From contig JAOUHJ010000005.1 in the NCBI GenBank assembly GCA_029865225.1, forward strand, positions 1 to 64,000: a stretch of DNA of 64,000 bases, written 5' to 3'. A program made the translations under genes and the position numbers. This document shows, piece after piece, positions 1 through 64,000 of the stretch; positions within the stretch are counted from its first letter, which is position 1, and every line of letters starts with the position of its first letter. Source of the stretch: Nitrospira sp. GTDB lineage: Bacteria > Nitrospirota > Nitrospiria > Nitrospirales > Nitrospiraceae. Below the pieces are notes generated by a model. That model was not told where the DNA came from. It did no database searches and worked only from the letters and a program-made list of their open reading frames with translations.

Positions 1-38
1 CGTGCTTCTTCCATGTCGATCACCATGCCTGGCATCAT
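1..38 (-). mobile_element. possible first codons of a transposase leaving the window
   Basis: The minus strand from position 38 reads MMPGMVIDMEEA and stays open to the edge. This resembles, from memory only, the start of an integrase-core (DDE) transposase family. Two imperfect direct repeats lie just upstream at 61-118, as terminal repeats might. Only 12 codons are visible and no strong ribosome site is seen, so this is a weak suggestion; the stretch could equally be intergenic. Confidence 0.2.
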
Positions 39-60
39 GCCCGATTCAGCACAGCCGCCG

Positions 61-118
61 CTCAGACTCATTTCTCGTTGGAAATACGACCCGGCTTCAG
101 ACTCATTTCATATTGGAA
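61..118. repeat. pair of imperfect 23-bp direct repeats
   Basis: Positions 61-83 and 96-118 match at 19 of 23 bases by eye (core TCAGACTCATTTC, then TTGGAA), with a period of 35 bp. Each copy also carries a small TTTC...GGAA dyad. They could be operators for the downstream carboxylase genes or terminal repeats of a mobile element at the left edge. No function is shown. Confidence 0.5.
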
Positions 119-219
119 GAGGCTCTCCCTCGACAGGCCTCCTGATCCTATGCTAGCTTACGCGGTCATTTTTCTCTATTCGCTCTCTCTATCCACACAG
201 GAACCCAAGGGTTCGGAGC

Positions 220-1638
220 ATGTTCAAGAAGATCTTAGTGGCCAATCGTGGTGAAATTGCCATGAGGATCATCCGCGCTTGTCGGGAATTGAACATCGCC
301 ACGGCTGCGATCCACTCAGAGGCGGACTCAACCGGAATCTATGTCAAGAAAGCCGACGAGGCGCACGTCGTCGGTCCCGGGCCGGTCAAAGGCTTCCTCG
401 ACGGACAACAGATTGTCAACCTCGCGCTCCAGATCGGAGCCGATGCCATCCATCCCGGCTACGGATTTCTCTCGGAAAATGCGGAGTTCGCCGAGCTTTG
501 CCAATCGTCCGGAATCACCTTTATCGGCCCATCACCTCAGGCAATCACGCTGATGGGCAGCAAGGTACGAGCGCGCGAATTGGCCGAACGTATCGGCGTG
601 CCCATCGTGCCGGGCACCAAAGGTGGAGTAAGCACGTTCAAGCAGGCCTTGGCCTTCGCCAAAGAGGTCGGGTACCCTGTCATCATCAAAGCCAGTGCAG
701 GAGGAGGGGGACGCGGACTTCGTGTGGTTCGCAGCGACGAAGAGCTGCGCGAAAACATGGAAGTGGCCGCACGAGAAGCCGAGTCCGCTTTCGGCGACGG
801 CAGCGTGTTCATCGAAAAATATGTCGAGCGACCGCATCACATTGAGTTCCAACTACTGGGCGATCGGCATGGCACGATCATCCATCTTGGGGAACGAGAC
901 TGTTCTATCCAACGACGGCATCAGAAACTGATCGAGATCGCTCCTTCGTTGGTGCTGACACAGGAGCTCCGAGAAGAAATGGGCAATGCCGCGATCGCCA
1001 TCGCGCGCGCGGTGAATTATGACAACGCTGGCACCGTGGAATTTCTGCTCGATCAAGACGGCAAGTTCTACTTCATCGAGATGAACCCTCGCCTCCAGGT
1101 CGAGCATACGGTGACAGAGCAGATCACGGCTATCGATATCGTACGAAATCAAATTAAGAGCGCAGCGGGCCTGCCGCTGAGCATCCAGCAAAAGGACGTC
1201 ATCCTGCAAGGCCACGCCATTCAGTGTCGGATCAATGCGGAAGATCCGAAGAACAATTTTCTGCCCTGTACCGGAAGAGTGACGGCCTACCTCTCTCCCG
1301 GCGGAATCGGCGTGCGTATTGACGGAGCCGTCTATAGGGATTACACGGTACCCCCCTATTATGATGCCCTCTTGGCTAAATTGACGGTTCGAGGCCGCAC
1401 CTGGGAAGAAACCGTCAGTCGCATGAGACGCTCGCTTGAAGAGTATGTGCTTCGTGGAATAAAAACCACGATCCCCTTCATGGAAGCCATCATGCAGGAA
1501 CCGGACTTCATGGCAGGACGATTCGATACCTCCTATATCGAGACACATCCCGAACTCTTTAACTACGACGAAGTCGATCAACCGGAGGACCTGGTCCTGG
1601 CCCTATCGGCCGCCATCGCCGCCTATGAAGGGCTGTAG
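220..1638 (+). CDS. accC: biotin carboxylase subunit (acetyl-CoA/pyruvate carboxylase type)
   Basis: This is the ATP-dependent biotin carboxylase that charges a biotin carrier with bicarbonate. The N-terminal domain holds HPGYGFLSE near residue 79. The ATP-grasp part has the glycine-rich loop GGGGRG at 161-166 and the catalytic stretch MNPRLQVEH near 288-296. At 472 residues it is slightly longer than AccC (about 450). The next gene, 45 bp downstream, encodes a carboxyltransferase with its own biotin domain, so the two probably form a two-subunit pyruvate carboxylase rather than acetyl-CoA carboxylase. That assignment rests on context, because AccC and PycA sequences are hard to separate by eye. 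The start is ATG, with GGAG very close and AAGGG further upstream. Confidence 0.93.
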   Translation: MFKKILVANRGEIAMRIIRACRELNIATAAIHSEADSTGIYVKKADEAHVVGPGPVKGFLDGQQIVNLALQIGADAIHPGYGFLSENAEFAELCQSSGITFIGPSPQAITLMGSKVRARELAERIGVPIVPGTKGGVSTFKQALAFAKEVGYPVIIKASAGGGGRGLRVVRSDEELRENMEVAAREAESAFGDGSVFIEKYVERPHHIEFQLLGDRHGTIIHLGERDCSIQRRHQKLIEIAPSLVLTQELREEMGNAAIAIARAVNYDNAGTVEFLLDQDGKFYFIEMNPRLQVEHTVTEQITAIDIVRNQIKSAAGLPLSIQQKDVILQGHAIQCRINAEDPKNNFLPCTGRVTAYLSPGGIGVRIDGAVYRDYTVPPYYDALLAKLTVRGRTWEETVSRMRRSLEEYVLRGIKTTIPFMEAIMQEPDFMAGRFDTSYIETHPELFNYDEVDQPEDLVLALSAAIAAYEGL

Positions 1639-1683
1639 TCAGGCCATCCGCGTTTCGACTTTCACAAGGATGCACCATCTGCC

Positions 1684-3639
1684 ATGGCAAAAAAACGACC
1701 GACCATAAAAAGACCCACGAGAAAAACCCGGCGCCCAGCCCCTGCGATCAAAACATCCAAGCATCCCAGGCCATCCTTCGGTGAATTGGCCATTGAACCG
1801 GCAGCCGGCAAACCTATCCGCATTACCGACGTCGCGCTACGAGACGGCCATCAGTCGCTGTTGGCGACCAGGATGCGGACGGAAGATATGCTGCCCATCG
1901 CGCAAAAGCTGGATGCCGTGGGCTATTGGTCGCTGGAGGTCTGGGGTGGGGCCACGTTTGACACCTGCCTTCGCTTCCTGAAAGAAGATCCCTGGGAACG
2001 GCTCCGCGCGTTGCGCGCAGCCATGCCCAACACCAAACTTCAGATGCTCCTGCGAGGGCAAAACCTCGTTGGCTATCGGCACTACGCCGACGATGTGCTC
2101 GAGCGATTCATTGAACGCTCAGCCGCCAACGGCATCGACGTCTTCAGAGTTTTTGACGCACTCAACGACGTCCGCAATCTCGACCGAGCCGTTCGGGAAG
2201 TCAAAGCTTGCGGCAAACATGCCGAGGCTGCCATCAGTTACACCGTCAGTCCGGTTCACAATATCGATCGCTACGTCGACCTAGCCAGAAAGCTTGAGGA
2301 TCTCGGCACCGACACCTTGTGCATCAAGGATATGGCCGGCCTCCTGGCTCCGCTCGATGCATACCAGCTCGTCAGGCGTTTGAAAGCCGCAGTGGACGTG
2401 CCGATCCATCTGCATTCCCACTACACCTCAGGCATGGCCTCCATGTCGTCGCTGATGGCCATCCTGGGAGGGCTCGATATGCTTGATACGTCCATCTCTC
2501 CGCTCGCCGGAGGAACCTCCCACCCGGCGACTGAAACGTTGGTGGCGTCACTGCAGAACACGCCCTACGACACGGGGCTGGATCTCGCATCGTTCCTGCC
2601 GATCACTGAACATTTCCGAGAGGTCCGTCGAAAGTATCGTCAATTCGAGAGCGACTTCACCGGTGTCGATGCGGAAATCCTGACCTCGCAGATTCCCGGT
2701 GGGATGCTCTCCAACTTGGCAGCCCAGTTGACCGAACAGAACGCGCTGGACCGGATGAGAGAAGTCCTCGAAGAAGTCCCCCGCGTCAGAGAGGACATGG
2801 GATACCCGCCTCTGGTTACCCCGACCAGCCAAATCGTCGGTACCCAAGCGACGCTCAATGTGCTGACGGGAGAACGGTACAAGGTCATTACCAGCGAAAC
2901 GAAGAATTACTTCCTTGGACTCTACGGTAGAGCTCCCGGCCCGGTCGCCCGAGACATCATGGCACGCGCCATTGGCGATGAAGACCCGATCAAGACTCGA
3001 CCGGCGGACCAATTGGACTCGGAACTGGATACGGTCGCAAAAGATTTGCCTTCCTCGGCAACCAGCATCGAGGATCGACTCTCATTCATCCTGTTCCCGG
3101 CGATTGCCCGAGATTTTTTCGAGGCGCGGGAGAAAGGCGATCTCGTCCCCGAACCGCTCGAAGCAACCTTAGCCAAGGGCCCGGCGGTCGCGGGCGAACT
3201 TCATTTGGCTCCCGTCGAGTTCAATATCACCGTCCATGGCGAAACCTACCACGTGAAAGTCTCGGGATCAGGTCGCCAAACCGATGGGCGCAAACCCTAC
3301 TACATCAGGGTCAATGACAGGCTTCAAGAGGTCTCGCTCGAACCGATTCGGGAAATCTTGGCCGGAGTTCCTGAGGCTTCCCACGCAGGAACCGGCGCAA
3401 CACCCAAACGACCAAGGCCTTCAAAACCTGGTGACGTTGCTCCACCCATGCCCGGTCGGGTCGTCAAGATCCTCGCTGCGGTTGGCGATCAGGTCAAGGC
3501 CGGAGATCCTCTGTTGATCATCGAAGCGATGAAGATGGAAAGCCAGGTGCCGGCGCCCATCGATGGGAAGGTCTCTGCCATCCTCGCAAGCGAAGGAGAC
3601 AATGTAAAGACGGACGAAACGGTCATCCAGCTTGAGTAA
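1684..3639 (+). CDS. pycB: pyruvate carboxylase subunit B / oxaloacetate decarboxylase alpha-type carboxyltransferase
   Basis: This 651-residue protein moves the carboxyl group between biotin and pyruvate or oxaloacetate. The order is a basic 35-residue leader, a TIM-barrel carboxyltransferase (RDGHQS at 53-58, the active-site lysine candidate K215 in CIKDMAG, metal histidines in HLHSH at 242-246), a PYC_OADA domain, and a C-terminal biotinyl domain with EAMKMES and biotinylated K617. No membrane beta subunit of a sodium-pumping decarboxylase is nearby, and a biotin carboxylase precedes it. The direction is therefore probably anaplerotic oxaloacetate synthesis. The basic leader is unusual and has no recognised role. 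Confidence 0.92.
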   Translation: MAKKRPTIKRPTRKTRRPAPAIKTSKHPRPSFGELAIEPAAGKPIRITDVALRDGHQSLLATRMRTEDMLPIAQKLDAVGYWSLEVWGGATFDTCLRFLKEDPWERLRALRAAMPNTKLQMLLRGQNLVGYRHYADDVLERFIERSAANGIDVFRVFDALNDVRNLDRAVREVKACGKHAEAAISYTVSPVHNIDRYVDLARKLEDLGTDTLCIKDMAGLLAPLDAYQLVRRLKAAVDVPIHLHSHYTSGMASMSSLMAILGGLDMLDTSISPLAGGTSHPATETLVASLQNTPYDTGLDLASFLPITEHFREVRRKYRQFESDFTGVDAEILTSQIPGGMLSNLAAQLTEQNALDRMREVLEEVPRVREDMGYPPLVTPTSQIVGTQATLNVLTGERYKVITSETKNYFLGLYGRAPGPVARDIMARAIGDEDPIKTRPADQLDSELDTVAKDLPSSATSIEDRLSFILFPAIARDFFEAREKGDLVPEPLEATLAKGPAVAGELHLAPVEFNITVHGETYHVKVSGSGRQTDGRKPYYIRVNDRLQEVSLEPIREILAGVPEASHAGTGATPKRPRPSKPGDVAPPMPGRVVKILAAVGDQVKAGDPLLIIEAMKMESQVPAPIDGKVSAILASEGDNVKTDETVIQLE

Positions 3640-4624
3640 TTCTAACGTCGAGTCTGCCGCCCCTCTCTCCAAACGCGGGCATCTTGTACTGCTCGTCTTG
3701 TGGCTCTTATCATCGCTGATGACCGCCTGCGCCGCACCTCCACCAATTCCGCCATATTTTGAACCGCTAGCACCTTCCCCGACAGAACGGATCCCGATCA
3801 AGACAGTGCTCGTCCACGATCAGCAGATTGCCTATCTTGATGTCGGCACCGGCCCACCGGTGATCTTAATCCATGGCTTCGGTGGATCCATGTGGCAGTG
3901 GGAACACCAGCAACAAGCGCTGTCCCAACATTTCCGGACCGTGACGCTGGACCTACCCGGTTCCGGATTGTCCGATAAACCCGATATTGACTACCTGCCG
4001 AATGAGATGTTGGATTTCTGCCTGGGATTTATGGATGCGCTACAGATTCCTCACGCCACACTGGTCGGCAATTCAATGGGTGCCGGGTTGGCCATTGGAA
4101 TGGCGTTATCCCATCCGACTCGTGTCGACAGACTCGTGCTCATCGGCGGACTGCCGTCTCAGGTCATGGCGAAGCTCACCAGCCGTTCATTCCGGCAAGC
4201 GTTGGAAACGCGTGCCCCCTGGTGGTTAGTCTCGTTCGGTAATTGGCTGTTCGGCGGAATGGTCACCGATTCAGTCCTGAAAGAAATCGTCCACGATCAC
4301 ACACTTCTTACGCCGGCAGTTGTAGATCGGTCAAATCTGAACCGCCGGCGCCCTGGCGCCATCAAACCCATCATGGCAATGAGAAACGCTCTGCCCTCCT
4401 GGGAAACGGATTTCGCTCCGCACCTTGCAAGCATCACACGCCCGACCATGATCATCTGGGGTGAATCCGACCGGGTGTTTCCCATCGGAGTGGGTGAAGA
4501 GCTTCACCATCGCATCCGTGGATCCACATTCGTCAGAATTCCCAATGCCGGCCATATGCCACAATGGGAACGGCCGGAGCTGGTCAACCGGTCGTTGATC
4601 ACGTATATTCACACATCACCCTGA
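3632..4624 (+). CDS. alpha/beta-hydrolase lipoprotein
   Basis: This is a hydrolase of the alpha/beta fold with unknown substrate. A TTG start overlaps the end of the preceding gene by 8 bases. It was chosen because it gives a proper lipoprotein signal (hydrophobic run, then MTAC with Cys33), which later ATGs would lose. Visible motifs are the oxyanion-side HGFGG at 81-85, the nucleophile elbow GNSMG with Ser148, and the C-terminal His308 in NAGHMPQ. The overall arrangement resembles haloalkane-dehalogenase or epoxide-hydrolase relatives and esterases, but the substrate cannot be read from sequence. It is likely translationally coupled to the carboxylase gene. Confidence 0.8.
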   Translation: MSNSNVESAAPLSKRGHLVLLVLWLLSSLMTACAAPPPIPPYFEPLAPSPTERIPIKTVLVHDQQIAYLDVGTGPPVILIHGFGGSMWQWEHQQQALSQHFRTVTLDLPGSGLSDKPDIDYLPNEMLDFCLGFMDALQIPHATLVGNSMGAGLAIGMALSHPTRVDRLVLIGGLPSQVMAKLTSRSFRQALETRAPWWLVSFGNWLFGGMVTDSVLKEIVHDHTLLTPAVVDRSNLNRRRPGAIKPIMAMRNALPSWETDFAPHLASITRPTMIIWGESDRVFPIGVGEELHHRIRGSTFVRIPNAGHMPQWERPELVNRSLITYIHTSP

Positions 4625-4677
4625 AATGGATCGTTCGAGCGGGCTTCCCGCTCATCATCTTCAGAAAGGAGCAGACG

Positions 4678-5340
4678 ATGCAGACGAGATATTGGGTTTT
4701 GGGTACGGCACTGTGCCTATCGCTTGGCCTCGTAGGATGCCAGACGATGACAGGATCATCCGGACAGGCCTTCTCGTACAAGAACATGCCGGTGGCCGAC
4801 GGAACCGTCACTGCCGGAGAGGGAAACAACGTCCTGTTCAAGGGCGACCCGCTGCCGCTGAGCGGAAACGGGGTAAAGATCGGAGATAGGCTACGGGACG
4901 TCAACGTGGTACAGAACGATTTGACAGTCGTCAATATTGCGGAAACGAAAGGGGCGGGAAAGGTCCGCATCATCAACATCGTCCCTTCCCTGGATACGCC
5001 GGTCTGTGAACAGCAGACCCATCTTCTCAGTGAGAAGAACAAGGGCCTTGACAAGATGGTGGAACTTATCACGGTCAGTGTCGATACGCCCTTTGCACAG
5101 AAGCGTTTCGCGAAGGAAGCCAGCATCGGCAACGTGACGTTCCTGTCGGATTATCGTGGCGGCGATTTTGGGAAGAGCCATGGCCTCTTCTTAGAAGGTC
5201 CACACATTTTGACGAGAGCCGTGATGGTCGTCGATAAGATGAACACCATCCGCCATCTTCAAATCACACCTGAGCTTACTCAGTTGCCGGATATGGAAGA
5301 GGCCTTCCGGATCGCCCGGCGTTTGGTGACGGAGAGCTAA
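4678..5340 (+). CDS. tpx: lipid-anchored thiol peroxidase (Tpx-like), no resolving cysteine
   Basis: This is a peroxiredoxin of the Tpx family. The ATG at 4678 follows AGAAAGGAG and gives a lipoprotein signal ending LVGC (Cys21); the open frame further upstream lacks such support. The peroxidatic motif SLDTPVC places the active Cys at 110. In E. coli Tpx the resolving Cys95 sits in RFC; here the aligned stretch is RFA (Ala145), and the mature part has no other cysteine besides the lipid-bearing one. It should therefore act as a one-cysteine peroxidase on the periplasmic side of a membrane, with an unknown reductant. The protein is 220 residues against about 167 for the cytosolic enzyme, the extra being the leader and a linker. 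Confidence 0.87.
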   Translation: MQTRYWVLGTALCLSLGLVGCQTMTGSSGQAFSYKNMPVADGTVTAGEGNNVLFKGDPLPLSGNGVKIGDRLRDVNVVQNDLTVVNIAETKGAGKVRIINIVPSLDTPVCEQQTHLLSEKNKGLDKMVELITVSVDTPFAQKRFAKEASIGNVTFLSDYRGGDFGKSHGLFLEGPHILTRAVMVVDKMNTIRHLQITPELTQLPDMEEAFRIARRLVTES

Positions 5341-5360
5341 GCACTAGGACACTTGGAGTT

Positions 5361-5409
5361 GAGGTGACGGGATGATCGACTCTCACGTGCTCAAGTCGCC
5401 CGTCACCTC
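5361..5409 (+). other. 11-bp perfect inverted repeat between tpx and sthA
   Basis: GAGGTGACGGG at 5361-5371 is exactly complementary to CCCGTCACCTC at 5399-5409, with a 27-base loop. No T run follows, so it is not a standard intrinsic terminator. It sits 18 bases before the sthA start and could be an operator or an RNA structure affecting that gene. Confidence 0.5.
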
Positions 5410-5427
5410 GGCATTCCACAAACGCTG

Positions 5428-6831
5428 ATGGCTCGTTACGATCTACTCGTCATTGGAACAGGACCGGCTGGTCAGAAGGCGGCCGTTCAGGCGGCCAAGC
5501 TCGGCAAGAAGGTCGGGATCATTGAACGCAAGATGGTCCTTGGTGGTGTCTGCATCAACACCGGCACCATTCCCAGCAAATCCCTCCGTGAAGCCGTGCT
5601 CTACCTCTCAGGATTTCGCCAGCGTGGCATCTATGGTGGTACCTACCGGCTGAAAAAAACCATTACCATCGAAGACCTCGCGTTTCGCGCCAACCACGTC
5701 ATCAAAAATGAAATTCAGACCGTCCAGAATCAAATGGCCCGTAACCGGATCGACATGTTTTTTGGAACGGCCAGTTTTCTCGATCCCCATCGCCTCCACA
5801 TTCAGACGGTCCGTGGCGCCCTTGAACTGACGGCTGACTTCATCGTCATCGCTGTCGGGACAGAACCCGCTCGACCGTCCCACGTTCCCTTCGACAACCA
5901 GGCCATCATCGATACCGATGGACTCCTGACCTTGAAACGAATTCCCAAATCGATCGTCATCGTCGGAGGTGGGGTCATTGGAACTGAGTATGCGTCCATG
6001 CTCGCCGCATTGGGAATCCCCGTCACCCTCATCGACAAGCGACCGCGGCTTCTGGAGTTTGTCGATGCAGAGATCATCGATGCGCTCCAACGACAAATGA
6101 AGGAGCTCGGCGTCACGCTGTACCACGATGAAGAAGTTCTTGCGATCAAGCGCAACTGGGACAAATCCATCCAGGTCTCGTTGCGGAACAACCGGCCGCT
6201 TCGAGCATCCACCCTCATGTATGCAGTTGGGCGTGTCGGAGCCAGCCGCATACTCAACCTGGCAGGCATTGGGCTACAGCCCGATACCCGTGGACGGTTG
6301 GCCGTCAACGAACATCTCCAAACCGCGATTCCACATATCTATGCGGCCGGGGACATCATCGGATTTCCGGCGTTGGCCTCAACTTCGATGCAGCAGGGAC
6401 GCCATGCCGCGAGCCATGCATTCGGCCATTCGGATCGGACCGATACCTTGCTGCTCCCCTACGGGATCTATGCGATCCCAGAAATCTCGATGGTTGGACG
6501 AAACGAGGAAGAATTGCAACACACCCAAATTCCCTATGCAGTCGGCCGCGCACGCTATAAGGAGATCGCCAGAGGACAACTGATCGGCGATGAAAGCGGC
6601 ATGCTCAAGATCCTGTTTCATCGACATACCAGACATCTCCTGGGAGTCCATGCGATCGGAGAGGGTGCGACAGAATTGATCCACATCGGCCAAGCGGTCA
6701 TGGCGTTTCACGGTAAGATTGATTATTTCATCGACACGGTCTTCAACTATCCGACCCTCGCCGAATGTTACAAAGTGGCAGCGCTGGACGGCATGAACCG
6801 ACTGCCGAGACCCTGGATCCCGTACTTATGA
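5428..6831 (+). CDS. sthA: soluble pyridine nucleotide transhydrogenase
   Basis: This flavoprotein exchanges reducing equivalents between NADH and NADPH in the cytosol. The FAD motif GTGPAG lies near residue 10. The region that holds the redox disulfide in lipoamide dehydrogenase reads GGVCINTGT and has one cysteine only (Cys42), as in SthA. The NAD(P) motif VGGGVIGTE lies near 180, and the C-terminal FNYPTLAECYKVAALDG matches the SthA family signature. The length of 467 residues is normal. It follows the peroxidase gene in the same direction, which suggests a shared redox theme but not necessarily one transcript, since a hairpin lies between them. Confidence 0.9.
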   Translation: MARYDLLVIGTGPAGQKAAVQAAKLGKKVGIIERKMVLGGVCINTGTIPSKSLREAVLYLSGFRQRGIYGGTYRLKKTITIEDLAFRANHVIKNEIQTVQNQMARNRIDMFFGTASFLDPHRLHIQTVRGALELTADFIVIAVGTEPARPSHVPFDNQAIIDTDGLLTLKRIPKSIVIVGGGVIGTEYASMLAALGIPVTLIDKRPRLLEFVDAEIIDALQRQMKELGVTLYHDEEVLAIKRNWDKSIQVSLRNNRPLRASTLMYAVGRVGASRILNLAGIGLQPDTRGRLAVNEHLQTAIPHIYAAGDIIGFPALASTSMQQGRHAASHAFGHSDRTDTLLLPYGIYAIPEISMVGRNEEELQHTQIPYAVGRARYKEIARGQLIGDESGMLKILFHRHTRHLLGVHAIGEGATELIHIGQAVMAFHGKIDYFIDTVFNYPTLAECYKVAALDGMNRLPRPWIPYL

Positions 6832-6880
6832 GAGTGCCCCGCTGGTCGGCAACTGTTCCAGGGTGATAACCGTGCACAGA

Positions 6881-6926
6881 GAGCCTCTACTGCAATTCTC
6901 ACAAAGGTGGCAGTAGTGGAGAGGCT
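6881..6926 (+). other. long imperfect hairpin in the tenA leader
   Basis: GAGCCTCTACTGC at 6881-6893 pairs with GCAGTAG at 6910-6916 and GAGGCT at 6921-6926, with a 4-base bulge. No T run follows. TPP riboswitch hallmarks (CTGAGA, ACCC..GAACCTGA) are absent. It lies 22 bases before the tenA start and could be a terminator-like or regulatory structure. Confidence 0.4.
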
Positions 6927-6948
6927 TTCGAGCCTTTGGAGGAACCCC

Positions 6949-7617
6949 ATGTCGTTTTCGAACCATCTGAGGAAGCTGACGGTTTCAATCTGGGAGGCCC
7001 AACTCAGCCATCCCTTTGTCGTTGCACTCGGCGACGGCACGCTACCTGAGCAAAAATTCAAGTACTATATCCTGCAAGATGCGAGGTTTCTCGGCGACCT
7101 CGCCCGTGTCTTCGCCTCCGGTATCCTCAGAGCTCCAGACTCAGACAGTGCGCTGCGTTTCGCGAAGCTCGCCGAAGAAACCATCACGGTCGAGCGAAGT
7201 CTGCATGAGAACTACGGCCAGCGATGGAATCTGACGCCCAAACAGATGAGTTCGGTCCCCATGGCTCCGACAAATTACGCCTATACGCGCCATATGTTGA
7301 CCGTCGCTGCTTCGGGTACAGCCGTGGAAGTGACGGTGGTAGCCCTCCCCTGCGCCTGGATCTACTGTGTGGTAGGACAACACTTGTTACGGAAAGGGCA
7401 CCCCGCCAAATCGCATCCGTATCGAGATTGGCTCATGCTCTATGCCTCGCCAGAATTTGCAGAGGTCCAAATTTGGATGCGGAAGAAAGTCGATCAGTGG
7501 GCCAAGACCGCCGGCAAGGACGAACTTCGTCGGATGGAGGAGTCGTTCATCATCAGCTCACGATACGAGTGGATGTTCTGGGAAATGGCATGGAACGAAG
7601 AGCAATGGCCGGTGTAA
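6949..7617 (+). CDS. tenA: TenA-family protein (thiaminase II / aminopyrimidine aminohydrolase)
   Basis: TenA proteins salvage the pyrimidine part of thiamin by hydrolysing aminopyrimidine amines. The ATG at 6949 follows GGAGG with proper spacing; an upstream start at 6907 lies inside a hairpin and lacks a ribosome site. The catalytic positions of the Bacillus enzyme are all present: Asp44 in LQDARFL, Cys135 and Tyr139 in LPCAWIY, and a C-terminal Glu207 before the last helix. The length of 222 residues fits. No other thiamin gene and no TPP riboswitch is visible nearby, so it is an orphan here. A PqqC-like relative is less likely given the conserved cysteine. Confidence 0.85.
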   Translation: MSFSNHLRKLTVSIWEAQLSHPFVVALGDGTLPEQKFKYYILQDARFLGDLARVFASGILRAPDSDSALRFAKLAEETITVERSLHENYGQRWNLTPKQMSSVPMAPTNYAYTRHMLTVAASGTAVEVTVVALPCAWIYCVVGQHLLRKGHPAKSHPYRDWLMLYASPEFAEVQIWMRKKVDQWAKTAGKDELRRMEESFIISSRYEWMFWEMAWNEEQWPV

Positions 7618-7633
7618 TGACGAGTCTCGTCAT
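7617..7633. other. 17-bp near-perfect palindrome between tenA and tex
   Basis: ATGACGAG-T-CTCGTCAT overlaps the tenA stop codon and lies between two convergent genes. It may act as a weak terminator or processing hairpin for both strands. It lacks a T tract. Confidence 0.4.
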
Positions 7634-7683
7634 CGAGCAAGCCCATCCGTGCTCACTCCATCCATCCCTCCAGATGGTCTTCG

Positions 7684-10083
7684 CTATGACTTCTGTCTCG
7701 CCTTGGCTAAGGCGAGCGCCATGGCGTTGGCCGGCTGAGGCGGCCGCGCACTCTGGCTCGATGCCGATGGCCCTCTACCACGCTGATCACGAGTTGCGGT
7801 ATTGTCAGCTTTGGGCGATCCAGCGGGGCGGCTCGCCGCATCCTCAAGCCTCATCGTCAAAGCAATCCGCTGGCGCTTCAGATCGACATCGATCACCTTC
7901 ACCTTCACCACTTGACCAGGCTTCACCACCTCGTGTGGATCTTTAATATATCTATTGGCTAGCGCTGACACATGCACCAGCCCGTCCTGATGCACCCCGA
8001 TATCGACGAACGCGCCGAACGCGGCCACATTCGTCACCACTCCTTCCAAAACCATACCGGGCTGTAAATCGCTCAGAGTCTCGACCCCTTCTCGAAACGT
8101 CGCCGTCTTGAATTCAGGACGCGGGTCACGGCCTGGTTTTTCCAGCTCGGCAAAAATATCGCGTACCGTGGGTAATCCAAACTGCTCATCGATAAAATCC
8201 TCTGGCGACAACCCCTTCAGAACGGCCGGTTGGCGCATCACTTCGGTAATCCCTGTTCCTAAGCGTGTCAGAATCCGTTCGACGACCGGATAGGCCTCAG
8301 GGTGAACCGCGGAACGATCTAAGGGATTATCGCCATCGGGAATTCTCAGAAAACCGGCCGCCTGCTCGAATGTTTTCTCACCCAGCCGCGGAACCTTCCG
8401 GATCGCTCCCCGATTGAAGAACGGGCCGTTGGTGTCCCGATAGTCTACGATATTCTTCGCCAGTGCCTTGTTCAGACCAGACACTCGCTCCAACAGCGGT
8501 GCCGAGGCCGTATTCACATTCACTCCGACGGCATTCACACAATCTTCAAGCGTGGCGTCGAGCGACCGCGCCAAGGCCCGCTGATCGACGTCATGCTGAT
8601 ATTGGCCCACTCCGATCGCCTTCGGTTCAACCTTGACCAGCTCAGCCAGTGGATCCTGCAGGCGGCGGGCGATAGACACGGCACCGCGTAAACTGACATC
8701 CAGCTCAGGAAACTCCTTCGCAGCAAAGGCCGAAGCCGAATACACCGACGCCCCTGCTTCACTTACCACGATTTTCGATACCGGATGATCAGGCTTTTTC
8801 GCTGCGACCAATTTGATTACCTCGCCTGCCAACTTGTCGGTTTCACGGCTCGCCGTCCCGTTGCCGATTGAAATCAATTGCACACCATGTTGGATGACAA
8901 GTCGCACAAGCGTCTCCAACGAACCCTGCCAGTCGTTCTGAGGCTGATGCGGATAGATCGTCGCTGTCTCCAGCAACTTCCCGGTCGCATCCACCACCGC
9001 CACCTTACAGCCGGTCCGGATCCCAGGATCCAGGCCGAGAATGGACTTCGGCCCTGCCGGCGCCGCCAACAACAGCTCATGCAGATTACGGGCAAAGATC
9101 CGAATCGCCTCAGCCTCGGCTGCTTGACGCAACTGCACCAGCAATTCCGTGCTGAGCTGGAGATGCATTTTCACGCGCCACGCCCAGTCGCAGACGCCGA
9201 CGAGCCATCTGTCTGCGGGTCGCCCGCGATCCTCAATTCCTGCATGAGCCGCAACCATCGACACGCATGGATGAGGAACGACCGCATCGAGCACCTCCCC
9301 CAAACCCAACTCCAGCTTCAACACCCCAAGAGCTCGACCACGAAACAGCGCGAGGGCTCGATGCGATGGGATGGTCTTAATCAGTTCCGCATACGCATAG
9401 TAGTCGCGGAACTTCTCGGCCTCCGCCGTTTCCTTGTCCTTCATCACCGTTGAAGTTAAGACCCCTTGATCCCAGAGTCTCGTCCGCAACGCAGCCAATA
9501 GCTCAGCGGTTTCTGAAAACCGCTCGGTGAGTATATCCCTCGCCCCTTCCAGTGCTGTTTTGGCATCGGGGACGTTGATCGCCTCCACCCCCTCCGCAGC
9601 CGGCACCACCAGAATATACTTGAGAGCTTCTTGCTCGGGATGCAGCAGTGGATCGGCCAAAAGACTATCCGCTAACGGTTCCAACCCTGCTTCGCGCGCG
9701 ATGGTCGCACGGGTACGGCGTTTGGGCTTAAACGGCAAATAGAGATCTTCCACGGCTTGCTTCGTGGTCGCCGCTTCGATGCTCGTCCGCAAGGCATCCG
9801 TGAGCTTCCCCTGTTCTTCGATCGAAGCCAGGACAGCGGCACGCCGTTCTTCCAGCTCACGCAGATAGGAGAGACGCTCTTCCAATGAACGCAGTTGGGT
9901 ATCGTCCAGGTTTCCGGTCGCTTCTTTCCGATAGCGTGCGATAAATGGAACCGTCGCCCCTTCATCGAGGAGCGCCACCGCGGCTGAAACCTGGTGAACA
10001 CCGACACCAAGCTCCTTGGCAATCGTGAGTGGGATCTTGGGGTCCGCCACCTGTGATGAGGCCTGAGTCGTTACAGTCGTCAT
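7684..10083 (-). CDS. tex: Tex-family S1 RNA-binding protein
   Basis: Tex is a conserved nucleic-acid-binding protein linked to transcription. The layout is an N-terminal helical domain with [12 protein letters not shown] near residue 45, a YqgF/RNase H-like domain with [14 protein letters not shown] near 350, a helix-hairpin-helix part around [16 protein letters not shown], and a C-terminal S1 domain ([16 protein letters not shown]) followed by a low-complexity Gly/Ser/Pro tail. I took the ATG at 10083; a TTG three codons upstream (10092) is the alternative. The length of 799 residues is typical. It converges with tenA. Confidence 0.93.
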
Positions 10084-10212
10084 GGATTCCAAAACCCGGT
10101 CTTTCCGAACGCGTCAGTCGTCCGCGTTCTCTGAGTATGTCGTGAAGGGTTATCGTTGCTGATAGATGGGATTGACTATATCCAGGAAGTCATAGCACAA
10201 ACGTAGCGAAAG

Positions 10213-10926
10213 TTAACGAGTCAGCGTGCCAAATGCTGCAAACAATTGCCCCGCCAGATAGCGGGTTCCCGGAACATCGCCCGACTGTTTACGCCGCAAG
10301 AAATTGTTCAGAACTCGGCCATCGAGAGCCTTATACACTTCAGGGTGCTGGAGATTCATTCGATAGCGTTTAATTCCCCTTGAAAGCGAACTGACGAAGA
10401 GCACGGTTCCATCAGGCTCTACCTTCTCCACGACACCGACGTGTGTCAGCGGATCATTCGGCAGGCCGTCTCGGTTAAAATCCCAGGTATTGTGAAAAAA
10501 CACCAAGTCACCAGGATGGACGGTCGGACCATAATGGATCTTCCCATGTTCCACGACATGGGTATAGATACGCCCGACGCCATTGCCCTCATTCAGTTCC
10601 CCGAGTCCACCAAAGAGATCCATACGCTGTGAGGCATAGACTCCACGAACAAAACCGGAACAGTCTGGATTATAGTATCGACCATCAATGACCACTCTGG
10701 ACTTGCCGACAAATCTCACGGCCGTCTTTGCCAAGGCCTTTTGCCTCGGAACCGCCTTTGCCATCGCGCAACACTGTGCGCCTCGTGTCCCCATGGTAGG
10801 AATCAGGTTCGGCCCGTCATGGGCCGACTGGCGGCCGGTCGTAGCACACCCATAGAGCACACCAGAAACCAGGAAGGCCACAACACCAATCGCGAGGGAG
10901 TGCTTACGATCTTCTGAGCTCATCAT
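10213..10926 (-). CDS. NlpC/P60-type cell-wall hydrolase lipoprotein
   Basis: This is a probable peptidoglycan endopeptidase. It has a short signal peptide ending at Cys27 (LYGC), followed by the catalytic pattern of the NlpC/P60 fold: Cys89 in DCSGFVRG, the PGDLVFF strand at 138-144, and His162 in LTHVGVVE. The protein is 237 residues long. It is predicted to be anchored to a membrane and to cut peptide stems in the wall. Its neighbours fumC and tex give no functional link. The lipobox is acceptable rather than ideal because Tyr is at position -2. Confidence 0.75.
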   Translation of the reverse strand: MMSSEDRKHSLAIGVVAFLVSGVLYGCATTGRQSAHDGPNLIPTMGTRGAQCCAMAKAVPRQKALAKTAVRFVGKSRVVIDGRYYNPDCSGFVRGVYASQRMDLFGGLGELNEGNGVGRIYTHVVEHGKIHYGPTVHPGDLVFFHNTWDFNRDGLPNDPLTHVGVVEKVEPDGTVLFVSSLSRGIKRYRMNLQHPEVYKALDGRVLNNFLRRKQSGDVPGTRYLAGQLFAAFGTLTR

Positions 10927-10977
10927 CCACCAGTATACAATTCAACGGTGCTGATGCAACAGAGAATCGCCAAACGA

Positions 10978-12414
10978 CTACCCTCCTGCACTCCCCACCG
11001 GTCCGCCTGGCTCAGTCATGCGCCATGGATCAAGCAGTGCGGCAAGTCGCTTTTCCGGTAATACCTTCTGATCTTTCGCAATCTGACGGACCGTTTTACC
11101 GGATTTGTAAGCCTCCTTGGCCAGCTTCGCCGCTGCTTCGTACCCGATCTCAGGCGCCAAGGCCGTACACATGGCCAAACTTTCTTCGATGAGGCTCTTA
11201 CAGCGTTCCTCGTTTGCCTTGATGCCTTCAATACACTTCGCGGCGAAGTTATTCGAGGCCGTCGCCAGCAGCTCGATAGACTGGAGCAGGTTATAGGCCA
11301 TCACCGGCATCATCACAATCAGTTCAAAATTCGCTGCCTGGCCACCGACTGTGATGGTCACATCGTTCCCAATCACCTGGGCACAGACCATGGTCACGGA
11401 CTCCGCAATCACGGGATTGACCTTCCCGGGCATGATCGAGGACCCTGGTTGCGTCTCGGGCAGATTGATTTCCCCGAGCCCACACCGTGGCCCGGACCCG
11501 AGCCAACGAATGTCGTTGGCGATCTTCATCAGGCTCACGGCCAGAGTCCGCAAGTGGCCACTCGCTTCGACGAGTGAATCCTGTGCCGACTGGGCTTCGA
11601 AGTGATTCTTCGCCTCCTTGAACGAGCATCCGGTCTCCTTGGAAATAATGGCCATGACCTTCGCCGAAAACTTTGGGTGGCAATTCAACCCCGTGCCCAC
11701 AGCCGTTCCACCCAACGCCACCTCACTCAAGGCCTCCTGAGCTTGCTTCACCCTCTGAATACCCAGCTCGATCTGCCTGGCATACCCACCGAATTCCTGC
11801 CCGAGCCTCACCGGCGTGGCGTCTTGCAAATGGGTCCGACCGATTTTCACGACCCGATCAAATTCTTTTGCTTTCCCCTTTAGAGCCTTCTGCAAGCGGG
11901 TCAGCGCCGGCAAGAGCTGCTGTTGCATCGCTTCCGATGCGGCGATATGGATGGCCGTTGGAATGACATCGTTGCTCGATTGGCCAAGGTTCACATGGTC
12001 GTTGGGATGCACCAGCTTGCTGCCCCGCGCGCCGCCGAGCAACTCGGTCGCTCGATTGGAAATGACCTCGTTCGTGTTCATATTGGTGGACGTGCCGGAG
12101 CCGGTCTGAAAGATATCTACCGGAAACTCTGCATCCAGCTTTCCTTCGACGACTTCAGTCGCCGCCTGCTTGATGGCCCCTGCTGACTTCTTGTCCAACA
12201 AACCAAGGGACTGATTCACAGCCGCCGCTGCTCGTTTGATCAAACCCATGGCGCGAATGACCGATCGGGGCATGCGCAGCGGACTGATCGGAAAGTTTTC
12301 GATGGCACGGGCTGTTTGCACACCATAGTAGGCCTCGGCGGGAACAGCCAGTTCTCCCATCGTGTCTCGTTCGATTCGGGTTGATCCGGACAAGTTCCCT
12401 TGATTCGTTCTCAT
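10978..12414 (-). CDS. fumC: class II fumarate hydratase
   Basis: This enzyme interconverts fumarate and malate in the (forward or reductive) TCA cycle. It carries the superfamily signature GSSIMPGKVNP around residue 325, the substrate-loop TGSGTSTNMNTNEV near 107, and GRTHLQDATPV near 195. The length of 478 residues is close to the usual 460-470. The start is an ATG with GGAG about seven bases upstream. The protein is iron-independent. Citrate synthase and malic enzyme are encoded within 7 kb, but each gene is separately placed. Confidence 0.95.
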   Translation of the reverse strand: MRTNQGNLSGSTRIERDTMGELAVPAEAYYGVQTARAIENFPISPLRMPRSVIRAMGLIKRAAAAVNQSLGLLDKKSAGAIKQAATEVVEGKLDAEFPVDIFQTGSGTSTNMNTNEVISNRATELLGGARGSKLVHPNDHVNLGQSSNDVIPTAIHIAASEAMQQQLLPALTRLQKALKGKAKEFDRVVKIGRTHLQDATPVRLGQEFGGYARQIELGIQRVKQAQEALSEVALGGTAVGTGLNCHPKFSAKVMAIISKETGCSFKEAKNHFEAQSAQDSLVEASGHLRTLAVSLMKIANDIRWLGSGPRCGLGEINLPETQPGSSIMPGKVNPVIAESVTMVCAQVIGNDVTITVGGQAANFELIVMMPVMAYNLLQSIELLATASNNFAAKCIEGIKANEERCKSLIEESLAMCTALAPEIGYEAAAKLAKEAYKSGKTVRQIAKDQKVLPEKRLAALLDPWRMTEPGGPVGSAGG

Positions 12415-12749
12415 GCGCGGCGCTCCATATGTAAGGGGTTCTCAATGTTTGCGGGCGTCATAATAAACTCAGCCCGTCAAATTTCACAAGAGCATGCCGC
12501 GATGACACTTCACCTGGACCTACTCTTAGCGACTCATTCGTCAAACTGACTACGCAGCGATGACGGTTTAGCCTCACATCTCTTGTTCTGGAATATGACA
12601 GGAAAGGCAGCTGATCCAACATTCTTTCGCTCTCACACCGATAAAACCTTGACGCGTTGTACGCTTGTGCATCGTCAATTTTGTGAAATTATTCTCCTCC
12701 ACGTAACGACGTAATCCTCAATTCCTTGGAATACCGAACGAGACCCATT
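12415..12749. other. intergenic stretch, no gene seen
   Basis: Between the divergent fumC gene and the zinc-ribbon gene I find no open frame with a ribosome site on either strand. The stretch is comparatively AT-rich, as expected for a regulatory region. It presumably holds the fumC promoter, which I could not place. Confidence 0.5.
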
Positions 12750-12766
12750 TGGCGCAGCTCTTGCTT
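12750..12766 (+). promoter_or_regulatory. sigma-54-type promoter for the zinc-ribbon gene
   Basis: TGGCGCAGCTCTTGCTT matches the sigma-54 pattern TGGCACGN4TTGCW and keeps the obligatory GG-N10-GC spacing. Transcription would start near 12777, giving a leader of about 34 bases with the GGAGG ribosome site of the gene at 12811. No activator site was identified. Confidence 0.5.
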
Positions 12767-12810
12767 GAATTCGTCATCAGCTGTGTACGTACTCACCCAG
12801 GGAGGATTCA

Positions 12811-12984
12811 ATGGACTGTCCGAAGTGTAGGGGAATGATGCTGTTAGAGCGGTTCTCAGATTTCTTTCTCGTCTTCTATGCCTGGAAATGTATCAACTGC
12901 GGCGCCATTATCGACCGCACCATTTCCAATAATCGCAGCAAGAGCCTGGCAGCCCAAGAATCCCAGGCCGTTGCATCGCGCTAA
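12811..12984 (+). CDS. 57-residue zinc-ribbon protein
   Basis: This is a small protein with two metal knuckles, CPKC at residues 3-6 and CINC at 27-30, separated by an aromatic stretch (RFSDFFLVFYAW). A GGAGG lies six bases before the ATG. The paired cysteines predict one bound zinc ion. The tail is polar, with Ser/Gln/Ala. Such proteins often regulate or support other factors, but the job of this one is unknown. It has its own sigma-54-like promoter and is followed by an intrinsic terminator, so it looks like a single-gene transcript. Confidence 0.7.
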   Translation: MDCPKCRGMMLLERFSDFFLVFYAWKCINCGAIIDRTISNNRSKSLAAQESQAVASR

Positions 12985-13061
12985 GAAGGTCTCACCTATC
13001 TTGGGATCTGATTCCAAACCCACGATGGGACGATGGTTTAGTCTGCTGCCTATAAAAACAT

Positions 13062-13088
13062 AAAGGCCCGCCTGGGAGGTGGGCCTTT
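13062..13088. terminator. bidirectional intrinsic terminator
   Basis: AAAGGCCCGCC at 13062-13072 pairs with GGTGGGCCTTT at 13078-13088 with one G-U pair, flanked by A-rich and T-rich ends. It lies between the zinc-ribbon gene and the convergent hsp20 gene and can stop transcription from both sides. Confidence 0.8.
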
Positions 13089-13116
13089 ATACCACTCACG
13101 CTACCCTTGGAAAGAC

Positions 13117-13566
13117 TTACACCACCTTCACATCGATGGCTTTCGGTTTCGCCTTCTCCGACTTCGGCAGATGGAGGTTGAGCACCCCATCCTTGAACTC
13201 AGCCTTCACCTTTTCCTCGTCGATCACATCGGGCAAGGAGAAGGTTCGAACGAAACTCCCGTACGACCGTTCGATCCGATGGTACTTCTTCCCCTTCTCT
13301 TCCTTCTCATGTTTCCGTTCACCTTGAATCGTGAGCACCCCATCTTCGAGGGTGACTTTCACATCCTCCTTCTTCACATCGGGAATCTCAGCCTTAATCT
13401 GATACTCCCCTTCAGTTTCACTAATATCGACCGAAGGTGTCCAGTCCGCCACAATCATAGTTTCTTTCCCACTTGTCGTTCTCGTGGCCGGACGAGCAAA
13501 CATGCGATTCAACCGATCTGAGACTTCTTCCAATTCCCGAAACGGATCCCATCGTACCAGCGACAT
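13117..13566 (-). CDS. small heat-shock protein of the Hsp20 family
   Basis: This is an alpha-crystallin-type chaperone that holds unfolding proteins. The N-terminus MSLVRWDPFRELEEV is typical of bacterial Hsp20. The crystallin domain spans about residues 45-135 with the GVLTIQGERK and DGVLNLHLPK strands; the latter carries the conserved A-x-x-x-n-G-v-L-like segment (AEFKDGVLNL). The length of 149 residues is normal. AAGGAGG precedes the start. It is apparently a single-gene transcript, with a promoter proposed upstream and a shared terminator downstream. No CIRCE element was found. Confidence 0.93.
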   Translation of the reverse strand: MSLVRWDPFRELEEVSDRLNRMFARPATRTTSGKETMIVADWTPSVDISETEGEYQIKAEIPDVKKEDVKVTLEDGVLTIQGERKHEKEEKGKKYHRIERSYGSFVRTFSLPDVIDEEKVKAEFKDGVLNLHLPKSEKAKPKAIDVKVV

Positions 13567-13645
13567 AGCAACCTCCTTCTTACCTTTCGGATGTGATTGT
13601 CCACTTATCTCTGCTGGCGCTGCGCCGATTCAACTGCCTGGCAGG

Positions 13646-13673
13646 AAGATAAATCTGGCTCAGAAGAAGTCAA
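13646..13673 (-). promoter_or_regulatory. sigma-70-like promoter candidate for hsp20
   Basis: On the minus strand TTGACT is followed after 16 bases by TATCTT, about 80 bases before the hsp20 start. The match is fair; a heat-shock sigma-32 pattern (CTTGAAA/CCCCAT) is not evident. Confidence 0.35.
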
Positions 13674-13702
13674 GGGCCCAAACAGCCCTGTAAATACGGG
13701 GG

Positions 13703-14836
13703 TTATCGCTGGTCGATAGGCACATACGGTCGATTGTGCTCGCCGGAATAGATTTGATCAGGGCGAAATAGCTTATTTTCTCCTAACTGCTCCAGCCAAT
13801 GGGCCAGCCATCCCGAAACTCTGGACATCGCAAAGAGCGGTGTGAAGAGGTCGATGTCGATACCCATCTTGTCGTAGATGATGCCTGAGTAGAAATCCAC
13901 GTTGGGATAAATCCCCTTGCTGTTCAGGGATTCTCCCGCTGCGGCTTCCACTTCCAGCGCCACTTCATACAAAGGAGAACTCCCGAATTCGCGAAACAAC
14001 CGTCGACATAGTTCCTGAAGAACTGTTGCACGAGGGTCCTTCACTTTATAGACACGATGACCGAACCCCATCAGCTTTTTCTTATTCTCCATCGCGCGCG
14101 CGACGTACGCCCTCGCCTTCTCCGCGGTGCCGATCTCTCTCAACATCACCACGACTTCCTCGTTCGCCCCTCCGTGCAGCGGCCCCTTCAACGCCCCGAT
14201 CGAGGACGCAACAACAGTGTAGGGATCCGCCAACGTCGATGCCGTCACCAATCCGGTGAACGTCGACGCATTCATCGTATGTTCGGCATGAAGGATCAGG
14301 CAGTCGTCGAAAATATCCGCCCACAATGCCGGAGCCACGGACTCCGTAAGCATATACAAAAAGTTCTCGCTGAAGCCGAGGTCATCACGCGGAGGAATAG
14401 GATCATCACCATGCCGCAGCCTGGCCCAGGCTGCCACGATCGTCGGCAACTTGGCCACAAGCCGCACGGCGCTCCAATAGTTATTCTCGACGTCTTTCAC
14501 ATTGCGGCCCGGATAAAACATCCCGAGTGCCGCCACCGCCGCCTGGAGGGCGTCCATCGGGTGCCCCTGCTCGGGTAAGCATTTCAGCAAGTCGACGATG
14601 CTGAACTTAATGCGTCGATGGTGGGTGACATCCCTGCTCCATTCTTGAAACTTGGTCGCCGAGGGAAGGTGCCCGAAGAGAAGCAAATATGCAGTTTCCA
14701 GATAAGAGGAGTCAGCGCACAGGGTCTCGACCCGAATCCCGCGATACTCAAGAATCCCACGTTGACCATCGACATCACTAATCGAGGACGTAGCAGCTGG
14801 AACACCGGCTAATCCCGGCATGAAATCATGCGGCAT
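13703..14836 (-). CDS. gltA: citrate synthase
   Basis: This enzyme condenses acetyl-CoA and oxaloacetate to citrate. Active-site regions are visible: the first histidine region LHAEHTMNAST near 182-192, GPLHGGANEE near 218, and GFGHRVYKVKDPR near 258 with the substrate arginine. The length of 377 residues fits the short bacterial (2-methylcitrate-synthase-like) branch, so a 2-methylcitrate synthase role cannot be excluded. No prpB or prpD gene is in view, which argues for true citrate synthase. The gene stands alone, facing away from the small gene at 14986. Confidence 0.9.
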   Translation of the reverse strand: MPHDFMPGLAGVPAATSSISDVDGQRGILEYRGIRVETLCADSSYLETAYLLLFGHLPSATKFQEWSRDVTHHRRIKFSIVDLLKCLPEQGHPMDALQAAVAALGMFYPGRNVKDVENNYWSAVRLVAKLPTIVAAWARLRHGDDPIPPRDDLGFSENFLYMLTESVAPALWADIFDDCLILHAEHTMNASTFTGLVTASTLADPYTVVASSIGALKGPLHGGANEEVVVMLREIGTAEKARAYVARAMENKKKLMGFGHRVYKVKDPRATVLQELCRRLFREFGSSPLYEVALEVEAAAGESLNSKGIYPNVDFYSGIIYDKMGIDIDLFTPLFAMSRVSGWLAHWLEQLGENKLFRPDQIYSGEHNRPYVPIDQR

Positions 14837-14985
14837 GATGCACCCTCACACAGGAAATTTTGAGCTACGGGTACCCTACCATAGCTCCGTGCCATTCTTG
14901 CAATGGAAAATGGGGGTTGGCATACTGAACACAATAGCGGTGCGAGGTATGTGCTCGGTGATTGGATAAGGAACGAGAGGCGTGG

Positions 14986-15378
14986 ATGCTACGCATAGCT
15001 GGCATCATCATGGGCTGCCTGTTCGTTCTGGAACTGGTCATCAGAGGGTATTCTTGCGTCTGGGCAGACGACGTAACTGCATTCGCGGTCGTCAGTGAAA
15101 ATCCACAAGATAGCGCACGAGTGTCCGCCAAGGTTTCCATCGGTGATTCCGTCGCGGACCTGAGACTGCTGGCATCTGAACCGATACTCTCCAACTTGAT
15201 CTGGAAAAAACTGGAAATCTGCCACGCTCTGAAGCTGGAAGGACGGAAGGCTTCGGACGGCTTCCATATACTGACGGTTCGAGCCATCGATGCCGCCATG
15301 CTCCCGATGGTATTGCAGGGATTTGCAGGCGATTGCCTCTTGCGGAAGGCTTTAGAGATCGCTCCGTTTGTCGATTGA
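14986..15378 (+). CDS. small exported protein of unknown function
   Basis: This is a 130-residue protein with a clear signal peptide (hydrophobic run about 3-18, probable cleavage after CVWA near residue 27) and no family I recognise. The ATG at 14986 is preceded by GAGAGG; a TTG at 14962 is possible but would put charged residues ahead of the signal. The mature part contains two cysteines (ICHAL and GDCLL) that could form a disulfide. The gene is divergent from the citrate synthase gene. Function is unknown, probably periplasmic. Confidence 0.55.
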   Translation: MLRIAGIIMGCLFVLELVIRGYSCVWADDVTAFAVVSENPQDSARVSAKVSIGDSVADLRLLASEPILSNLIWKKLEICHALKLEGRKASDGFHILTVRAIDAAMLPMVLQGFAGDCLLRKALEIAPFVD

Positions 15379-15396
15379 GCTCAGCGGCTCCCTCGA

Positions 15397-15777
15397 TCAG
15401 GCCATACAGTCCGAGCATTGATCGGGTTCCTGATCGGAATCGCTTTCCTCTATCGTCAAGGGAAACAGCACGGCACAAGATCGGCAAGGTCGAATTTCGA
15501 AGTAGGGAACATCATGCTCATCGATTTCGGTCGGCAGCAGAAGCTCACGAGGATCATATCCCACCAACGCGCCGTCTCCAAACTTCACGACGGCAAGGCG
15601 GTCATTAAAGGCTTCAAAGGCGGCTTCCTGTCCTTTGCGCGCCAGTACATGGCCGAGCACGAAGACCGGCTGCCCCTTGCGCTTGATCCGAAGGTCCTTC
15701 AGTGTTCGTTGCACGGTCGTTGTGCAGGCAAACTGACCGGCTGAGCTGGTTCCGACCCAGGGCATGGACAATCCCAT
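15397..15777 (-). CDS. hypothetical protein with C-terminal CxxC pairs
   Basis: This is an unrecognised 126-residue protein. The centre reads like a small beta-rich domain (VKFGDGALVGYDPRELLLP). The C-terminus has CRSC and CSDC separated by an acidic linker, a likely zinc site. The minus-strand frame was preferred over an overlapping plus-strand frame because it has a sensible composition and the paired cysteines. The start is uncertain (15777 or the ATG at 15765). It converges with the exported-protein gene. Confidence 0.55.
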   Translation of the reverse strand: MGLSMPWVGTSSAGQFACTTTVQRTLKDLRIKRKGQPVFVLGHVLARKGQEAAFEAFNDRLAVVKFGDGALVGYDPRELLLPTEIDEHDVPYFEIRPCRSCAVLFPLTIEESDSDQEPDQCSDCMA

Positions 15778-15857
15778 AGCGTAACGGTTACTGTTCGTGA
15801 TCTAACCATAGACTGAAAAAAATCGTCAAGACACGTTCTTTCATACAAGGAGTCATC

Positions 15858-16208
15858 ATGGCCGACATTACCATCTATCAGAAGCCGACCTGCACCACGT
15901 GCCGACAGGCGGTGCAGGCCCTCAAAGACAGTGGCAAACCGTACACCGCAATCAACTACTACGAACGTCCCTTTACCAAATCTCAGCTAAAAACCCTCCT
16001 CAAGAAGGCCGGCCTGGCTCCCAGGGATGTACTCCGAACCAAGGAAGAGATTTACCAAGAACTTGGCTTGGGCAAGAAACAGCTCTCTGACGATGAACTC
16101 CTCGACCTGATGGTGAAACATCCAGACCTTATTCAACGACCGATCGTCGAGAAGGGCGATCGCGCGATCCTAGCGAGGCCCGCGGATTCGATCAAGACAC
16201 TCCTGTAG
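15858..16208 (+). CDS. ArsC/Spx-family protein (arsenate reductase-like)
   Basis: This is a thioredoxin-fold protein of 116 residues with CTTC at 12-15 near the N-terminus, followed by Arg16, and the RPIV segment near residue 97 that is typical of ArsC/YffB/Spx relatives. Family members reduce arsenate with glutathione or thioredoxin or act as regulators. No ars operon gene is nearby, so true arsenate reduction is doubtful; a YffB-like or general thiol role fits equally. AAGGAG precedes the ATG. It converges with rnd. Confidence 0.8.
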   Translation: MADITIYQKPTCTTCRQAVQALKDSGKPYTAINYYERPFTKSQLKTLLKKAGLAPRDVLRTKEEIYQELGLGKKQLSDDELLDLMVKHPDLIQRPIVEKGDRAILARPADSIKTLL

Positions 16209-16238
16209 CGGAGGCCGCCAGCGGGATTCTCCACTGGC

Positions 16239-17450
16239 TTAAGAGCTGGGTGTGTGCGTTGAGGACGACCACCGGATCGCCCGCTTGTCCGGGTCGATGG
16301 TGACGGTGAGTCTTCCTTCCAATGCGTCGAGTAGGACCTCTCCAACCAGTACCCGGCGCCAACCCTTGAGGAGGGGGAGGTCCAGAGTTGAATGATCGGT
16401 CTTGGCCTCAACTAATGCCTGCAGATCTGCGGTGGTTGCCAGAAGGGTAGGCGCGATCTCCGCTTGGTTTGCGCAGGCCTTGACGATCGCTTGCAACAGT
16501 TCGACCAGCCCGGTCGACTCCGGTTCCGGTTTACGCGCTTTCGAGAGCACAGGCCAGGATGAAGAAGGAAGCGCAAGCGCCGTTTGAATGGTCGCTAACA
16601 GAACATCTCCGTTGCGATCCGCTTCCGAGCTATGGAGCCCGCGCACGTTGCGTAACTCATCCAACTGTCGTGGCGGATGTCGCGCCAGCTGCAGCAGGAC
16701 TTCATCCCGAACGACCCGATTGCGAGGGACGTTTCGCCGTTTCGCCTCCCCTTCCCGCCACGCTGCGAGTTCACGAAGGACCGCGGCCGATTTGGGCTTG
16801 AGCTGATCCCATCCGCGTATGCGCTGATAGCGCTCTTGCGGCTCACGCCGAGTTTCACCGACCACAGTCTCCAGGCGAGAGAACTCTTCGTATGCCCATT
16901 GCAGCCTGCCGAGCTTCGACAACCGGCTGTGTAAGTGATCATGAATCGTTAACAGAAACGTCACATCCTCCAGTGCATAGGCCAGTTGCTCATGAGACAG
17001 CGGACGTGCGCTCCAATTAGTAAAGGTATGCGCCTTGTCCAACCGCTTCCCATGGACCTTCTGGACAAGATTGGCGTAGGCGACTTGATGGCCGAATCCG
17101 ACCATCGCCGCGGCAATCTGGGTATCAAAGAATGGCTTGGGGATTTGCCCTGCATGGACTGCAAAGAGATCGAGGTCTTGCCGCCCCGCATGAACCACCT
17201 TTTCAACAGCCGGATCACACACAATCTCCCAGAATGCCTCCACCACTCCGTTCGATTGGACCGCAGGAAAATCGATGACGGCTGCCGTCTGTTCCGTCGC
17301 GACTTGAATAAGTTCCAGTCTCGGCACGAAACTGTCTTCACCTACAAATTCTGTATCCAAGGCTAGACGCTGACAATCTCGAAGTTGTTCGCACAACTCG
17401 CCGAGTTCGGACGTGCTGGTGATGTAGCGAGGCGTGGTGGAATTTTTCAC
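16239..17450 (-). CDS. rnd: ribonuclease D
   Basis: This is a 3'-5' exoribonuclease used in tRNA and stable RNA maturation. The DEDD exonuclease domain begins with LDTEFVGED (Asp32 and Glu34) and contains VHAGRQDLDLF near 85 and the third motif with the YALEDV segment near 155. An HRDC domain follows at about 215-285. The length of 403 residues is slightly above the usual 370-380. The start is GTG, seven bases after the upstream J-domain gene, so the two are probably co-transcribed. Confidence 0.88.
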   Translation of the reverse strand: MKNSTTPRYITSTSELGELCEQLRDCQRLALDTEFVGEDSFVPRLELIQVATEQTAAVIDFPAVQSNGVVEAFWEIVCDPAVEKVVHAGRQDLDLFAVHAGQIPKPFFDTQIAAAMVGFGHQVAYANLVQKVHGKRLDKAHTFTNWSARPLSHEQLAYALEDVTFLLTIHDHLHSRLSKLGRLQWAYEEFSRLETVVGETRREPQERYQRIRGWDQLKPKSAAVLRELAAWREGEAKRRNVPRNRVVRDEVLLQLARHPPRQLDELRNVRGLHSSEADRNGDVLLATIQTALALPSSSWPVLSKARKPEPESTGLVELLQAIVKACANQAEIAPTLLATTADLQALVEAKTDHSTLDLPLLKGWRRVLVGEVLLDALEGRLTVTIDPDKRAIRWSSSTHTPSS

Positions 17451-17457
17451 AGAATTG

Positions 17458-18117
17458 TCACTCAGAAGGGGTGTAGGGCCGATCTGGAGGCCGCATCGGT
17501 TCGGTGTTGCTCAGACTCAGATACTCTTTGAGGAATTGGTAGGCCTCCAACATGCGGCGGAGTTCAGGCTCCGAGCTCCGATCACCGTTGTTGGCATCGG
17601 GATGGAGCTGCTTGGCCTTGGTTCGGAAGGCTGCGGTGACATCGGCGAGAGAACTGCCGAACTCCACTCCCATGATGGCATAGGCATCCAACGCATTATT
17701 CACCGAGCTCGGATTTTCTGAAAGGGCTCCGCTTCCGCTGGCGGCTTTGAGCATATCCGCAAGACTGACCCGTTTGCGACGGCGGCGTGGACGTTCGCGA
17801 ATCTCACTGTCGAACTCATCCCAACGGTCCTCGACGAACTCCAGCCGAGATTCGAGCCGCATCGCACCGCTCAGATCACGGACGACCTCCAATTCTTCCT
17901 CGATTTCGATCAGCGACTTGATGATTTCTTCCAGCCCATGTTCGACCTGGAAAAATCCATCTACCCGTTCTTCCATCATGGTTTCCACGGCACAGTCCAG
18001 ACTGTCTTCCGTTTTTGTGCGGAGAGAGCCGATGCGTTTTTGCATCCCACTCCGAAATTTCAGAAATTTTGCGGTCGAAAACGGCATTGGGGCGCTCTGG
18101 CTCCTTGAAGGGTCCAT
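17458..18117 (-). CDS. J-domain protein with N-terminal coiled region
   Basis: This 219-residue protein is of unknown specific role. Residues about 30-110 are rich in Glu/Arg and probably form helices or a coiled coil. The C-terminal part from about 150 is a J domain with the essential HPD motif (QLHPDAN), which stimulates Hsp70 ATPase. A J domain at the C-terminus without a zinc region marks a specialised co-chaperone (type III). It is followed after seven bases by rnd, suggesting linked expression. Confidence 0.7.
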   Translation of the reverse strand: MDPSRSQSAPMPFSTAKFLKFRSGMQKRIGSLRTKTEDSLDCAVETMMEERVDGFFQVEHGLEEIIKSLIEIEEELEVVRDLSGAMRLESRLEFVEDRWDEFDSEIRERPRRRRKRVSLADMLKAASGSGALSENPSSVNNALDAYAIMGVEFGSSLADVTAAFRTKAKQLHPDANNGDRSSEPELRRMLEAYQFLKEYLSLSNTEPMRPPDRPYTPSE

Positions 18118-18190
18118 TCTACCACAGCCGCCTGGCCGGTCTGAAGGCTACAAAGAGCAATGGCTGACAGACAAGTTCACGACGGAAGAG

Positions 18191-19633
18191 TTACACAAAT
18201 TCGGCAGGATCGTCCGGTTTAGCGCGTCTTCTGGCGACCCCGGCCGTACGCGCTGCAGTCGCAACAGCCCGCGCCACACGAGGGACAACCTCTTTGTCGA
18301 AGATACTGGGAATGATGTAGTCTTCGCTCAATGTCCCCTCTGGGATCACATGGGCGATGGCCTGGGCTGCGGCCAACTTCATGGCCTCGTTGATTTCGCT
18401 GGCTTGAACATCAAGCGCGCCGCGGAATATTCCGGGAAATGCCAGGGCATTGTTGATCTGGTTGGGATAATCCGATCGTCCGGTCGCAAAAATCGCAGCG
18501 TGGGAGAGCCCAAGCTCCGGTGGAACTTCTGGATCTGGATTGGCCAAGGCAAACACAATTCGATCCGGCACCATCAAATCAAGATCATCGGCCGTGAGCA
18601 TATTGCCGACTGAAAGCCCGATAAAGACATCGGCCCCTTTCAACGCGTCACGCAGCGTGCCCCGCGGCCGGTCACGAGTCAAACAGGCACGTAGATCAGT
18701 TCGACAAGCCCGGAGTTCTTCAGCCTCTCCATAGAGGATGATCCCTTCCTTGTCGCATCCCAGCAAATGGGAGGCCCCAGCCGCAAGCAAGATACGACAA
18801 CAGGCTGTACCTGCTGCGCCGAGCCCATTCACTACGATCCGAATTTGGTCTAGTTGCTTCCCCGTGACCCTGAGCGCATTAGTCAACGCCGCGAGCAGGA
18901 CCACTGCCGTGCCGTGCTGATCGTCATGCATCACTGGAATATCGAGCGTTTGTTTCAATTTCTGCTCAACCTCGAAACAGCGTGGCGCGCTGATGTCCTC
19001 CAGGTTGATCCCGCCGAACCCTGGCGCGATCCCTTGAACGATCCGCACAATCTCATCCGGGTCCTGGCTGTTCACGCAGATGGGCCAAGCATCGACTCCG
19101 GCTAATTCCTTGAAGAGCATCACCTTGCCCTCCAAGACGGGAAGCGCCGCCTCAGGGCCAAGATTACCCAACCCCAATACAGCAGATCCGTCTGACACGA
19201 CCGCGACACTGTTGCTCTTACTCGTAAAGGAATAGACCTTGGATTTGTCTTTAGCGATCGCTTGTGAGACACGACCGACACCCGGGGTATAGACCATCGA
19301 CAGGACATTTCTGGTGCTGATTGGGAACTTGCTGCCGACTCGTATCTTTCCCCCAAGATGTAGCAGAAAAATGCGATCCGAAGCGGAAACCACCGTGACG
19401 TCGGGTAATTCGCCGAGACGAGCCACAACCTTTTCACCATGCTCTTCACTCTGCGCATCAAACGTGATGTCGCGAACCATGCGGGTTTTCGTGGCGGAAA
19501 CAAGATCGACGGCTCCAAGATTCGCCTGTTCTTCTGCCAACAGCGCTGCCACTTTGGCAAAGATGCCAGGCGCGTTGGCTAGTTCGAGGCGAACCGTCAA
19601 TCGGTAATTGGAATAGGGGCCGATCTCTGTCAT
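18191..19633 (-). CDS. NAD(P)-dependent malic enzyme with N-terminal ACT domain
   Basis: This enzyme oxidatively decarboxylates malate to pyruvate, or runs in reverse. Residues about 8-85 form an ACT domain (RLELANAPGIFAKVAALLAEE), a small-molecule sensor. The malic-enzyme part follows with YTPGVGRVS near 112, the catalytic region EDISAPRCFEVEQKL, the metal-binding MHDDQHGTA, and the nucleotide motif VNGLGAAGTA. I used the ATG at 19633; a GTG at 19663 lies upstream. The length is 480 residues. Together with the carboxylase pair at the left edge it would connect C3 and C4 pools. Confidence 0.88.
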   Translation of the reverse strand: MTEIGPYSNYRLTVRLELANAPGIFAKVAALLAEEQANLGAVDLVSATKTRMVRDITFDAQSEEHGEKVVARLGELPDVTVVSASDRIFLLHLGGKIRVGSKFPISTRNVLSMVYTPGVGRVSQAIAKDKSKVYSFTSKSNSVAVVSDGSAVLGLGNLGPEAALPVLEGKVMLFKELAGVDAWPICVNSQDPDEIVRIVQGIAPGFGGINLEDISAPRCFEVEQKLKQTLDIPVMHDDQHGTAVVLLAALTNALRVTGKQLDQIRIVVNGLGAAGTACCRILLAAGASHLLGCDKEGIILYGEAEELRACRTDLRACLTRDRPRGTLRDALKGADVFIGLSVGNMLTADDLDLMVPDRIVFALANPDPEVPPELGLSHAAIFATGRSDYPNQINNALAFPGIFRGALDVQASEINEAMKLAAAQAIAHVIPEGTLSEDYIIPSIFDKEVVPRVARAVATAARTAGVARRRAKPDDPAEFV

Positions 19634-19950
19634 AGGGAACTCACATTGTCTCCAGCCTATCACAACCCATAATCACGGCAAGGAGCGACTGAGGTCGCGC
19701 ACGATGCGCAGCAAGGATCACAAAGTAGATCAAAGAGTCAGGATGTGTAAGCCTACCCTTACGTCGCGTGAGGGACGGGTGTAAACGCAGACCGAACCCT
19801 GTGTATATCAAAAGATACCTATCGACTGAAGGCCCCGCACCTTGCGCAACGGCACAGCCACCAGAACCTATCTCATCCGAGATGCACGGAAACTATGACG
19901 CATATGGAGCGATCAGTCCCAGAAATGGCGCCTTCAGTGTTGCAGTTGGC

Positions 19951-20349
19951 TTAGAGCCAGTTTCCCAATCGTAGCCCTGGAACGCGTCGGAACTCTCTGA
20001 GATTATTACTGACGAGCCGAACTCCAAGACTCAGTGCATGAGCGGCGATGAGCATATCCATCGAGCCGATAGGAGTACCTCTTGCCTCGAGTTGCTCCCG
20101 TACGCGGCCATAGGTCCAGGCTACTACTTGATCAAACGCGGCGACCTCAAGGGGAACAAGAAACTGCTCAAGGGCGTGACGATTCTTGGCCGCATGCCGA
20201 CTCTTGCTGACGCCGTAGGCCAGTTCAGCAACCGTGATACTGGAAATGCCGATATCTCCGACTTGATGAGAGAGAAAGCGTTCGATGACGCTGGGAGGTT
20301 GTTGTTTGATGATGTAGATGCAGATGTTGGTATCCAGCATCACCTTCAT
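19951..20349 (-). CDS. vapC: VapC-type PIN-domain toxin
   Basis: This is a type II toxin RNase, usually cutting tRNA or rRNA. The 132-residue PIN domain has the acidic residues Asp6 (MLDTNIC), Glu42 (AELAYG) and Asp98 (SMDMLIAAHA), and ends with the common SNNLREF segment. The start overlaps the antitoxin stop by four bases (ATGA), the usual coupling. All key residues are present, so it is probably active. Confidence 0.92.
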   Translation of the reverse strand: MKVMLDTNICIYIIKQQPPSVIERFLSHQVGDIGISSITVAELAYGVSKSRHAAKNRHALEQFLVPLEVAAFDQVVAWTYGRVREQLEARGTPIGSMDMLIAAHALSLGVRLVSNNLREFRRVPGLRLGNWL

Positions 20350-20591
20350 GTAAAAGAAGGCTTTCGTTTCTGGACCGGCGGTTGTTGCCTACCCGCTTCC
20401 ATGAAGTCGTCGGTAAACAACGCAAGGCTATCGAGAAGCAGCTGCCACGTTTGCTTCTTCGGACGAATAACGAGTGCGTTGCCTCGCCGATGAATTTCAA
20501 CTTCGTCACCCTCCAGCTGAAATTCTCGTGGAATCCGGACAGCCTGGCTGTTACCACTCATGAAGAGTTTCGTTTTCTTTCGGGTGGCCAT
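20346..20591 (-). CDS. vapB: VapB-type antitoxin (AbrB/SpoVT fold)
   Basis: This is the antitoxin partner of the PIN toxin downstream. The N-terminus has the swapped-hairpin DNA-binding pattern (SGNSQAVRIPREF, then EVEIHRRGNALVIRP). The C-terminal 35 residues would neutralise the toxin. The ATG at 20591 has GAAAGAGG in front; an upstream start at 20615 lacks one. The length is 81 residues. It likely represses its own promoter through the dyad at 20617-20636. Confidence 0.9.
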   Translation of the reverse strand: MATRKKTKLFMSGNSQAVRIPREFQLEGDEVEIHRRGNALVIRPKKQTWQLLLDSLALFTDDFMEAGRQQPPVQKRKPSFT

Positions 20592-20616
20592 CGCAAGCCT
20601 CTTTCGAGTTGGCAAT

Positions 20617-20636
20617 GTATATACGTCATGATATAC
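20617..20636. promoter_or_regulatory. dyad upstream of vapB, probable operator
   Basis: GTATAT at 20617-20622 and ATATAC at 20631-20636 form an inverted repeat with an 8-base spacer, 25 bases before the vapB start. VapB proteins of this fold bind such dyads to autoregulate. Confidence 0.5.
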
Positions 20637-20941
20637 GCTGACACGATCTCTGTCAAGGGAGCCGCCATCCGAAAGTGACCCATGTAGACTGCCTTATTTG
20701 CCCAGCAATGGGTCCGTCAACAGCCGGCGGCATGAGGCTGCAATTCATGGCGTCCACTATTGACGACCAGGGTCAGCGCGTTCATCCGTAACCGTCAGCC
20801 AGCAGGCTCCATGCTCACTGGCTGCCTTCGACACGGTGCTTCGCACCTGCTCAGGGCTAGCAGATGAGCGGGGATTGTTTCGTTGCTTTACACTCTGCTC
20901 CTCCGTTGACGCTCTTCTCGTCCCGATGCTAGGGTGGTCGA
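20637..20941. other. intergenic stretch, no gene seen
   Basis: This lies between vapB and the divergent DUF255 fusion gene. Short open frames are present on both strands but lack ribosome sites and recognisable content. It should contain the promoter of the fusion gene. Confidence 0.45.
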
Positions 20942-23900
20942 ATGTCATCACCTACTACTTCAGAAAAACGAAATCCGAATCGCCTCATCCACGAAACAAG
21001 CCCCTATCTGCTCCAACATGCCTACAACCCCGTCGACTGGTATCCCTGGGGCCCAGAAGCGCTGCAGATAGCCAAGGAACAGAATCGCCCCATCTTGCTC
21101 TCGATCGGTTATTCGGCCTGCCATTGGTGCCATGTCATGGAGCGGGAATCGTTCGAGAACGAGGCCATTGCCGAGCTCATGAACCGATCGTTTGTCTGCA
21201 TCAAGGTCGATCGTGAGGAACGGCCTGATCTCGACGACATCTATATGGCCGCCACCGTCTCCATGAATCATGGGCAGGGAGGCTGGCCGATGACGGTGTT
21301 TCTGACGCCGGATCAAGAGCCCTTTTTCGCCGGAACGTACTTCCCACCGGAAGACCGATGGGGACGACCTGGCTTCGGCTCGCTGCTCAACAAGATCGCT
21401 GACTATTGGGACACGCGTTCATCGGAGGTCCAAGCCCAGGCTAAAGAGATCACCCATCAACTCCAGGCAACCAGACGGACCTCATCCCCGATTTCCATCA
21501 GCGAATCGGTGCTTCTTGAAGCCGTGGCCCAGTTTCAGGAAGAGTTTGACGAAACCCATGGCGGGTTCGGATCAGCACCGAAATTCCCTCCGGCCATGGG
21601 ACTGTCGTTTTTGCTTCGAAGTCACCGACGGTCGGGTGATTCCCGCACGCTCACAATGGTCACCAAGACCCTCGACATGATGGCCGCAGGCGGAATCTAT
21701 GACCACATCGGCGGTGGCTTCGCGCGCTACTCCACCGACGCGCGGTGGCTGGTTCCTCACTTCGAAAAAATGCTCTACGACAATGCCCTGCTGGCTCGTG
21801 TCTATGTCGAAGCCTATCAAGTCACGACGAAGCCGCACTATCGAGAGGTGGCCACCGAAATCCTTGACTACATCGGACGGGAGATGACCGGGCCGGAAGG
21901 CGGCATCTATTCTTCGACGGACGCCGACTCCGAGGGAGTGGAAGGAAAATTCTTCGTCTGGACACCTGATGAAGTCCAGTCGGTGCTCAAGAACGACGAA
22001 GACGCTCGCCGTTTCTGTGCGCTTTACGACATCACGGCAGGAGGCAATTGGGAGCATAAGAACATTCCCAATCGCTTGCGGCCTATCGAAGATGTCGCCA
22101 GACAGCTGAATCTGACGACGGATGAATTGTCGGAGACGGCATCGCGTGTCAAACCCCAGCTCTACAAGGCCAGAGTGCAGCGCATACCGCCGGGACTGGA
22201 TGACAAGGTGATCACCGCATGGAACGGTATGATGTTATCGGCTATGGCTGAGGCGGCGCGCGTTTTTGGGGAAGCTCGTTATCTGGAGAGCGCCAAACGC
22301 ACAGCCGACTATCTGCTGAACAATCATGCCAAACCGGACGGCCGACTGCTCCGGACATCCCGAGCCGGTCGCGCCCATCTCGACGCCTATCTTGAAGACT
22401 ACGCCTACTTGGCCGAAGGGCTGATCGATCTCTATGAAGCTGGTGCCGACGAATCCTATCTTCATGCGGCGGCACGACTTGCAGAGTTCTTGATCACGGA
22501 CTTCATGGATCCGGAACAAGGCGGATTCTTCACGACGGCGGCGCAGCACGAATCACTCATTCTCCGGCACCGCGACGGGACGGATGGCGCGGTGCCCAGC
22601 CCAAACGCGGTGGCCGCTTCTGCTCTCGCGCGCCTCTCCTTCCACTTCGATCGCGACGAATGGCGGCGCGCCTCGATTTCCGCTATCCGTGCCTATGGCC
22701 GGCAAATCACACGGTATCCGCGTGCCTTCGCCAAGAGTCTGGCAGTCCTGGATTTTCTCACCGAAGGACCGGTGGAGCTCGCCATCCTTCCTGGCAAGTC
22801 GATCGATGAGCTTCGCGCTCTCCATGCAGCAGTCTCCCAGTGCTATTTACCGAACCGCGTCGTGGCAACGGGCTTGCCCGGCCAGCCCTCAACCTTGCCA
22901 CTCCTGAAAGACAGGTCGGCAGTTTCCGACACCGCCACGTTGTACATCTGCCGGAATTACAGTTGCCGCCAACCGATCACCGATCCTCGCGTGGTAGTGG
23001 AGGCATTAGCGAACGAGCGCACAACCACGCTCGGTCAGGATCGAGAACCCCAACTCCTACAAGGCACTACCCTTTCGGGATTTGCCACGAGCCAAGGCAC
23101 CGCCGCCTATGCATCCCGCATGATGGCGCGCGACGGCTCATCCGGACTCACGCACGCTTTCACAAGCCTAGGCACGACCGGTTTGACGACCACGCGAGTC
23201 GGATTTGGTACCTACCGAGTCGATACACACAACACCGAATACCGCGACGCGCTGAGGCGAGCCTTGCGAAGTTCGTGCAACCTGATCGATACCTCGACCA
23301 ATTACATGGATGGTGACAGCGAGCGACTGGTGGGATCGGTGTTGAGCGAACTCATAGCAGCAGATGAGATTCGACGGGATGAACTGATTGTCGTTTCAAA
23401 AATTGGGTATGTGCAGGGTCAGAATCTAAAACTTGCCGAAGCGAGAGAGAAGGCCGGGCGCCCCTACCAGGAAGTCGTCAAATATGGGGATGGAATCTGG
23501 CACTGCATCCATCCTGATTTTTTGGCGGATCAACTGGCGCTGTCACTTGACCGTCTTGGCCTGACCACGCTCGATGTCTGCCTGTTGCATAATCCGGAGT
23601 ATTATTTCTCGGAGGCCAAACATCGCGGGGACACAGATCTGGCGAAACTTCGTGAAGAATTTTATACGAGACTGGAACGCGCATTTGCCTATTTTGAAAC
23701 TCAAGTATCGAAGGGTCGGCTCCAGTACTATGGTGTGTCGTCGAATACCGTCGCATCCCCGAGCGACGATCATGAAGCGACGTTGCTTTCGCGCATGGTC
23801 CAAGCCGCCCAGTCCGCAGCACAATCGGTGGGATCTGCACGTCATCACTTTCAGGTCCTTCAGTGCCCCATGAATCTCTTTGAATCAGGTCCCGCGCTCA

Positions 23901-24628
23901 CCGCCAATACGGGACCGTCCCAATCACAAACCGTCCTTGAGTACGCCGCCCACAACCACATTGCGGTGCTGGTGAATCGGCCGCTTAATGCCATGGTGGG
24001 ACAGAACCGGATGCTCCGACTGGCTGACCTACCGTTCGATGAAGAGCCGATCGATTTCAATCGCCATCTCGGGGAACTAGGCGCGCTTGAACAGGAATAC
24101 CGAAGTTCCATCGCGCCGCATATCGAAGGTATTGGAACGGACGTGACACCAACAGACTTCTTCAAGTGGTCGATCGAACTGCAACGTGTCCGTCCTCAAA
24201 TTCAAGGGCTGGAACATTGGGAACAGATTGAACACCGCATGATTGCGCCTCAAGTCAACCAGGTCTTCCAGCTTCTCGAACGAGGCCTTTCAGGAGACGT
24301 CGCCGAGCGTTGGACTGCCTGGCGCCAACGCTATGTTCCCGTGTTCATGACGCTACTACGAGGCCTCAGGCATGAAGCAACGACGAGAAGTCGTGCGCAG
24401 GCCGACCGTGTCACGCAAACCATCACCCAGTTCTTACCGGCATCGCGGCTCAGCTCCTCACTGTCTCAGAAGGCACTCTGGGTCCTCGCCAGCACACCAG
24501 GAGTGACCTGCGTCCTGAACGGCATGCGAACGACGCGGTATGTGGAGGATACTCTGTCGATTTTAAAGTGGGAACCGCTCAAAGAAACAAGACCTATTTA
24601 TGAAGGCATGACGAAGCTCACCCTGTAA
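20942..24628 (+). CDS. DUF255 thioredoxin-like protein fused to an aldo/keto reductase
   Basis: This is a 1228-residue fusion. Residues about 10-690 match the YyaL/DUF255 family: a thioredoxin-like domain with the signature NPVDWYPWG at 29-37 and the CHWC site (Cys60, Cys63), then an alpha/alpha-barrel related to sugar epimerases. From about 745 to the end the protein is an aldo/keto reductase, starting VGFGTYRVD and keeping the tetrad candidates Asp and Tyr in DTSTNYMDG, Lys in VVSKIGYV and His in CLLHNPEYY. No stop or frameshift separates the halves, and composition is constant across the join. The function of DUF255 is unknown; the fusion suggests a carbonyl-containing substrate handed to the reductase. 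Confidence 0.85.
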
Positions 24629-24846
24629 GAAAGCTCGCCTATTATTCCCTCTGGAAGATCGACCAGAACTCCTTCGCACCTGTTTGCCGCTGCACATTTC
24701 AGTAGTCCGTTTTCTTCCACCAAGATAATGTACAAACCTCACCCGTGCCAAGCGGACACCCCCAACAATAATTAACACGCCGCTTCTTGACAGCCCTTGT
24801 CTCTGTTCATTAAGGTCCGGGAATTATCTTATCTAGGATCTTCCTC

Positions 24847-26400
24847 GTGCCCAAACTTGCTGTCATCGATATCGGAACCAACTCCATCCATCTGGTCCTG
24901 GCTGAAATACTGCCGGATGCCAGCTTCAAAATTCTCGATCGCTTTAAGGACATGACCCGGTTAGGGAATGGCGCATTCGCGAACAAGCGACTGGCCGATG
25001 AAGTCATGGCCAGAGGCCTCGAAGTTCTGAAGACGTTGGTGACGCTTGCCCGCAATAAGGGCTTTGATCGTGTGATTGCTGTCGCTACCAGCGCAGTGCG
25101 TGAGGCTGAAAACGGCGGTGATTTCGTCGCAATGATCCTGGAAGAACTCGGCTTGAAGGTGCGTGTGATCAGCGGAGTGGAAGAAGCCCGGCTGACCTTC
25201 CTCGGAGTCAAAAACAGCATCGCGCTCCCGGACGGGCCGACATTGATCGTCGACATCGGCGGCGGTTCCGTGGAACTGATCGTGGGCAATCGCGAAGGAA
25301 TGCTCCATGGCGTGAGCCTGAAACTCGGCGCCATCCGTTTAGCCGAGCACTATCTCACGAAGACGCCACCGTCTGAGTCGATGATGCAGAGACTGGAGGA
25401 AGCAGTACGCTCTCACCTGCGCGAGGCCGTCACCTCGTTCAAAATAAAAAAGTTCCTCTCGCTGATCGCCACCTCAGGGATGGCCGGCAATATTGGTGAG
25501 GTGGTCCATCTGCGACAGACCGGACGGCCGCTGCCACAGCATAACCTTGCGACGGTCTCACTCAAAGATCTCCGTGCCCTCGAAGCAGAGCTGGCCGAGA
25601 GCTCAGTGAAGGCGCGCTTGGCCATTCCCGGCTTGGACCCCAAACGCGTTGACACCCTTCTTCCGGCCACTGTGCTCCTCCGCTGTCTGTTGGAGCTTTC
25701 CGGCCTCAACGAACTGACGTTATGCGACAAGGCGATCCGTGAGGGGGTGATCTACGATTTCATTGTGCGGCATCGCGAGGGATTGAAAGCTGAACGTGAA
25801 ATTCCGGATGTGCGTCGTCGCAATGTGATCCGCCTCGCGCGCCGCTGTCACGCGCCGGAAGCGCATTCACTCCATGTGGCTATGCTGGCTCTGCGCCTTT
25901 TCGATCAGACACAACGCGTACACCGGCTCGGGCCACAGGAACGGACCTGGCTCGAATACGCGGCGATTCTGCATGACGTCGGCTACCTCATCAATCCACG
26001 GCAGCATCACAAACACGCCTACTATCTGATTACCCATAGCGACTTGACCGGACTGGCCGCCGAAGAAATCACCGTCATTGCCACCGTCGCTCGTTACCAT
26101 CGTCGGGCCCTCCCTGCATTGAAGCACCAAGAATTTGACCGTCTGACACCGCGCCTCCAACGCGTCGTCAAAGTGCTCGCGTCGCTGTTACGCATCGCCG
26201 ACGGGCTCGATCGCACGCATTTCTCCCTTGTTCGGAACGTCCGTGTCCAATTCGGCAAACAGATCACCATCGAGGTACAGCTCACGGGCGACGCGGAGAT
26301 GGAGTTGTGGGCGGCGAAGAATCGGGCTGATCTGTTCGAACAGGTGTTCCATCGACAGGTCCGGTTCGTCCGAGTGCTGATGGCAACCGACCAATCATGA
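24847..26400 (+). CDS. ppx: Ppx/GppA-family phosphatase with C-terminal HD domain
   Basis: This 517-residue enzyme is of the exopolyphosphatase/pppGpp phosphohydrolase family. The actin-like fold shows AVIDIGTNSIHLVL at the N-terminus and VDIGGGSVELIVG near 137. The C-terminal third is an HD domain with HDVGYLINPRQHHKHA. The start is GTG, with AGGATC upstream. It may hydrolyse polyphosphate, (p)ppGpp or both; sequence alone does not decide. Its stop overlaps the start of a thymidylate-kinase-like gene by four bases, so the three genes from here to 27816 form a coupled operon. Confidence 0.88.
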   Translation: MPKLAVIDIGTNSIHLVLAEILPDASFKILDRFKDMTRLGNGAFANKRLADEVMARGLEVLKTLVTLARNKGFDRVIAVATSAVREAENGGDFVAMILEELGLKVRVISGVEEARLTFLGVKNSIALPDGPTLIVDIGGGSVELIVGNREGMLHGVSLKLGAIRLAEHYLTKTPPSESMMQRLEEAVRSHLREAVTSFKIKKFLSLIATSGMAGNIGEVVHLRQTGRPLPQHNLATVSLKDLRALEAELAESSVKARLAIPGLDPKRVDTLLPATVLLRCLLELSGLNELTLCDKAIREGVIYDFIVRHREGLKAEREIPDVRRRNVIRLARRCHAPEAHSLHVAMLALRLFDQTQRVHRLGPQERTWLEYAAILHDVGYLINPRQHHKHAYYLITHSDLTGLAAEEITVIATVARYHRRALPALKHQEFDRLTPRLQRVVKVLASLLRIADGLDRTHFSLVRNVRVQFGKQITIEVQLTGDAEMELWAAKNRADLFEQVFHRQVRFVRVLMATDQS

Positions 26401-27146
26401 GCGCATCTCATCCGACCAAGACCGCGCCCCACCCGTACCCGGGCAAGCTGATCATCGTCGAAGGCATCGATGGATCGGGGAAAAGTACCCAACTGCAACT
26501 GTTGCATAAATGGCTTGAGTCGAAAGGTCACAAGGTCTTCTTTACGGAATGGAACTCTTCCGCGTTGGTGAAGGAGACGACGAAACGAGGGAAGAAATCA
26601 AAGAGTTTGACCCCGACAACATTCAGCTTGCTCCACGCGACGGACTTTGCCAGCCGGCTCTATCATCACATACTCCCTCCTCTCAAGGCGGGGATGATTG
26701 TTCTCGCTGACCGCTATATGTATACCGCGTTTGCCCGCGATGTCGTGCGCGGAGTGTCCCCTCAATGGGTTCGCAAACTCTATGCATTTGCCATCAAGCC
26801 CGACATGGCATTTTATTTCAAGGTCCCGATTGAAGTGGCCATCTCCCGCTTGTTGCGTGGAACTCGCGGTCAGTTTAAGTACTATGAAGCGGGCATGGAC
26901 ATGAATCTGAGCCCTGATCCGACACAGAGCTTTCGAATCTTTCAATCACGCATTCTCGCGGAATACGACAAGATCGTCGACGAATTCGGGTTGTTGACGA
27001 TGGATGCCACTCAAGACATTGCAACGCAACAGGAGCTCATGCGGACGTTGGTGTCCGAGACCCTGCGTGATTACAAACCCAAACGAGGCACCTATGGCCG
27101 ACGCACGCTTTTTTGGCGACGGTTTGACGTACATCGATCCGAGTGA
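26397..27146 (+). CDS. thymidylate-kinase-like P-loop protein, copy 1
   Basis: This 249-residue P-loop kinase is of the dTMP kinase fold. The Walker A motif is normal (EGIDGSGKST, near 22-31), and the DRY segment (LADRYMYTAFARD) takes the place of the usual DRY. It is longer than housekeeping Tmk (about 210), with a leader of 16 residues and a basic tail. The start overlaps the phosphatase stop (ATGA). The phosphatase context and the paralogue that follows suggest a nucleotide or polyphosphate role other than DNA precursor synthesis. Whether this is the genome's only Tmk cannot be judged here. Confidence 0.8.
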   Translation: MSASHPTKTAPHPYPGKLIIVEGIDGSGKSTQLQLLHKWLESKGHKVFFTEWNSSALVKETTKRGKKSKSLTPTTFSLLHATDFASRLYHHILPPLKAGMIVLADRYMYTAFARDVVRGVSPQWVRKLYAFAIKPDMAFYFKVPIEVAISRLLRGTRGQFKYYEAGMDMNLSPDPTQSFRIFQSRILAEYDKIVDEFGLLTMDATQDIATQQELMRTLVSETLRDYKPKRGTYGRRTLFWRRFDVHRSE

Positions 27147-27816
27147 GCTCAAAGGCAAGCTGATCGCCATTGAAGGAACCGATGGAGTCGGCCGCTCGAC
27201 TCACATCGAACTGTTACAAGAATGGTTGGAAATCCAAGGCTACGGGGTGATCACGACCGGCTGGACTCGATCCAATCTCATGTCCAAATCCATCGAAATG
27301 GCCAAAGCCGGCAACATCGTCGATCGATGGTCACTCAGCCTGCTCTATGCGACCGATTTTGCCGACCGACTTGAGCACCAGATCATTCCCGCTCTCCGAT
27401 CCGGATTCGTCGTCTTGGCTGATCGCTACATCTACACCGCTTTCGCACGCGATTTCGTACGAAGCGCGGATCGCACGTGGATCCGTGATGTCTTCGGGTT
27501 CGCCCCGATTCCGGACCTGGTGTGCTATCTCCGGATCGATGTCGAAACCCTCGCGCTCCGAGTCATCGAGACGACGGGGATGAACTATTGGGAATCTGGG
27601 ATGGATCTTCGGCTGGGAGCGGATCTCTATGACAGCTTTAAGAAGTACCAATCCCTGCTCATCGAAGAATTCGACAAGATGGCCACGGAGTTCCACTTCG
27701 ATATCGTCGACGCGAGAAAGTCCCCGGAAGAAATCCAGGATGAGCTCAAAGGCTATATCCTCCCCGTCCTGCAAAACCGTAAGTCGGCGATCGGCATTGG
27801 AGCTGGTGGTTCCTAA
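27094..27816 (+). CDS. thymidylate-kinase-like P-loop protein, copy 2, with altered Walker A
   Basis: This 240-residue protein is a paralogue of the preceding one; both share the LADRYxYTAFARD block and the ATDFA-x-RL stretch. Its P-loop reads EGTDGVGRST, so the lysine that contacts the beta and gamma phosphates is replaced by arginine. The ATG at 27094 has GAGG five bases upstream and lies inside the previous gene, giving a 53-base overlap and likely coupling. The altered P-loop implies reduced or changed catalysis, or a regulatory or scaffolding partner of copy 1. Confidence 0.8.
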   Translation: MADARFFGDGLTYIDPSELKGKLIAIEGTDGVGRSTHIELLQEWLEIQGYGVITTGWTRSNLMSKSIEMAKAGNIVDRWSLSLLYATDFADRLEHQIIPALRSGFVVLADRYIYTAFARDFVRSADRTWIRDVFGFAPIPDLVCYLRIDVETLALRVIETTGMNYWESGMDLRLGADLYDSFKKYQSLLIEEFDKMATEFHFDIVDARKSPEEIQDELKGYILPVLQNRKSAIGIGAGGS

Positions 27817-27947
27817 GACCGTTCGCACGGCAGCTGTTGCCATCCACACACCTCCGACATCGTGATGACAATCCGAGAACTGTGGCTCGGTAGTCTGCCC
27901 TTGGATCGTGCGGGGTGTCTGGACGCGCCAACCGGCGGTAAGCCACG

Positions 27948-28373
27948 CTAAGGTTCTTTGGATGAACCCTGTCGCCGCATACTCAACCGTTCAATTCGTT
28001 CTCCCACATCACGATAGGCCGGATCCTCTCGCCTAATCCATCGATAGGCTTCCAGTGTTTCCGCGATCCTGCCTAATGATTCAAGCGTGCGACCGAGCAC
28101 ATAGAGGATCTGCACGGTTTCCTTTGACGACGTTGGGAGAGCTTTGAGTGCTTGTTGAAATGCCGGCACAGCGTCCTCATAGCGACCGGATAGTTTGTAG
28201 CAAAGCCCGATCTGGGCATAGGCCTTCACGGCCAATGCCCTATCTCTGGCGGCTTGTTCAAACTGCTCGATAGCGGCCTTGTACAATCCGGCCTTCTTCA
28301 ATGCAATCCCGCGCTCATACCGTTCAGCCGGGCTTATCGTGTGAGTAGATGTACGACCGACAGGTTCCGACAT
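27948..28373 (-). CDS. small TPR protein
   Basis: This 141-residue protein is made of about three tetratricopeptide repeats (YERGIALKKAGLYKAAIEQF and following). It closely resembles the C-terminal TPR region of the ATPase encoded just upstream (28502-29875), including the segments AQIGLCY, LYVLGR-x-LE and YRDV. It is probably a duplicate of that region that now stands alone. A scaffold role in the exopolysaccharide machinery is inferred from position only. It is the last gene of the minus-strand locus. Confidence 0.75.
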   Translation of the reverse strand: MSEPVGRTSTHTISPAERYERGIALKKAGLYKAAIEQFEQAARDRALAVKAYAQIGLCYKLSGRYEDAVPAFQQALKALPTSSKETVQILYVLGRTLESLGRIAETLEAYRWIRREDPAYRDVGERIERLSMRRQGSSKEP

Positions 28374-28501
28374 GATGCTTCAACGGCCCTCGCAACTACC
28401 CTGGACACCTATGCGCCGACATAAACAGAGTAGGTTTCGTCATGCGCTGTACCGAACGCAGAACAGACACCCGTGTGAATTCCATGAACAGATGAGACAG
28501 T

Positions 28502-29875
28502 CTACTTTTGACTCCCAATCAGAAATCGCTGAAAATTATGGACCACACCGCCGAGCCACGAATGCTTCCGTAAAGCCTCCTCCAACTCCCGCTCCCGACT
28601 TGCGACATCCCGAAAGGATGGAGTCACATGATCAATGCGATGATAGACTTCTAGGGCTTGATCGGTTTTTCCCACGGCCTCGAGACTGCGACCCAAAAAA
28701 TAGAGCACATCCGTCGTATCGTGAGGAAGCGCCGTAGTATCGTTCAGTGCGGTGCGAAAGGCCTGGATCGCGGCATGTGGATCCCGCATCTTGACGTAGC
28801 AGAATCCGATTTGTGCATGAGCTTTGAACCACAGCGCCTTCTCCTTGGCTGCCGAATGGAACAGGTCAATCGCTTCTTTCAAACGCCCCTCATCTTTCAG
28901 CGCCATCCCTCGCTCGTAATCTTCTTCCGATGAATTGACCGAATCTGACGCAGATAACTCATTGACAACGTCGGTCGGTCCAGGGCGTGGATCGGACGGT
29001 GTGAGTTCTGTCGGATCTTCCGGTGCGGCTGCGAGTTCTTCCAATTCTTCCTTGCCGGCGAGCGGAAGGATCCCCCCTTTGATTCGGTCGAGCGCCGCTT
29101 GCGCCACCAACTTCGATGTAATGATGGGCGCCTGCTCTGCATACCCATACGTCAACGTGATATCGGACACCTGATTGATTAATCGTGGGTTCCCCTGGCT
29201 CAATCGATGGATCAGTGCATAGGCCTTGTCCGTAAAGACGTCTTGGTGTCGGCCCGCAACCTGTATTCGATGGCGAATAAAGTTGGCGGTTTCCACCTCG
29301 GACAGCGGCTTCAGATGGTAGTCGACGACGATCCGCTGTGCAAACTGCGTCATATCGATTCGTTTCAGCAAGGTATAGAGATCCGGCTGCCCGGACAAAA
29401 TAATCTGTAACTTTAATGTCCTTCCGTCATTCATATTGGACAACAATCGTAATTCTTCCAACAAGTCGGCCCCCAGACTTTGGGCTTCGTCCACGATGAG
29501 AATGACACGTCGAAGGCGCTTCGACTCTTGCGTCAGAAACTCTGAGAACAGGTGGTAGGCTTCGATTGGATCCAAACGCTTCGTGCTCAGCCCGAGCGCC
29601 AACAAGATCCATGGCAAGAGGTGCTCGATATCGTACCGCGCATTGGTCAGAAGTCCGATTTTGTGCTTACTGCCGTGCTCCGCGATCAGCTTCTGGAGGA
29701 GAGAAGTTTTCCCCATTCCCGGATCCCCGGTCAGCACCATGAAAGACGCCTGACTCACAAGGCCATATTCCAACAGATTGTAGGCGGCCTGATGCTCGGA
29801 TCCAGCATACAGGAACGTACTGTCCGGCAAGAGTGAGAACGGCTTGGTTTTTAAACGATAAAAGGATTCATACAT
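28502..29875 (-). CDS. ExeA-type AAA ATPase with C-terminal TPRs
   Basis: This 457-residue protein resembles the ATPase commonly found in exosortase/EPS loci. The N-terminus MYESFYRLKTKPFSLLPD is the family start. Walker A is GDPGMGKTS near residue 52 and Walker B is ILIVDEAQ near 125. From about 320 it carries TPR repeats, after an acidic Pro/Thr-rich linker. There is no clear transmembrane segment or peptidoglycan-binding domain, unlike GspA/ExeA. It probably powers or regulates assembly of the envelope complex encoded upstream. Confidence 0.82.
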   Translation of the reverse strand: MYESFYRLKTKPFSLLPDSTFLYAGSEHQAAYNLLEYGLVSQASFMVLTGDPGMGKTSLLQKLIAEHGSKHKIGLLTNARYDIEHLLPWILLALGLSTKRLDPIEAYHLFSEFLTQESKRLRRVILIVDEAQSLGADLLEELRLLSNMNDGRTLKLQIILSGQPDLYTLLKRIDMTQFAQRIVVDYHLKPLSEVETANFIRHRIQVAGRHQDVFTDKAYALIHRLSQGNPRLINQVSDITLTYGYAEQAPIITSKLVAQAALDRIKGGILPLAGKEELEELAAAPEDPTELTPSDPRPGPTDVVNELSASDSVNSSEEDYERGMALKDEGRLKEAIDLFHSAAKEKALWFKAHAQIGFCYVKMRDPHAAIQAFRTALNDTTALPHDTTDVLYFLGRSLEAVGKTDQALEVYHRIDHVTPSFRDVASRERELEEALRKHSWLGGVVHNFQRFLIGSQK

Positions 29876-29905
29876 GGTGCTGTGTCTCGGGTTGTTCCGT
29901 ACTCA

Positions 29906-30733
29906 CTACGAAGACAACATGGCCTTCATATCGGCAAGGCTCAATGATGCCCGACCGGCTTTGTTCAATACTGTTCCTAGAACGGGACGCGAATCTCTGA
30001 CGAGCCCGAGCGCACGCTGGAGTTCTTCGCCTGTCGTTTTACCTTCTTCAACGACCATGAGCAGCGCATCCGTATAAGGAGAAAAGGCCAAGACATCAGC
30101 CGTATGCAACAACGGTGGGAGATCAAAGACGACAAAGCGCGAAGGATATCGATGTTTCAACTCCTCGACGAGAGCGACCATTTTGGGGGACGTCAGTATT
30201 TCGGTCGAGTTTGAAATGGCTCTCCCCCCTGGCAAGAGAACGAATCGCCCGATGCCGGGATGCACGAGCAGATCTTCTACAGGCAGATCGTCCAACAAAT
30301 AGTCCGCCAACCCCAGACAGTCCTGTACACCAAAGACTTTATGCACCGTGGGGTCCTGAAGGTCTGAGTCGACGAGGAGGACCGTCTGCGTCGTTTCCAT
30401 TGCAAGACTCACCGCGAGGTTGATCGCCGTGAGCGTTTTCCCCTCTCCGTACCCGGGGCTGGTGACCCCGACGACGTTCCAACCGTTTTCCCGGAGGCGG
30501 TGCGTGACCTGCGTTCGTAGGATCTTGTAGGCGTCGACAAACGCCCCCTTGTTGTACGCAGCCATCACGCGATGTCCCTGCAGAACAGCCCGAGGGATGG
30601 TCAGTGACTTCGTCCGTGTATAGGTGATGGGAGGCGGGACACCCTGCTCCGAAGACCGCTTCGGTGGGGCCTCGGTAGCAGATGTGCCTTTCACTTCTCG
30701 ATAAAGGTCAAGCGCTGTTCGAATTCGATCCAT
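29906..30733 (-). CDS. CpsD/CapB-type tyrosine kinase-like ATPase of the exosortase locus
   Basis: This is a cytoplasmic partner of the chain-length protein encoded just upstream. It has Walker A (GYGEGKT), Walker A' (LLVDSDLQDP) and Walker B (FVVFDLPPLL), as in bacterial tyrosine kinases. The ATG at 30733 follows AGAAGG and gives 275 residues; a longer frame to 30784 would overlap the previous gene. The C-terminus ends LSLADMKAMLSS and lacks the usual tyrosine cluster, so autophosphorylation there is not expected. Confidence 0.85.
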   Translation of the reverse strand: MDRIRTALDLYREVKGTSATEAPPKRSSEQGVPPPITYTRTKSLTIPRAVLQGHRVMAAYNKGAFVDAYKILRTQVTHRLRENGWNVVGVTSPGYGEGKTLTAINLAVSLAMETTQTVLLVDSDLQDPTVHKVFGVQDCLGLADYLLDDLPVEDLLVHPGIGRFVLLPGGRAISNSTEILTSPKMVALVEELKHRYPSRFVVFDLPPLLHTADVLAFSPYTDALLMVVEEGKTTGEELQRALGLVRDSRPVLGTVLNKAGRASLSLADMKAMLSS

Positions 30734-30747
30734 AGCCTTCTTGTTCC

Positions 30748-32520
30748 CTATTCCATGCCAATCCGTCTCAAGGCGGTAAACCACAACACATCCAAGGGGA
30801 TGACAAACACATGCAGAAGCACGAGCGCCGTTCCAATGACCCCAAGTCCTGCCGTTTGGGCAAGTCGTCGTCTGACCCGTATCCGTGATACATCCTCTTC
30901 ATTGGGCATAAACGGAATTACTGCTAAGGGGAAATGGTGCGTGAGCTGGAGGAGCTGCTCCGAAGACCGGATCGAGTGATCCATCGATTCCACAGCCGCT
31001 CCCGCACCGATGCCAGCACCGAGGGCCAGAACAGTGCCTAGCAAAACGATGGCGAGGCGATTGGGTTTAAAGGGTTTTTCGGGAAGACTTGGTGGGTCAA
31101 TCAAAGAAAACCGTTCACCCTTTCGCTGTACCTCCAACCCTTCCGACACCTTGGCTTCCAATAATCGCGACCTGATTTCTTGGTATTTCTGCGCTGACGT
31201 GTCTCGGTCTCTCATGAACACCAAATATTCTGGTTCGATTCCGGGAGACCGTTCCAGACGCGTCGCATATTCGTTCAACCGGCGCTTCACTTCCAGGCGC
31301 GTCTTGCGAAGGGCTTCCAGAGAGGAGAGGGCCGAATTCAACTGCGCCTGCAGATTGATATAGGCCGGGTTTTCAGGCCGTTGTCCTGTGGACGGGCTTG
31401 GCATGGAGCGGAACCTAAAGACCTCCTGTTCGAGAGCCGCGACTTTCCGCTGTGCACGGAGGATATCTGGATGGGCGGTTCCGAGTCTTTCGAGGTCGGC
31501 TGCCAAGGCGGCACGGGCATCGATGAGCCGCTTCGAGGCTTCTTCGCCGTCGGGGAGTTGGCCGGTTTCCTTTTCTAAGGCCTCAATCTCCTGTTTCATC
31601 TTCACGATGTCCGGATGATCTGCCGAGAGATTCGCGGAAGCAGCTGCGTACTCAGCACGGAGCGCCCGGAGTCGTTCGGTCGAATCCAAAATCCGCTCTC
31701 CGGTCACCGAGAGGATCGGAGTGTTCGGTTTGATAGTCGCCAGTTCTCCCTCAAGGTACGTCTTTCGCTCTTCCAGGCTACGGATCTGCTGATCGACATC
31801 CATCAACTCCCGCTCGGCTTGGTTCATCAACTGCTGATTCAGTGCGGTCAACTCCGGCAACGCCCCGTTCGCTCGCCGCTTAAATTTTGCGATTTTTTCA
31901 TCGATGTCGTTGATATGTTGAGCTAGATTTTCTGCTTCCTGCTGCAGAAAAGACGTGGCCTCCTGCGCCTGCCGTTCTCGGCTCTTTAAGTTTTCACCCA
32001 GGAATAAACTCGTCAGTTCATTGGCCACCTGTTGGGCTAATTCCGGGGATCGATTTTGGTAGGTCACCGTAAAGGCAATGGTCGCCTTCGTCGCATGTTG
32101 AGTGCGTTTGTCGACGACATCCGCACTGATGACTTCGACTTCGATATCCTTGATAAAGCGTTTTACAATTTCTTCTGTCGGACTGCTTTTCCGCTCCTCC
32201 TGGTAGAGATTGAATTGCTCAACCACCTTCCAGAGCGTCGTGCGACTCATCACCTGTTGCTTGATGGTCTCAATCCGTTGATCGGCATAACTGGTAATGG
32301 TGGAGCGAACGAGGTCTGAAGGAATTTCCTGCTCTTCGATCAATATCGTCGCCGTCGACTTATAGGTCGGTGGCCAGACAAATGCTAAAGCCACCGAGAC
32401 AGTGAGTAGACCAAAGCTCGTGAATAGAATCAGCTTTCGGCGCCGTCGAAAGGCAGCGAGATACTCAGTGAAACTCTTACCCTGTTCGGATGTCCGTTGT
32501 GAGGGTTGTGTGTTCGTCAT
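30748..32520 (-). CDS. Wzz-like polysaccharide chain-length determinant
   Basis: This 590-residue inner-membrane protein controls chain length and anchors the kinase. It has one membrane segment near residues 32-52, a long periplasmic coiled-coil region (about 150-420), and a second membrane segment near 490-515 (NRLAIVLLGTVLALGAG). A further hydrophobic segment lies at the extreme C-terminus (GLGVIGTALVLLHVFV). The length is that of the exosortase-associated subfamily rather than enterobacterial Wzz (about 330). The outer-membrane barrel gene ends four bases upstream. Confidence 0.87.
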   Translation of the reverse strand: MTNTQPSQRTSEQGKSFTEYLAAFRRRRKLILFTSFGLLTVSVALAFVWPPTYKSTATILIEEQEIPSDLVRSTITSYADQRIETIKQQVMSRTTLWKVVEQFNLYQEERKSSPTEEIVKRFIKDIEVEVISADVVDKRTQHATKATIAFTVTYQNRSPELAQQVANELTSLFLGENLKSRERQAQEATSFLQQEAENLAQHINDIDEKIAKFKRRANGALPELTALNQQLMNQAERELMDVDQQIRSLEERKTYLEGELATIKPNTPILSVTGERILDSTERLRALRAEYAAASANLSADHPDIVKMKQEIEALEKETGQLPDGEEASKRLIDARAALAADLERLGTAHPDILRAQRKVAALEQEVFRFRSMPSPSTGQRPENPAYINLQAQLNSALSSLEALRKTRLEVKRRLNEYATRLERSPGIEPEYLVFMRDRDTSAQKYQEIRSRLLEAKVSEGLEVQRKGERFSLIDPPSLPEKPFKPNRLAIVLLGTVLALGAGIGAGAAVESMDHSIRSSEQLLQLTHHFPLAVIPFMPNEEDVSRIRVRRRLAQTAGLGVIGTALVLLHVFVIPLDVLWFTALRRIGME

Positions 32521-32524
32521 GATA

Positions 32525-33763
32525 TTAGTGGAAGAACGTCCGTTTAGGTGGATAATAGGTCACCATGAATGTCGTCGCGTGAGAATTCGCTGAATCAAGC
32601 TGCGTATCGATGTCGCGCCAGCGATACATGTAGGACACTTCCGCTTGCCACCATTCTAGAAACTTCCAAGACAGTTTCGGTGTAATGCTGACATAGCGGC
32701 TATCTGGAAACACGCCGCCGACCGCCACTTGTGACTTCCCAGAGGTCAGCACTCCAACCACGCTCACGGAGCCGGTAAGCGTTTCTGAGATATCGTACGA
32801 AGCTGACCCCTGCGCTCGATTGGTCTGGATGAGCAATCCAAATCCGCTCGGAACCAAATCTCGTTCGAAGGATGCGCTGACCGCGGCTCGTTCAAATTTC
32901 TGTTGCAGACTTGCTCCGACCAACCAAACCGTATCGTGAGTCGCAAGATTCACCCCGAAGATTTCCGAGACGGATTGGAGAAACCGTGGGCCACCATGCA
33001 CCGTGCCCGTCAGAGATTCACTGAATTCGTGGGTCAGGCTCATGTCGATCCCGGGAAAGTTGGATCGGAATGCGGATGGTGAATCGGTCGTTCTAAAGTC
33101 GAGGTAGGATCCCATGATCTGGACTTGATCCCGTTCGGTCAGCGCATAGCTGAACCCGCCCGACCCACCAAACAGCCGGTAGTCGACCAACCGCCCGCTT
33201 TCATAGGTCGTGTCCGAAAACTGCACCCCCGATTGAAACGATAATTTTTCGGTCAGCATTCTCGTCCACGTCGGGTTAAAGCTCCACTGATTCCGTTGGG
33301 CAAACTGGAGAACAACCCCCGTTGCCTGTAATTCGCTGAGCAGCGTATTGTCACGGGTGAGACCTCCAGAGAATTCGATCACATCTTTCTCCGTCTTATA
33401 GCGGATGGACAATGGCACAAATACGTTCGTAAATTGCCTATCCTCTCCCCCAAAATACCCGACAAAATCCGCCGCAATTCGGCTGCTCACCTCCAGCCGT
33501 TCGCTATTGCCCGATACTTCCATCGCAGGTGTAATCCAATATCCATACGTGTCATCGTGAGTGAGCGGGGTCAGCAGCAAATTGCTGTTGTAGACTGCCT
33601 TGACTCCTAGAGATGGGGCAACCGACCATTCTTCAGCCTGGAGCCTCGACACCACCCCAAGCAGGATGACCACCAAACTGCACATAACGGCGGGAACCCA
33701 CTTGCTACCCCGCGCTCGATTCCACTTCGAACCCTTCAACTGCACCCGCGCAGGAGCCGTCAC
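32525..33763 (-). CDS. outer-membrane beta-barrel protein of the EPS locus
   Basis: This 412-residue protein has a long N-region and a signal segment (VPAVMCSLVVILLGVVSRLQA), then alternating beta-strand-like sequence rich in aromatic and polar residues, ending with the strand TTFMVTYYPPKRTFFH. It matches the barrels that accompany exosortase EPS loci and could be the outer-membrane exit for the polymer. The start is GTG and overlaps the export gene stop by four bases (GTGA). Exact family membership was not verified. Confidence 0.72.
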   Translation of the reverse strand: MTAPARVQLKGSKWNRARGSKWVPAVMCSLVVILLGVVSRLQAEEWSVAPSLGVKAVYNSNLLLTPLTHDDTYGYWITPAMEVSGNSERLEVSSRIAADFVGYFGGEDRQFTNVFVPLSIRYKTEKDVIEFSGGLTRDNTLLSELQATGVVLQFAQRNQWSFNPTWTRMLTEKLSFQSGVQFSDTTYESGRLVDYRLFGGSGGFSYALTERDQVQIMGSYLDFRTTDSPSAFRSNFPGIDMSLTHEFSESLTGTVHGGPRFLQSVSEIFGVNLATHDTVWLVGASLQQKFERAAVSASFERDLVPSGFGLLIQTNRAQGSASYDISETLTGSVSVVGVLTSGKSQVAVGGVFPDSRYVSITPKLSWKFLEWWQAEVSYMYRWRDIDTQLDSANSHATTFMVTYYPPKRTFFH

Positions 33764-34359
33764 GGCACCATCACAACGTCACCACGTTGGAGAACGATAT
33801 TTTGCTCCAGCGCCCTCCCTTTCCTCATATCCCCATACCGAAAAGGAATGGCGTGCTGTTCTCCTCGCATTCGGCGCATGACTTTAATGTCATTTTCCTT
33901 GGCAAATGGCGTTAATCCTCCGGCAAGACTCAGGGCTTGAAGGACATCGGCGTAATGCCCAATCACATATTCACCTGGTTTGTTCACTCGTCCAACGACA
34001 TAGACTTTGTAACTTGCCACTTTGTTCACTGCCACGGACACGTTTGGATTTGGGATGTACTTCGTCAATCGCTGAACAAGATCGGTACGGATTTGATCCA
34101 CCGTTCTGTCCTCAGCCTGAATGTCACCAATGAGGGGAAATGAAAACATCCCATCCGGGCGGACCACGACCTCTCGCGTCAGCTGCTCATCTTTCCAGAC
34201 GGAAATCAACAGAACATCTTCAGCCCCTAGCTGGTATTCCGGATCGACCTCGGCAGCCAGGGCCGTTGTCATGATTTCTCCTCCAATGACGGAGAAACCA
34301 CCCATCACCACAGACATCAGGAGCACTCGCCCCATAACTGTTCGAACGACACCACACAT
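33760..34359 (-). CDS. Wza-like polysaccharide export protein
   Basis: This is a periplasmic or outer-membrane export component. The ATG at 34359 has AAAGGAG in front and yields 199 residues; the longer open frame to 34500 runs into the upstream TPR gene. A signal peptide ends near TTALAA. Then follow the poly-export domain (YQLGAEDVLLISVWKDEQL) and an SLBB-type domain (YVVGRVNKPGEYVI). It lacks an obvious lipobox and the C-terminal helix of E. coli Wza, so the barrel protein encoded next may complete the pore. Confidence 0.88.
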   Translation of the reverse strand: MCGVVRTVMGRVLLMSVVMGGFSVIGGEIMTTALAAEVDPEYQLGAEDVLLISVWKDEQLTREVVVRPDGMFSFPLIGDIQAEDRTVDQIRTDLVQRLTKYIPNPNVSVAVNKVASYKVYVVGRVNKPGEYVIGHYADVLQALSLAGGLTPFAKENDIKVMRRMRGEQHAIPFRYGDMRKGRALEQNIVLQRGDVVMVP

Positions 34360-34369
34360 AACGTCTCCT

Positions 34370-36754
34370 TTATCCTCTGAGTTCTGCGAGGGTTTGTTCT
34401 GCCTCAGATCTGCCTTCAAATGCATCCGAACTCTTGAGAGCCCTTGATAGATGCATCCGAGCATCCGCACGTTTCCCGGACTGCGTGAAGGCGATCCCAA
34501 GATGATAATTCAGCACCGAACTATCCGGAGATTTGGCGACCGCAGACTTCAGCAAACGAATCGCCTCTTCTTGATGCCCCATCTTGAACCGCACCCAACC
34601 AAGGGTATCGATGAATAGAGGGTGTGGGGCGTCTTTTTCAAAATCGCGACTCAGGGCAAACGCCTTTTGCAGGCTTGACGGATCGCCCTTTCGATCCACC
34701 AGCAACACGGCCAAGTTATTCGCCGCCAAGACATTCCGTGGATTCAGACGCAGCACCGCTTCATACGCGGCCATCGCCCCATCAACCTGTCCCTGTGCAG
34801 AACGCGAGGAAGCCAGCAGCATGTATAACTCTTCGCTTTCCGGATTAGCCTTCAGACCATCTTCGACGATTTGCACAGCAACCGCGGGCTGTTTCTCTGA
34901 GAGTGACAACCCGGCCCAATTCAACCATGGCGTCAGCCATTTTGGATTTAATCGCACCGCCTCCCGATATTCTCGAGCTGCCGCTTCACGCTCGCCCAGA
35001 AGAGACAACACTTCCCCCAGTAATCCATGCGCAAAGGGATGATCCGATCGAGCCGCGAGGAGGGCCTGCAAGCGACCCCGAGCCTTAGCTGTCTGTCGTT
35101 GAGACACCTCCACTTTGAGCAAAGCCAGCAGTGGTTCTGGCTCGTTGGGAGCCGAGACAATCGCCCGCTCATACGCACGCCCCGCGTCATTCAATCGATG
35201 TTGTGCCTCATAAAACCGTCCTTCCGCCAGCAGTGCGACGTGGTTCTCACCTGACACGCGGCGAAGCTGCGCCAAGGTTCGCTCTGCTCCCGACCAATTC
35301 TTCGTCATCAAATCCAGTGTCATGAGCATGTCTAGAGCCGCAACATCATCGGGACGCTGCTTCAGCAGATCGTCGAGTCGAGCACGTGCTTGCTGATACC
35401 TGCCACTCCGACTCTCCAGAACCGCTAGCGATCGCTTGGCCTCGACCTGATCGGGATACAGAACAACGGCCCGCTCAAGACTTTCCTTCGCTAGATTGGT
35501 TTCTCCAGTGAGCTGGTAGGCCTGGCCCAATAGATAGTGGACCGTCGCGAGTTCTGGTTGATCGTGCAGAACCGTGCGGAATGCCTGAACCGCATCTTTT
35601 GCATTCCGTCTTGCCAAGGCCATACGTCCTGACAGGATCAACCCATCGGAAGATCGAGGATTCTCTTTCAACACCTCCTGCACCTGACGTTCCGCTTCAA
35701 CCTGCTTTCCGGCTAAGAGATCCATTTCCGCCAATCGTACCTTTGCCTCCAACCCAACCGGACCATCTTTGAATTCTTGAACGAGTTCGCTATATCGGTC
35801 TCGTGCCTTTTCGTCTTGCCCGCTCTTTCGGTAGAGTACAGCCAATCCGAACTGTATGTGACTTGCACGCGGCAGATGGGCGGCAGCATCAAGAAGCACA
35901 CGTTCCGCACCAACGAGATCCTTTCGGTTTACAAGAAAGTCAGACAGTGCTAGCCGACGCTGCTCGTCGTCCGGGTCCAATGCAATCGCTTCGCGCAAAA
36001 CAGCCTCAGCCTTACCAAAGGCATCTCGACCGATATAGAAGCGGACCAGCCTGATTCGATGGTCCATGGATAGGGGCTCGGTCTCGATCATGCGACGAAG
36101 GATCGTCTCGGCGCCCGTCCAATTATTTGCGCTGGCGAAAACCGCGCTCAAATTATTGAGGAGATCGAGGTCCTTGGGGTGCTGCTGGAGCGCACGCTGA
36201 AGCGCCTGCTCTGCCTCTCCATACCGTTTCTGATGTCGATATAACGTCGCTAGGAGGATGGCGACATCCGGCTCTGTCGGAAACTCCTTGGCGAGGGCCT
36301 CGGCCTTGGGAGTGGCCACGGAAACGCCTTGCTCCGTCACAGTCTGCGCCGCAATCTTTAGAGCGGCAGCTTGAGGATGTCGTGGATCTTTACGTAGGAC
36401 TGCATCAGCAACCTCCGACACCTGATCTGTCAGCCCAGCTTCAAGATAATATTTCCCCAGTGTAATGAGAGCGGCCGCGTGATCGGGAACCAATCTGACG
36501 GTTTCCTGGTATAACTGCACCGCGTTACGCCAATTCTTTTCCTTTTCTTCCACCCGAGCAAAGAGGTAATAGGCCTCTCCGTCCTTGGGATCAATTTTCA
36601 GGACGTTTCGGAGCGCGACTCTGGCTTTGGGATAATTCGCGGCATCCATATATTCATGCGCTCGAGAGAAATACTTTGCTTTTCTCTCTTCAGGACCACC
36701 ACATGCGGTCAGCGTGAATACGATGAAGGCGATGATACTCGGTCGAACAATCAT
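34370..36754 (-). CDS. prsT: TPR-repeat lipoprotein of the exosortase system (PrsT-like)
   Basis: This 794-residue lipoprotein has a signal ending TLTAC (Cys18) followed by about 20 tetratricopeptide repeats covering nearly the whole length. This matches the large TPR lipoprotein found beside exosortase in PEP-CTERM systems. It probably acts as a periplasmic or outer-membrane scaffold for polymer synthesis or export. The stop is 10 bases before the export gene start, so translation is probably coupled. Confidence 0.85.
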   Translation of the reverse strand: MIVRPSIIAFIVFTLTACGGPEERKAKYFSRAHEYMDAANYPKARVALRNVLKIDPKDGEAYYLFARVEEKEKNWRNAVQLYQETVRLVPDHAAALITLGKYYLEAGLTDQVSEVADAVLRKDPRHPQAAALKIAAQTVTEQGVSVATPKAEALAKEFPTEPDVAILLATLYRHQKRYGEAEQALQRALQQHPKDLDLLNNLSAVFASANNWTGAETILRRMIETEPLSMDHRIRLVRFYIGRDAFGKAEAVLREAIALDPDDEQRRLALSDFLVNRKDLVGAERVLLDAAAHLPRASHIQFGLAVLYRKSGQDEKARDRYSELVQEFKDGPVGLEAKVRLAEMDLLAGKQVEAERQVQEVLKENPRSSDGLILSGRMALARRNAKDAVQAFRTVLHDQPELATVHYLLGQAYQLTGETNLAKESLERAVVLYPDQVEAKRSLAVLESRSGRYQQARARLDDLLKQRPDDVAALDMLMTLDLMTKNWSGAERTLAQLRRVSGENHVALLAEGRFYEAQHRLNDAGRAYERAIVSAPNEPEPLLALLKVEVSQRQTAKARGRLQALLAARSDHPFAHGLLGEVLSLLGEREAAAREYREAVRLNPKWLTPWLNWAGLSLSEKQPAVAVQIVEDGLKANPESEELYMLLASSRSAQGQVDGAMAAYEAVLRLNPRNVLAANNLAVLLVDRKGDPSSLQKAFALSRDFEKDAPHPLFIDTLGWVRFKMGHQEEAIRLLKSAVAKSPDSSVLNYHLGIAFTQSGKRADARMHLSRALKSSDAFEGRSEAEQTLAELRG

Positions 36755-36827
36755 GGCTAACGTTCACCCTTATGCGCTGTAAGAAAGTGCTTCGTCTTGA
36801 CTATAGGTTAATACGTAACCCGTTTCG

Positions 36828-38462
36828 CTACAACAAAATCCGAATTCCTAGCCCGAACAGAATCCAGAGCGACACGAGTCCCAATTGTCTGACACGGCTT
36901 GAGAACGCATGGAGCAGCAACTCGAAGGAGAAGAACAGCACGATGAGCTTTGCGGCGAAGATACCCAAGTGAGCGATGCCGGCATTGACTTCAGGAAGAA
37001 GCGGAAACGTCACAGCCAGAAATACCATCAAATAATCGAGCGGCGTGGTCTGGAAGCGATTATCTTCATTGAATCGAAGACTCAGAAGCACCATGATGGC
37101 GACCAGTAAAAAGAATGCGTTATGCACCATGGTCATCACCGCCACGGAAGACACCCGCGCTCCTTCGCTGACATACAGGAGGAATGTCGTCCCCACGTAG
37201 AGTCCGCCCCGCACAAAATAGGGCGCGACTTTGACGGAGAATGCCAACCCCAACAAGACGATGCCGAAGAGCGCCATCGAGAGGTATCCCACATCGTTCG
37301 GAACATGTGATGGGAGAAAGACCAACGCAATCAAGAACAACGGGACGGCCACCGCCAAGAATTGAATCGGCAGATCGGTGAGCCATCGCTCCTTCATAAA
37401 CCGCGTGACAGTGATATTTGAGACAAACAGTCCATCCCGTGACGAAGGTGTTGGGAGGAGGCCACGACCGGCAGCGATAAAGAGCATCAGCACGGTGATC
37501 GCAAGGAGGAGATAGAGAGGAAGAATCAGTGTATCCGACTCCCATCGCAATACGTAGGCGACCCCTAACATGCTGGCCTGAATCAGATAGATCGCGGTGA
37601 CGGCTTCATAATGGGTCAACCCGACGCGCAGGAGTTTGTGGTGAACATGAGCGCGATCACCGACGAATGGGGAACGCCCCTCTGCCAACCGCTGACCCGT
37701 GACGCCAAGTGTATCCAGAAACGGTAACCCGAGTAAGAACAGGGACAGTGTGGGGCTAAACGGACCGCGCACCGAGTCCGTCAGCAAGATGACCAACACA
37801 CCCATTATGAATCCTAGGAGCTGGCTGCCACCATCGCCCATAAAGATTCGTGCTGGGTAGGTGTTGTATCGCAAGAAGCCTAAGAGGGCTCCAAGAAACG
37901 GAACCGTCAGCATCAGAACTGTTGAGTCACTCGACAGATACGCCAGATAGGCAATCCCACTCAGTGTCAAAAATGACAATCCACCTGCCAATCCATCCAA
38001 CCCATCCGTGAGGTTGACCGCGTTCGATACTCCGATAAGAAATATGATGGTGAAGAGGCTTCCGAGCCACACAGGCGTTTCCGTTTCAGACAGAAACGGG
38101 AGTGTGGTAAATCGAACGTCACCACCCCAGACGACAACGAGAGCGCCAAGTAATTGTCCAACGAGTTTTGTCCGGTAGCCGAGATCGACCCGATCATCCC
38201 ATACTCCAAACCCTACAATGATCATGCATCCCAGCAACACAGAGATGGTGGTCGTATCCTTTGCTCCCCACCAGGCAATTGAGGCGCAGGCACCGATGGC
38301 AAAAGCGACGCCTCCAATTCTCGGAATAGGGTGTGCGTGGACTTTGCGCTCTCCAGGCAAATCCATCACCTGAAATCGTTCTGCGACTAGCCGTAAGAGA
38401 GGGATCAGGCCCATGCACAACAATAGGGCCGTCATGGAGCTAAAAAATAGTTCGTTGATCAT
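36828..38462 (-). CDS. MraY/WecA-family polyprenyl-phosphate sugar-1-phosphate transferase, extended form
   Basis: This enzyme starts polymer synthesis by moving a sugar-1-phosphate onto undecaprenyl phosphate. Family motifs are HAHPIPRIGGVAF near 43, the catalytic NLTDGLDGLAGG near 150, FMGDGGSQ near 211, and HVHHKL near 272. At 544 residues it is about 180 longer than WecA; the extra C-terminal part has several membrane segments of no known family. The gene ends 73 bases before the TPR lipoprotein gene and follows the exosortase gene by 32. Confidence 0.86.
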   Translation of the reverse strand: MINELFFSSMTALLLCMGLIPLLRLVAERFQVMDLPGERKVHAHPIPRIGGVAFAIGACASIAWWGAKDTTTISVLLGCMIIVGFGVWDDRVDLGYRTKLVGQLLGALVVVWGGDVRFTTLPFLSETETPVWLGSLFTIIFLIGVSNAVNLTDGLDGLAGGLSFLTLSGIAYLAYLSSDSTVLMLTVPFLGALLGFLRYNTYPARIFMGDGGSQLLGFIMGVLVILLTDSVRGPFSPTLSLFLLGLPFLDTLGVTGQRLAEGRSPFVGDRAHVHHKLLRVGLTHYEAVTAIYLIQASMLGVAYVLRWESDTLILPLYLLLAITVLMLFIAAGRGLLPTPSSRDGLFVSNITVTRFMKERWLTDLPIQFLAVAVPLFLIALVFLPSHVPNDVGYLSMALFGIVLLGLAFSVKVAPYFVRGGLYVGTTFLLYVSEGARVSSVAVMTMVHNAFFLLVAIMVLLSLRFNEDNRFQTTPLDYLMVFLAVTFPLLPEVNAGIAHLGIFAAKLIVLFFSFELLLHAFSSRVRQLGLVSLWILFGLGIRILL

Positions 38463-38494
38463 CGAAGCATCCTTACCCGTTCAGCGGTCCTCAC

Positions 38495-40069
38495 TCAGTC
38501 AGGGACAAACCGATTCAATTCATGTCCGATCTCGGCCGCAAACTCCTGGAGACGTTGGTCGACCATCGCCTCGGATTCACCTGGACCGACCAACGAGGCG
38601 AGTCTCACCAGCGCACCGTCGGTACGTTGTCGTGAGATCGCATCCCACAGCAAGAACAACTTGACCAAATACTCATCCGCGAGATACCGGTCCCGTTGCT
38701 TGAACCAGTACAGGACAACCTGCTTTTGATCACCCTTGCGAATGACTGCACGATTCGCCATGACCGGCCGCTTCATCTGTGGTGACGACGGCAACTCCTT
38801 GTGAGTGAGGGAAGCGATCTCCCAACCTCCACCAGGCAAGCAACTCTTGGGTGAGTGGGCGGACTGCCCTTTTCGTTGTGATCCATAGTAGGCGGAATAG
38901 AAGTTGACCAGGTGCTCAGGACCTGAGCGGTAGTCGGCTAGCACGTAATCGTCAAATCGGAGTGCATCGATATACTGTTTTTCAAGCGGAAACCGCTCGC
39001 CTCGCCACGAGCCGATCTGCATCGGGAAGTCAACAAACGTCATCCTCTCAGGGGGAATCTCCTCACGATCGGCTAACGCGCTCGAAAGCACCGTAAATGG
39101 GATGAGCAGGGCTACGCTGCACAGATAGGCCGGACTAGGAGTAGGCACGATCCGGCTCGGTCTGGTCGACGTGCTCGCCGGACCAGAATCCTTGGACTGT
39201 TGTCCCCATGAAAACTGCACCAGGAATGGCTGATTCGGCTCGACTGCGCCGATCCTTCCCAACAACCCCATTTCTATGATCAGCAGGGCCAAACTCACCA
39301 TGAAGATGACCCAGCCCTCGAAGAGATGGTAAAAGCCTTCCGCCGCCCCCTTTCCATAGAGTTCGACCAGTACGCCGATCATGCCGATCCGAAATCCATT
39401 GAGAAGGATTGAAATAGGAATCGCAGAGAGTACAAGAACAACTCGTTTCCACATCTTGTCCTTGAACAGATACGCGCAGAGCAGCGCAAGAGCCGTTAAG
39501 GGAAGCAGATACCGAATCCCACTACAGGCTTCGACAACCTGAAGCTGAACTTGTCCAAGATCGATGACATTGCCTTCGCGAAACGCGATCACCCCAACGA
39601 GCTGCAAACACCCGACTCCAAGGGATGACGACCACAATTGAAGCTGGCTCGACAGATTCGCGTAGAAGAAGGTCGGAAGTGGGATCGCGGTCAAAAGATA
39701 TCCAAGAGGAAATGCGATGGCTTGAGCCCCCCGAAGACCGAGTAGCGTGATGGATAACCCAACCAAGACGACCCACAATGAGACATGCAAGAGGACAAAC
39801 AACGTGGACAGCTCCCCTACCACATAGAGGATGAGCCCCACCGTAATGATAGGGATCCCCCACCAGGACTTTTCCTTGGCAATCTGGCTGAGACGATGAC
39901 GTGATTGCCAAACTAAATACCCGCTGATGAAAGGCACAAATATCCCATGACTAGAGTCCTCGCTACCAAGCCATCGGCTCAACAGAAACACGAGGCTGTC
40001 CGCATACATGTATGCGAGGAGCGAAACGATCAGAGCCGATGCGATAACAAGGGAGCGTGTGCTAGACAT
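38495..40069 (-). CDS. xrtD: exosortase fused to an EpsI domain (XrtD-like)
   Basis: This 524-residue membrane protease/transpeptidase is thought to process C-terminal VPxPx sorting signals. The N-terminal part (about eight membrane segments) has the catalytic set Cys182 (EACSGIR), Arg227 (NGFRIG) and His248 (FYHLFEG). After about 310 comes the EpsI domain with SCLPGGGWEI. The fusion and the neighbouring VPLPA-type substrate point to the XrtD branch; the symbol is a judgement from architecture. Confidence 0.85.
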   Translation of the reverse strand: MSSTRSLVIASALIVSLLAYMYADSLVFLLSRWLGSEDSSHGIFVPFISGYLVWQSRHRLSQIAKEKSWWGIPIITVGLILYVVGELSTLFVLLHVSLWVVLVGLSITLLGLRGAQAIAFPLGYLLTAIPLPTFFYANLSSQLQLWSSSLGVGCLQLVGVIAFREGNVIDLGQVQLQVVEACSGIRYLLPLTALALLCAYLFKDKMWKRVVLVLSAIPISILLNGFRIGMIGVLVELYGKGAAEGFYHLFEGWVIFMVSLALLIIEMGLLGRIGAVEPNQPFLVQFSWGQQSKDSGPASTSTRPSRIVPTPSPAYLCSVALLIPFTVLSSALADREEIPPERMTFVDFPMQIGSWRGERFPLEKQYIDALRFDDYVLADYRSGPEHLVNFYSAYYGSQRKGQSAHSPKSCLPGGGWEIASLTHKELPSSPQMKRPVMANRAVIRKGDQKQVVLYWFKQRDRYLADEYLVKLFLLWDAISRQRTDGALVRLASLVGPGESEAMVDQRLQEFAAEIGHELNRFVPD

Positions 40070-40193
40070 GAGACAGCGGCGTTGAACCGTTAATCAGGAA
40101 TAATCCGAACAAGTTATCGATTCGGAAGAGTAGGTCGATACGCGATTGTGTATCGGAACCTTTTTTCTGTCGATTGATTTCGCAGAAAGAACC

Positions 40194-40225
40194 GGGCTTG
40201 ATACCCATCACAGGGTATCAAGCCC
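40194..40225. terminator. 13-bp perfect hairpin after the VPLPA-CTERM gene
   Basis: GGGCTTGATACCC at 40194-40206 and GGGTATCAAGCCC at 40213-40225 pair perfectly with a 6-base loop. On the minus strand it lies 26 bases after the VPLPA-CTERM gene stop and is followed by GGTTCTTT. It probably ends most of that transcript or protects its 3' end, lowering expression of xrtD downstream. Confidence 0.65.
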
Positions 40226-40250
40226 CAACGATCAGGAACGAGGTGTTCGA

Positions 40251-40964
40251 CTAGACCTTGGATCCGTGGAGATTCCTCAAGCCACCCGCACCCAAACCAA
40301 CCAAGGAGATCAGCCCAGCACCGAAGAGCACCACCGCTGCCGGCAATGGGACCGCTGTCAAACTGGTGATCGATCCGACATAGGCGGACGGAATGCCACC
40401 CGCATCCTCGAAAAAGAGCCGCCACCTCACACGATCTGAGGCTGGAACGCCCCCCAGACTCCCAAAACTGGGTGGATCTTGTAGGCTTGTATCACTAAAC
40501 AATCCCCCTCCCGTACGGTCGTAGCGAAGATCAAAGTTGAACGGTGCAAAGGCGCCGTCAGCCGGGTTGCCCGTCGGCACCAGTAGTTCAGTACTAGTCG
40601 CTGCAGAGACCAATGCCCAGCGATCGAGAGTGCCACCGAACAGCGACGGCATATCCTTCGCAACCGTCACGGCGTTGGCGCCAGGAGTATACGTCGACGT
40701 ATACTGGAGTATCCCGTTGGCACTATAACTCCAGGTGAAGTCCGTTACCGCGCCATTGTAGACCCCACCACTCCCACTCCTTGCGTTGTCGAAGGTAAAG
40801 GTGCCGGAAACGGAGTAGATACTACTGGGATCGTTGTCAAAGTTTCCGGCGAACGAGTAGGTCACCGGGGCAGCTTGCGCTGCTGCGAAAGGAACCAACA
40901 AGGAACAGACCGCGGCAGCCGCTAGTATGCCCCCTCTGCTAAACAATGATCGAATCATCCTCAT
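40251..40964 (-). CDS. VPLPA-CTERM sorting-signal protein
   Basis: This is a 237-residue exported protein. A signal peptide (ending about AAAQAA) precedes a Gly/Ser/Thr-rich body. The C-terminus has the tripartite sorting signal: VPLPAAVVLFGAG, a membrane helix, then a short basic tail (LRNLHGSKV). It is the likely substrate of the exosortase encoded downstream. GAAGGAG precedes the ATG, and a sigma-54-type promoter lies upstream. The body has no family I recognise; such proteins are usually surface or matrix components. Confidence 0.88.
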   Translation of the reverse strand: MRMIRSLFSRGGILAAAAVCSLLVPFAAAQAAPVTYSFAGNFDNDPSSIYSVSGTFTFDNARSGSGGVYNGAVTDFTWSYSANGILQYTSTYTPGANAVTVAKDMPSLFGGTLDRWALVSAATSTELLVPTGNPADGAFAPFNFDLRYDRTGGGLFSDTSLQDPPSFGSLGGVPASDRVRWRLFFEDAGGIPSAYVGSITSLTAVPLPAAVVLFGAGLISLVGLGAGGLRNLHGSKV

Positions 40965-41031
40965 ATCACCGCTCCTTCTAGATGTTGGTTAGAGGTTGGT
41001 CATTAGGAACACGCATGAATTGAACTTCTAC

Positions 41032-41047
41032 AGCAAATCTCGGGCCA
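41032..41047 (-). promoter_or_regulatory. sigma-54-type promoter for the VPLPA-CTERM gene
   Basis: On the minus strand TGGCCCGAGATTTGCT fits TGGCACGN4TTGCW with GG-N10-GC spacing. The start of transcription would be near 41020, giving a leader of about 55 bases. In exosortase systems the PrsK/PrsR two-component pair and RpoN are known to drive PEP-CTERM protein genes, which agrees with this site. Confidence 0.6.
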
Positions 41048-41150
41048 TCTTTCGATCCGACCTATGTCCATGCAAAACCAAGAATCATGATGGAAGGTCG
41101 TAGTAGCCACTGTGTCTAGCTTCCTGCAGCATTGTTCAAAATTGTCTGCG

Positions 41151-42476
41151 TCAGCGACCCCGCGGCAAAACTTTCCCAGCACTCAGCCTCTCATCGTTGT
41201 ACTGTTCCCATGTTTCCTCGTACAGGCTTTCCCTCTTGTCGGACTGAGAGGATGTCATGTGGCCGACCGTTTCGATCAGAGCACTCAGTTTTCTAGCAAG
41301 CGCGGTCCGATCGAAATGCTTGATGACATAGGTTCGTCCATTCCTGCCCAGCTGTTGACACAACTCAGGTTTTCGAGACAGCTCCAACACTTTGGCAGCC
41401 AATTCATCGGGTTGTTCAGGCTCGATGCAAAGACCTGCCTGTGCTGCATGGATAAGTTCTGCGCTTTCTCCTTCCACGCCTAATAGTATTGGTTTCTCCA
41501 TTGCCAGGCTCTCGAAAATCTTTGACGGAATCACCGTCTTAAAGAGCTCCGACTTCTTGAGTAGCACGAGACTGACATCCGACAGCGCCCAAAGCTCGCG
41601 CATGCGGCTCTTCGGTTGTTGATCGAGCATCACGACGTTATCGAGTCCCATCTCGTGTCGCATGCGTACGAGTGCTTGACGTTCAGCTCCATCGCCGACC
41701 ATCAGGAAGACAACATGCTTTGAATGACTCAATCGATGGGCTGCCTGCAAAACCGTCTCAAGATGATGCGCCATGCCATGAGTCCCGAAATAGGACACGA
41801 CAAACTTTCCCTTGACTCCAAGTTGCTCTGCCAAAGAACCCACTTTGTCACATGGAGCATATTGGGCGAGATCAACGCCATTCTTGATGACCACGATTTT
41901 GTCGTCTTCGATACCCTTGTTCAGCATGTATGCTCGAAATGCATCGGTGACCGGTACGATCCGATCCGCCTTGCGATAGGCGAATCGCTCGATCCATTCG
42001 AGCATCTGAATGATTGCAGGACTTTTGATGGCGCCCACAGCCACAATGGATTCTGGCCATAGATCACGGATCTCCAGCACCCAAGGGATTCGTCGCAGTC
42101 TGCTGACCACGTACCCTGCGAGACCATTAAAGAATTGTGGAGAGGTTGAAAGAACGACGTCCGCTTTCGGCAGAAAGAGGGACACGACGGAGGCGGAACA
42201 CATGTATGAGATGTAGTTTAGGGTTCGTTTGAAGAACCCTTCGTTCGCCGTAATGAACGTCCACACCCTGAGAACAGTGATGCCGTCTCTTGTTTCGCGC
42301 TGATACAACCGATTGCGATAACCTTCATAGACTTTTCCTTGTGGATGATTCGGGGCACAGGTCACTACTGTCACCTGGTGACCGTCTTTCACCCACTGCC
42401 GACAATGTTCGTACGTTCTAGTCGCGGGGGCGTTCACCTCCGGAGGGAAATAATGTGATAGGAAGAGAATTCGCAT
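41151..42476 (-). CDS. glycosyltransferase family 4 (WbuB/WcaI-like)
   Basis: This is a 441-residue GT-B enzyme. The N-terminus MRILFLSHYFPPEVNAPATR is typical of WbuB-like transferases acting on amino sugars. The C-terminal donor domain contains GDGAERQAL and the ExxxxG-type stretch KIFESLAMEKPILLG. It probably adds one residue of the repeat unit. The start overlaps the upstream heparinase-like gene by 59 bases in another frame. The C-terminal 30 residues are polar and add nothing recognisable. Confidence 0.87.
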   Translation of the reverse strand: MRILFLSHYFPPEVNAPATRTYEHCRQWVKDGHQVTVVTCAPNHPQGKVYEGYRNRLYQRETRDGITVLRVWTFITANEGFFKRTLNYISYMCSASVVSLFLPKADVVLSTSPQFFNGLAGYVVSRLRRIPWVLEIRDLWPESIVAVGAIKSPAIIQMLEWIERFAYRKADRIVPVTDAFRAYMLNKGIEDDKIVVIKNGVDLAQYAPCDKVGSLAEQLGVKGKFVVSYFGTHGMAHHLETVLQAAHRLSHSKHVVFLMVGDGAERQALVRMRHEMGLDNVVMLDQQPKSRMRELWALSDVSLVLLKKSELFKTVIPSKIFESLAMEKPILLGVEGESAELIHAAQAGLCIEPEQPDELAAKVLELSRKPELCQQLGRNGRTYVIKHFDRTALARKLSALIETVGHMTSSQSDKRESLYEETWEQYNDERLSAGKVLPRGR

Positions 42477-44193
42477 GCCTGAGGGCCTTGCTGTAATAGT
42501 TCGTCGTCTTTTGGATTCGATAGCTCAGTTGAAGAGGAAGCTCTCCCGAACAAGAAAAGACTAGCACAAGGTTTCTCTGGCTCAAACCAAACTCTGGAAA
42601 GTAGCAGCCCTGCTCAATCTTCATTTGGCAGGTATTTGAAGCCTCGATGATGGCGACGGCGTCGCCATCGTGTTCAATCCTGATACTGCTCGGGCTCAAT
42701 TGAGTAACGGTAAAGTCGGGATGAATGTGAACAAAGCTTTCCATCTGATGGATTCCTGCTCCCTCCAAAACATCCGTCACAATCCAAGCTCCCCGTTTCT
42801 CGTATGAGATGCGCCTTCTATGGATTGGCCTTCCAAGCAGCTTTCTGTATCCGTCATGCGCTCCTTCAAACAAGACGGATCCATCCCCTATCTCAGCGAT
42901 ATGACCATGGATAGGCCTCGCCCGCCGTGCGACCCGAAAGACACCCCATATCTCTGATTGCTCCTTGCCATCAATCAGGACGGTATTATGGGCTTTGGTA
43001 CTCCGCGCATACGCTCGTTCCCAACTCGGCTCATAGTCAAACACTCCGCTGTCGACAATAACTCGTCGTCCATCGATCATCAGCTCATAGCTCAGAACAT
43101 CGCAGTGGGCATGGGCGGGGTTATACTCAGCACCAATAGGCCCACAATCAACAATGATCATGTCGTCATCCTGACGCCAGACATAGTACCCGCTGGACGG
43201 ATAGGCACGGACCATCAGTCTGTTTGATTGAGCAGGAGCGTTGTACTTAATGACTCGCTCAGCGTAGGCAGAGATCTGATAAGGAGTTGGTGCAATACCC
43301 AATGCTGAATCGTTGAAAAGCGGAATCGCACCGTCCGGCAAGCATATGCCGTTCAGGAAATCAACGGCCTTCGTGACCTTGCCGAAAAACTCGTGTACCA
43401 TATCGCATGGAATGACAGCAGATGAATTCCGGGCGAGATTCAAGACATCGAGATAATCTACCAAGCAGATAGAGTGATACATAGGGCTCCGCTCGAAGTG
43501 CCCCCCATCAGCCAAAAATTGTTCGGCGAGCTCTTCTCGCAGAATCTTTAGCCCTTTTTGAAACCATCGGTCTGCATCAATTCCCTCGAAGTAGACTCCG
43601 GCAAAGAATAGAGCCACTCCATTTTTCAGATAATGATTCGCCAAGAAGTGATATTCAATATTTTGCTCAAGCCACAGAGCTTGTTGATAGAGACTTTCAA
43701 CCCAATCGTCCTTAAGTAGATCCTCGGTTCCTCCTTTGAAAGAACTGTGCCCTATGGCGAGAAAGAATTTGATCCAATTGACGATCCTGAGTGAGACCGT
43801 ATAGGGCTCCCACGCATCCTCAGCCCCCTCAGGGTTGTGCTGTATCCAATCGGTAATCAGAAGACTTTTACTGTCATACGATCGATGAGGGTCGTGCAAA
43901 TAATCAAAATAATGCAGGTTATACCGCCACAACTTCGGCATATCCTTGCTGACCCAATCGACATGTCCAGGCTGGTGGGACTTCGACTGCCTCAGGAAAC
44001 AGAACGATCGATCGTCTCCGGTGGAGCTGGATACACAAACCCCTGGTACCATGGAAATGCCGAAACGGATCTTGGCACTGGATGTTTTAACTATCGATCC
44101 GGATTGATGAAGAATTCGTCGTCGAAGAAAGTAGGCGACCTGTGAAGGACGAAGATAGGCAAGCGTCCTGAGATAGAGGCCCAGCTGCTTCAT
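42418..44193 (-). CDS. heparinase II/III-family protein
   Basis: This 591-residue protein has an alpha/alpha-toroid followed by a beta-sheet domain of the heparinase II/III family. Characteristic segments are YHFLANHYLKNG near 182, GGHFERSPMYHS near 236 and the HAHCDVLSYELMIDG block near 365. Such enzymes cut uronic-acid polymers by beta-elimination. No signal peptide is evident, so it may act inside the cell or modify the growing chain. A paired bi-domain oxidoreductase lies 13 bases upstream, a recurrent gene pair. Confidence 0.85.
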   Translation of the reverse strand: MKQLGLYLRTLAYLRPSQVAYFLRRRILHQSGSIVKTSSAKIRFGISMVPGVCVSSSTGDDRSFCFLRQSKSHQPGHVDWVSKDMPKLWRYNLHYFDYLHDPHRSYDSKSLLITDWIQHNPEGAEDAWEPYTVSLRIVNWIKFFLAIGHSSFKGGTEDLLKDDWVESLYQQALWLEQNIEYHFLANHYLKNGVALFFAGVYFEGIDADRWFQKGLKILREELAEQFLADGGHFERSPMYHSICLVDYLDVLNLARNSSAVIPCDMVHEFFGKVTKAVDFLNGICLPDGAIPLFNDSALGIAPTPYQISAYAERVIKYNAPAQSNRLMVRAYPSSGYYVWRQDDDMIIVDCGPIGAEYNPAHAHCDVLSYELMIDGRRVIVDSGVFDYEPSWERAYARSTKAHNTVLIDGKEQSEIWGVFRVARRARPIHGHIAEIGDGSVLFEGAHDGYRKLLGRPIHRRRISYEKRGAWIVTDVLEGAGIHQMESFVHIHPDFTVTQLSPSSIRIEHDGDAVAIIEASNTCQMKIEQGCYFPEFGLSQRNLVLVFSCSGELPLQLSYRIQKTTNYYSKALRHANSLPITLFPSGGERPRD

Positions 44194-44206
44194 GAAGGAA
44201 AGGAGC

Positions 44207-46363
44207 CTATGTGAGTGAATCCATGATGTCGAAGGTCACCTCTGTCACCTCTACAAGTTCATTCCAAGGTATTGGAGAGCCCTTACCCTGGCGAATTGCG
44301 TCTACGAAAGCGGCAACACATGCGACCTGTCCTTTATCCTGGTTCCAGAGATCCATTTTTCGAAATCCAGACCATCCGTAACCACGAAGCTTTCTGAAGT
44401 TATCCAACTTCAACACCTTGCCACCACAAAACACTTCGAGCTGTTCTTTGGGAAATGCCTTATGCCCGTTGGAAAAATAATGGACGGTTCCCATGGATCC
44501 ATCCTCAAATCGTAAGGTGACGGTTACTTTATCCTCGGCTACTATGGCACCCGGTGTTTTGCCCGTCGTCATAGCTTGGACGGCAAGGATCGGTGATCCG
44601 GCCAAAAAGCGAAGGAGGTCGACAAAATGGCAGCCTTCGCCAACGATACGCCCTCCCCCGATCAGTCGGTCCTGGGTCCAATGTTCATGAGGAATATGAC
44701 CGGCGTTGACCGTCATGACAAACGTTTTTGGCTCCCTGACTCCATCAAGCAACTGTTTCATGCGCTGAATGTGTGGGGCAAACCGGCGATTGAAGCCTAC
44801 CATCACCAGAGGTGGCGATACCTGCGCCCTGACGCATTCGTCATACACTTCAGAGAGTTCCGTCAATGCCTCTCGCGTGATCGCCAAGGGCTTCTCGACG
44901 AAGACATGTTTCCCTACCCTCAAGGCTTCGCCGGCGAGTGCCGCATGGCTATCATGCCGCGTCGCAATGATGATGGTATTGATGTGAGGAGACTCAATAA
45001 CACTTCTCCCGTCGCTCGTGATCTCCGAAAATCCAAACTTACTCCCTGCGTGAGCAGCGCTGACGCCTGTGCTGCTTGCGACCGCTCGAAACGGAACTCC
45101 CGTCTTCTGAAAAGCCGGCAACAGAACTTGCGTGGCATAGTTTCCAGCGCCAATACACCCGATGACCGGGGTAGCAGCAGACCGATCCCCGTCGGGAGGT
45201 TCTTCTGATCGGACAATCGTTCGCCTCAGCAATCGACTTTGAGAAAAGGCATCTGGTTCAGGATATTCGAGAACGATCCCGAGTGACGGAACGCGGCTTG
45301 AAATGATGTCATACGCGGTCGTGGCCTGATCAAACGGAATATGATGAGAGATGAGTAAGTCCGTCTGGAGGCGGTGATCCGCCAGCATGTCGAGAACTGC
45401 CTCGAAGTTACGCTGCTCGGTCCACCGGACGTAGCCAAGAGGATAGTCATGGCCATTGTCCTCATACGCACTGTCGTAGCGCCCAGGTCCGTAGGAGCAG
45501 GACACTTGAAAACTCAGTTCCTTTTCATAGAAGTCCGCGCGAGACAGTTCCAGCCCCGTGACACCCACCAACACAATTCGACCTCGTTTTCGACACATCT
45601 GTGCCGCATGATGAACTGGGTCGTTGCTCTTTGTGGAAGCCGTGATGATCACCGCATCGACGCCGCGTCCTCTTGAAAACACCATCGCCGCCCCAAGCGG
45701 ATCTGCATTTTGATTGAGATCGACCGTTTCTGCGCCAAGCTTTTGAGCGAGCGCCAACTTACTTGTATCGTAATCCAGCCCCAACACTCGGCACCCATGA
45801 GCCTTCAACAACTGAACGGTCATCAATCCGATCAGCCCCAAACCAGAAACCACTACAGCTTCACCCAGGGTTGGTTGAATCAGCCGGATGCCCTGTAACC
45901 CTATCGCACCGATAACCGTAAAGGCTGCTGCCTCATCACTGACGCAATCCGGGACCTTCGCACAGAGATTCTTGGGAACACAGACGATCTCCGCGTGCTT
46001 TCCGTTTGAGGCCACTCGATCCCCGACTGAAAAGCCAGTGACTCCCTGGCCGACCTCAAGCACCGTCCCGACGTTGCAATAGCCCATCGGCAAGGGCTGA
46101 TCCAGCTTGTTGCGAACAGCCTCCAGTGTCGGCACCACCCCATCGGTCTTGACCTTATCCAGCACCATCCGAACCTTTTCCGGCTGCTGACGCGCTTTGT
46201 CGAGTAGATTGGCCTTGCCAAATTCGACCAGCATGCGCTCGGTCCCCACTGAGACAAGGGACCGCGTCGTTCGGATGAGCAGGTGATTCACCCTAGCTTT
46301 CGGGCTTGGAATATCAGCGAGATGAGTCACACCGGAAGCAAGATTTTGCAAAATCTGTTTCAT
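44207..46363 (-). CDS. bi-domain oxidoreductase (zinc-type dehydrogenase plus Gfo/Idh/MocA)
   Basis: This 718-residue protein joins two dehydrogenases. Residues about 1-370 belong to the medium-chain dehydrogenase family (GYCNVGTVLEVGQGV, then the nucleotide motif GLGLIGLMTVQ). Residues from about 395 are a Gfo/Idh/MocA enzyme (GCIGAGNYATQVLLP, then EKPLAI). Both parts keep their NAD(P)-binding motifs. It probably oxidises or epimerises a nucleotide sugar or a polymer residue in step with the heparinase-like partner. It overlaps the preceding gene by four bases (ATGA). Confidence 0.87.
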   Translation of the reverse strand: MKQILQNLASGVTHLADIPSPKARVNHLLIRTTRSLVSVGTERMLVEFGKANLLDKARQQPEKVRMVLDKVKTDGVVPTLEAVRNKLDQPLPMGYCNVGTVLEVGQGVTGFSVGDRVASNGKHAEIVCVPKNLCAKVPDCVSDEAAAFTVIGAIGLQGIRLIQPTLGEAVVVSGLGLIGLMTVQLLKAHGCRVLGLDYDTSKLALAQKLGAETVDLNQNADPLGAAMVFSRGRGVDAVIITASTKSNDPVHHAAQMCRKRGRIVLVGVTGLELSRADFYEKELSFQVSCSYGPGRYDSAYEDNGHDYPLGYVRWTEQRNFEAVLDMLADHRLQTDLLISHHIPFDQATTAYDIISSRVPSLGIVLEYPEPDAFSQSRLLRRTIVRSEEPPDGDRSAATPVIGCIGAGNYATQVLLPAFQKTGVPFRAVASSTGVSAAHAGSKFGFSEITSDGRSVIESPHINTIIIATRHDSHAALAGEALRVGKHVFVEKPLAITREALTELSEVYDECVRAQVSPPLVMVGFNRRFAPHIQRMKQLLDGVREPKTFVMTVNAGHIPHEHWTQDRLIGGGRIVGEGCHFVDLLRFLAGSPILAVQAMTTGKTPGAIVAEDKVTVTLRFEDGSMGTVHYFSNGHKAFPKEQLEVFCGGKVLKLDNFRKLRGYGWSGFRKMDLWNQDKGQVACVAAFVDAIRQGKGSPIPWNELVEVTEVTFDIMDSLT

Positions 46364-47724
46364 GACACCTCACTCACTACAAAACGAAGTTTTCCAGTTC
46401 GGCTGCGTTCAAGAGCCGACACATACTCCACCTTAATTGCCACTTCTCGCCCCAAACGTTTGCGCGCTTCATCTAGAAGCCGTCGCTCCATCTCGGGTCC
46501 ATATCCTTCTCCCTTCACGATCTTGAAGATGATTGTTTCCCGTTCCGGCTGGTAAATTTGCCCTTCCCGGATCCGAGTGAGATCCTTGAATATATGATCA
46601 AGCCTCCCCAATCTTGCTCCATTCGGAAGAACAACATAGTCTTCCTTTCTTCCGTCAATCGAATCAACAATCCGCCCAGTCATAGAACAGGGCACCGCTT
46701 CTTCTGAACACTGAACGAGATCTCCCGTGTCATATCGAAATAGAGGGAACGCAGGGTTACTCCAATTCGTGCCAATCACGCGAAACGTGCCGTGATCAGA
46801 ATCTAGGGGAAACAACTCAACAAAGGAGAAATCTTCGTCAATGTGCAAATGCCCATTGGGACACTCTGAAATGTTTGCGACCGATTCCGCCTGACCGTAA
46901 TGTTGACGAACTGGACAACCGAAAGCCTTCACCATCAGATCCCGTTGCTGTGGAAGGAGATTCTCAGCGCCGGTCGTCACAATCTTTGGCGGATTCTTAA
47001 GAGGAGTTCCTCGTTCCAATACATAGCTCGCCAGGAGCGATAACAATGACGGGTACCCGTGCAGCCAGGGAGGGGAATAGGTCTCGAGAGCGGCAAGATA
47101 TTCTGCGGAAGTATTAGGAGACAGATGGTACCCACTGAAGAGAATTTGGCGGCCCGGATAATTCACTCTCCAGTAGGGAGGCTCAAATTGTTGTAACGGC
47201 ACAACAGAGCGACCACCGAAATACCCACACCACATATCTCGTGAAATACCATGCCACTGACGGTATCGCCACCAGACCGCCCATCGCTCCTTCTCTGCGG
47301 TGGGCGTTTCGCAGAACACGAGGCCGCTGCCAGTGGTGCCACTAGTATGACTCGACAGAAGGTTGGCTGGATCGAGAGTCGCATTTCGAATGCTATCAAC
47401 ATGGGTCTGAACTTCGTTCTTTGTTAAAACTGGAAGCCTCTTCAATTCAGCCACTATATTCTCGGCTGAATCGTCTATTTCGTACTGCCGAAATCGTTCT
47501 TGCCAGAAGGAACATTGGAGACCAGCACGCACATGAGCACGAATGCGGGTGCTCCTGAGTTGCTCCTGCTCTACCTGACAACTTGTGTCACGCCCATTCA
47601 ATATTCTATGAATTTCGCTGAACTCGTGGTCGTATCTTCGACTTGAAAGCCTCCAGCCTTCGATGGAGCACGCCACATTTTGGAGCGTAACGGGAAGGGA
47701 TTTATATACATCCTCGACTGTCAT
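46360..47724 (-). CDS. PaaK/CapK-family adenylate-forming enzyme
   Basis: This 454-residue protein resembles phenylacetate-CoA ligase and CapK. The phosphate-binding loop reads SHTSGTTGSGL near 120. In capsule loci this family is thought to activate an acid for attachment to sugars. A following LbH acyltransferase and a methyltransferase fit a decoration module. I used the ATG at 47724; a GTG at 47754 would overlap the methyltransferase gene. The substrate is unknown. Confidence 0.82.
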   Translation of the reverse strand: MTVEDVYKSLPVTLQNVACSIEGWRLSSRRYDHEFSEIHRILNGRDTSCQVEQEQLRSTRIRAHVRAGLQCSFWQERFRQYEIDDSAENIVAELKRLPVLTKNEVQTHVDSIRNATLDPANLLSSHTSGTTGSGLVFCETPTAEKERWAVWWRYRQWHGISRDMWCGYFGGRSVVPLQQFEPPYWRVNYPGRQILFSGYHLSPNTSAEYLAALETYSPPWLHGYPSLLSLLASYVLERGTPLKNPPKIVTTGAENLLPQQRDLMVKAFGCPVRQHYGQAESVANISECPNGHLHIDEDFSFVELFPLDSDHGTFRVIGTNWSNPAFPLFRYDTGDLVQCSEEAVPCSMTGRIVDSIDGRKEDYVVLPNGARLGRLDHIFKDLTRIREGQIYQPERETIIFKIVKGEGYGPEMERRLLDEARKRLGREVAIKVEYVSALERSRTGKLRFVVSEVS

Positions 47725-47732
47725 AAGAAGAT

Positions 47733-48563
47733 CTACTTCCCAACAATGGCACACAGCCAGATGCTATCATCGCTCACGGGATTCACAAAGGAGAAGTCCG
47801 TATGGGAGTACTTTAGCCCACCCTCTAGCCAGCGATGAAGCGGCTCAAGACGCAGCGATTTCCATGCAAGTCGTACGGGGTTACACCAATACCATTCTCC
47901 GAGAAATCGATAATCTGTAATATTTCTCTCCACTATCCCTTGCTGCATCCTGAATAGGCGATCATCGATAAATCGCTGCCCCCAGAGCTCGACTCTAGAA
48001 AACCGTCTCTCAAGCATCGAGCGGAACTCACACTCTGTGTACTCCTTGAGATGAGTATGATTCACGGGCGATGGCTCATAGTTACATGAGAATACTGGCC
48101 GATTCGGAGTGGAGATAAATGCAACTCCGGATGGACACAGATGCCTCTCAATTGTTTCCAGTAACGCCTCAGGCTTATCGACATGCTCAATAACTTCGCA
48201 GCAGATGACTCTATCCCATCTTCCCACTCCACAATCCAAACGCTCGCTGCAAACATCCCCTCTCAAGAACGAGTCTGTAGAATACATGCGTTTCGCATAG
48301 GCTACTGCACTTCCTGAAATATCCACTCCTAAGACTTTGGCTGATCTAAGCTTATGTTTTGCATACGCGTAATTAAAGCCCGTTCCACACCCAAGATCTA
48401 AGAGAGACTGGGCTGAGATTCCCACTTTCTCTTCAAAGAATCGGATGCGAGAGATCTGCTCCTGGACCATCATTGCAGGATCATCGTCCAAGTCATGGCC
48501 TGACCTCGAGGGGAGTGCACGCCCAGCTCCGATCCGATTATCGTAACCTTTACGAGTTTGCAC
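47733..48563 (-). CDS. class I SAM-dependent methyltransferase
   Basis: This 276-residue protein has the SAM-binding motif LLDLGCGTGFN at 54-64 and the acidic motif II LGVDISGSAVAYA near 75-88. The GTG start has GGGAGG nearby, which settles it. The C-terminal 90 residues are of no known type. It probably methylates a sugar or a terminal residue and may cap chains. The gap to the adenylate-forming enzyme is eight bases. Confidence 0.83.
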   Translation of the reverse strand: MQTRKGYDNRIGAGRALPSRSGHDLDDDPAMMVQEQISRIRFFEEKVGISAQSLLDLGCGTGFNYAYAKHKLRSAKVLGVDISGSAVAYAKRMYSTDSFLRGDVCSERLDCGVGRWDRVICCEVIEHVDKPEALLETIERHLCPSGVAFISTPNRPVFSCNYEPSPVNHTHLKEYTECEFRSMLERRFSRVELWGQRFIDDRLFRMQQGIVERNITDYRFLGEWYWCNPVRLAWKSLRLEPLHRWLEGGLKYSHTDFSFVNPVSDDSIWLCAIVGK

Positions 48564-48637
48564 CAGCTCGTCCTCCCTGAGCGATTCGAACGACCATAAC
48601 CTTGGACAGCCATGGCGTGATTATCCATACACTTGAG

Positions 48638-49174
48638 CTAGGTTCGCTCCCTTATAACCTTAGCGGGATTGCCACCAACAATAGTGAATGGCTCGATGTT
48701 TTTAGTAACGACACTCCCCGCGGCTACCACTGCACCGTCGCCGATCATACGTCCGGGTAGAATCGTCACATTGGCGCCTACCCACACGTCCTGACCAATT
48801 ACTACAGGTTGCCGAACGAAGCCCGATGCAAAAATCTGTCCTCTATTTGGCGGGACCGCATGATTGCTTGAGATTATAGTGGTCCTGAAACCGATAAGTG
48901 ACCGATCGCCAATTTTTACAATCCCAGCAGAACCAATGATGACCCCACCAGCCAATGTCACATCGTTTCCAATATCTAGGTTCCGTCCAGGTGCGATCCA
49001 AACGCCAGGGTAAAAGACAACTCGTTTTCCGACTCTTGCCCCACACAACTTCAGAAAACTTGCTTTCAATGCGTTGAGGGTTCGGTAGCGCGGAAGGGAA
49101 AACAATACGGTCATGACTGTTTCATACGAAATAACGAGGAAGCTTTTCACTAGGCCCGGCGCTAGTTGCCCCAT
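48638..49174 (-). CDS. LbH-fold acyltransferase (WbbJ/CatB-like)
   Basis: This 178-residue protein has left-handed beta-helix hexapeptide repeats (IGNDVTLAGGVIIGS, then VIGQDVWVGANVTILPG) and the catalytic-type histidine in SSNHAVPP. It would O-acetylate a sugar using acetyl-CoA. The N-terminal 45 residues are hydrophobic and may associate with the membrane. It lies between glycosyltransferase and methyltransferase genes. Confidence 0.87.
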   Translation of the reverse strand: MGQLAPGLVKSFLVISYETVMTVLFSLPRYRTLNALKASFLKLCGARVGKRVVFYPGVWIAPGRNLDIGNDVTLAGGVIIGSAGIVKIGDRSLIGFRTTIISSNHAVPPNRGQIFASGFVRQPVVIGQDVWVGANVTILPGRMIGDGAVVAAGSVVTKNIEPFTIVGGNPAKVIRERT

Positions 49175-49184
49175 GTCGGTATAT

Positions 49185-50378
49185 TCATCGAGCGCTCACA
49201 CGTGACTCGCACGTTGTTAGGGGTTCCTGGATGGCCAGATGAATGTCATTCTCCAGTTCATCTTTCTCTCCTAAGAGCTCCCTCATGATTCTGGACAATC
49301 GTTGCTGCGGTGAAGGCAAAAGCGAAAGACGTTCCTCCCCCGCTTTCACAAGCCTGTTCTGCAGATCGAGGTCTTCCGACACAAGGATAAGCTGCTCAGC
49401 CACATCGTTCGGTTGATGAGGATCAACATAGAGAGCGCTGCCGGCACAGATATTTCGTGTGAAGTCTCGATCACTCACGACAAGTGGTAGCCTGACCGAC
49501 CAAGCCTCCATGTAGTTGCTACTAAAACTTTCGAGATCGCTAAGTAGAACAACGATATCGGCTTGGTTGTACGCCTCCATAATCCGTTGAGGGGGGATTG
49601 ACCCTAAAAATGTGAAATGTGCGTCAATGAGTCCTTCAGACGTGATGGGCGTTTTCAGCGACTTTATGTAAGACTCACGGGTACAGGTCAACACAAACAT
49701 GAATTCAGTAATTCCTCGTTCCAAAATGCATTCGGCTATTGCAGGCAATCGCCAGAGATTCTTGTGAGAGCTGGTGTCACTGATAAAAAGAAATCGTCGA
49801 CTCGGCACTCGACGCTGTCCTACCAGCGGTTTTACATACTGTGACGGAGTGGGAGGAACAACGACAATTTTCTCCAAAGGATATCGTATGGATTGGGCTA
49901 ATCTTGAGCGCATGACTGTAGTCTCTGCGATAATCCTGGACGCTTTTTTGAGGCGGCTTCGTCGTAATAGGTTTAATAGTCTTATATAGACTTGATCCTT
50001 CATGCTTGCATAGTTCCAATAATCACTTTCTGGGTAACAAATGACTGGATAGGCCACAGTTACGACGCTTCGGACAGTTGAGGGATGAGGGAGCCCGGAG
50101 CCGAAAAACGTAAATATATGATGAATCTTGTGCAAACGAATCTGCCGCTGAAGATACCCATACTCGAACAGAAATCGTTTCATGAATGGATTCGGTGAAA
50201 CGAATACATCAGAATATTTTCCTCGCAAGGTCAACTTAGAAAGTTCGCCTATCTCTGGTATGACCAGGAAGATATTGACATGGCTTGCTTTCTGGCGATC
50301 AAGAAGTGAGAGAAAGTTGACAGCTAGTTGGACGCCGCCCCCTGTTTTTATGGCACCAAGATCAAACAACACATTCAT
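49185..50378 (-). CDS. glycosyltransferase (GT-B fold, family 4-like)
   Basis: This is a 397-residue transferase. The N-terminus MNVLFDLGAIKTGGGVQLA binds the acceptor side. The donor domain has LFISDTSSHKNLWRLPAI and the SNYMEAWSVRLPLVVSD segment near 290. It overlaps the upstream glycosyltransferase gene by four bases (ATGA). The sugar specificity cannot be read. Base composition is lower in GC than the left part of the window, as in the other genes of this stretch. Confidence 0.83.
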   Translation of the reverse strand: MNVLFDLGAIKTGGGVQLAVNFLSLLDRQKASHVNIFLVIPEIGELSKLTLRGKYSDVFVSPNPFMKRFLFEYGYLQRQIRLHKIHHIFTFFGSGLPHPSTVRSVVTVAYPVICYPESDYWNYASMKDQVYIRLLNLLRRSRLKKASRIIAETTVMRSRLAQSIRYPLEKIVVVPPTPSQYVKPLVGQRRVPSRRFLFISDTSSHKNLWRLPAIAECILERGITEFMFVLTCTRESYIKSLKTPITSEGLIDAHFTFLGSIPPQRIMEAYNQADIVVLLSDLESFSSNYMEAWSVRLPLVVSDRDFTRNICAGSALYVDPHQPNDVAEQLILVSEDLDLQNRLVKAGEERLSLLPSPQQRLSRIMRELLGEKDELENDIHLAIQEPLTTCESRVSAR

Positions 50379-51607
50379 GATTTCACATTACCTCCCTGAT
50401 TTTCCACGCGGCTCACCATGGCTTCTGTTTCCGACGGAGATCGAACCAAGATAGAACGATAGGCTGCTCTGTGCGCTTCCGCGAATCGTTCCAGTGAATA
50501 CTGGGCAGCTACTTCCCGACCCCGTTGGGCAAGAGAACACCTCAGGCTAGGAGAGCTCAACAACTCGAGCAAGCGTGCTGCCAATGCATCAGCAGAAGAA
50601 GGAGGAAAAGTAAGGGCGCAACCCGTTCCATCAATAACATCGAGATTCGCTGGAATATCAGAGACTACACAAGGTAAGCCTATGGACAACGCTTCAAGAA
50701 AAACGTTGGACATCCCTTCATACCAAGACGGTAACACCAGAGCATCTGATTGTTGCATGACTTCATGAATATTTGGCTGATACCCTACATGCGAGACAAC
50801 GGATGTAAGCCCAAGCTGATCAATCATGGCCTTCAACTGAGCTTCGTCCTCGCCTTCGCCGCAGATGACCACTTTGAGCTTGTACGTTCGAAGTACGATC
50901 GGCAACGCTTTAAGGAGGCATTGCCAATTCTTTTGGTGGGTGATGCGCCCGGCGAAAAGAATCCTCCGTTCGAGGATTGCTGTTTCTCCTGAAGACATCT
51001 TGCAGTATCTTGGCTCAACACTAACCGCATTCCTTATCTCAATGCCCCGCTTAATCTTATAGATCGTCCGATATTGCATGCTTGATCGTCCGATCGGATT
51101 GTTGCTTATGATGGAAGAGGCGCATGGCCACGCCAGGAGGAACTCAACCAGAGTCAGCGGACGCTTGAAGAACATAGAATTTCGATAGGACCATACACAT
51201 GGGATGCAATAAAGGGTCGCAAGAAGCATCGTGGGAATAGTCATAGGTGCAGGTAGCCATGCGTGTAGAATATCGGGCTTAAAGTCTTTGATAGCCTTCG
51301 CCAGCGATGAAAAAATGTGCATGTCATATTTATTGACTTGTAAACTTTTATAAATTTGAACTGAGGAGTCCAAGCGATCGCTTCCGGTGTTATTTACGCA
51401 AAAAATGCCCGCGCGCATTCCAAATTTGTGCGAAATACCGGCAAGCAACAGCAATTGACGCTCTGCACCTCCTGAAGTAAGAGAGTGTATGCAGTGCAAA
51501 ATCCGAATCGGTCTAACCTTTCCGTTTTCCATAATCGACGTGCCCCGCAGGCAGTCATAGGTACCTTCCATGGCCATATCACATTGCATCGAAGATGCTA
51601 CGCGCAT
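50375..51607 (-). CDS. glycosyltransferase family 4
   Basis: This 410-residue protein carries the acceptor-side motif HCIHSLTSGGAERQL near 38. The donor domain has LFAGRITHQKNWQCLL and VLPSWYEGMSNVFLEALS with the family glutamates. The start is uncertain: ATG at 51607 or 51532 (before KVRPIRILHCI), neither with a strong ribosome site. It is the first of two adjacent transferase genes. Confidence 0.85.
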   Translation of the reverse strand: MRVASSMQCDMAMEGTYDCLRGTSIMENGKVRPIRILHCIHSLTSGGAERQLLLLAGISHKFGMRAGIFCVNNTGSDRLDSSVQIYKSLQVNKYDMHIFSSLAKAIKDFKPDILHAWLPAPMTIPTMLLATLYCIPCVWSYRNSMFFKRPLTLVEFLLAWPCASSIISNNPIGRSSMQYRTIYKIKRGIEIRNAVSVEPRYCKMSSGETAILERRILFAGRITHQKNWQCLLKALPIVLRTYKLKVVICGEGEDEAQLKAMIDQLGLTSVVSHVGYQPNIHEVMQQSDALVLPSWYEGMSNVFLEALSIGLPCVVSDIPANLDVIDGTGCALTFPPSSADALAARLLELLSSPSLRCSLAQRGREVAAQYSLERFAEAHRAAYRSILVRSPSETEAMVSRVENQGGNVKS

Positions 51608-51754
51608 TCTGTACTACTCACAAACACGCATGATTGATAGAACAACGCATTACCCTAATAAATCATGGAGGCTGGCACCCTACGTCCCTAGAGTCAGCAG
51701 CTAGTTTCTATGGGTACCCTAGCCTTAAAAAGAAGGGCATAACGCTCGATAACA

Positions 51755-52999
51755 TTAGGGCAATAAGTTTCCCGACAAAGACTTTTCTCTTTCCAATACT
51801 AAGTATGCAATGAGCCCAGTCTGCACAACCAACTTAGTGCAATAAGCGACCAGGATTGCCTGGGCAGCGGTTACTAGAGTGAACGATCCGTGCGCAGCCA
51901 ATAAGAAGAGAAGTGTAATAATCGGAATCGGCAAGTTTGCGAGCATTTGAGACTTGAATTTCCGCGTAGCGGTAATAGCTGTACCCATCATAACCGAGCA
52001 GTATAGTGCGACAGAAGCAATCATAGTCCAAATTAGTAAATAGGAATACTCCGCGTACTCTTTCGTGTAGGCCAACGTGAGTATCGATTCACCGCAATAG
52101 ATTGCTATTAGCACCCCACAAACTCCCAGCAGAAGCGCTACTCCTAGGCCCTGCACCAGCATAAGTTTAAATCTTTGAATGTCGTTGTCAAAACATTTTG
52201 AAAAGCTTTGATGAAGTGGTAAGGCAAGAGCATTGACAAAAATACTTCCCAAAAAAATAAAGTACGTGGTTGCGGCAAAATATCCAAGTGCTCTTTGGTC
52301 CAACCAGCTAGAGACAAAGTATCTAGGAATGTTATTAATGGACATATTGATCAGGAGAAGAACTCCTAGCGGTAAACACAGCCAGATAATAGTTTTCACT
52401 GAAGAATATTCCGTTGATATTTGCTGCTGACCAAGTTGAGTGTTGGTTATTTGGCGATCGTAACAGTAATAGACGGCTATCCAAGAGGTTGCTAGACAGG
52501 CAAGACCGACCGGCAAACTTCCCGAGACTAGCAATCCAAAAGCCAAGCTCAGAACTCCTCCGATTCCTCGTAGTCCGAGGGAGATGGCGACTGGTTTCAT
52601 ATTGTTAAGCTTCAGCAATAGTGCACTTCGAATATCACAAAATGACTCTGTCAATTTCGCCACAGTCAAAACTATCATCGTAGCCCAGATCTCATAGTTT
52701 CTCTCCAGAAAGAATGTAATGATAATTATGACTACCGTGCAGATGATTGAGGTTACAATGCGAGTAGCAAAATATGCCTCGTACTCGAATTGGCCTCTGA
52801 CATCTGTCGCAACAGCCGCACGAATGTTCAAGCTGAACAACCCAAACAATGGACTTATTATCGCATTGGCTAAGGCATAATCGCCGACCGCTTCGACACT
52901 GCCTAGCTTGGCGATGACGCTGATGTTCAACCACATGCCGAGTGAAAACAGCGCGTTTCCAATGACTGAATATAAAACATTATACTTAAACGCTAACAT
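51755..52999 (-). CDS. Wzx-type polysaccharide flippase
   Basis: This 414-residue integral membrane protein has about 12 hydrophobic segments and the general character of the MATE/MVF-type O-unit flippases. It would move the lipid-linked repeat unit across the inner membrane. The gene is AT-rich relative to the housekeeping genes, a usual feature of O-unit loci acquired by transfer. About 234 bases without a recognised gene separate it from the polymerase gene upstream. Confidence 0.82.
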   Translation of the reverse strand: MLAFKYNVLYSVIGNALFSLGMWLNISVIAKLGSVEAVGDYALANAIISPLFGLFSLNIRAAVATDVRGQFEYEAYFATRIVTSIICTVVIIIITFFLERNYEIWATMIVLTVAKLTESFCDIRSALLLKLNNMKPVAISLGLRGIGGVLSLAFGLLVSGSLPVGLACLATSWIAVYYCYDRQITNTQLGQQQISTEYSSVKTIIWLCLPLGVLLLINMSINNIPRYFVSSWLDQRALGYFAATTYFIFLGSIFVNALALPLHQSFSKCFDNDIQRFKLMLVQGLGVALLLGVCGVLIAIYCGESILTLAYTKEYAEYSYLLIWTMIASVALYCSVMMGTAITATRKFKSQMLANLPIPIITLLFLLAAHGSFTLVTAAQAILVAYCTKLVVQTGLIAYLVLEREKSLSGNLLP

Positions 53000-53233
53000 T
53001 GCCTACGCCAGGACGGACAATGAACCTTTGCAGCATCGCATTTCGCTCTTCTTGGCAGGACTAGCAAGAAGTGAGAGTTTCTTACCCGCTATTCGTCTTA
53101 CCTTGCCCATTACGTTTCATTTCCTGAGCTCGGCATCCTCGGAAGAGGTCCTACCTGCTAGTATTTTCTGTGCCAGACTTATATCGCTTTACTTAGCTGC
53201 GGCTAAATGGTTTTCATGTAGTTGTTTTGCAGC

Positions 53234-54607
53234 TCAATCACAAACTTTCGCCCCCTTGTTTTGGCCTTTCAGCTGTTTAATGCAAATACCTAGTGCACCT
53301 ATCCAAATCCAGCCACGCATTTCACCGATAAATATACTGGCATTATGAAACGATGCGTGAATGAGCAATCCTGCATTAGTAGCCAGCAATACCATCACCA
53401 ATACGGATAAGTTGTGCTGGTCTCTTGACCATGTTCGACGTAACACTCCGATAGCTTGACCAATCAACACCCAATAAAAGATCCCCAGCGCAGCAATCCC
53501 AGGCACCCCATAGTACAACCCGACAGTAAGAAACAGATTGTGCGGTTCATACCCTTCGGACATCATAAATGCCTGCTTGAGTTCCTTAGTGGTATTTCTC
53601 ATGGCTGAATTAGACGGTGTGCGCTGGTGTCGGTCTAGTTCTAGAACTGTTGCTGGTATCCCAAGCGGATATTGCAATATCACCGGACCAAATAAAGAGA
53701 ATGTGGTTCCCATTCGCACATCTTGATCCGTTCGTTCGGACTTTTCTTGAATTTTGTCGAGAAAGGTCGCTTTATCAAACATCATTAAGCCACATAACAC
53801 GAGGACAAAACCGGCTACGTATGAGACGGGGAAAAACCTTCGTTCTATATATCGCATGCCTATCGCAAGAAGCATGAGGCTGGACATCAACGCCAACACC
53901 CCGGATCTGCTCAGAGCTACGACATTGCCTGCAAGGATAATTGCTCCACAACTCATGGCCATTCGCGGTGGAATTAACGCGAGGCGATCGCAATTCTTTA
54001 GATCATGAAATGCGACACCAATGAGCATTATGCCAATCCCAACTACGCTATATGAGTATGCAACAGGAAACGACTCCAGACCGCTGGGCCTTCGTAACGA
54101 TTGGCCATCATAAAGTGTGCCTTGCCATGACCAATCTGCCATCCCGGCAGACTGACAGATTGCGACGATACTGCTCGCCGTACCCGCTATGGTTAGGGAC
54201 AGCATAAGCACACGTCGTCCACGCAATGACATGACCGCTTGTGCAGTAATCAAGGATAATGCAATACCAGTGCTGAGTTGCTGGAATCGGAGCCAGGATC
54301 TCTCTTCTTCTATGTTTTGCCAGACCAGCACGCCTAGGAAAAGTCCGATTACGAACCATTGAATCGTAGAGTACGGGTTCCAAAGATTCGAGACGGTGAA
54401 AAGTCTTAATACGCCTAGCCACCCCAACAACAGCCAGACCATGAGAACTTGCACCGGCACTTGATAAACAGTTAACGACCATGGTTGCACTGTAAAAAGC
54501 CCAACCGCCAATCCCAAACCGAGCAACCAGACAATCGGCATATCTTCTCGCGCTTGGTCTAGTTGGAAGCGGTTGTGGCCACTGTTCAACTGATGCTCTC
54601 GTTCCAT
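53234..54607 (-). CDS. O-antigen polymerase/ligase (Wzy/WaaL family)
   Basis: This 457-residue membrane protein has about 11 segments and a periplasmic loop carrying GYEPHNLFLTVGLYYG, the histidine-containing motif of the Wzy_C/WaaL family. It would polymerise repeat units or ligate the chain. I used the ATG at 54607; ATG 54637 and TTG 54646 are alternatives, none with a clear ribosome site. Its product acts after the flippase encoded next. Confidence 0.82.
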   Translation of the reverse strand: MEREHQLNSGHNRFQLDQAREDMPIVWLLGLGLAVGLFTVQPWSLTVYQVPVQVLMVWLLLGWLGVLRLFTVSNLWNPYSTIQWFVIGLFLGVLVWQNIEEERSWLRFQQLSTGIALSLITAQAVMSLRGRRVLMLSLTIAGTASSIVAICQSAGMADWSWQGTLYDGQSLRRPSGLESFPVAYSYSVVGIGIMLIGVAFHDLKNCDRLALIPPRMAMSCGAIILAGNVVALSRSGVLALMSSLMLLAIGMRYIERRFFPVSYVAGFVLVLCGLMMFDKATFLDKIQEKSERTDQDVRMGTTFSLFGPVILQYPLGIPATVLELDRHQRTPSNSAMRNTTKELKQAFMMSEGYEPHNLFLTVGLYYGVPGIAALGIFYWVLIGQAIGVLRRTWSRDQHNLSVLVMVLLATNAGLLIHASFHNASIFIGEMRGWIWIGALGICIKQLKGQNKGAKVCD

Positions 54608-54840
54608 TGCACAGTGCCAAAAACAAATAGAAGCCATGGGCTTCAAGCACTCACTGGGTTCATGGTACTAACAATCTTTCACTTGGCTACTGCTAGCCTT
54701 CCTTCTGGCCTTGATGATGTTCATTATCTGTCCACATGGTCCTCGCAACGCTTCTGATGAGACCAAACTTTGGTTCACTGGCCAACGCGGTGCAGGTTTT
54801 CACCGTAATGCCTGCGTGACGTTTCAGAGGGGAGTGTCAT

Positions 54841-56655
54841 TCAGCGCAGGTCGTCTTGCGACATCGCTGTGTTAATTCTCATGAGGAGCCTGATCAGCTT
54901 GGATCTGACTTCATTCGGCTGGAGCACTTTCATGTCCTTAAGCTCAAGGAGATATGCACTTGCTTGTCCAACTTCCTGGGCGACTGCTGGATTGTTTTGA
55001 TGTGTTCTAATAAGATTTTCCAATGTCGAAAGATACCGTACGTCATCTATCCCCTCGCGGAGCCCTTCCCAAGCAATGGTATCAATCACTCCATTTGAGG
55101 TGGGATAGGCTAGTACATGATCTCGATATTTGACATGATCAAAGTCGTTCCATATTGATCCCATAGAATGCTGATAAGCATACATCATGGCGCCATCAAA
55201 ATCGGCCTGCCAGAGTCGTAATCCGTAGCGGATTCTGAACAATTCAGGATTCTCTGGCCCCGTTTGTGGGTTATGATAACTGTAAATCTTGTGCCCTATG
55301 CGATGAAACTTCTTCGCTTCTTGCGAAATTGGAAGTCCATGAAGAACAAGAATATCAGTAAGCGGACCCATAACTTCAAAATGCCCTTGATAGCCCGCAG
55401 AAAATACTTTTGCTCCAAGCGTGCGTACCTTTTCTCTCGCCTTCTTCCCTTCGAGCAGTTCTTGTCCCCTAGCTTCATCTTTTCCATATAAGAAAAGCTC
55501 AGTAAACGAATACTCACTTTTCATTTTTTGCAGGTCCGGTATATCAGTTTCTAATTGCTTTAAATTACCCGGAGAATCTGAATCAATCTGCCGACCAAGA
55601 TAGTAGAGAGCAGTATTCGTCATATTGAGTTCGCTCCTAATGGCAAGGTAGCGCCGAAGCAACTCTTGAGATTCATGGATAGACGTGGGAACCAGCTCTC
55701 CCTTGGGTCGATACCTCTGATACACAGTTGGATTGATGACGCCATGCTCACGCATGTTTCGCAACTCAGCTTTCAGTTGCTCTTCGCTCTTGAATTCCGA
55801 CGAGACGGTAGGTGAACGAGGCGCAAGCTTTCCTCGATAGTAGACCGAATACTCAATAGACGGATTACTCAATTTGAATGGCAGGACGGTGAGTTCGTAA
55901 TCGAGCTTCGCTATTGCGTGGCCTTGAGTAGTTGTGATGGATATTGCTCCCAAATACTTTCCGGACCGTGTGTCTTCTGGGACATGCACGGTAATCCAAT
56001 ATTGTTTATTACTGTTTTCAGTTATTGCTGAAGGCTGAAGCCGGTCGGCGTCGCGAACTGGGAATTCCGCTATTCCCGGCAAATCAGCTTGGTTTCTGAT
56101 CGTGTTATCACTAATTGACTCATACCTATGACGCGTCCCACTGGGAAGCCTTACATAATTATTCTTCTTTACAACGTCCACTCGTATAAGTTCTTCATCG
56201 TTCAGCAGCAACTCGGGAACAAGCACCCGAGCATCTCTGCCCTGTTTATTGATAATGTGGGAATTCCACGCAGTGGCTGCCTGATACCAAGTTTTTACGA
56301 CCTTTATGTCAACGTGCTCTTTTGGTATCACGCCATGTTCTCCTACCAGATCACTGACCGAAACGAGTATGGAGGGCGGTGCCCCTTTCAGACCACGTAT
56401 AACAAAACTAGCCGGCTCATATTCTCCTCGACAGGCAACTACTTGGATTTTTGTGGATTGATCACCAGGAAGAGGGAACGTCGTTGGAAGAATCTTCTCT
56501 CCACTCGTAGGATTCACCACATGAATCACGAATGGATCGGAACTGTTAGGTTTTGCGTATCCTGCCTGGTCCATATCAAAGAAGGGCACTACACATAGTC
56601 CAGCTATCAGTGTTATCAGCACTTGGACTTTATTTTTCCCCCAGTCAATCATCAT
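54841..56655 (-). CDS. exported DUF4091 protein
   Basis: This 604-residue protein has a signal-like segment (VQVLITLIAGLCVVPFF). The C-terminal part from about 440 matches DUF4091 with GLRLWQADFDGAMMYAY and EGLREGIDDVRYLST. The family is found next to carbohydrate-active enzymes and is often called glycoside-hydrolase-like. GGTGGAG precedes the start. It is the first gene of this run and could trim or bind the exported polymer, but the catalytic residues are not known to me. Confidence 0.75.
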   Translation of the reverse strand: MMIDWGKNKVQVLITLIAGLCVVPFFDMDQAGYAKPNSSDPFVIHVVNPTSGEKILPTTFPLPGDQSTKIQVVACRGEYEPASFVIRGLKGAPPSILVSVSDLVGEHGVIPKEHVDIKVVKTWYQAATAWNSHIINKQGRDARVLVPELLLNDEELIRVDVVKKNNYVRLPSGTRHRYESISDNTIRNQADLPGIAEFPVRDADRLQPSAITENSNKQYWITVHVPEDTRSGKYLGAISITTTQGHAIAKLDYELTVLPFKLSNPSIEYSVYYRGKLAPRSPTVSSEFKSEEQLKAELRNMREHGVINPTVYQRYRPKGELVPTSIHESQELLRRYLAIRSELNMTNTALYYLGRQIDSDSPGNLKQLETDIPDLQKMKSEYSFTELFLYGKDEARGQELLEGKKAREKVRTLGAKVFSAGYQGHFEVMGPLTDILVLHGLPISQEAKKFHRIGHKIYSYHNPQTGPENPELFRIRYGLRLWQADFDGAMMYAYQHSMGSIWNDFDHVKYRDHVLAYPTSNGVIDTIAWEGLREGIDDVRYLSTLENLIRTHQNNPAVAQEVGQASAYLLELKDMKVLQPNEVRSKLIRLLMRINTAMSQDDLR

Positions 56656-57051
56656 TTCTCCACCTAACGGAACTCCTCTCTTGTTCTCTTACCCCCTAAG
56701 GATGCCTCGTGCTGACAAGAAGCCGAACATGGTCCCAATCCACTTCATTGATTCATGTCAATGAGGCAAACTATCGCCATGGTAGTGATCGAGTCTCTAT
56801 GTGGCAATCTAAAATCAATTTTTGGGACCGCACGACTTGATCAAGAGGAGCTGATCTGAGCGGCGTGATGAATCATCAAGTGATGTAATCATCTGAAGAA
56901 CACTGTGCCGATGAATACTAATGAAAGCGCAGGGACACCAAGAAACACTGTCTGCCAATCCGCACAGTATTGATAATGGATGACCAACTGAGACAGGGTG
57001 TGATGGTAAATTGTGCGCTGAAGAAACCCGTTAATATTCTACGGATGGCTG
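56656..57051. other. intergenic stretch, no gene recognised
   Basis: Upstream of the DUF4091 gene I find no frame with a ribosome site and a recognisable product. A near match to a sigma-54 promoter (TGGCGATAGTTTGCC, minus strand near 56780) has GG-N9-GC spacing, one base short, and is not counted. A degraded minus-strand hydrophobic frame ends near 56893. Confidence 0.4.
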
Positions 57052-57270
57052 AGCACCCGCTCCAAACACTCAACAATCCGCTCCGCCGCCCTCCCATCCC
57101 ACAGCGGAGGAATGGCACCTTTCTTCCACTGCCCCGGCCATCAATCGCACGAGACTCGACAGGTTGTTCTGGTCTGTCTGGTTCATTTGGTTGATCTGGT
57201 TTGTTTGGTTGGTCTGAATTTTTTGGTTGAACAAGACTCACGCGTAGCCCACACCAGCGTTATGCTAAAG
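57052..57270 (-). repeat. epimerase-tail repeat, copy R1
   Basis: This is a 219-bp unit. On the minus strand it reads, from the 57270 end, an Asn-Gln-x tract followed by a UDP-GlcNAc 2-epimerase C-terminus (NLSSLVRLMAG). An extra base near 57134 shifts the frame after that point. It is alignable end to end with R2, including a common terminal segment ACCAGCGTTATGCT. Confidence 0.85.
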
Positions 57271-57284
57271 ACACCACAGCAGTA

Positions 57285-57306
57285 GGGTCAGGCTTTGAAT
57301 CGTGCA
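57285..57306 (+). repeat. REP-like 22-bp motif, copy 1
   Basis: This copy ends GTCAGGCTTTGAATCGTGCA. Related copies lie at 58157-58178 and 59730-59751. The motif recalls the short REP-type repeats spread by tyrosine transposases; no such transposase is in the window. Confidence 0.5.
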
Positions 57307-57535
57307 TGTCGGTTGCCGCGATGACACGCAGGACTTACAGAGATCGGCTGGTTTTCCACCGCCCGTTCCGGGCCCAGGCGTCCAGGGTATTATCTGTTCC
57401 ATCAGAGCGGGGGCAGGCACCGAATGCAGCTGGCGAAGCCAGTCCCGACTTCGTCTAGCCGATTGCTGCTCCACGGGACTGCGACAAGGACAGTCGAGGC
57501 TGCTTGAGTTGACATGCGATGAGGCCTAGCCGAAA
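57307..57535. other. intergenic stretch before the DUF4258 gene
   Basis: GC-rich sequence containing several small imperfect dyads. An open frame on the minus strand (57265-57474) has no recognisable content and runs through the REP-like motif, so it is not called as a gene. Confidence 0.35.
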
Positions 57536-57805
57536 ATGGACTCCACTGTGAAGGACTGGCCTGATTGGTGGGAGTGGGAACTGGAGTTCACCTCTCATCT
57601 TGAAAAGCGGATGGACGACCGTGATTTTACCGAACTCGACTTGCGAGCGATGCTGGAGCGAGCTGAATCCTACCGGCCGAGTGTCGTCGCAGAACGATGG
57701 ATGGTAAGCACACGCCATCACGGGGCAGAATGGGTGGTGATCGTTGAACCGGATTCGAACGCGCAGCTCCTTGTTGTCGTGACCGCGTACCCTGTGAAAG
57801 GATGA
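57536..57805 (+). CDS. DUF4258-family toxin-like protein
   Basis: This 89-residue protein resembles DUF4258 in the segments FTSHLEKRMDDRDFTELDL and LLVVVTAYPV. Members are found as partners of DUF2283 proteins and are suspected RelE-like toxins. The start is ATG with only a weak ribosome site. The DUF2283 gene follows after three bases in the same direction, so the pair is one module. Activity is unproven. Confidence 0.7.
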   Translation: MDSTVKDWPDWWEWELEFTSHLEKRMDDRDFTELDLRAMLERAESYRPSVVAERWMVSTRHHGAEWVVIVEPDSNAQLLVVVTAYPVKG

Positions 57806-57808
57806 CGT

Positions 57809-58078
57809 ATGAAGGACCGCTATCTCGAAGTGACGTTCCGCAAAGGCAAGCCGCTTGCCGCCTATCTGTACCTTCCCCGATCGGTCGGAACTAAGAGCAT
57901 CCGAACCGAGGAGGCTCTTCCGGGCGTGTTGGTGGATTTTTCAGCGAGCGGAGAGCCTATTGGTTTGGAAATTATTAGCCCTGCTTCGGTGACGGTCAGC
58001 CAAATCAATGGAGTTCTGAACACGCTCGGCCTGGCCGCGATTTCCCCGGAGGAGCTTGCCCCGCTCCAAGCTGCCTAG
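57809..58078 (+). CDS. DUF2283-family protein, likely antitoxin
   Basis: This 89-residue protein has the DUF2283 core GVLVDFSASGEPIGLEII, preceded by a strand-rich N-terminus. It is three bases downstream of the DUF4258 gene. The order, toxin-like gene first, is the reverse of vapBC. The C-terminal tail is longer than the minimal domain. Confidence 0.72.
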   Translation: MKDRYLEVTFRKGKPLAAYLYLPRSVGTKSIRTEEALPGVLVDFSASGEPIGLEIISPASVTVSQINGVLNTLGLAAISPEELAPLQAA

Positions 58079-58156
58079 TGCACTGTGTCATACGGAAAGT
58101 ACAAATAGGGAGTCTTTTATCCGTGCACCAGCGGGGTCATGAAGTGCGTAGCAGTA

Positions 58157-58178
58157 GGGTCAGATTTCAAATCGTGCA
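58157..58178 (+). repeat. REP-like 22-bp motif, copy 2
   Basis: This copy reads GTCAGATTTCAAATCGTGCA at its 3' part, differing from copy 1 at a few central bases. It lies 14 bases before repeat R2. Confidence 0.5.
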
Positions 58179-58192
58179 GGAGGGAAAGAGGT

Positions 58193-58410
58193 AGCACTCG
58201 CTTCATACACACCACGATCCGTTCCGCCGCCCTACCATCCCACAGCGATGGGATAGCTCCTTTCTTCCATTGCCCGGCCATCAATCGCGCAAGAGCTGAC
58301 AGGTTCTTCTGGTCTGTCTGGTTCATTTGGTTGATCTGGTTTGTTTGGTTGATCTCATTTCTTTGGGTGAACAAGACTCACGCGTAGCCCGCACCAGCGT
58401 TATGCTGAAG
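58193..58410 (-). repeat. epimerase-tail repeat, copy R2
   Basis: This 218-bp unit is parallel to R1. The minus strand stays in frame: a start near 58374, INQTNQINQMNQTDQ, then LARLMAGQWKKGAIPSLWDG and on to KRVL, but the original stop codon is lost. The far end (ACCAGCGTTATGCT) abuts a broken toxin gene. Confidence 0.85.
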
Positions 58411-58537
58411 CCGCCCGCTTGAGCGCATCGGAGGTGTTCACGACCGACGTTCTATCGAATGACAAAGGGAAGTCATTTTTAAGGGGATGAGATTGGAGCA
58501 ACCGGTGAAGTTCGGCAACATAGTCACTGAGGTTCAA
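58400..58537 (-). pseudogene. truncated TumE-like toxin fragment
   Basis: About 45 codons remain, starting from a TTG (58537) that overlaps the gene upstream by 14 bases and has GGAGG nearby. The stretch YVAELHRLLQSHP and SFDRTSV resembles the start of TumE/DUF6516 toxins from memory. It stops inside the end of repeat R2, so the rest was probably removed when the repeat arrived. The identification is tentative. Confidence 0.4.
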
Positions 58538-58754
58538 CCTGGATCTCCTCCAGGCGCTGCAGCCTAGGCCGCAACCGAGCGAGCGTCTCTTCCTCGCCTT
58601 CCCACTCAATCAATTGCATGTCATCCACCCTCCCAAACAAGCTTGTCCTGTCGTGCGTCCCACATTTCCTTTCAAAGGCGGCGACGTTTGTCTCAACTTG
58701 GCCGATGGAAAGACGAAGCACCTGTTTTTCACGTTCGATCGCCTCTTGGTGCAC
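58524..58754 (-). CDS. small coiled-coil protein, antitoxin-like
   Basis: This 76-residue protein has Glu/Arg-rich heptads (EREKQVLRLSIGQVETNV and LARLRPRLQRLEEIQ). The pattern with a central acidic-aromatic stretch (QLIEWEGE) resembles antitoxins paired with TumE-type toxins. It starts with GTG and overlaps the truncated toxin downstream. With its toxin broken it would be an orphan. The family assignment is inference. Confidence 0.5.
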   Translation of the reverse strand: MHQEAIEREKQVLRLSIGQVETNVAAFERKCGTHDRTSLFGRVDDMQLIEWEGEEETLARLRPRLQRLEEIQVEPQ

Positions 58755-58774
58755 GGTGCTGGACAGAGAGTCTT

Positions 58775-58903
58775 TCAGCGGGCGGTAATAATTTGCTTGG
58801 GCATGGTCATCGCCGTCCTGAAAAAGATGTACCGCAAGATAAATGTTACGGGCTTCCCTCCCATTACGGCCGGGTCCATGGTGATACGATCTAACTGTTT
58901 CAT
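58775..58903 (-). pseudogene. DUF433 antitoxin remnant
   Basis: After a strong GGGAGG the frame reads MKQLDRITMDPAVMGGKP, the typical start of DUF433 proteins, then departs from the family and ends at 42 residues. The rest of the domain (about 35 residues) is missing through deletion or frameshift. The reading frame then passes to the coiled-coil gene. Confidence 0.5.
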
Positions 58904-59025
58904 AGCATCCTCCCTATCACCAGATGTTCAGCACCTTGATCGTATACCTGTACTCTAGCGCAAGCACCTGCGTCAGACAGGGTGGTGCACATAAACATCC
59001 CACCTACCATCACCTCAGTTCACTA

Positions 59026-59147
59026 CAGCACCCGCTCCAAACACTCGACGATCCGCTCCGCCGCCTTCCCATCCCAGGGCGGAGGGATAGCTCCTTTCTT
59101 CCACTGCCCCGCCATCAGTCGCGCGAGATCCGACAGGTTGTTCTGGT
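59026..59147 (-). repeat. epimerase-tail repeat, copy R3
   Basis: On the minus strand this copy encodes LARLMAGQWKKGAIP, WDGKAAERIVE and ERVL with an intact TAG stop. The Asn-Gln-x tract seen in R1 and R2 is absent; a shortened remnant (GTTGGCTGGACAAAACT) follows. By hand count its last 38 residues match intact WecB at 26 positions. Confidence 0.85.
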
Positions 59148-59196
59148 GTCGTTGGCTGGACAAAACTACCGGAGAGGTGACGCTGGGCCGGATGGA

Positions 59197-59430
59197 TTAT
59201 GCCGTCAAGGGAATTTCCCGGCGGCGCCCTTGTGATTCCACAATCAGGGTGGCGTGGTCATCCGCCAACTGTTCATTCGCGTTCAATAATTCAATACCGT
59301 AGACGGTCCCATCGGGCGCAATATCGATATTCATTTCGTCGCTGACTTTAATGGTGGTGGTGACCTGTTCTGTCTTTTCGTGCAAGCGTAGATAGGCGAC
59401 ATTGTATTGTGGATCATAGTTGAGCTTCAT
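59197..59430 (-). CDS. DUF2283-family protein, likely antitoxin
   Basis: This 77-residue protein matches the DUF2283 core: YDPQYNVAYLRLHE and IDIAPDGTVYGIELLNA. GGGAGG precedes the ATG. It lies 13 bases downstream of a DUF4258 gene and so forms a second DUF4258-DUF2283 module in opposite orientation to the one at 57.5 kb. The two modules are too different to be a recent duplication. Confidence 0.8.
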   Translation of the reverse strand: MKLNYDPQYNVAYLRLHEKTEQVTTTIKVSDEMNIDIAPDGTVYGIELLNANEQLADDHATLIVESQGRRREIPLTA

Positions 59431-59443
59431 GGGTCCTCCCGGT

Positions 59444-59692
59444 TCAGAAGAATTTCACCACGACTGTGATCACAAGCCAGCCGTTCTCTTCGACGGCATA
59501 CGCTTCGACCTGTTTCGTGGCATACCGTGTTCCAGCCCAATCTTTGTTGAACGAAAAGTTACGTCTATACCCGACTCTGCCGTATTTTGCGCTGAAGCGT
59601 TCGCCACTTTCCACCGTAAGCCTTACTTCTTCCTCCGTCGCCCCTCGCTCCTCCAATCGAACTCTGGCGTGCGGATGCAATCTGATCTCCAA
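59444..59692 (-). CDS. DUF4258-family toxin-like protein
   Basis: This 82-residue protein begins HPHARVRLEERGATEEEV, the DUF4258 signature, and ends with a strand pair (GWLVITVVVKFF). The start is TTG with AAGGAG in front, which decides it over later ATGs. It is the partner of the DUF2283 protein encoded next. Confidence 0.78.
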   Translation of the reverse strand: MEIRLHPHARVRLEERGATEEEVRLTVESGERFSAKYGRVGYRRNFSFNKDWAGTRYATKQVEAYAVEENGWLVITVVVKFF

Positions 59693-59703
59693 ATCGCTTC
59701 TCC

Positions 59704-59913
59704 TTAGGCGAAGTTCTCACAAAGAAATCGGGGCAGACTTTGAATCGTGCAAAGGGGAAGAGGCAGGGCCTTGTTTTCCCCTCTCCGTTGCCAGTGCGAC
59801 GATATCCCTCCCTCTCTCTCCAGGCTTCGCAGAATCGGTGCTGGGCGACGCTTCGTCGAGCTCAGATCGCTGAAAGGAAAAGGCAGCAAGACAACTTCAC
59901 AAGGCTGGAACAT
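59704..59913 (-). pseudogene. broken MazF/PemK-like toxin
   Basis: The frame starts FQPCEVVLLPFPFSDL and continues KRRPAPIL, the N-terminus of MazF-type toxins. It then loses the family pattern; a neighbouring frame reads DIVALATE, a later MazF segment, so an internal deletion or frameshift has occurred. The last codons run through a REP-like motif. Its start overlaps the antitoxin gene by 17 bases. Confidence 0.6.
59730..59751 (+). repeat. REP-like 22-bp motif, copy 3
   Basis: This copy contains CAGACTTTGAATCGTGCA and lies inside the broken MazF gene. A shorter GGGGTCAGG without the rest occurs near 60154. Confidence 0.5.
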
Positions 59914-60112
59914 CGTTCCAGACCTCGTCTTCCAGGTTATCCCACACCTTCTTTAGACTCGTTTCCTGGGCATAGCCCAGATTCAACTCTTCCGCCCGTT
60001 CCGGCGTGGAGCCTCTGCGCACGCGAAGGAAGTGAACGAAATCGAGAATCTCGCGTATCAGCGATTCGGGAATCGGTTTTACCGCCTCATACACCTGTTC
60101 CGCGGTCGTCAT
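59897..60112 (-). CDS. DUF2281-type antitoxin
   Basis: This 71-residue protein contains IPESLIREILDFVHFLR, the DUF2281 helix. The ATG at 60112 follows GGAAAGAG; an upstream start at 60136 is weaker. It overlaps the start of the broken MazF toxin. It is now an antitoxin without an intact partner. Confidence 0.65.
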   Translation of the reverse strand: MTTAEQVYEAVKPIPESLIREILDFVHFLRVRRGSTPERAEELNLGYAQETSLKKVWDNLEDEVWNDVPAL

Positions 60113-60366
60113 TTCTCTTTCCTTGCGAGGAGACAAAGTTACCTAGGTCCGAATCGGGGTCAGGATATCCGAATTGAGCTCGGAGTGCAATTTCTGAAGG
60201 GTGATCAACCTCTTAACGACGTCTTACCCCTCTACCTCGCGCCGGTGATGATCACGGCGAGAACCTGTTTCGCCATTTGCCGGGTGAGCGATCGCATATA
60301 GCTCACAATCTCCATGCTGATAATATGCACTCATCGTGTACAACAATGCAGCCTCTCTTATGCTTA
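60113..60366. other. intergenic stretch, no gene recognised
   Basis: This stretch has a partial REP-like string (GGGGTCAGG near 60154) and short open frames without ribosome sites. No DUF4160 gene, the usual partner of DUF2442, is found here. Confidence 0.35.
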
Positions 60367-60651
60367 TCATTCGTGGGCCCGAGCATGTCCTCTGGGACGA
60401 TGCGCTGGCATCCCGTGCAGCATGCCCTCAACGCTGATATCCTCGTCGATCTCAGGCCAATGAACCCCCTGACCGTCGCCAAGGATCTCCCAATGTTGTC
60501 GCTGCTTCTCGGTAGCGTTCGCTAGCCGCCATGACCAGACCAAGGGGACACTGATCGTCCGTCCATCCACCAAATGCGCAATGATCTCATCGTCGGTGAC
60601 CTCAATGGTCAATATGCGAGGGTCCACGATGGGCATTAGTTTTCCTGACAT
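60367..60651 (-). CDS. DUF2442-family protein
   Basis: This 94-residue protein has the DUF2442 pattern (DDEIIAHLVDGRTISVPLVW, then HWPEIDEDISVEGML). Members are usually encoded with DUF4160 proteins as a suspected toxin-antitoxin pair; here no partner is visible. It lies 88 bases downstream of the wecB stop. Confidence 0.8.
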   Translation of the reverse strand: MSGKLMPIVDPRILTIEVTDDEIIAHLVDGRTISVPLVWSWRLANATEKQRQHWEILGDGQGVHWPEIDEDISVEGMLHGMPAHRPRGHARAHE

Positions 60652-60739
60652 GATCCGAAAAGATCTTCCCTATCGCAACTCTCGGTGTCAGACCATGTGA
60701 GGCAAGGGAGAAACCTGCTGGTCACCCCTTCGATTGAGA

Positions 60740-61831
60740 TTACAACAGGCGCTCCAGGCGCTCCACGATCCGCTCCGCCGCCTTCCCATCCCACAGCGTG
60801 GGGATCTGACCTTTCTTCCACTTTCCGTCCATTAATCTCGACAGTGCTGGTGCGAGCTTACTCGGATCAGTTCCGATGAGTTCGTTTGTCCCGATCGTGA
60901 TGGTTTCCGGCCGTTCGGTATTATCACGAAGCGTCAAGCAGGGCACTCCAAGTACCGTTGTCTCTTCAGTAATGCCGCCAGAATCCGTTATGACCCCCTT
61001 GGTATGTTTGACAAGATAGTTGAATTCCAAGTAGCCGAGTGGATCGACATACTGCAGCTGTGGTGTCCTGCTATCGAGGTCCCGAAGATTTTTCGCGGTC
61101 CTCGGATGAACGGGAAAGACCACGGGCAATCCCTTTGTCCCGTCGCTAATGGCACGGAGCAGATCCAAAAGTTTCCGTTCACCATCAACATTGGCGGGTC
61201 GGTGCAGAGTCACGACAAAAAACTGCTGAGGCTGCAGTTTGAGCGAGGCCCAACAATCCGGAGGTCGCAAGCGCGGCATATTCTTGAGCAAGGTGTCGAT
61301 CATGGTATTGCCGACAAAAAAGATCTGGTCCTCGGTCACACCGGCACGACGCAAATTATCATTCGCCGTTTCGCTCGTCGTAAAAAACCAGTTCGTGATG
61401 GAATCGGTCACGACTCGATTGATCTCTTCCGGCATCGTCCAATCGCCGGATCGAATTCCACCTTCTACGTGACCGACAGGAACCCCCAGCTTTCGCGCAG
61501 CGATCGAACAGGCCATCGTACTCGTCACGTCTCCAACGACTAAACAGAGGTCGCTCCTCTCTTTCAGAAGGACTTTTTCGTACCCGACCATAATGCCGGC
61601 GGTTTGTTCCGCTTGAGTCCCCGACCCCACTTCAAGATTGATATCCGGGTCCGGGATTCCGAGTTCTTCAAAGAAGCTCCCGGACATCGCACGGTCATAG
61701 TGTTGGCCGGTATGGATGAGTCGATACCGTAGCTGACTGCCACGGAGTTCAGCTTCTTTCAGCGCCTCAATGATCGGCGCAATCTTCATGAAGTTAGGGC
61801 GCGCTCCGGCAATAATGTCGATCCGTTTCAT
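60740..61831 (-). CDS. wecB: UDP-N-acetylglucosamine 2-epimerase, non-hydrolysing
   Basis: This enzyme converts UDP-GlcNAc to UDP-ManNAc. The 363-residue enzyme has the family blocks ARPNFMKIAPI near 10, HTGQHYD near 41, GHVEGGIRSGD near 120 and the UDP-binding TDSGGITEE near 270. The C-terminus (LMDGKWKKGQIP, then AAERIVERLERLL) is the part copied in repeats R1-R3. No dehydrogenase (wecC) lies next to it in the window. It belongs to the sugar-precursor end of the EPS locus. Confidence 0.93.
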   Translation of the reverse strand: MKRIDIIAGARPNFMKIAPIIEALKEAELRGSQLRYRLIHTGQHYDRAMSGSFFEELGIPDPDINLEVGSGTQAEQTAGIMVGYEKVLLKERSDLCLVVGDVTSTMACSIAARKLGVPVGHVEGGIRSGDWTMPEEINRVVTDSITNWFFTTSETANDNLRRAGVTEDQIFFVGNTMIDTLLKNMPRLRPPDCWASLKLQPQQFFVVTLHRPANVDGERKLLDLLRAISDGTKGLPVVFPVHPRTAKNLRDLDSRTPQLQYVDPLGYLEFNYLVKHTKGVITDSGGITEETTVLGVPCLTLRDNTERPETITIGTNELIGTDPSKLAPALSRLMDGKWKKGQIPTLWDGKAAERIVERLERLL

Positions 61832-61996
61832 TCAGACACCTTCTATGACAAGCCAGCACCAGTTCTCAGGTCGCCATTGTAACTGACCTGAAGTTTCCTG
61901 CAATGATTTACTCAGTTGGGTTCACGGATCGGTTCACAAGGAGGAGGATGTCCACACGGACACTCCCGCTGAAGCCGATAACCCGGCAGACGATAT

Positions 61997-62956
61997 CTAG
62001 AAGTGCACTTCTCGTACGGCGTGACGGTTGGCCTGGAACCACTGGACCGTTTTCTTCAAGCCGTCTCGCAAACGATGGCGGGCCTGAAAGCCGAAGAGTT
62101 GTTTCGCTCGGTTCACATCGAGACACCGCCGAGGCTGGCCGTTTGGCTTCGTAGTATCCCACTGGATGTGGCCGTCAAATCCCACTTCATTTGTAATCAA
62201 TCCAGCAAGATCACGAATGGAGATTTCTTCACCGGTTCCCAAATTGACCGGCAGACTCCCATCATACTGTTCGGCCGCGAGCAGAATGCCCTCGGCTGCA
62301 TCCTCGACATACAAGAATTCACGGGTCGGAGATCCATCACCCCACAACGTAATCGATGAGCGCCCCTCTTCTGTGGCGGTTGCGCATTTCCGTATCAGTG
62401 CCGGAATGACGTGTGAGGTTTCCAGATCAAAATTGTCACGTGGCCCGTACAGGTTCACCGGAAACAGCACGATGGAGTTAAATCCATATTGGTCACGGTA
62501 GGCCTGCGACTGTGCCAGCATCATCTTTTTGGCCAATCCGTATGGAGCATTGGTTTCCTCAGGATACCCGTTCCAGATGTCGTCTTCCTTAAACGGAATC
62601 GGTGCGAACTTCGGATAGGCACAGATGGTTCCCGTTGCGATGAACTTCTTCAGCCCCTGTTGACGCCCTACCTCGATCAGCTGAGCTCCCATCATAAGGT
62701 TGTCATAGAAGAAGCGGCCAGGATTGGCTTGATTCGCGCCGATGCCGCCGACACGAGCCGCCAAATGAATGACGATATCGGGCTTCGCATCGCTATAGAG
62801 CTGCTTCACGGCCTCCATCTGGACAAGATCGTAGTCCCTGCTGCGTGGCGTGACGATGTCGCGACAGCCTTTCGATCGCAATTGGTCAACCACGAACGAA
62901 CCAAGAAACCCTGCGCCACCAGTTACGACCACACGTTTCTCGTTCCAGAATGACAT
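61997..62956 (-). CDS. fcl: GDP-L-fucose synthase
   Basis: This enzyme epimerises and reduces GDP-4-keto-6-deoxymannose to GDP-fucose. It has the Rossmann motif [11 protein letters not shown], the catalytic serine in TGTICAYPK, and Tyr/Lys in [11 protein letters not shown]. The ATG at 62956 gives 319 residues, the usual length; the longer frame to 63004 overlaps the gmd end. It follows gmd directly, the standard order of the pathway. Confidence 0.94.
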
Positions 62957-62997
62957 TGTCGCTTCCCGCCTCCCCTCAAACCTCTGGCCTCCAGCCG

Positions 62998-64000
62998 TCA
63001 ACATTTCTTCCCTGCGCCTTCGAGCCGCTCTCGTTCCGCCGCCAGATCCGCATCGACCATCATGGCAATCAACTCTTCAAACTGCACTTTCGGTTGCCAT
63101 CCGAGTTGCTTTTTCGCCTTGCCGGCATCTCCGATCAACAGATCGACCTCGGTCGGCCGGTAATACTTCGGATCGATCTTGACATGTTTTTTCCAATCCA
63201 GCTGCAGCCGGTCGAATGCCAACTCGAGCATTTCTTTGACAGTGTGGGTCTCCCCAGTGGCAATCACATAGTCATCGGGCGTGGCAGCCTGCAACATCAT
63301 CCACATCGCTTCGACATAGTCCCCGGCATAGCCCCAATCGCGCTTCGCATCGAGGTTGCCCAAAAACAAATCTTGTTGGGTGCCGAGCTTGATGCGAGCT
63401 GCCGCCTTGGTGATTTTCCGCGTGACGAAGGTTTCCCCTCGTCGCGGCGACTCATGGTTGAACAGGATGCCGTTACAGGCAAAGAGATTGTAGGCCTCTC
63501 GATAGTTGACCGTGATCCAATAGGAGTAGACTTTAGCCGCCCCATAGGGGCTCCGAGGGTAAAACGGCGTCGACTCTTTCTGAGGCACCTCCAAGACTTT
63601 GCCGAACATTTCGCTCGATGAGGCTTGATAAAACTTCGGTTTGAGCCCTGACTCCCGAATCGCTTCCAGGAGCCGGATGGTTCCAAGCCCTGTGATCTCT
63701 CCGGTATATTCAGGAATGTCAAAACTCACTCGCACATGGCTCTGAGCCCCCAGGTTGTAGATTTCATCTGGTTGCACGGTGCGTAAGATCCGATTGAGTG
63801 AGCTGGCGTCGTTCAGATCACCGTACACTAAGTGGAGACGGCGATGCGGTACGTGCGGGTCTTCATAGATCGGATCAATACGGCCGGTGTTGAACGAGCT
63901 GGAGCGGCGTACAATCCCGTAGACTTCGTACCCTCTCCCCAGAAGAAATTCAGACAGATAGGAGCCATCTTGGCCGGTGATGCCGGTGATCAGTGCTTTC
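62998..64000 (-). CDS. gmd: GDP-mannose 4,6-dehydratase, 5' end outside the window
   Basis: This is the first enzyme of GDP-fucose synthesis. The frame is open to the window edge, so the start lies beyond 64000. The edge encodes [19 protein letters not shown], the NADP-binding N-terminus, so only a few codons are missing. The active-site blocks SSSEMFGKV and [12 protein letters not shown] are present, as is the [11 protein letters not shown] stretch. It is linked to fcl 41 bases downstream. Confidence 0.93.

Follow-up and report, generated by a model that had tools for sequence, protein, structure and literature searches.

The window, the whole 64,000-nucleotide stretch of Nitrospira sp. DNA analysed here, carries a run of four genes on one strand, abh, tpx, sthA and a tenA-like gene, with gaps of 53 bases between abh and tpx and 87 bases between tpx and sthA (Table 1). 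The tpx gene begins with an ATG at 4678, preceded by an AAAGGAG box, and its stop codon occupies 5338-5340. A sequence scan of its surroundings gave no informative signal, with one promoter-like site against 0.8 expected and three terminator-like sites, all of them on the minus strand.

Table 1. Features of the tpx locus, with coordinates in the window and the evidence for each; counts out of 125 refer to the exported one-cysteine Tpx domains described in the text.
Feature	Coordinates	Strand	Evidence
abh, alpha/beta hydrolase with its own lipobox MTAC, directly upstream of tpx	3632..4624	+	PF00561, 126 bits
tpx, exported, predicted lipid-anchored one-cysteine thiol peroxidase, 220 aa	4678..5340	+	ORF, profile matches and alignment
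Signal peptide with lipobox LVGC and predicted lipidated Cys21 (codon 4738-4740)	4678..4740	+	Sequence; conservation in 64/64 f1/f2 orthologues
PSLDTPVC motif with peroxidatic Cys110 (codon 5005-5007)	4984..5007	+	Alignment; Cys in 125/125
Ala145 codon, site of the E. coli resolving Cys95	5110..5112	+	Alignment; 119 Ala, 5 Ser and 1 Lys among 125
Arg180 codon, active-site Arg	5215..5217	+	Arg in 125/125
sthA, Si-specific NAD(P)+ transhydrogenase, downstream of tpx	5428..6831	+	NF003585, 639 bits
tenA-like (TENA/THI-4), further downstream	6955..7617 (stretch scanned; ORF from 6907)	+	Profile scan

An earlier note on this DNA predicted that tpx encodes a lipid-anchored thiol peroxidase (Tpx) with a single catalytic cysteine and with Ala145 in the place of the resolving Cys95 of E. 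coli Tpx, and both the sequence and the alignment bear this out. The cysteines of the protein are C13 in the signal peptide, C21 in the lipobox and C110 in PSLDTPVC, with none besides; when the protein is aligned with E. coli Tpx (reference sequence identical to PDB 1qxh across residues 2-168), C110 stands opposite Cys61 of that protein and Ala145 opposite Cys95. The protein scores 136 bits against the NCBIfam thiol peroxidase model NF001808 (cut-off 123) and 66 bits against the Pfam family Redoxin (PF08534), and it carries the Tpx motif PS(I/L/V)DTx(V/T/I)C as well as the active-site arginine. The AxxR(F/W)C motif that holds the resolving cysteine of Tpx reads AQKRFA here, and we therefore assign the protein to a one-cysteine sister clade of Tpx and not to two-cysteine Tpx. 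Nor does it belong to the Prx6 type, as 1-cysPrx_C (PF10417) is absent from its Pfam matches. A signal peptide followed by a lipobox ending in cysteine, recognised both by pattern and by conservation, marks it as a predicted lipoprotein. An AlphaFold2 model built from a 40-sequence alignment (mean pLDDT 91.8, pTM 0.84) predicts that the protein adopts the Tpx fold, and residues 31-50, which lie N-terminal to the Tpx domain, are likewise confident in this model. The top Foldseek matches in the PDB are all Tpx (3p7x_B, TMt 0.93; 2yzh_D, 0.90; 1psq), and the structure of E. coli Tpx C95S (3hvx) is also among them.

Both unusual features are conserved in Nitrospirota, where the earlier note had suggested checking them. 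Across 64 orthologous loci (L001 and L003-L065) drawn from the window's family (f1) and from the sister family of the same order (f2), the lipobox is kept in 64/64, including L032, whose NVGC lies outside the pattern and was read by eye. At the resolving-cysteine site, the 63 loci that cover it (L065 ends before it) have Ala in 61 cases, Ser in two and Cys in none, so that all 63 carry Ala or Ser. Because the one-cysteine lipoprotein form is conserved across orthologues, chance can be excluded as its cause. A close relative with its resolving cysteine elsewhere was also sought and not found: exactly one cysteine is present in 124 of 125 exported one-cysteine domains, and two in the remaining one. 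The search of Nitrospirota matched 133 of 245 genomes at E<=1e-8, a figure that includes weak matches to other peroxiredoxins. The 14 Tpx loci read outside the window's class (L078-L091) are of cytosolic type and have the resolving cysteine, and two genomes from one family of the same class as the window (G159 and G175) hold a lipoprotein one-cysteine Tpx together with a separate two-cysteine Tpx (L066/L076 and L067/L077).

To place the protein among its relatives, we compared 208 different Tpx domains, E. coli's included, which remained after duplicates and domains shorter than 130 residues had been dropped; these domains were gathered by their resemblance to the window protein, and its relatives are over-represented among them. 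The resolving cysteine is absent from 134 of these domains, of which 131 look exported, two do not and one (L110) was left unassigned; it is present in 74, of which three look exported by the export rule. The 131 comprise the 125 domains of the main type less one that is cut at its N-terminus, plus seven, assigned by eye, that belong to a third type. Eighteen rows without the resolving cysteine were first labelled cytosolic by the export rule, most were relabelled by eye, and the counts given here use the relabelled set. Within the 125 exported one-cysteine domains, Thr107, Cys110 and Arg180 are invariant, and Pro103 (122/125) and His115 (124/125) nearly so. A lipobox was recognised in 114 of them by pattern and in one by eye, nine have a Sec-type signal only (by eye) and one is cut N-terminally. 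Asp never directly follows the lipid-bearing cysteine in the 114 lipoboxes recognised by pattern. In E. coli, lipoproteins with a residue other than Asp after this cysteine are sorted to the outer membrane; the residue thus points to an outer-membrane location, with the proviso that the rule is E. coli's and may not be that of Nitrospira.

We then reconstructed a tree of 96 rows, obtained by thinning the 208 domains at 80% identity for exported one-cysteine domains, 72% for two-cysteine domains and 95% for the others; the resolving-cysteine column was excluded from the alignment, and no root was inferred. All 49 exported rows without the resolving cysteine (42 of the main type and seven of the third) are set off from all other rows by a single branch, supported at 100/100 in the careful search, and the same branch appears in the quick search with support 100 and a stem of 0.45. 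This clade covers proteins from five phyla, and since it gathers 49 of 49 such rows, export and loss of the resolving cysteine within it would most simply trace to one event. Judged from sequence, the one-cysteine lipoprotein Tpx is a whole clade across several phyla and not one altered protein. Its markers relative to two-cysteine Tpx are His115, five residues past the catalytic Cys110 (Arg or Lys in two-cysteine Tpx), Leu117 (Phe), Thr137 (Leu) and Leu72 (Ala). When NF001808 was run on five further clade members, L141 and L138 (the N. moscoviensis orthologue) passed, and L144 (121.3), L157 (116.2) and L069 (83.6) fell below the cut-off of 123; no separate NCBIfam name for the clade appeared among the six members scanned.

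Tpx is normally a cytosolic protein with two cysteines. Some exported two-cysteine Tpx exist besides, a small group apart (L244, L247 and L248, from the Pseudomonadota sample) that forms its own clade of three rows with support 100 in the quick tree. Export as such does not, on the reading of these three sequences, require loss of the resolving cysteine. A strict coupling of the two traits was rejected on account of these exported proteins, which keep the resolving cysteine, and of two Photobacterium paralogues (L166) that lack it and have no export signal. Nor did we find support for a model in which an oxidising envelope (DsbA/VKOR) traps the CP-CR disulfide and so favours loss of CR, the resolving cysteine: a search for VKOR alone gave no match in the window's own genome and matches in 12 of 60 genomes of its family.

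The distribution of the exported one-cysteine form was followed in several samples. Among the best 80 of 587 confirmed loci in a scan of named genomes, it occurs in Nitrospira (including N. moscoviensis), Nitrospinaceae, Desulfobulbaceae and other Thermodesulfobacteriota, and further in bins labelled Myxococcota and Pseudomonadota and in two Photobacterium. The signal peptides from Nitrospinaceae and Photobacterium seem to have no lipobox, and the form there would be soluble and periplasmic. In the phylum of Desulfogranum, 70 of 148 sampled genomes matched at E<=1e-15, and the 30 loci read comprise three exported one-cysteine Tpx (G254, G292, G324) and 27 two-cysteine Tpx. The Pseudomonadota sample, in which 20 of 299 genomes pass E<=1e-22, is not a survey, as this strict cut-off drops most ordinary Tpx. 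When all matches at E<=1e-8 were collected from 23 genomes, four Nitrospinota, N. moscoviensis and G256 had one each, the exported form, and the remaining 17 had two or three. Photobacterium indicum (L166) has three neighbouring Tpx genes, one of them exported and one-cysteine; in the other two, of cytosolic type, Asn or Ile occupies the resolving site and other cysteines are present.

How does this clade relate to what has been described? With E. coli-type two-cysteine Tpx (NF001808) the window protein shares the fold, the PS(I/L/V)DTxVC motif, the active-site arginine and a score above the model's cut-off; unlike it, the window's clade is exported with a lipobox, has AQKRFA for AxxRFC and bears the markers His115, Leu117 and Thr137. 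In section 9 of PMC5302317 the Tpx group is described as bearing AxxR(F/W)C with the resolving cysteine, and PMC9144841 places E. coli Tpx with the cytoplasmic peroxidases, as one used on bulky hydroperoxides, and notes that only a few periplasmic peroxidases are known. Prx6 and other one-cysteine peroxiredoxins (e.g., LsfA) likewise have one catalytic cysteine and need an outside reductant, but they form a different subfamily, and the 1-cysPrx_C domain that the window protein lacks is carried by a separate protein of the same genome (L176). The same position has been substituted in E. coli Tpx C95S (3hvx) and, according to PMC13056558, in H. pylori Tpx C94A (9f64), but these are laboratory mutants, whereas the exported one-cysteine clade carries Ala or Ser naturally. 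Within the open-licence literature we found no description of a lipid-anchored or one-cysteine Tpx clade, and PMC11327836 mentions Nitrospira prx/tpx without detail. What emerges is a genuine and conserved variant within a known family, one that present annotation fails to distinguish: Tpx is handled as though all its members had two cysteines, and automated pipelines assign the one-cysteine clade the same name.

The genomic setting of tpx is also conserved in the 64 f1/f2 loci. The abh gene lies directly upstream in 61 and sthA downstream in 56, with a contig end cutting two of the eight misses; tenA was identified in 30 loci, and the sequence extends for more than 3000 bases downstream in 32. 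The lipobox of abh is recognised by pattern in 49 of the 61 loci, and of the remaining 12, seven show the box on a second reading, three have PGAC or MHGC by eye, L019 is cut and undecided, and L063 has none. In four of five Nitrospinota loci (L139, L140, L142 and L143, from Nitrospinaceae), the second gene upstream of the exported Tpx encodes a different esterase, also with a lipobox, and a mutS2-like gene stands between them; the only one scanned, in L140 (2181-3518), matches PF02230 with 36 bits. A simple gene caller revealed no widely recurring neighbour at the exported-Tpx loci of other groups. Since a conserved lipoprotein esterase adjoins the Tpx, one may postulate that abh and the one-cysteine Tpx form an envelope repair pair for membrane lipids, in which lipid hydroperoxides would be reduced in situ by Tpx and damaged acyl chains clipped off by the hydrolase. 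Mammalian PRDX6 unites peroxidase and acyl-chain hydrolase activities in one protein. We regard this as a tentative idea, with the balance clearly against it; were it true, catalase-free Nitrospira would depend on the pair. In L148, a locus of the same class, a glutathione-peroxidase-like gene (5359-5841) lies directly upstream of the lipoprotein one-cysteine Tpx, and an Oxidored_FMN gene is also upstream.

The window gene encodes the sole Tpx of its own genome, the second search match being 28% identical. A search for the AhpC-TSA family gave 11 matches in this genome, the window gene included; the others comprise a PrxQ-like protein (L173, named by eye), the Prx6-like L176 with 1-cysPrx_C and several TlpA-like proteins. 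Neither catalase (PF00199) nor peroxidase (PF00141) has a match in the genome, and they match in 19 and 2 of 60 family genomes, respectively. One further AhpC-TSA match is a glutathione-peroxidase-like protein with a signal-like N-terminus, encoded on contig C165 (L183, 1300-2025, minus strand); glutathione synthetase itself has no match in this genome. The genome further holds one DsbD_TM/CcdA-like protein, adjoining a TlpA/ResA-like protein with WCGPC (CxxC), on contig C44.

What we infer of the protein's location, activity, substrate and electron donor can be set out as a sequence of steps. The protein would be exported and lipid-anchored to an envelope membrane, where Cys110 would reduce peroxides (H2O2 or alkyl or lipid hydroperoxides) and become Cys-SOH. 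Without a resolving cysteine, this sulfenic acid (or a Cys110-Cys110' dimer) would be reduced directly by an envelope thioredoxin-like protein, for which the candidate is the TlpA/ResA-like protein beside CcdA on C44, itself fed by cytosolic thioredoxin. We consider it reasonably probable that the protein is an active one-cysteine Tpx of the envelope and that a separate, thioredoxin-like protein reduces its sulfenic acid, with the CcdA/TlpA-like pair as the best candidate, because this pair contains the sole DsbD_TM match of the genome and because Caulobacter ScsB-TlpA offers a precedent. According to the review PMC5403849, ScsB-TlpA-PprX of Caulobacter supplies an envelope peroxiredoxin; the likeness, with PprX compared by description only, lies in a peroxiredoxin of the envelope that probably receives its electrons by way of a membrane carrier and a TlpA-like protein. 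In pneumococcal CcdA-Etrx-MsrAB2 (PMC3914529), lipid-anchored extracytoplasmic redox proteins are likewise fed by CcdA, but that pathway ends in a methionine sulfoxide reductase and its operon is linked. Against the CcdA/TlpA pair as donor, it is distant from tpx and not linked to it, and it likely has another job in cytochrome c maturation; no linked donor gene was seen at the loci examined, where a simple gene caller was used and most neighbours are unannotated. DsbD_TM is matched in 24 of 24 genomes with exported Tpx (23 above the cut-off; in G260 and G265 weakly only), but this co-occurrence is weak because 10 of 14 control genomes match as well.

A variant of this mechanism, to which we give a low probability, would have anchored subunits form an intermolecular Cys110-Cys110' disulfide that a general envelope disulfide reductase opens. 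The crystal of E. coli Tpx C95S has such a disulfide according to the title of 3hvx, and Yersinia Tpx is a dimer according to PMC3288085, but the contact in 3hvx may be a product of crystallisation. Slightly less probable still is a one-cysteine peroxidase dependent on glutathione or another low-molecular-weight thiol. Other one-cysteine peroxiredoxins accept small reductants. Titles on ascorbate and glutaredoxin in the reference list of PMC4199769 accord with such a reading. Glutathione is unlikely as the reductant, though, because no GshB was found in the family: GSH-S_ATP (PF02955), the one glutathione-synthesis profile searched, is unmatched in 60 of 60 Nitrospiraceae genomes and matched in 9 of 14 controls. 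The earlier note had offered two alternatives, an outside thiol partner or a sensor, of which the first is retained on grounds of peroxiredoxin chemistry. The second, in which oxidised Cys110 would signal to a partner and peroxidase turnover would not be the point, draws on the membrane-bound one-cysteine form, which has no recycling cysteine of its own, but no regulator or kinase recurs alongside (the conserved neighbours being abh, sthA and tenA), the catalytic residues and the Tpx active-site motif show the conservation seen in enzymes, and the one-cysteine Tpx is the only Tpx in several genomes; we think it improbable. A non-catalytic or decaying Tpx, suggested by loss of the resolving cysteine that is a distinctive Tpx feature according to section 9 of PMC5302317, is very improbable given that all 125 of 125 sequences, drawn from several phyla, have Thr107, Cys110 and Arg180 and that the gene and its genomic place have long been conserved.

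If an active envelope enzyme with a separate reductant is the correct reading, a natural and mostly lipid-anchored one-cysteine branch of Tpx would mean that the resolving step has been handed to another envelope protein. Nitrospira defluvii and Nitrospina gracilis are reported, in PMC8115632 and PMC3578206, to have neither catalase nor superoxide dismutase. The one-cysteine Tpx would be a concrete part-answer to how catalase-free nitrite oxidisers handle peroxide, and probably guards the cell envelope with a separate electron donor.

Nitrospirales also have a second type of exported Tpx without the resolving cysteine (L069-L073, L210 and L212), with the motif VPQLNTPVC. This type has a recurring neighbourhood of its own, composed of epimerase-like, membrane protein, PDZ-like and photolyase-like genes as read by eye at L071.

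Follow-up and report, generated by a model that had tools for sequence, protein, structure and literature searches.

A predicted sigma-54 promoter unit for XrtD substrates in Nitrospira, apart from the PrsK/PrsR system

The 186-bp intergenic region in front of a VPLPA-CTERM substrate gene of Nitrospira appears to constitute a complete sigma-54 promoter unit, at which an NtrC-type activator other than PrsR would switch on the substrate separately from its exosortase. We place the probability of this reading, which is drawn from sequence comparison, at about 85%. The best reading of the promoter is as a variant of proteobacterial PEP-CTERM control that would be dedicated to XrtD substrates. The window analysed here is the whole stretch of 64,000 nt from contig C133 of the Nitrospira genome G000, and it was compared with the rest of that genome and with homologous loci.

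The locus and its sigma-54 element

All features of the locus are carried on the minus strand. The VPLPA-CTERM gene (40251..40964, ATG at 40964) encodes a protein of 237 aa with the C-terminal tail TAVPLPAAVVLFGAGLISLVGLGAGGLRNLHGSKV, its very end reading VPLPAAVVLFGAGLISLVGLGAGGLRNLHGSKV, and is followed by xrtD, a WecA-like transferase gene and a PrsT-like TPR gene; on the upstream side, 186 bp away, comes a glycosyltransferase gene (41151..42476). Exosortase attaches its substrate protein to the cell surface, and the enzyme encoded here (38495..40069), which is fused to an EpsI domain, is identified as the VPLPA-CTERM-specific exosortase XrtD by a score of 535.7 bits against TIGR04152 (cut-off 400). 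The substrate protein scores 11.6 bits against the VPLPA-CTERM profile TIGR03370, below the cut-off of 25.35, and possesses a VPLPA motif, a hydrophobic stretch and a basic end that are common to its homologues. The TPR lipoprotein gene (34370..36754) falls just short of the PrsT model (TIGR02917, 291.9 bits against a cut-off of 312.2). We note that this near match occurs in a genome from which PrsK and PrsR are absent, and PrsT-like proteins may accompany exosortase loci independently of PrsK/PrsR.

In line with a preliminary description of this DNA, which had placed an exact GG-N10-GC element about 70 bases before the substrate gene, the sequence TGGCCCGAGATTTGCT is found at 41032..41047 (-), reading from 41047 to 41032 and ending 67 nt before the ATG. 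Its GG-N10-GC core lies within the flanks TGGC...TTGC[AT] that mark a sigma-54 -24/-12 promoter. From the promoter geometry, transcription is predicted to start at an A at 41021 (-), 12 nt downstream of the -12 C, with a leader of 57 nt that includes a ribosome-binding site, AAGGAG (40972..40977), recognised from its sequence and conservation. Scored with an approximate matrix based on the published sigma-54 consensus, the element is the top sigma-54-like 16-mer on either strand of the window (16.4 bits), where only four sites exceed 11.5 bits. The only sigma-70-like match in the region is at chance level and lies away from the element.

The second-best of these sites, TGGCGCAGCTCTTGCT at 12750-12765 (+), is followed after about 45 nt by a short unlisted ORF (12811-12984), whose 57-aa product has two CxxC pairs (MDCPKCRGMMLLERFSDFFLVFYAWKCINCGAIIDRT...). 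The identical 16-mer stands in the same place at two paralogues in other parts of the genome (L341 on C20 and L342 on C81). Because they keep it despite diverged flanking DNA, small zinc-ribbon-like proteins may form a sigma-54 regulon of their own.

Bare motif matches prove little, as they stand at chance level in this genome. With up to one mismatch, TGGCNNNNNNNTTGCT is found 20 times in the window where 15 matches are expected, and the family consensus TGGYCYRNNNNTTGCT is found six times in the genome as against seven for its reversed control. None of the other five matches of the consensus precedes a VPLPA gene, four of them lying within coding regions as judged from the ORFs and one (C106:3060) being apparently intergenic. 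Motif counting was accordingly dropped as a proof of the promoter. These counts would suit an element that is a chance match in intergenic DNA, a reading refuted by conservation at a single position in dozens of homologous regions, which leaves it a vanishingly small probability.

For this comparison, homologues of the VPLPA protein were gathered from 72 XrtD loci and 59 related genomes, yielding 60 distinct upstream regions. The pattern [TCG]GG[CT]C-N7-TGCT, sought 40-80 nt before the start, is present in 46 of the 60 regions, the window included, in a comparison that draws nearly all its evidence from one genus. Markov-shuffled regions gave a mean of 0.05 matches and a maximum of 1, and no match fell in six further 40-nt slices of the 60 regions. 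Regions lacking the element all belong to distant homologues, with identities of no more than about 35%. Among the 46, L131 (36% identity) is missing the upstream blocks described below, and its element may be a chance match. Columns outside the imposed GG and GC are near invariant as well (TTGCT, and C at -22), as compared with a consensus of only about 50% in the neighbouring spacer columns. The family as a whole deviates from the classical consensus in having C rather than A at -22, and most relatives have T at -23.

Upstream blocks, hairpin and distribution

Two further conserved blocks lie upstream of the element. The more distant, ACAATTTTGAACAATGCTGCAGGAAGCTAGACACAG (41110..41145, minus strand), has the glycosyltransferase stop at its edge and is a probable enhancer, with TTGAAC at 41139-41134, ACACAG at 41115-41110 and no obvious dyad. 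In the XrtD clade of at least 61% identity (group 1), TTGAAC-N18-ACACAG starts 88-92 nt upstream of the sigma-54 element, with a mode of 90 nt, and the distance is 92 nt in the window. Across the 59 genomes this pattern gave 14 matches, as against three for the reversed control; 12 of the 14 coincide with the positions of VPLPA genes, and the other two are an identical unrelated match. The middle block, CTTGGTTTTGCATGGACATA at 41063..41082 (-), differs from the family consensus CTTAGTTTTCAGNGACATA by one inserted base. Combined with the sigma-54 element it gave nine matches in the 59 genomes, all before VPLPA genes, and none in the control.

That these blocks are conserved as well as the element itself might suggest that they are the site of some other regulator, or part of an RNA leader, and that the GG-N10-GC is incidental; the non-canonical -24 part, with YC in place of CA, would fit such an account. 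Against it, the near-invariant columns are the ones that sigma-54 reads (T-GG and TTGC), they stand at the right spacing and the positions between them are looser; moreover, no Rfam family matched the promoter region, and the sole sigma-70-like match is the chance-level one noted above. We consider this explanation decidedly unlikely.

Between the substrate gene and xrtD lies a perfect 13-bp stem-loop (40194..40225, minus strand; z = -5.9), which was scored as a terminator and is probably a terminator or attenuator. In most group-1 relatives with more than 68% XrtD identity, an 8-14 bp stem recurs in a similar position, roughly 125 nt ahead of xrtD, with compensatory base changes (GGGCTTGATACC / GGGCATGGTATC / GGGCTGGATATC). 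The T-run is weak, and a terminator, an attenuator and a processing site are all possible.

Taken together, the preferred reading is of a sigma-54 promoter unit that would work as follows. RpoN RNA polymerase would bind the -24/-12 element and start near 41021, remaining in a closed complex until an NtrC-type activator opened the promoter by ATP hydrolysis. The activator would sit on the TTGAAC-N18-ACACAG block about 90 bp upstream, an enhancer role suggested by the conserved spacing of the block and the presence of 23 NtrC-type activator genes in G000, and a factor bound to the CTTAGTTTTCAGNGACATA block would perhaps assist. At the hairpin before xrtD the transcript would probably end or be attenuated, which would let the substrate be induced independently of its exosortase.

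The unit is present at nearly all group-1 loci with enough upstream DNA and at none of those examined from the second Nitrospira XrtD clade (at most 57% identity), Geobacter and other lineages. At L042, L044, L051, L052 and L090, VPLPA genes are paired, in tandem or at a short distance, and both members of a pair carry an upstream block and element of their own; judged by sequence, the promoter was duplicated together with the gene. In G019, the full promoter also stands before an intact orphan VPLPA gene away from xrtD. In G019 (L167) and in RSF1 (L053), a stop or frame break interrupts the VPLPA copy adjacent to xrtD, and the intact orphan gene that carries the full promoter is found at a different place in the genome. 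The preliminary description had predicted a wider regulon, and G000 gave no sign of one: the upstream block is single-copy, and the genome's other PEP/VPLPA-CTERM profile matches are weak and have no such element. Those of the matches that were examined were mostly not sorting tails and were rejected as substrates. Since the tandem pairs and the G019 orphan carry the unit and the second clade does not, the regulon would comprise one or a few genes, and in relatives at most a few substrate genes.

The activator

The earlier proposal that a VPLPA substrate is under sigma-54 control through PrsK/PrsR, the system familiar from other floc-forming bacteria, divides at this point. Its first half is upheld by the element, by an rpoN gene in G000 (TIGR02395, 438.5 bits, cut-off 277) and by the 23 activator genes. 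Its second half is not borne out, as both PrsK and PrsR are absent and the enhancer differs. A search of the whole genome, beyond the window, found no PrsR-like activator over cut-off (TIGR02915, best 438 bits against 502.6; genuine PrsR proteins of the genus score 574-629 bits), and the best match to PrsK (TIGR02916) reaches 120 bits against a cut-off of 300. Haft et al. 2006 found PEP-CTERM motifs only in Proteobacteria and described a 17-nt motif 1, ending in TTTACA, 32-92 nt before a sigma-54 motif that lies on average 71 nt from the start (PMC1569441). None of the three features that define membership of the PrsK/PrsR regulon, namely PrsR, PrsK and this motif at that distance, is found here, which argues that the VPLPA promoter does not belong to it.

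A PrsK/PrsR regulon in which PrsR bound to a PEP-CTERM box activates RpoN polymerase at the VPLPA gene would have in its favour the kind of gene and sigma factor, the distance of 67 nt against a mean of 71 nt (PMC1569441) and the PrsT-like TPR gene in the locus, as well as the co-occurrence of PrsR with the promoter in G012 and of PrsK with the promoter in G032. However, the lack of both genes largely refutes it for G000, and G022 and G019 carry the promoter with no PrsR over cut-off. Among same-genus genomes, PrsK is present in 1 of 23 that bear the promoter as against 4 of 12 without it (Fisher p = 0.04, not corrected for phylogeny). Furthermore, the PrsR genes of G011 and G012 adjoin VPEP genes with TTTACA boxes upstream, and two full TGTAAA-N5-TTTACA palindromes precede the VPEP genes at the G011 PrsR locus. 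This palindrome, which we deduced from the text of Haft et al. (PMC1569441) and from the G011 locus, occurs with up to two mismatches in 0 of 61 VPLPA upstream regions, and the window reads GACAATTTTGAAC. We regard activation through PrsR at the VPLPA gene as very improbable. As PrsK/PrsR is absent from G000, the palindrome is absent and PrsK shows the distribution given above, the system does not appear to be the general activator of these promoters.

The activator is most likely one of the 23 NtrC-type proteins other than PrsR. Ten of these are common, among the matches listed, to three distant promoter-bearing genomes (C97, C164:3913, C67, C135, C162, C168, C85, C164:8996, C146 and C124), and it seems reasonable to suggest that the activator is among them. 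The presence or absence of the 23 in three promoter-bearing and six promoter-less genomes gave no clean match with that of the promoter among the matches listed. No activator gene adjoins xrtD in the loci examined. A receiver gene beside the orphan VPLPA gene of G019 was rejected as the activator; it encodes 246 aa and has no sigma-54 activator domain.

Two of the ten candidates are members of a probable flagellar cluster. The first 20,000 nt of their contig (L335, G000:C164:1-20000) hold a flagellar-looking cluster (flgB, flgC, fliF and fliG-like genes) in which two NtrC-type activators and an AtoS-like kinase are also encoded. Either regulator (C164:3913-5271 or C164:8996-10309) might activate the VPLPA gene and bring the substrate under co-regulation with motility. 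The three promoter-bearing genomes tested have both, several promoter-less genomes are without the one and several without the other, and both stand, as read from the sequence, amid the flagellar-looking genes. Yet G009 has both and is promoter-less, loss of motility could account for the pattern, and the upstream block, as a single copy, stands before no other gene in G000, flagellar genes included. This assignment is unlikely.

Comparison with known systems

Like the proteobacterial PEP-CTERM box promoters, to which the targets of Desulfovibrio DVUA0057 are comparable (PMC3333781), the unit described here serves a stand-alone exosortase-substrate gene from a -24/-12 element some 70 nt ahead of the start, with an enhancer-like block upstream, a stem-loop after the gene and a PrsT-like TPR gene in the locus. 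In Aquincola, pepA is RpoN-dependent, with a mapped start and a stem-loop before prsT, which is itself unaffected by disruption of rpoN1 (PMC9850573). Unlike those promoters, the unit belongs to another phylum and to the XrtD/VPLPA rather than the XrtA/PEP class; it carries TTGAAC-N18-ACACAG in place of the 17-nt box ending in TTTACA, has an extra middle block and a nearly fixed spacing, and is found in a genome without PrsK/PrsR.

Within the genus, the PrsK/PrsR loci of Nitrospira (L337-L339, from G012, G011 and G017) share a sigma-54-type activator and exosortase substrates with this system. They differ in that the PrsR gene adjoins VPEP-type genes with TTTACA boxes, which form clear palindromes in G011, and in that G011 and G017 have promoters of the TGGCAC...TGC type. 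We lean, by a small margin over even odds, towards a second Nitrospira sigma-54 circuit for exosortase substrates, apart from PrsK/PrsR, in which a dedicated TTGAAC-N18-ACACAG enhancer would be kept at a distance of about 90 bp from a promoter of non-canonical form (TGGYCYG...TTGCT) and a new activator would serve XrtD substrates only. The group-2 XrtD loci (L071-L092, 46-57% identity, including N. moscoviensis, L082) also possess XrtD, and several have a VPLPA-type gene upstream, but none has a sigma-54 element with the upstream block.

In the literature searched, the term VPLPA-CTERM turned up in one paper and no description of XrtD control was found, and nothing on this regulation was seen in the accessible portions of the few papers that mention Nitrospira together with PEP-CTERM. 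Nitrospira nitrifiers live in the flocs and biofilms of treatment plants and are common in sewage sludge, and the promoter offers a concrete DNA target for asking what makes nitrifiers display a substrate protein on their surface. Earlier descriptions of exosortase substrates under sigma-54 control come from Proteobacteria and link that control to PrsK/PrsR. The same logic appears here in Nitrospirota, with another exosortase class and another enhancer and without PrsK/PrsR, which suggests that placing surface-anchored matrix proteins under tight sigma-54 gating is a solution reached more than once.
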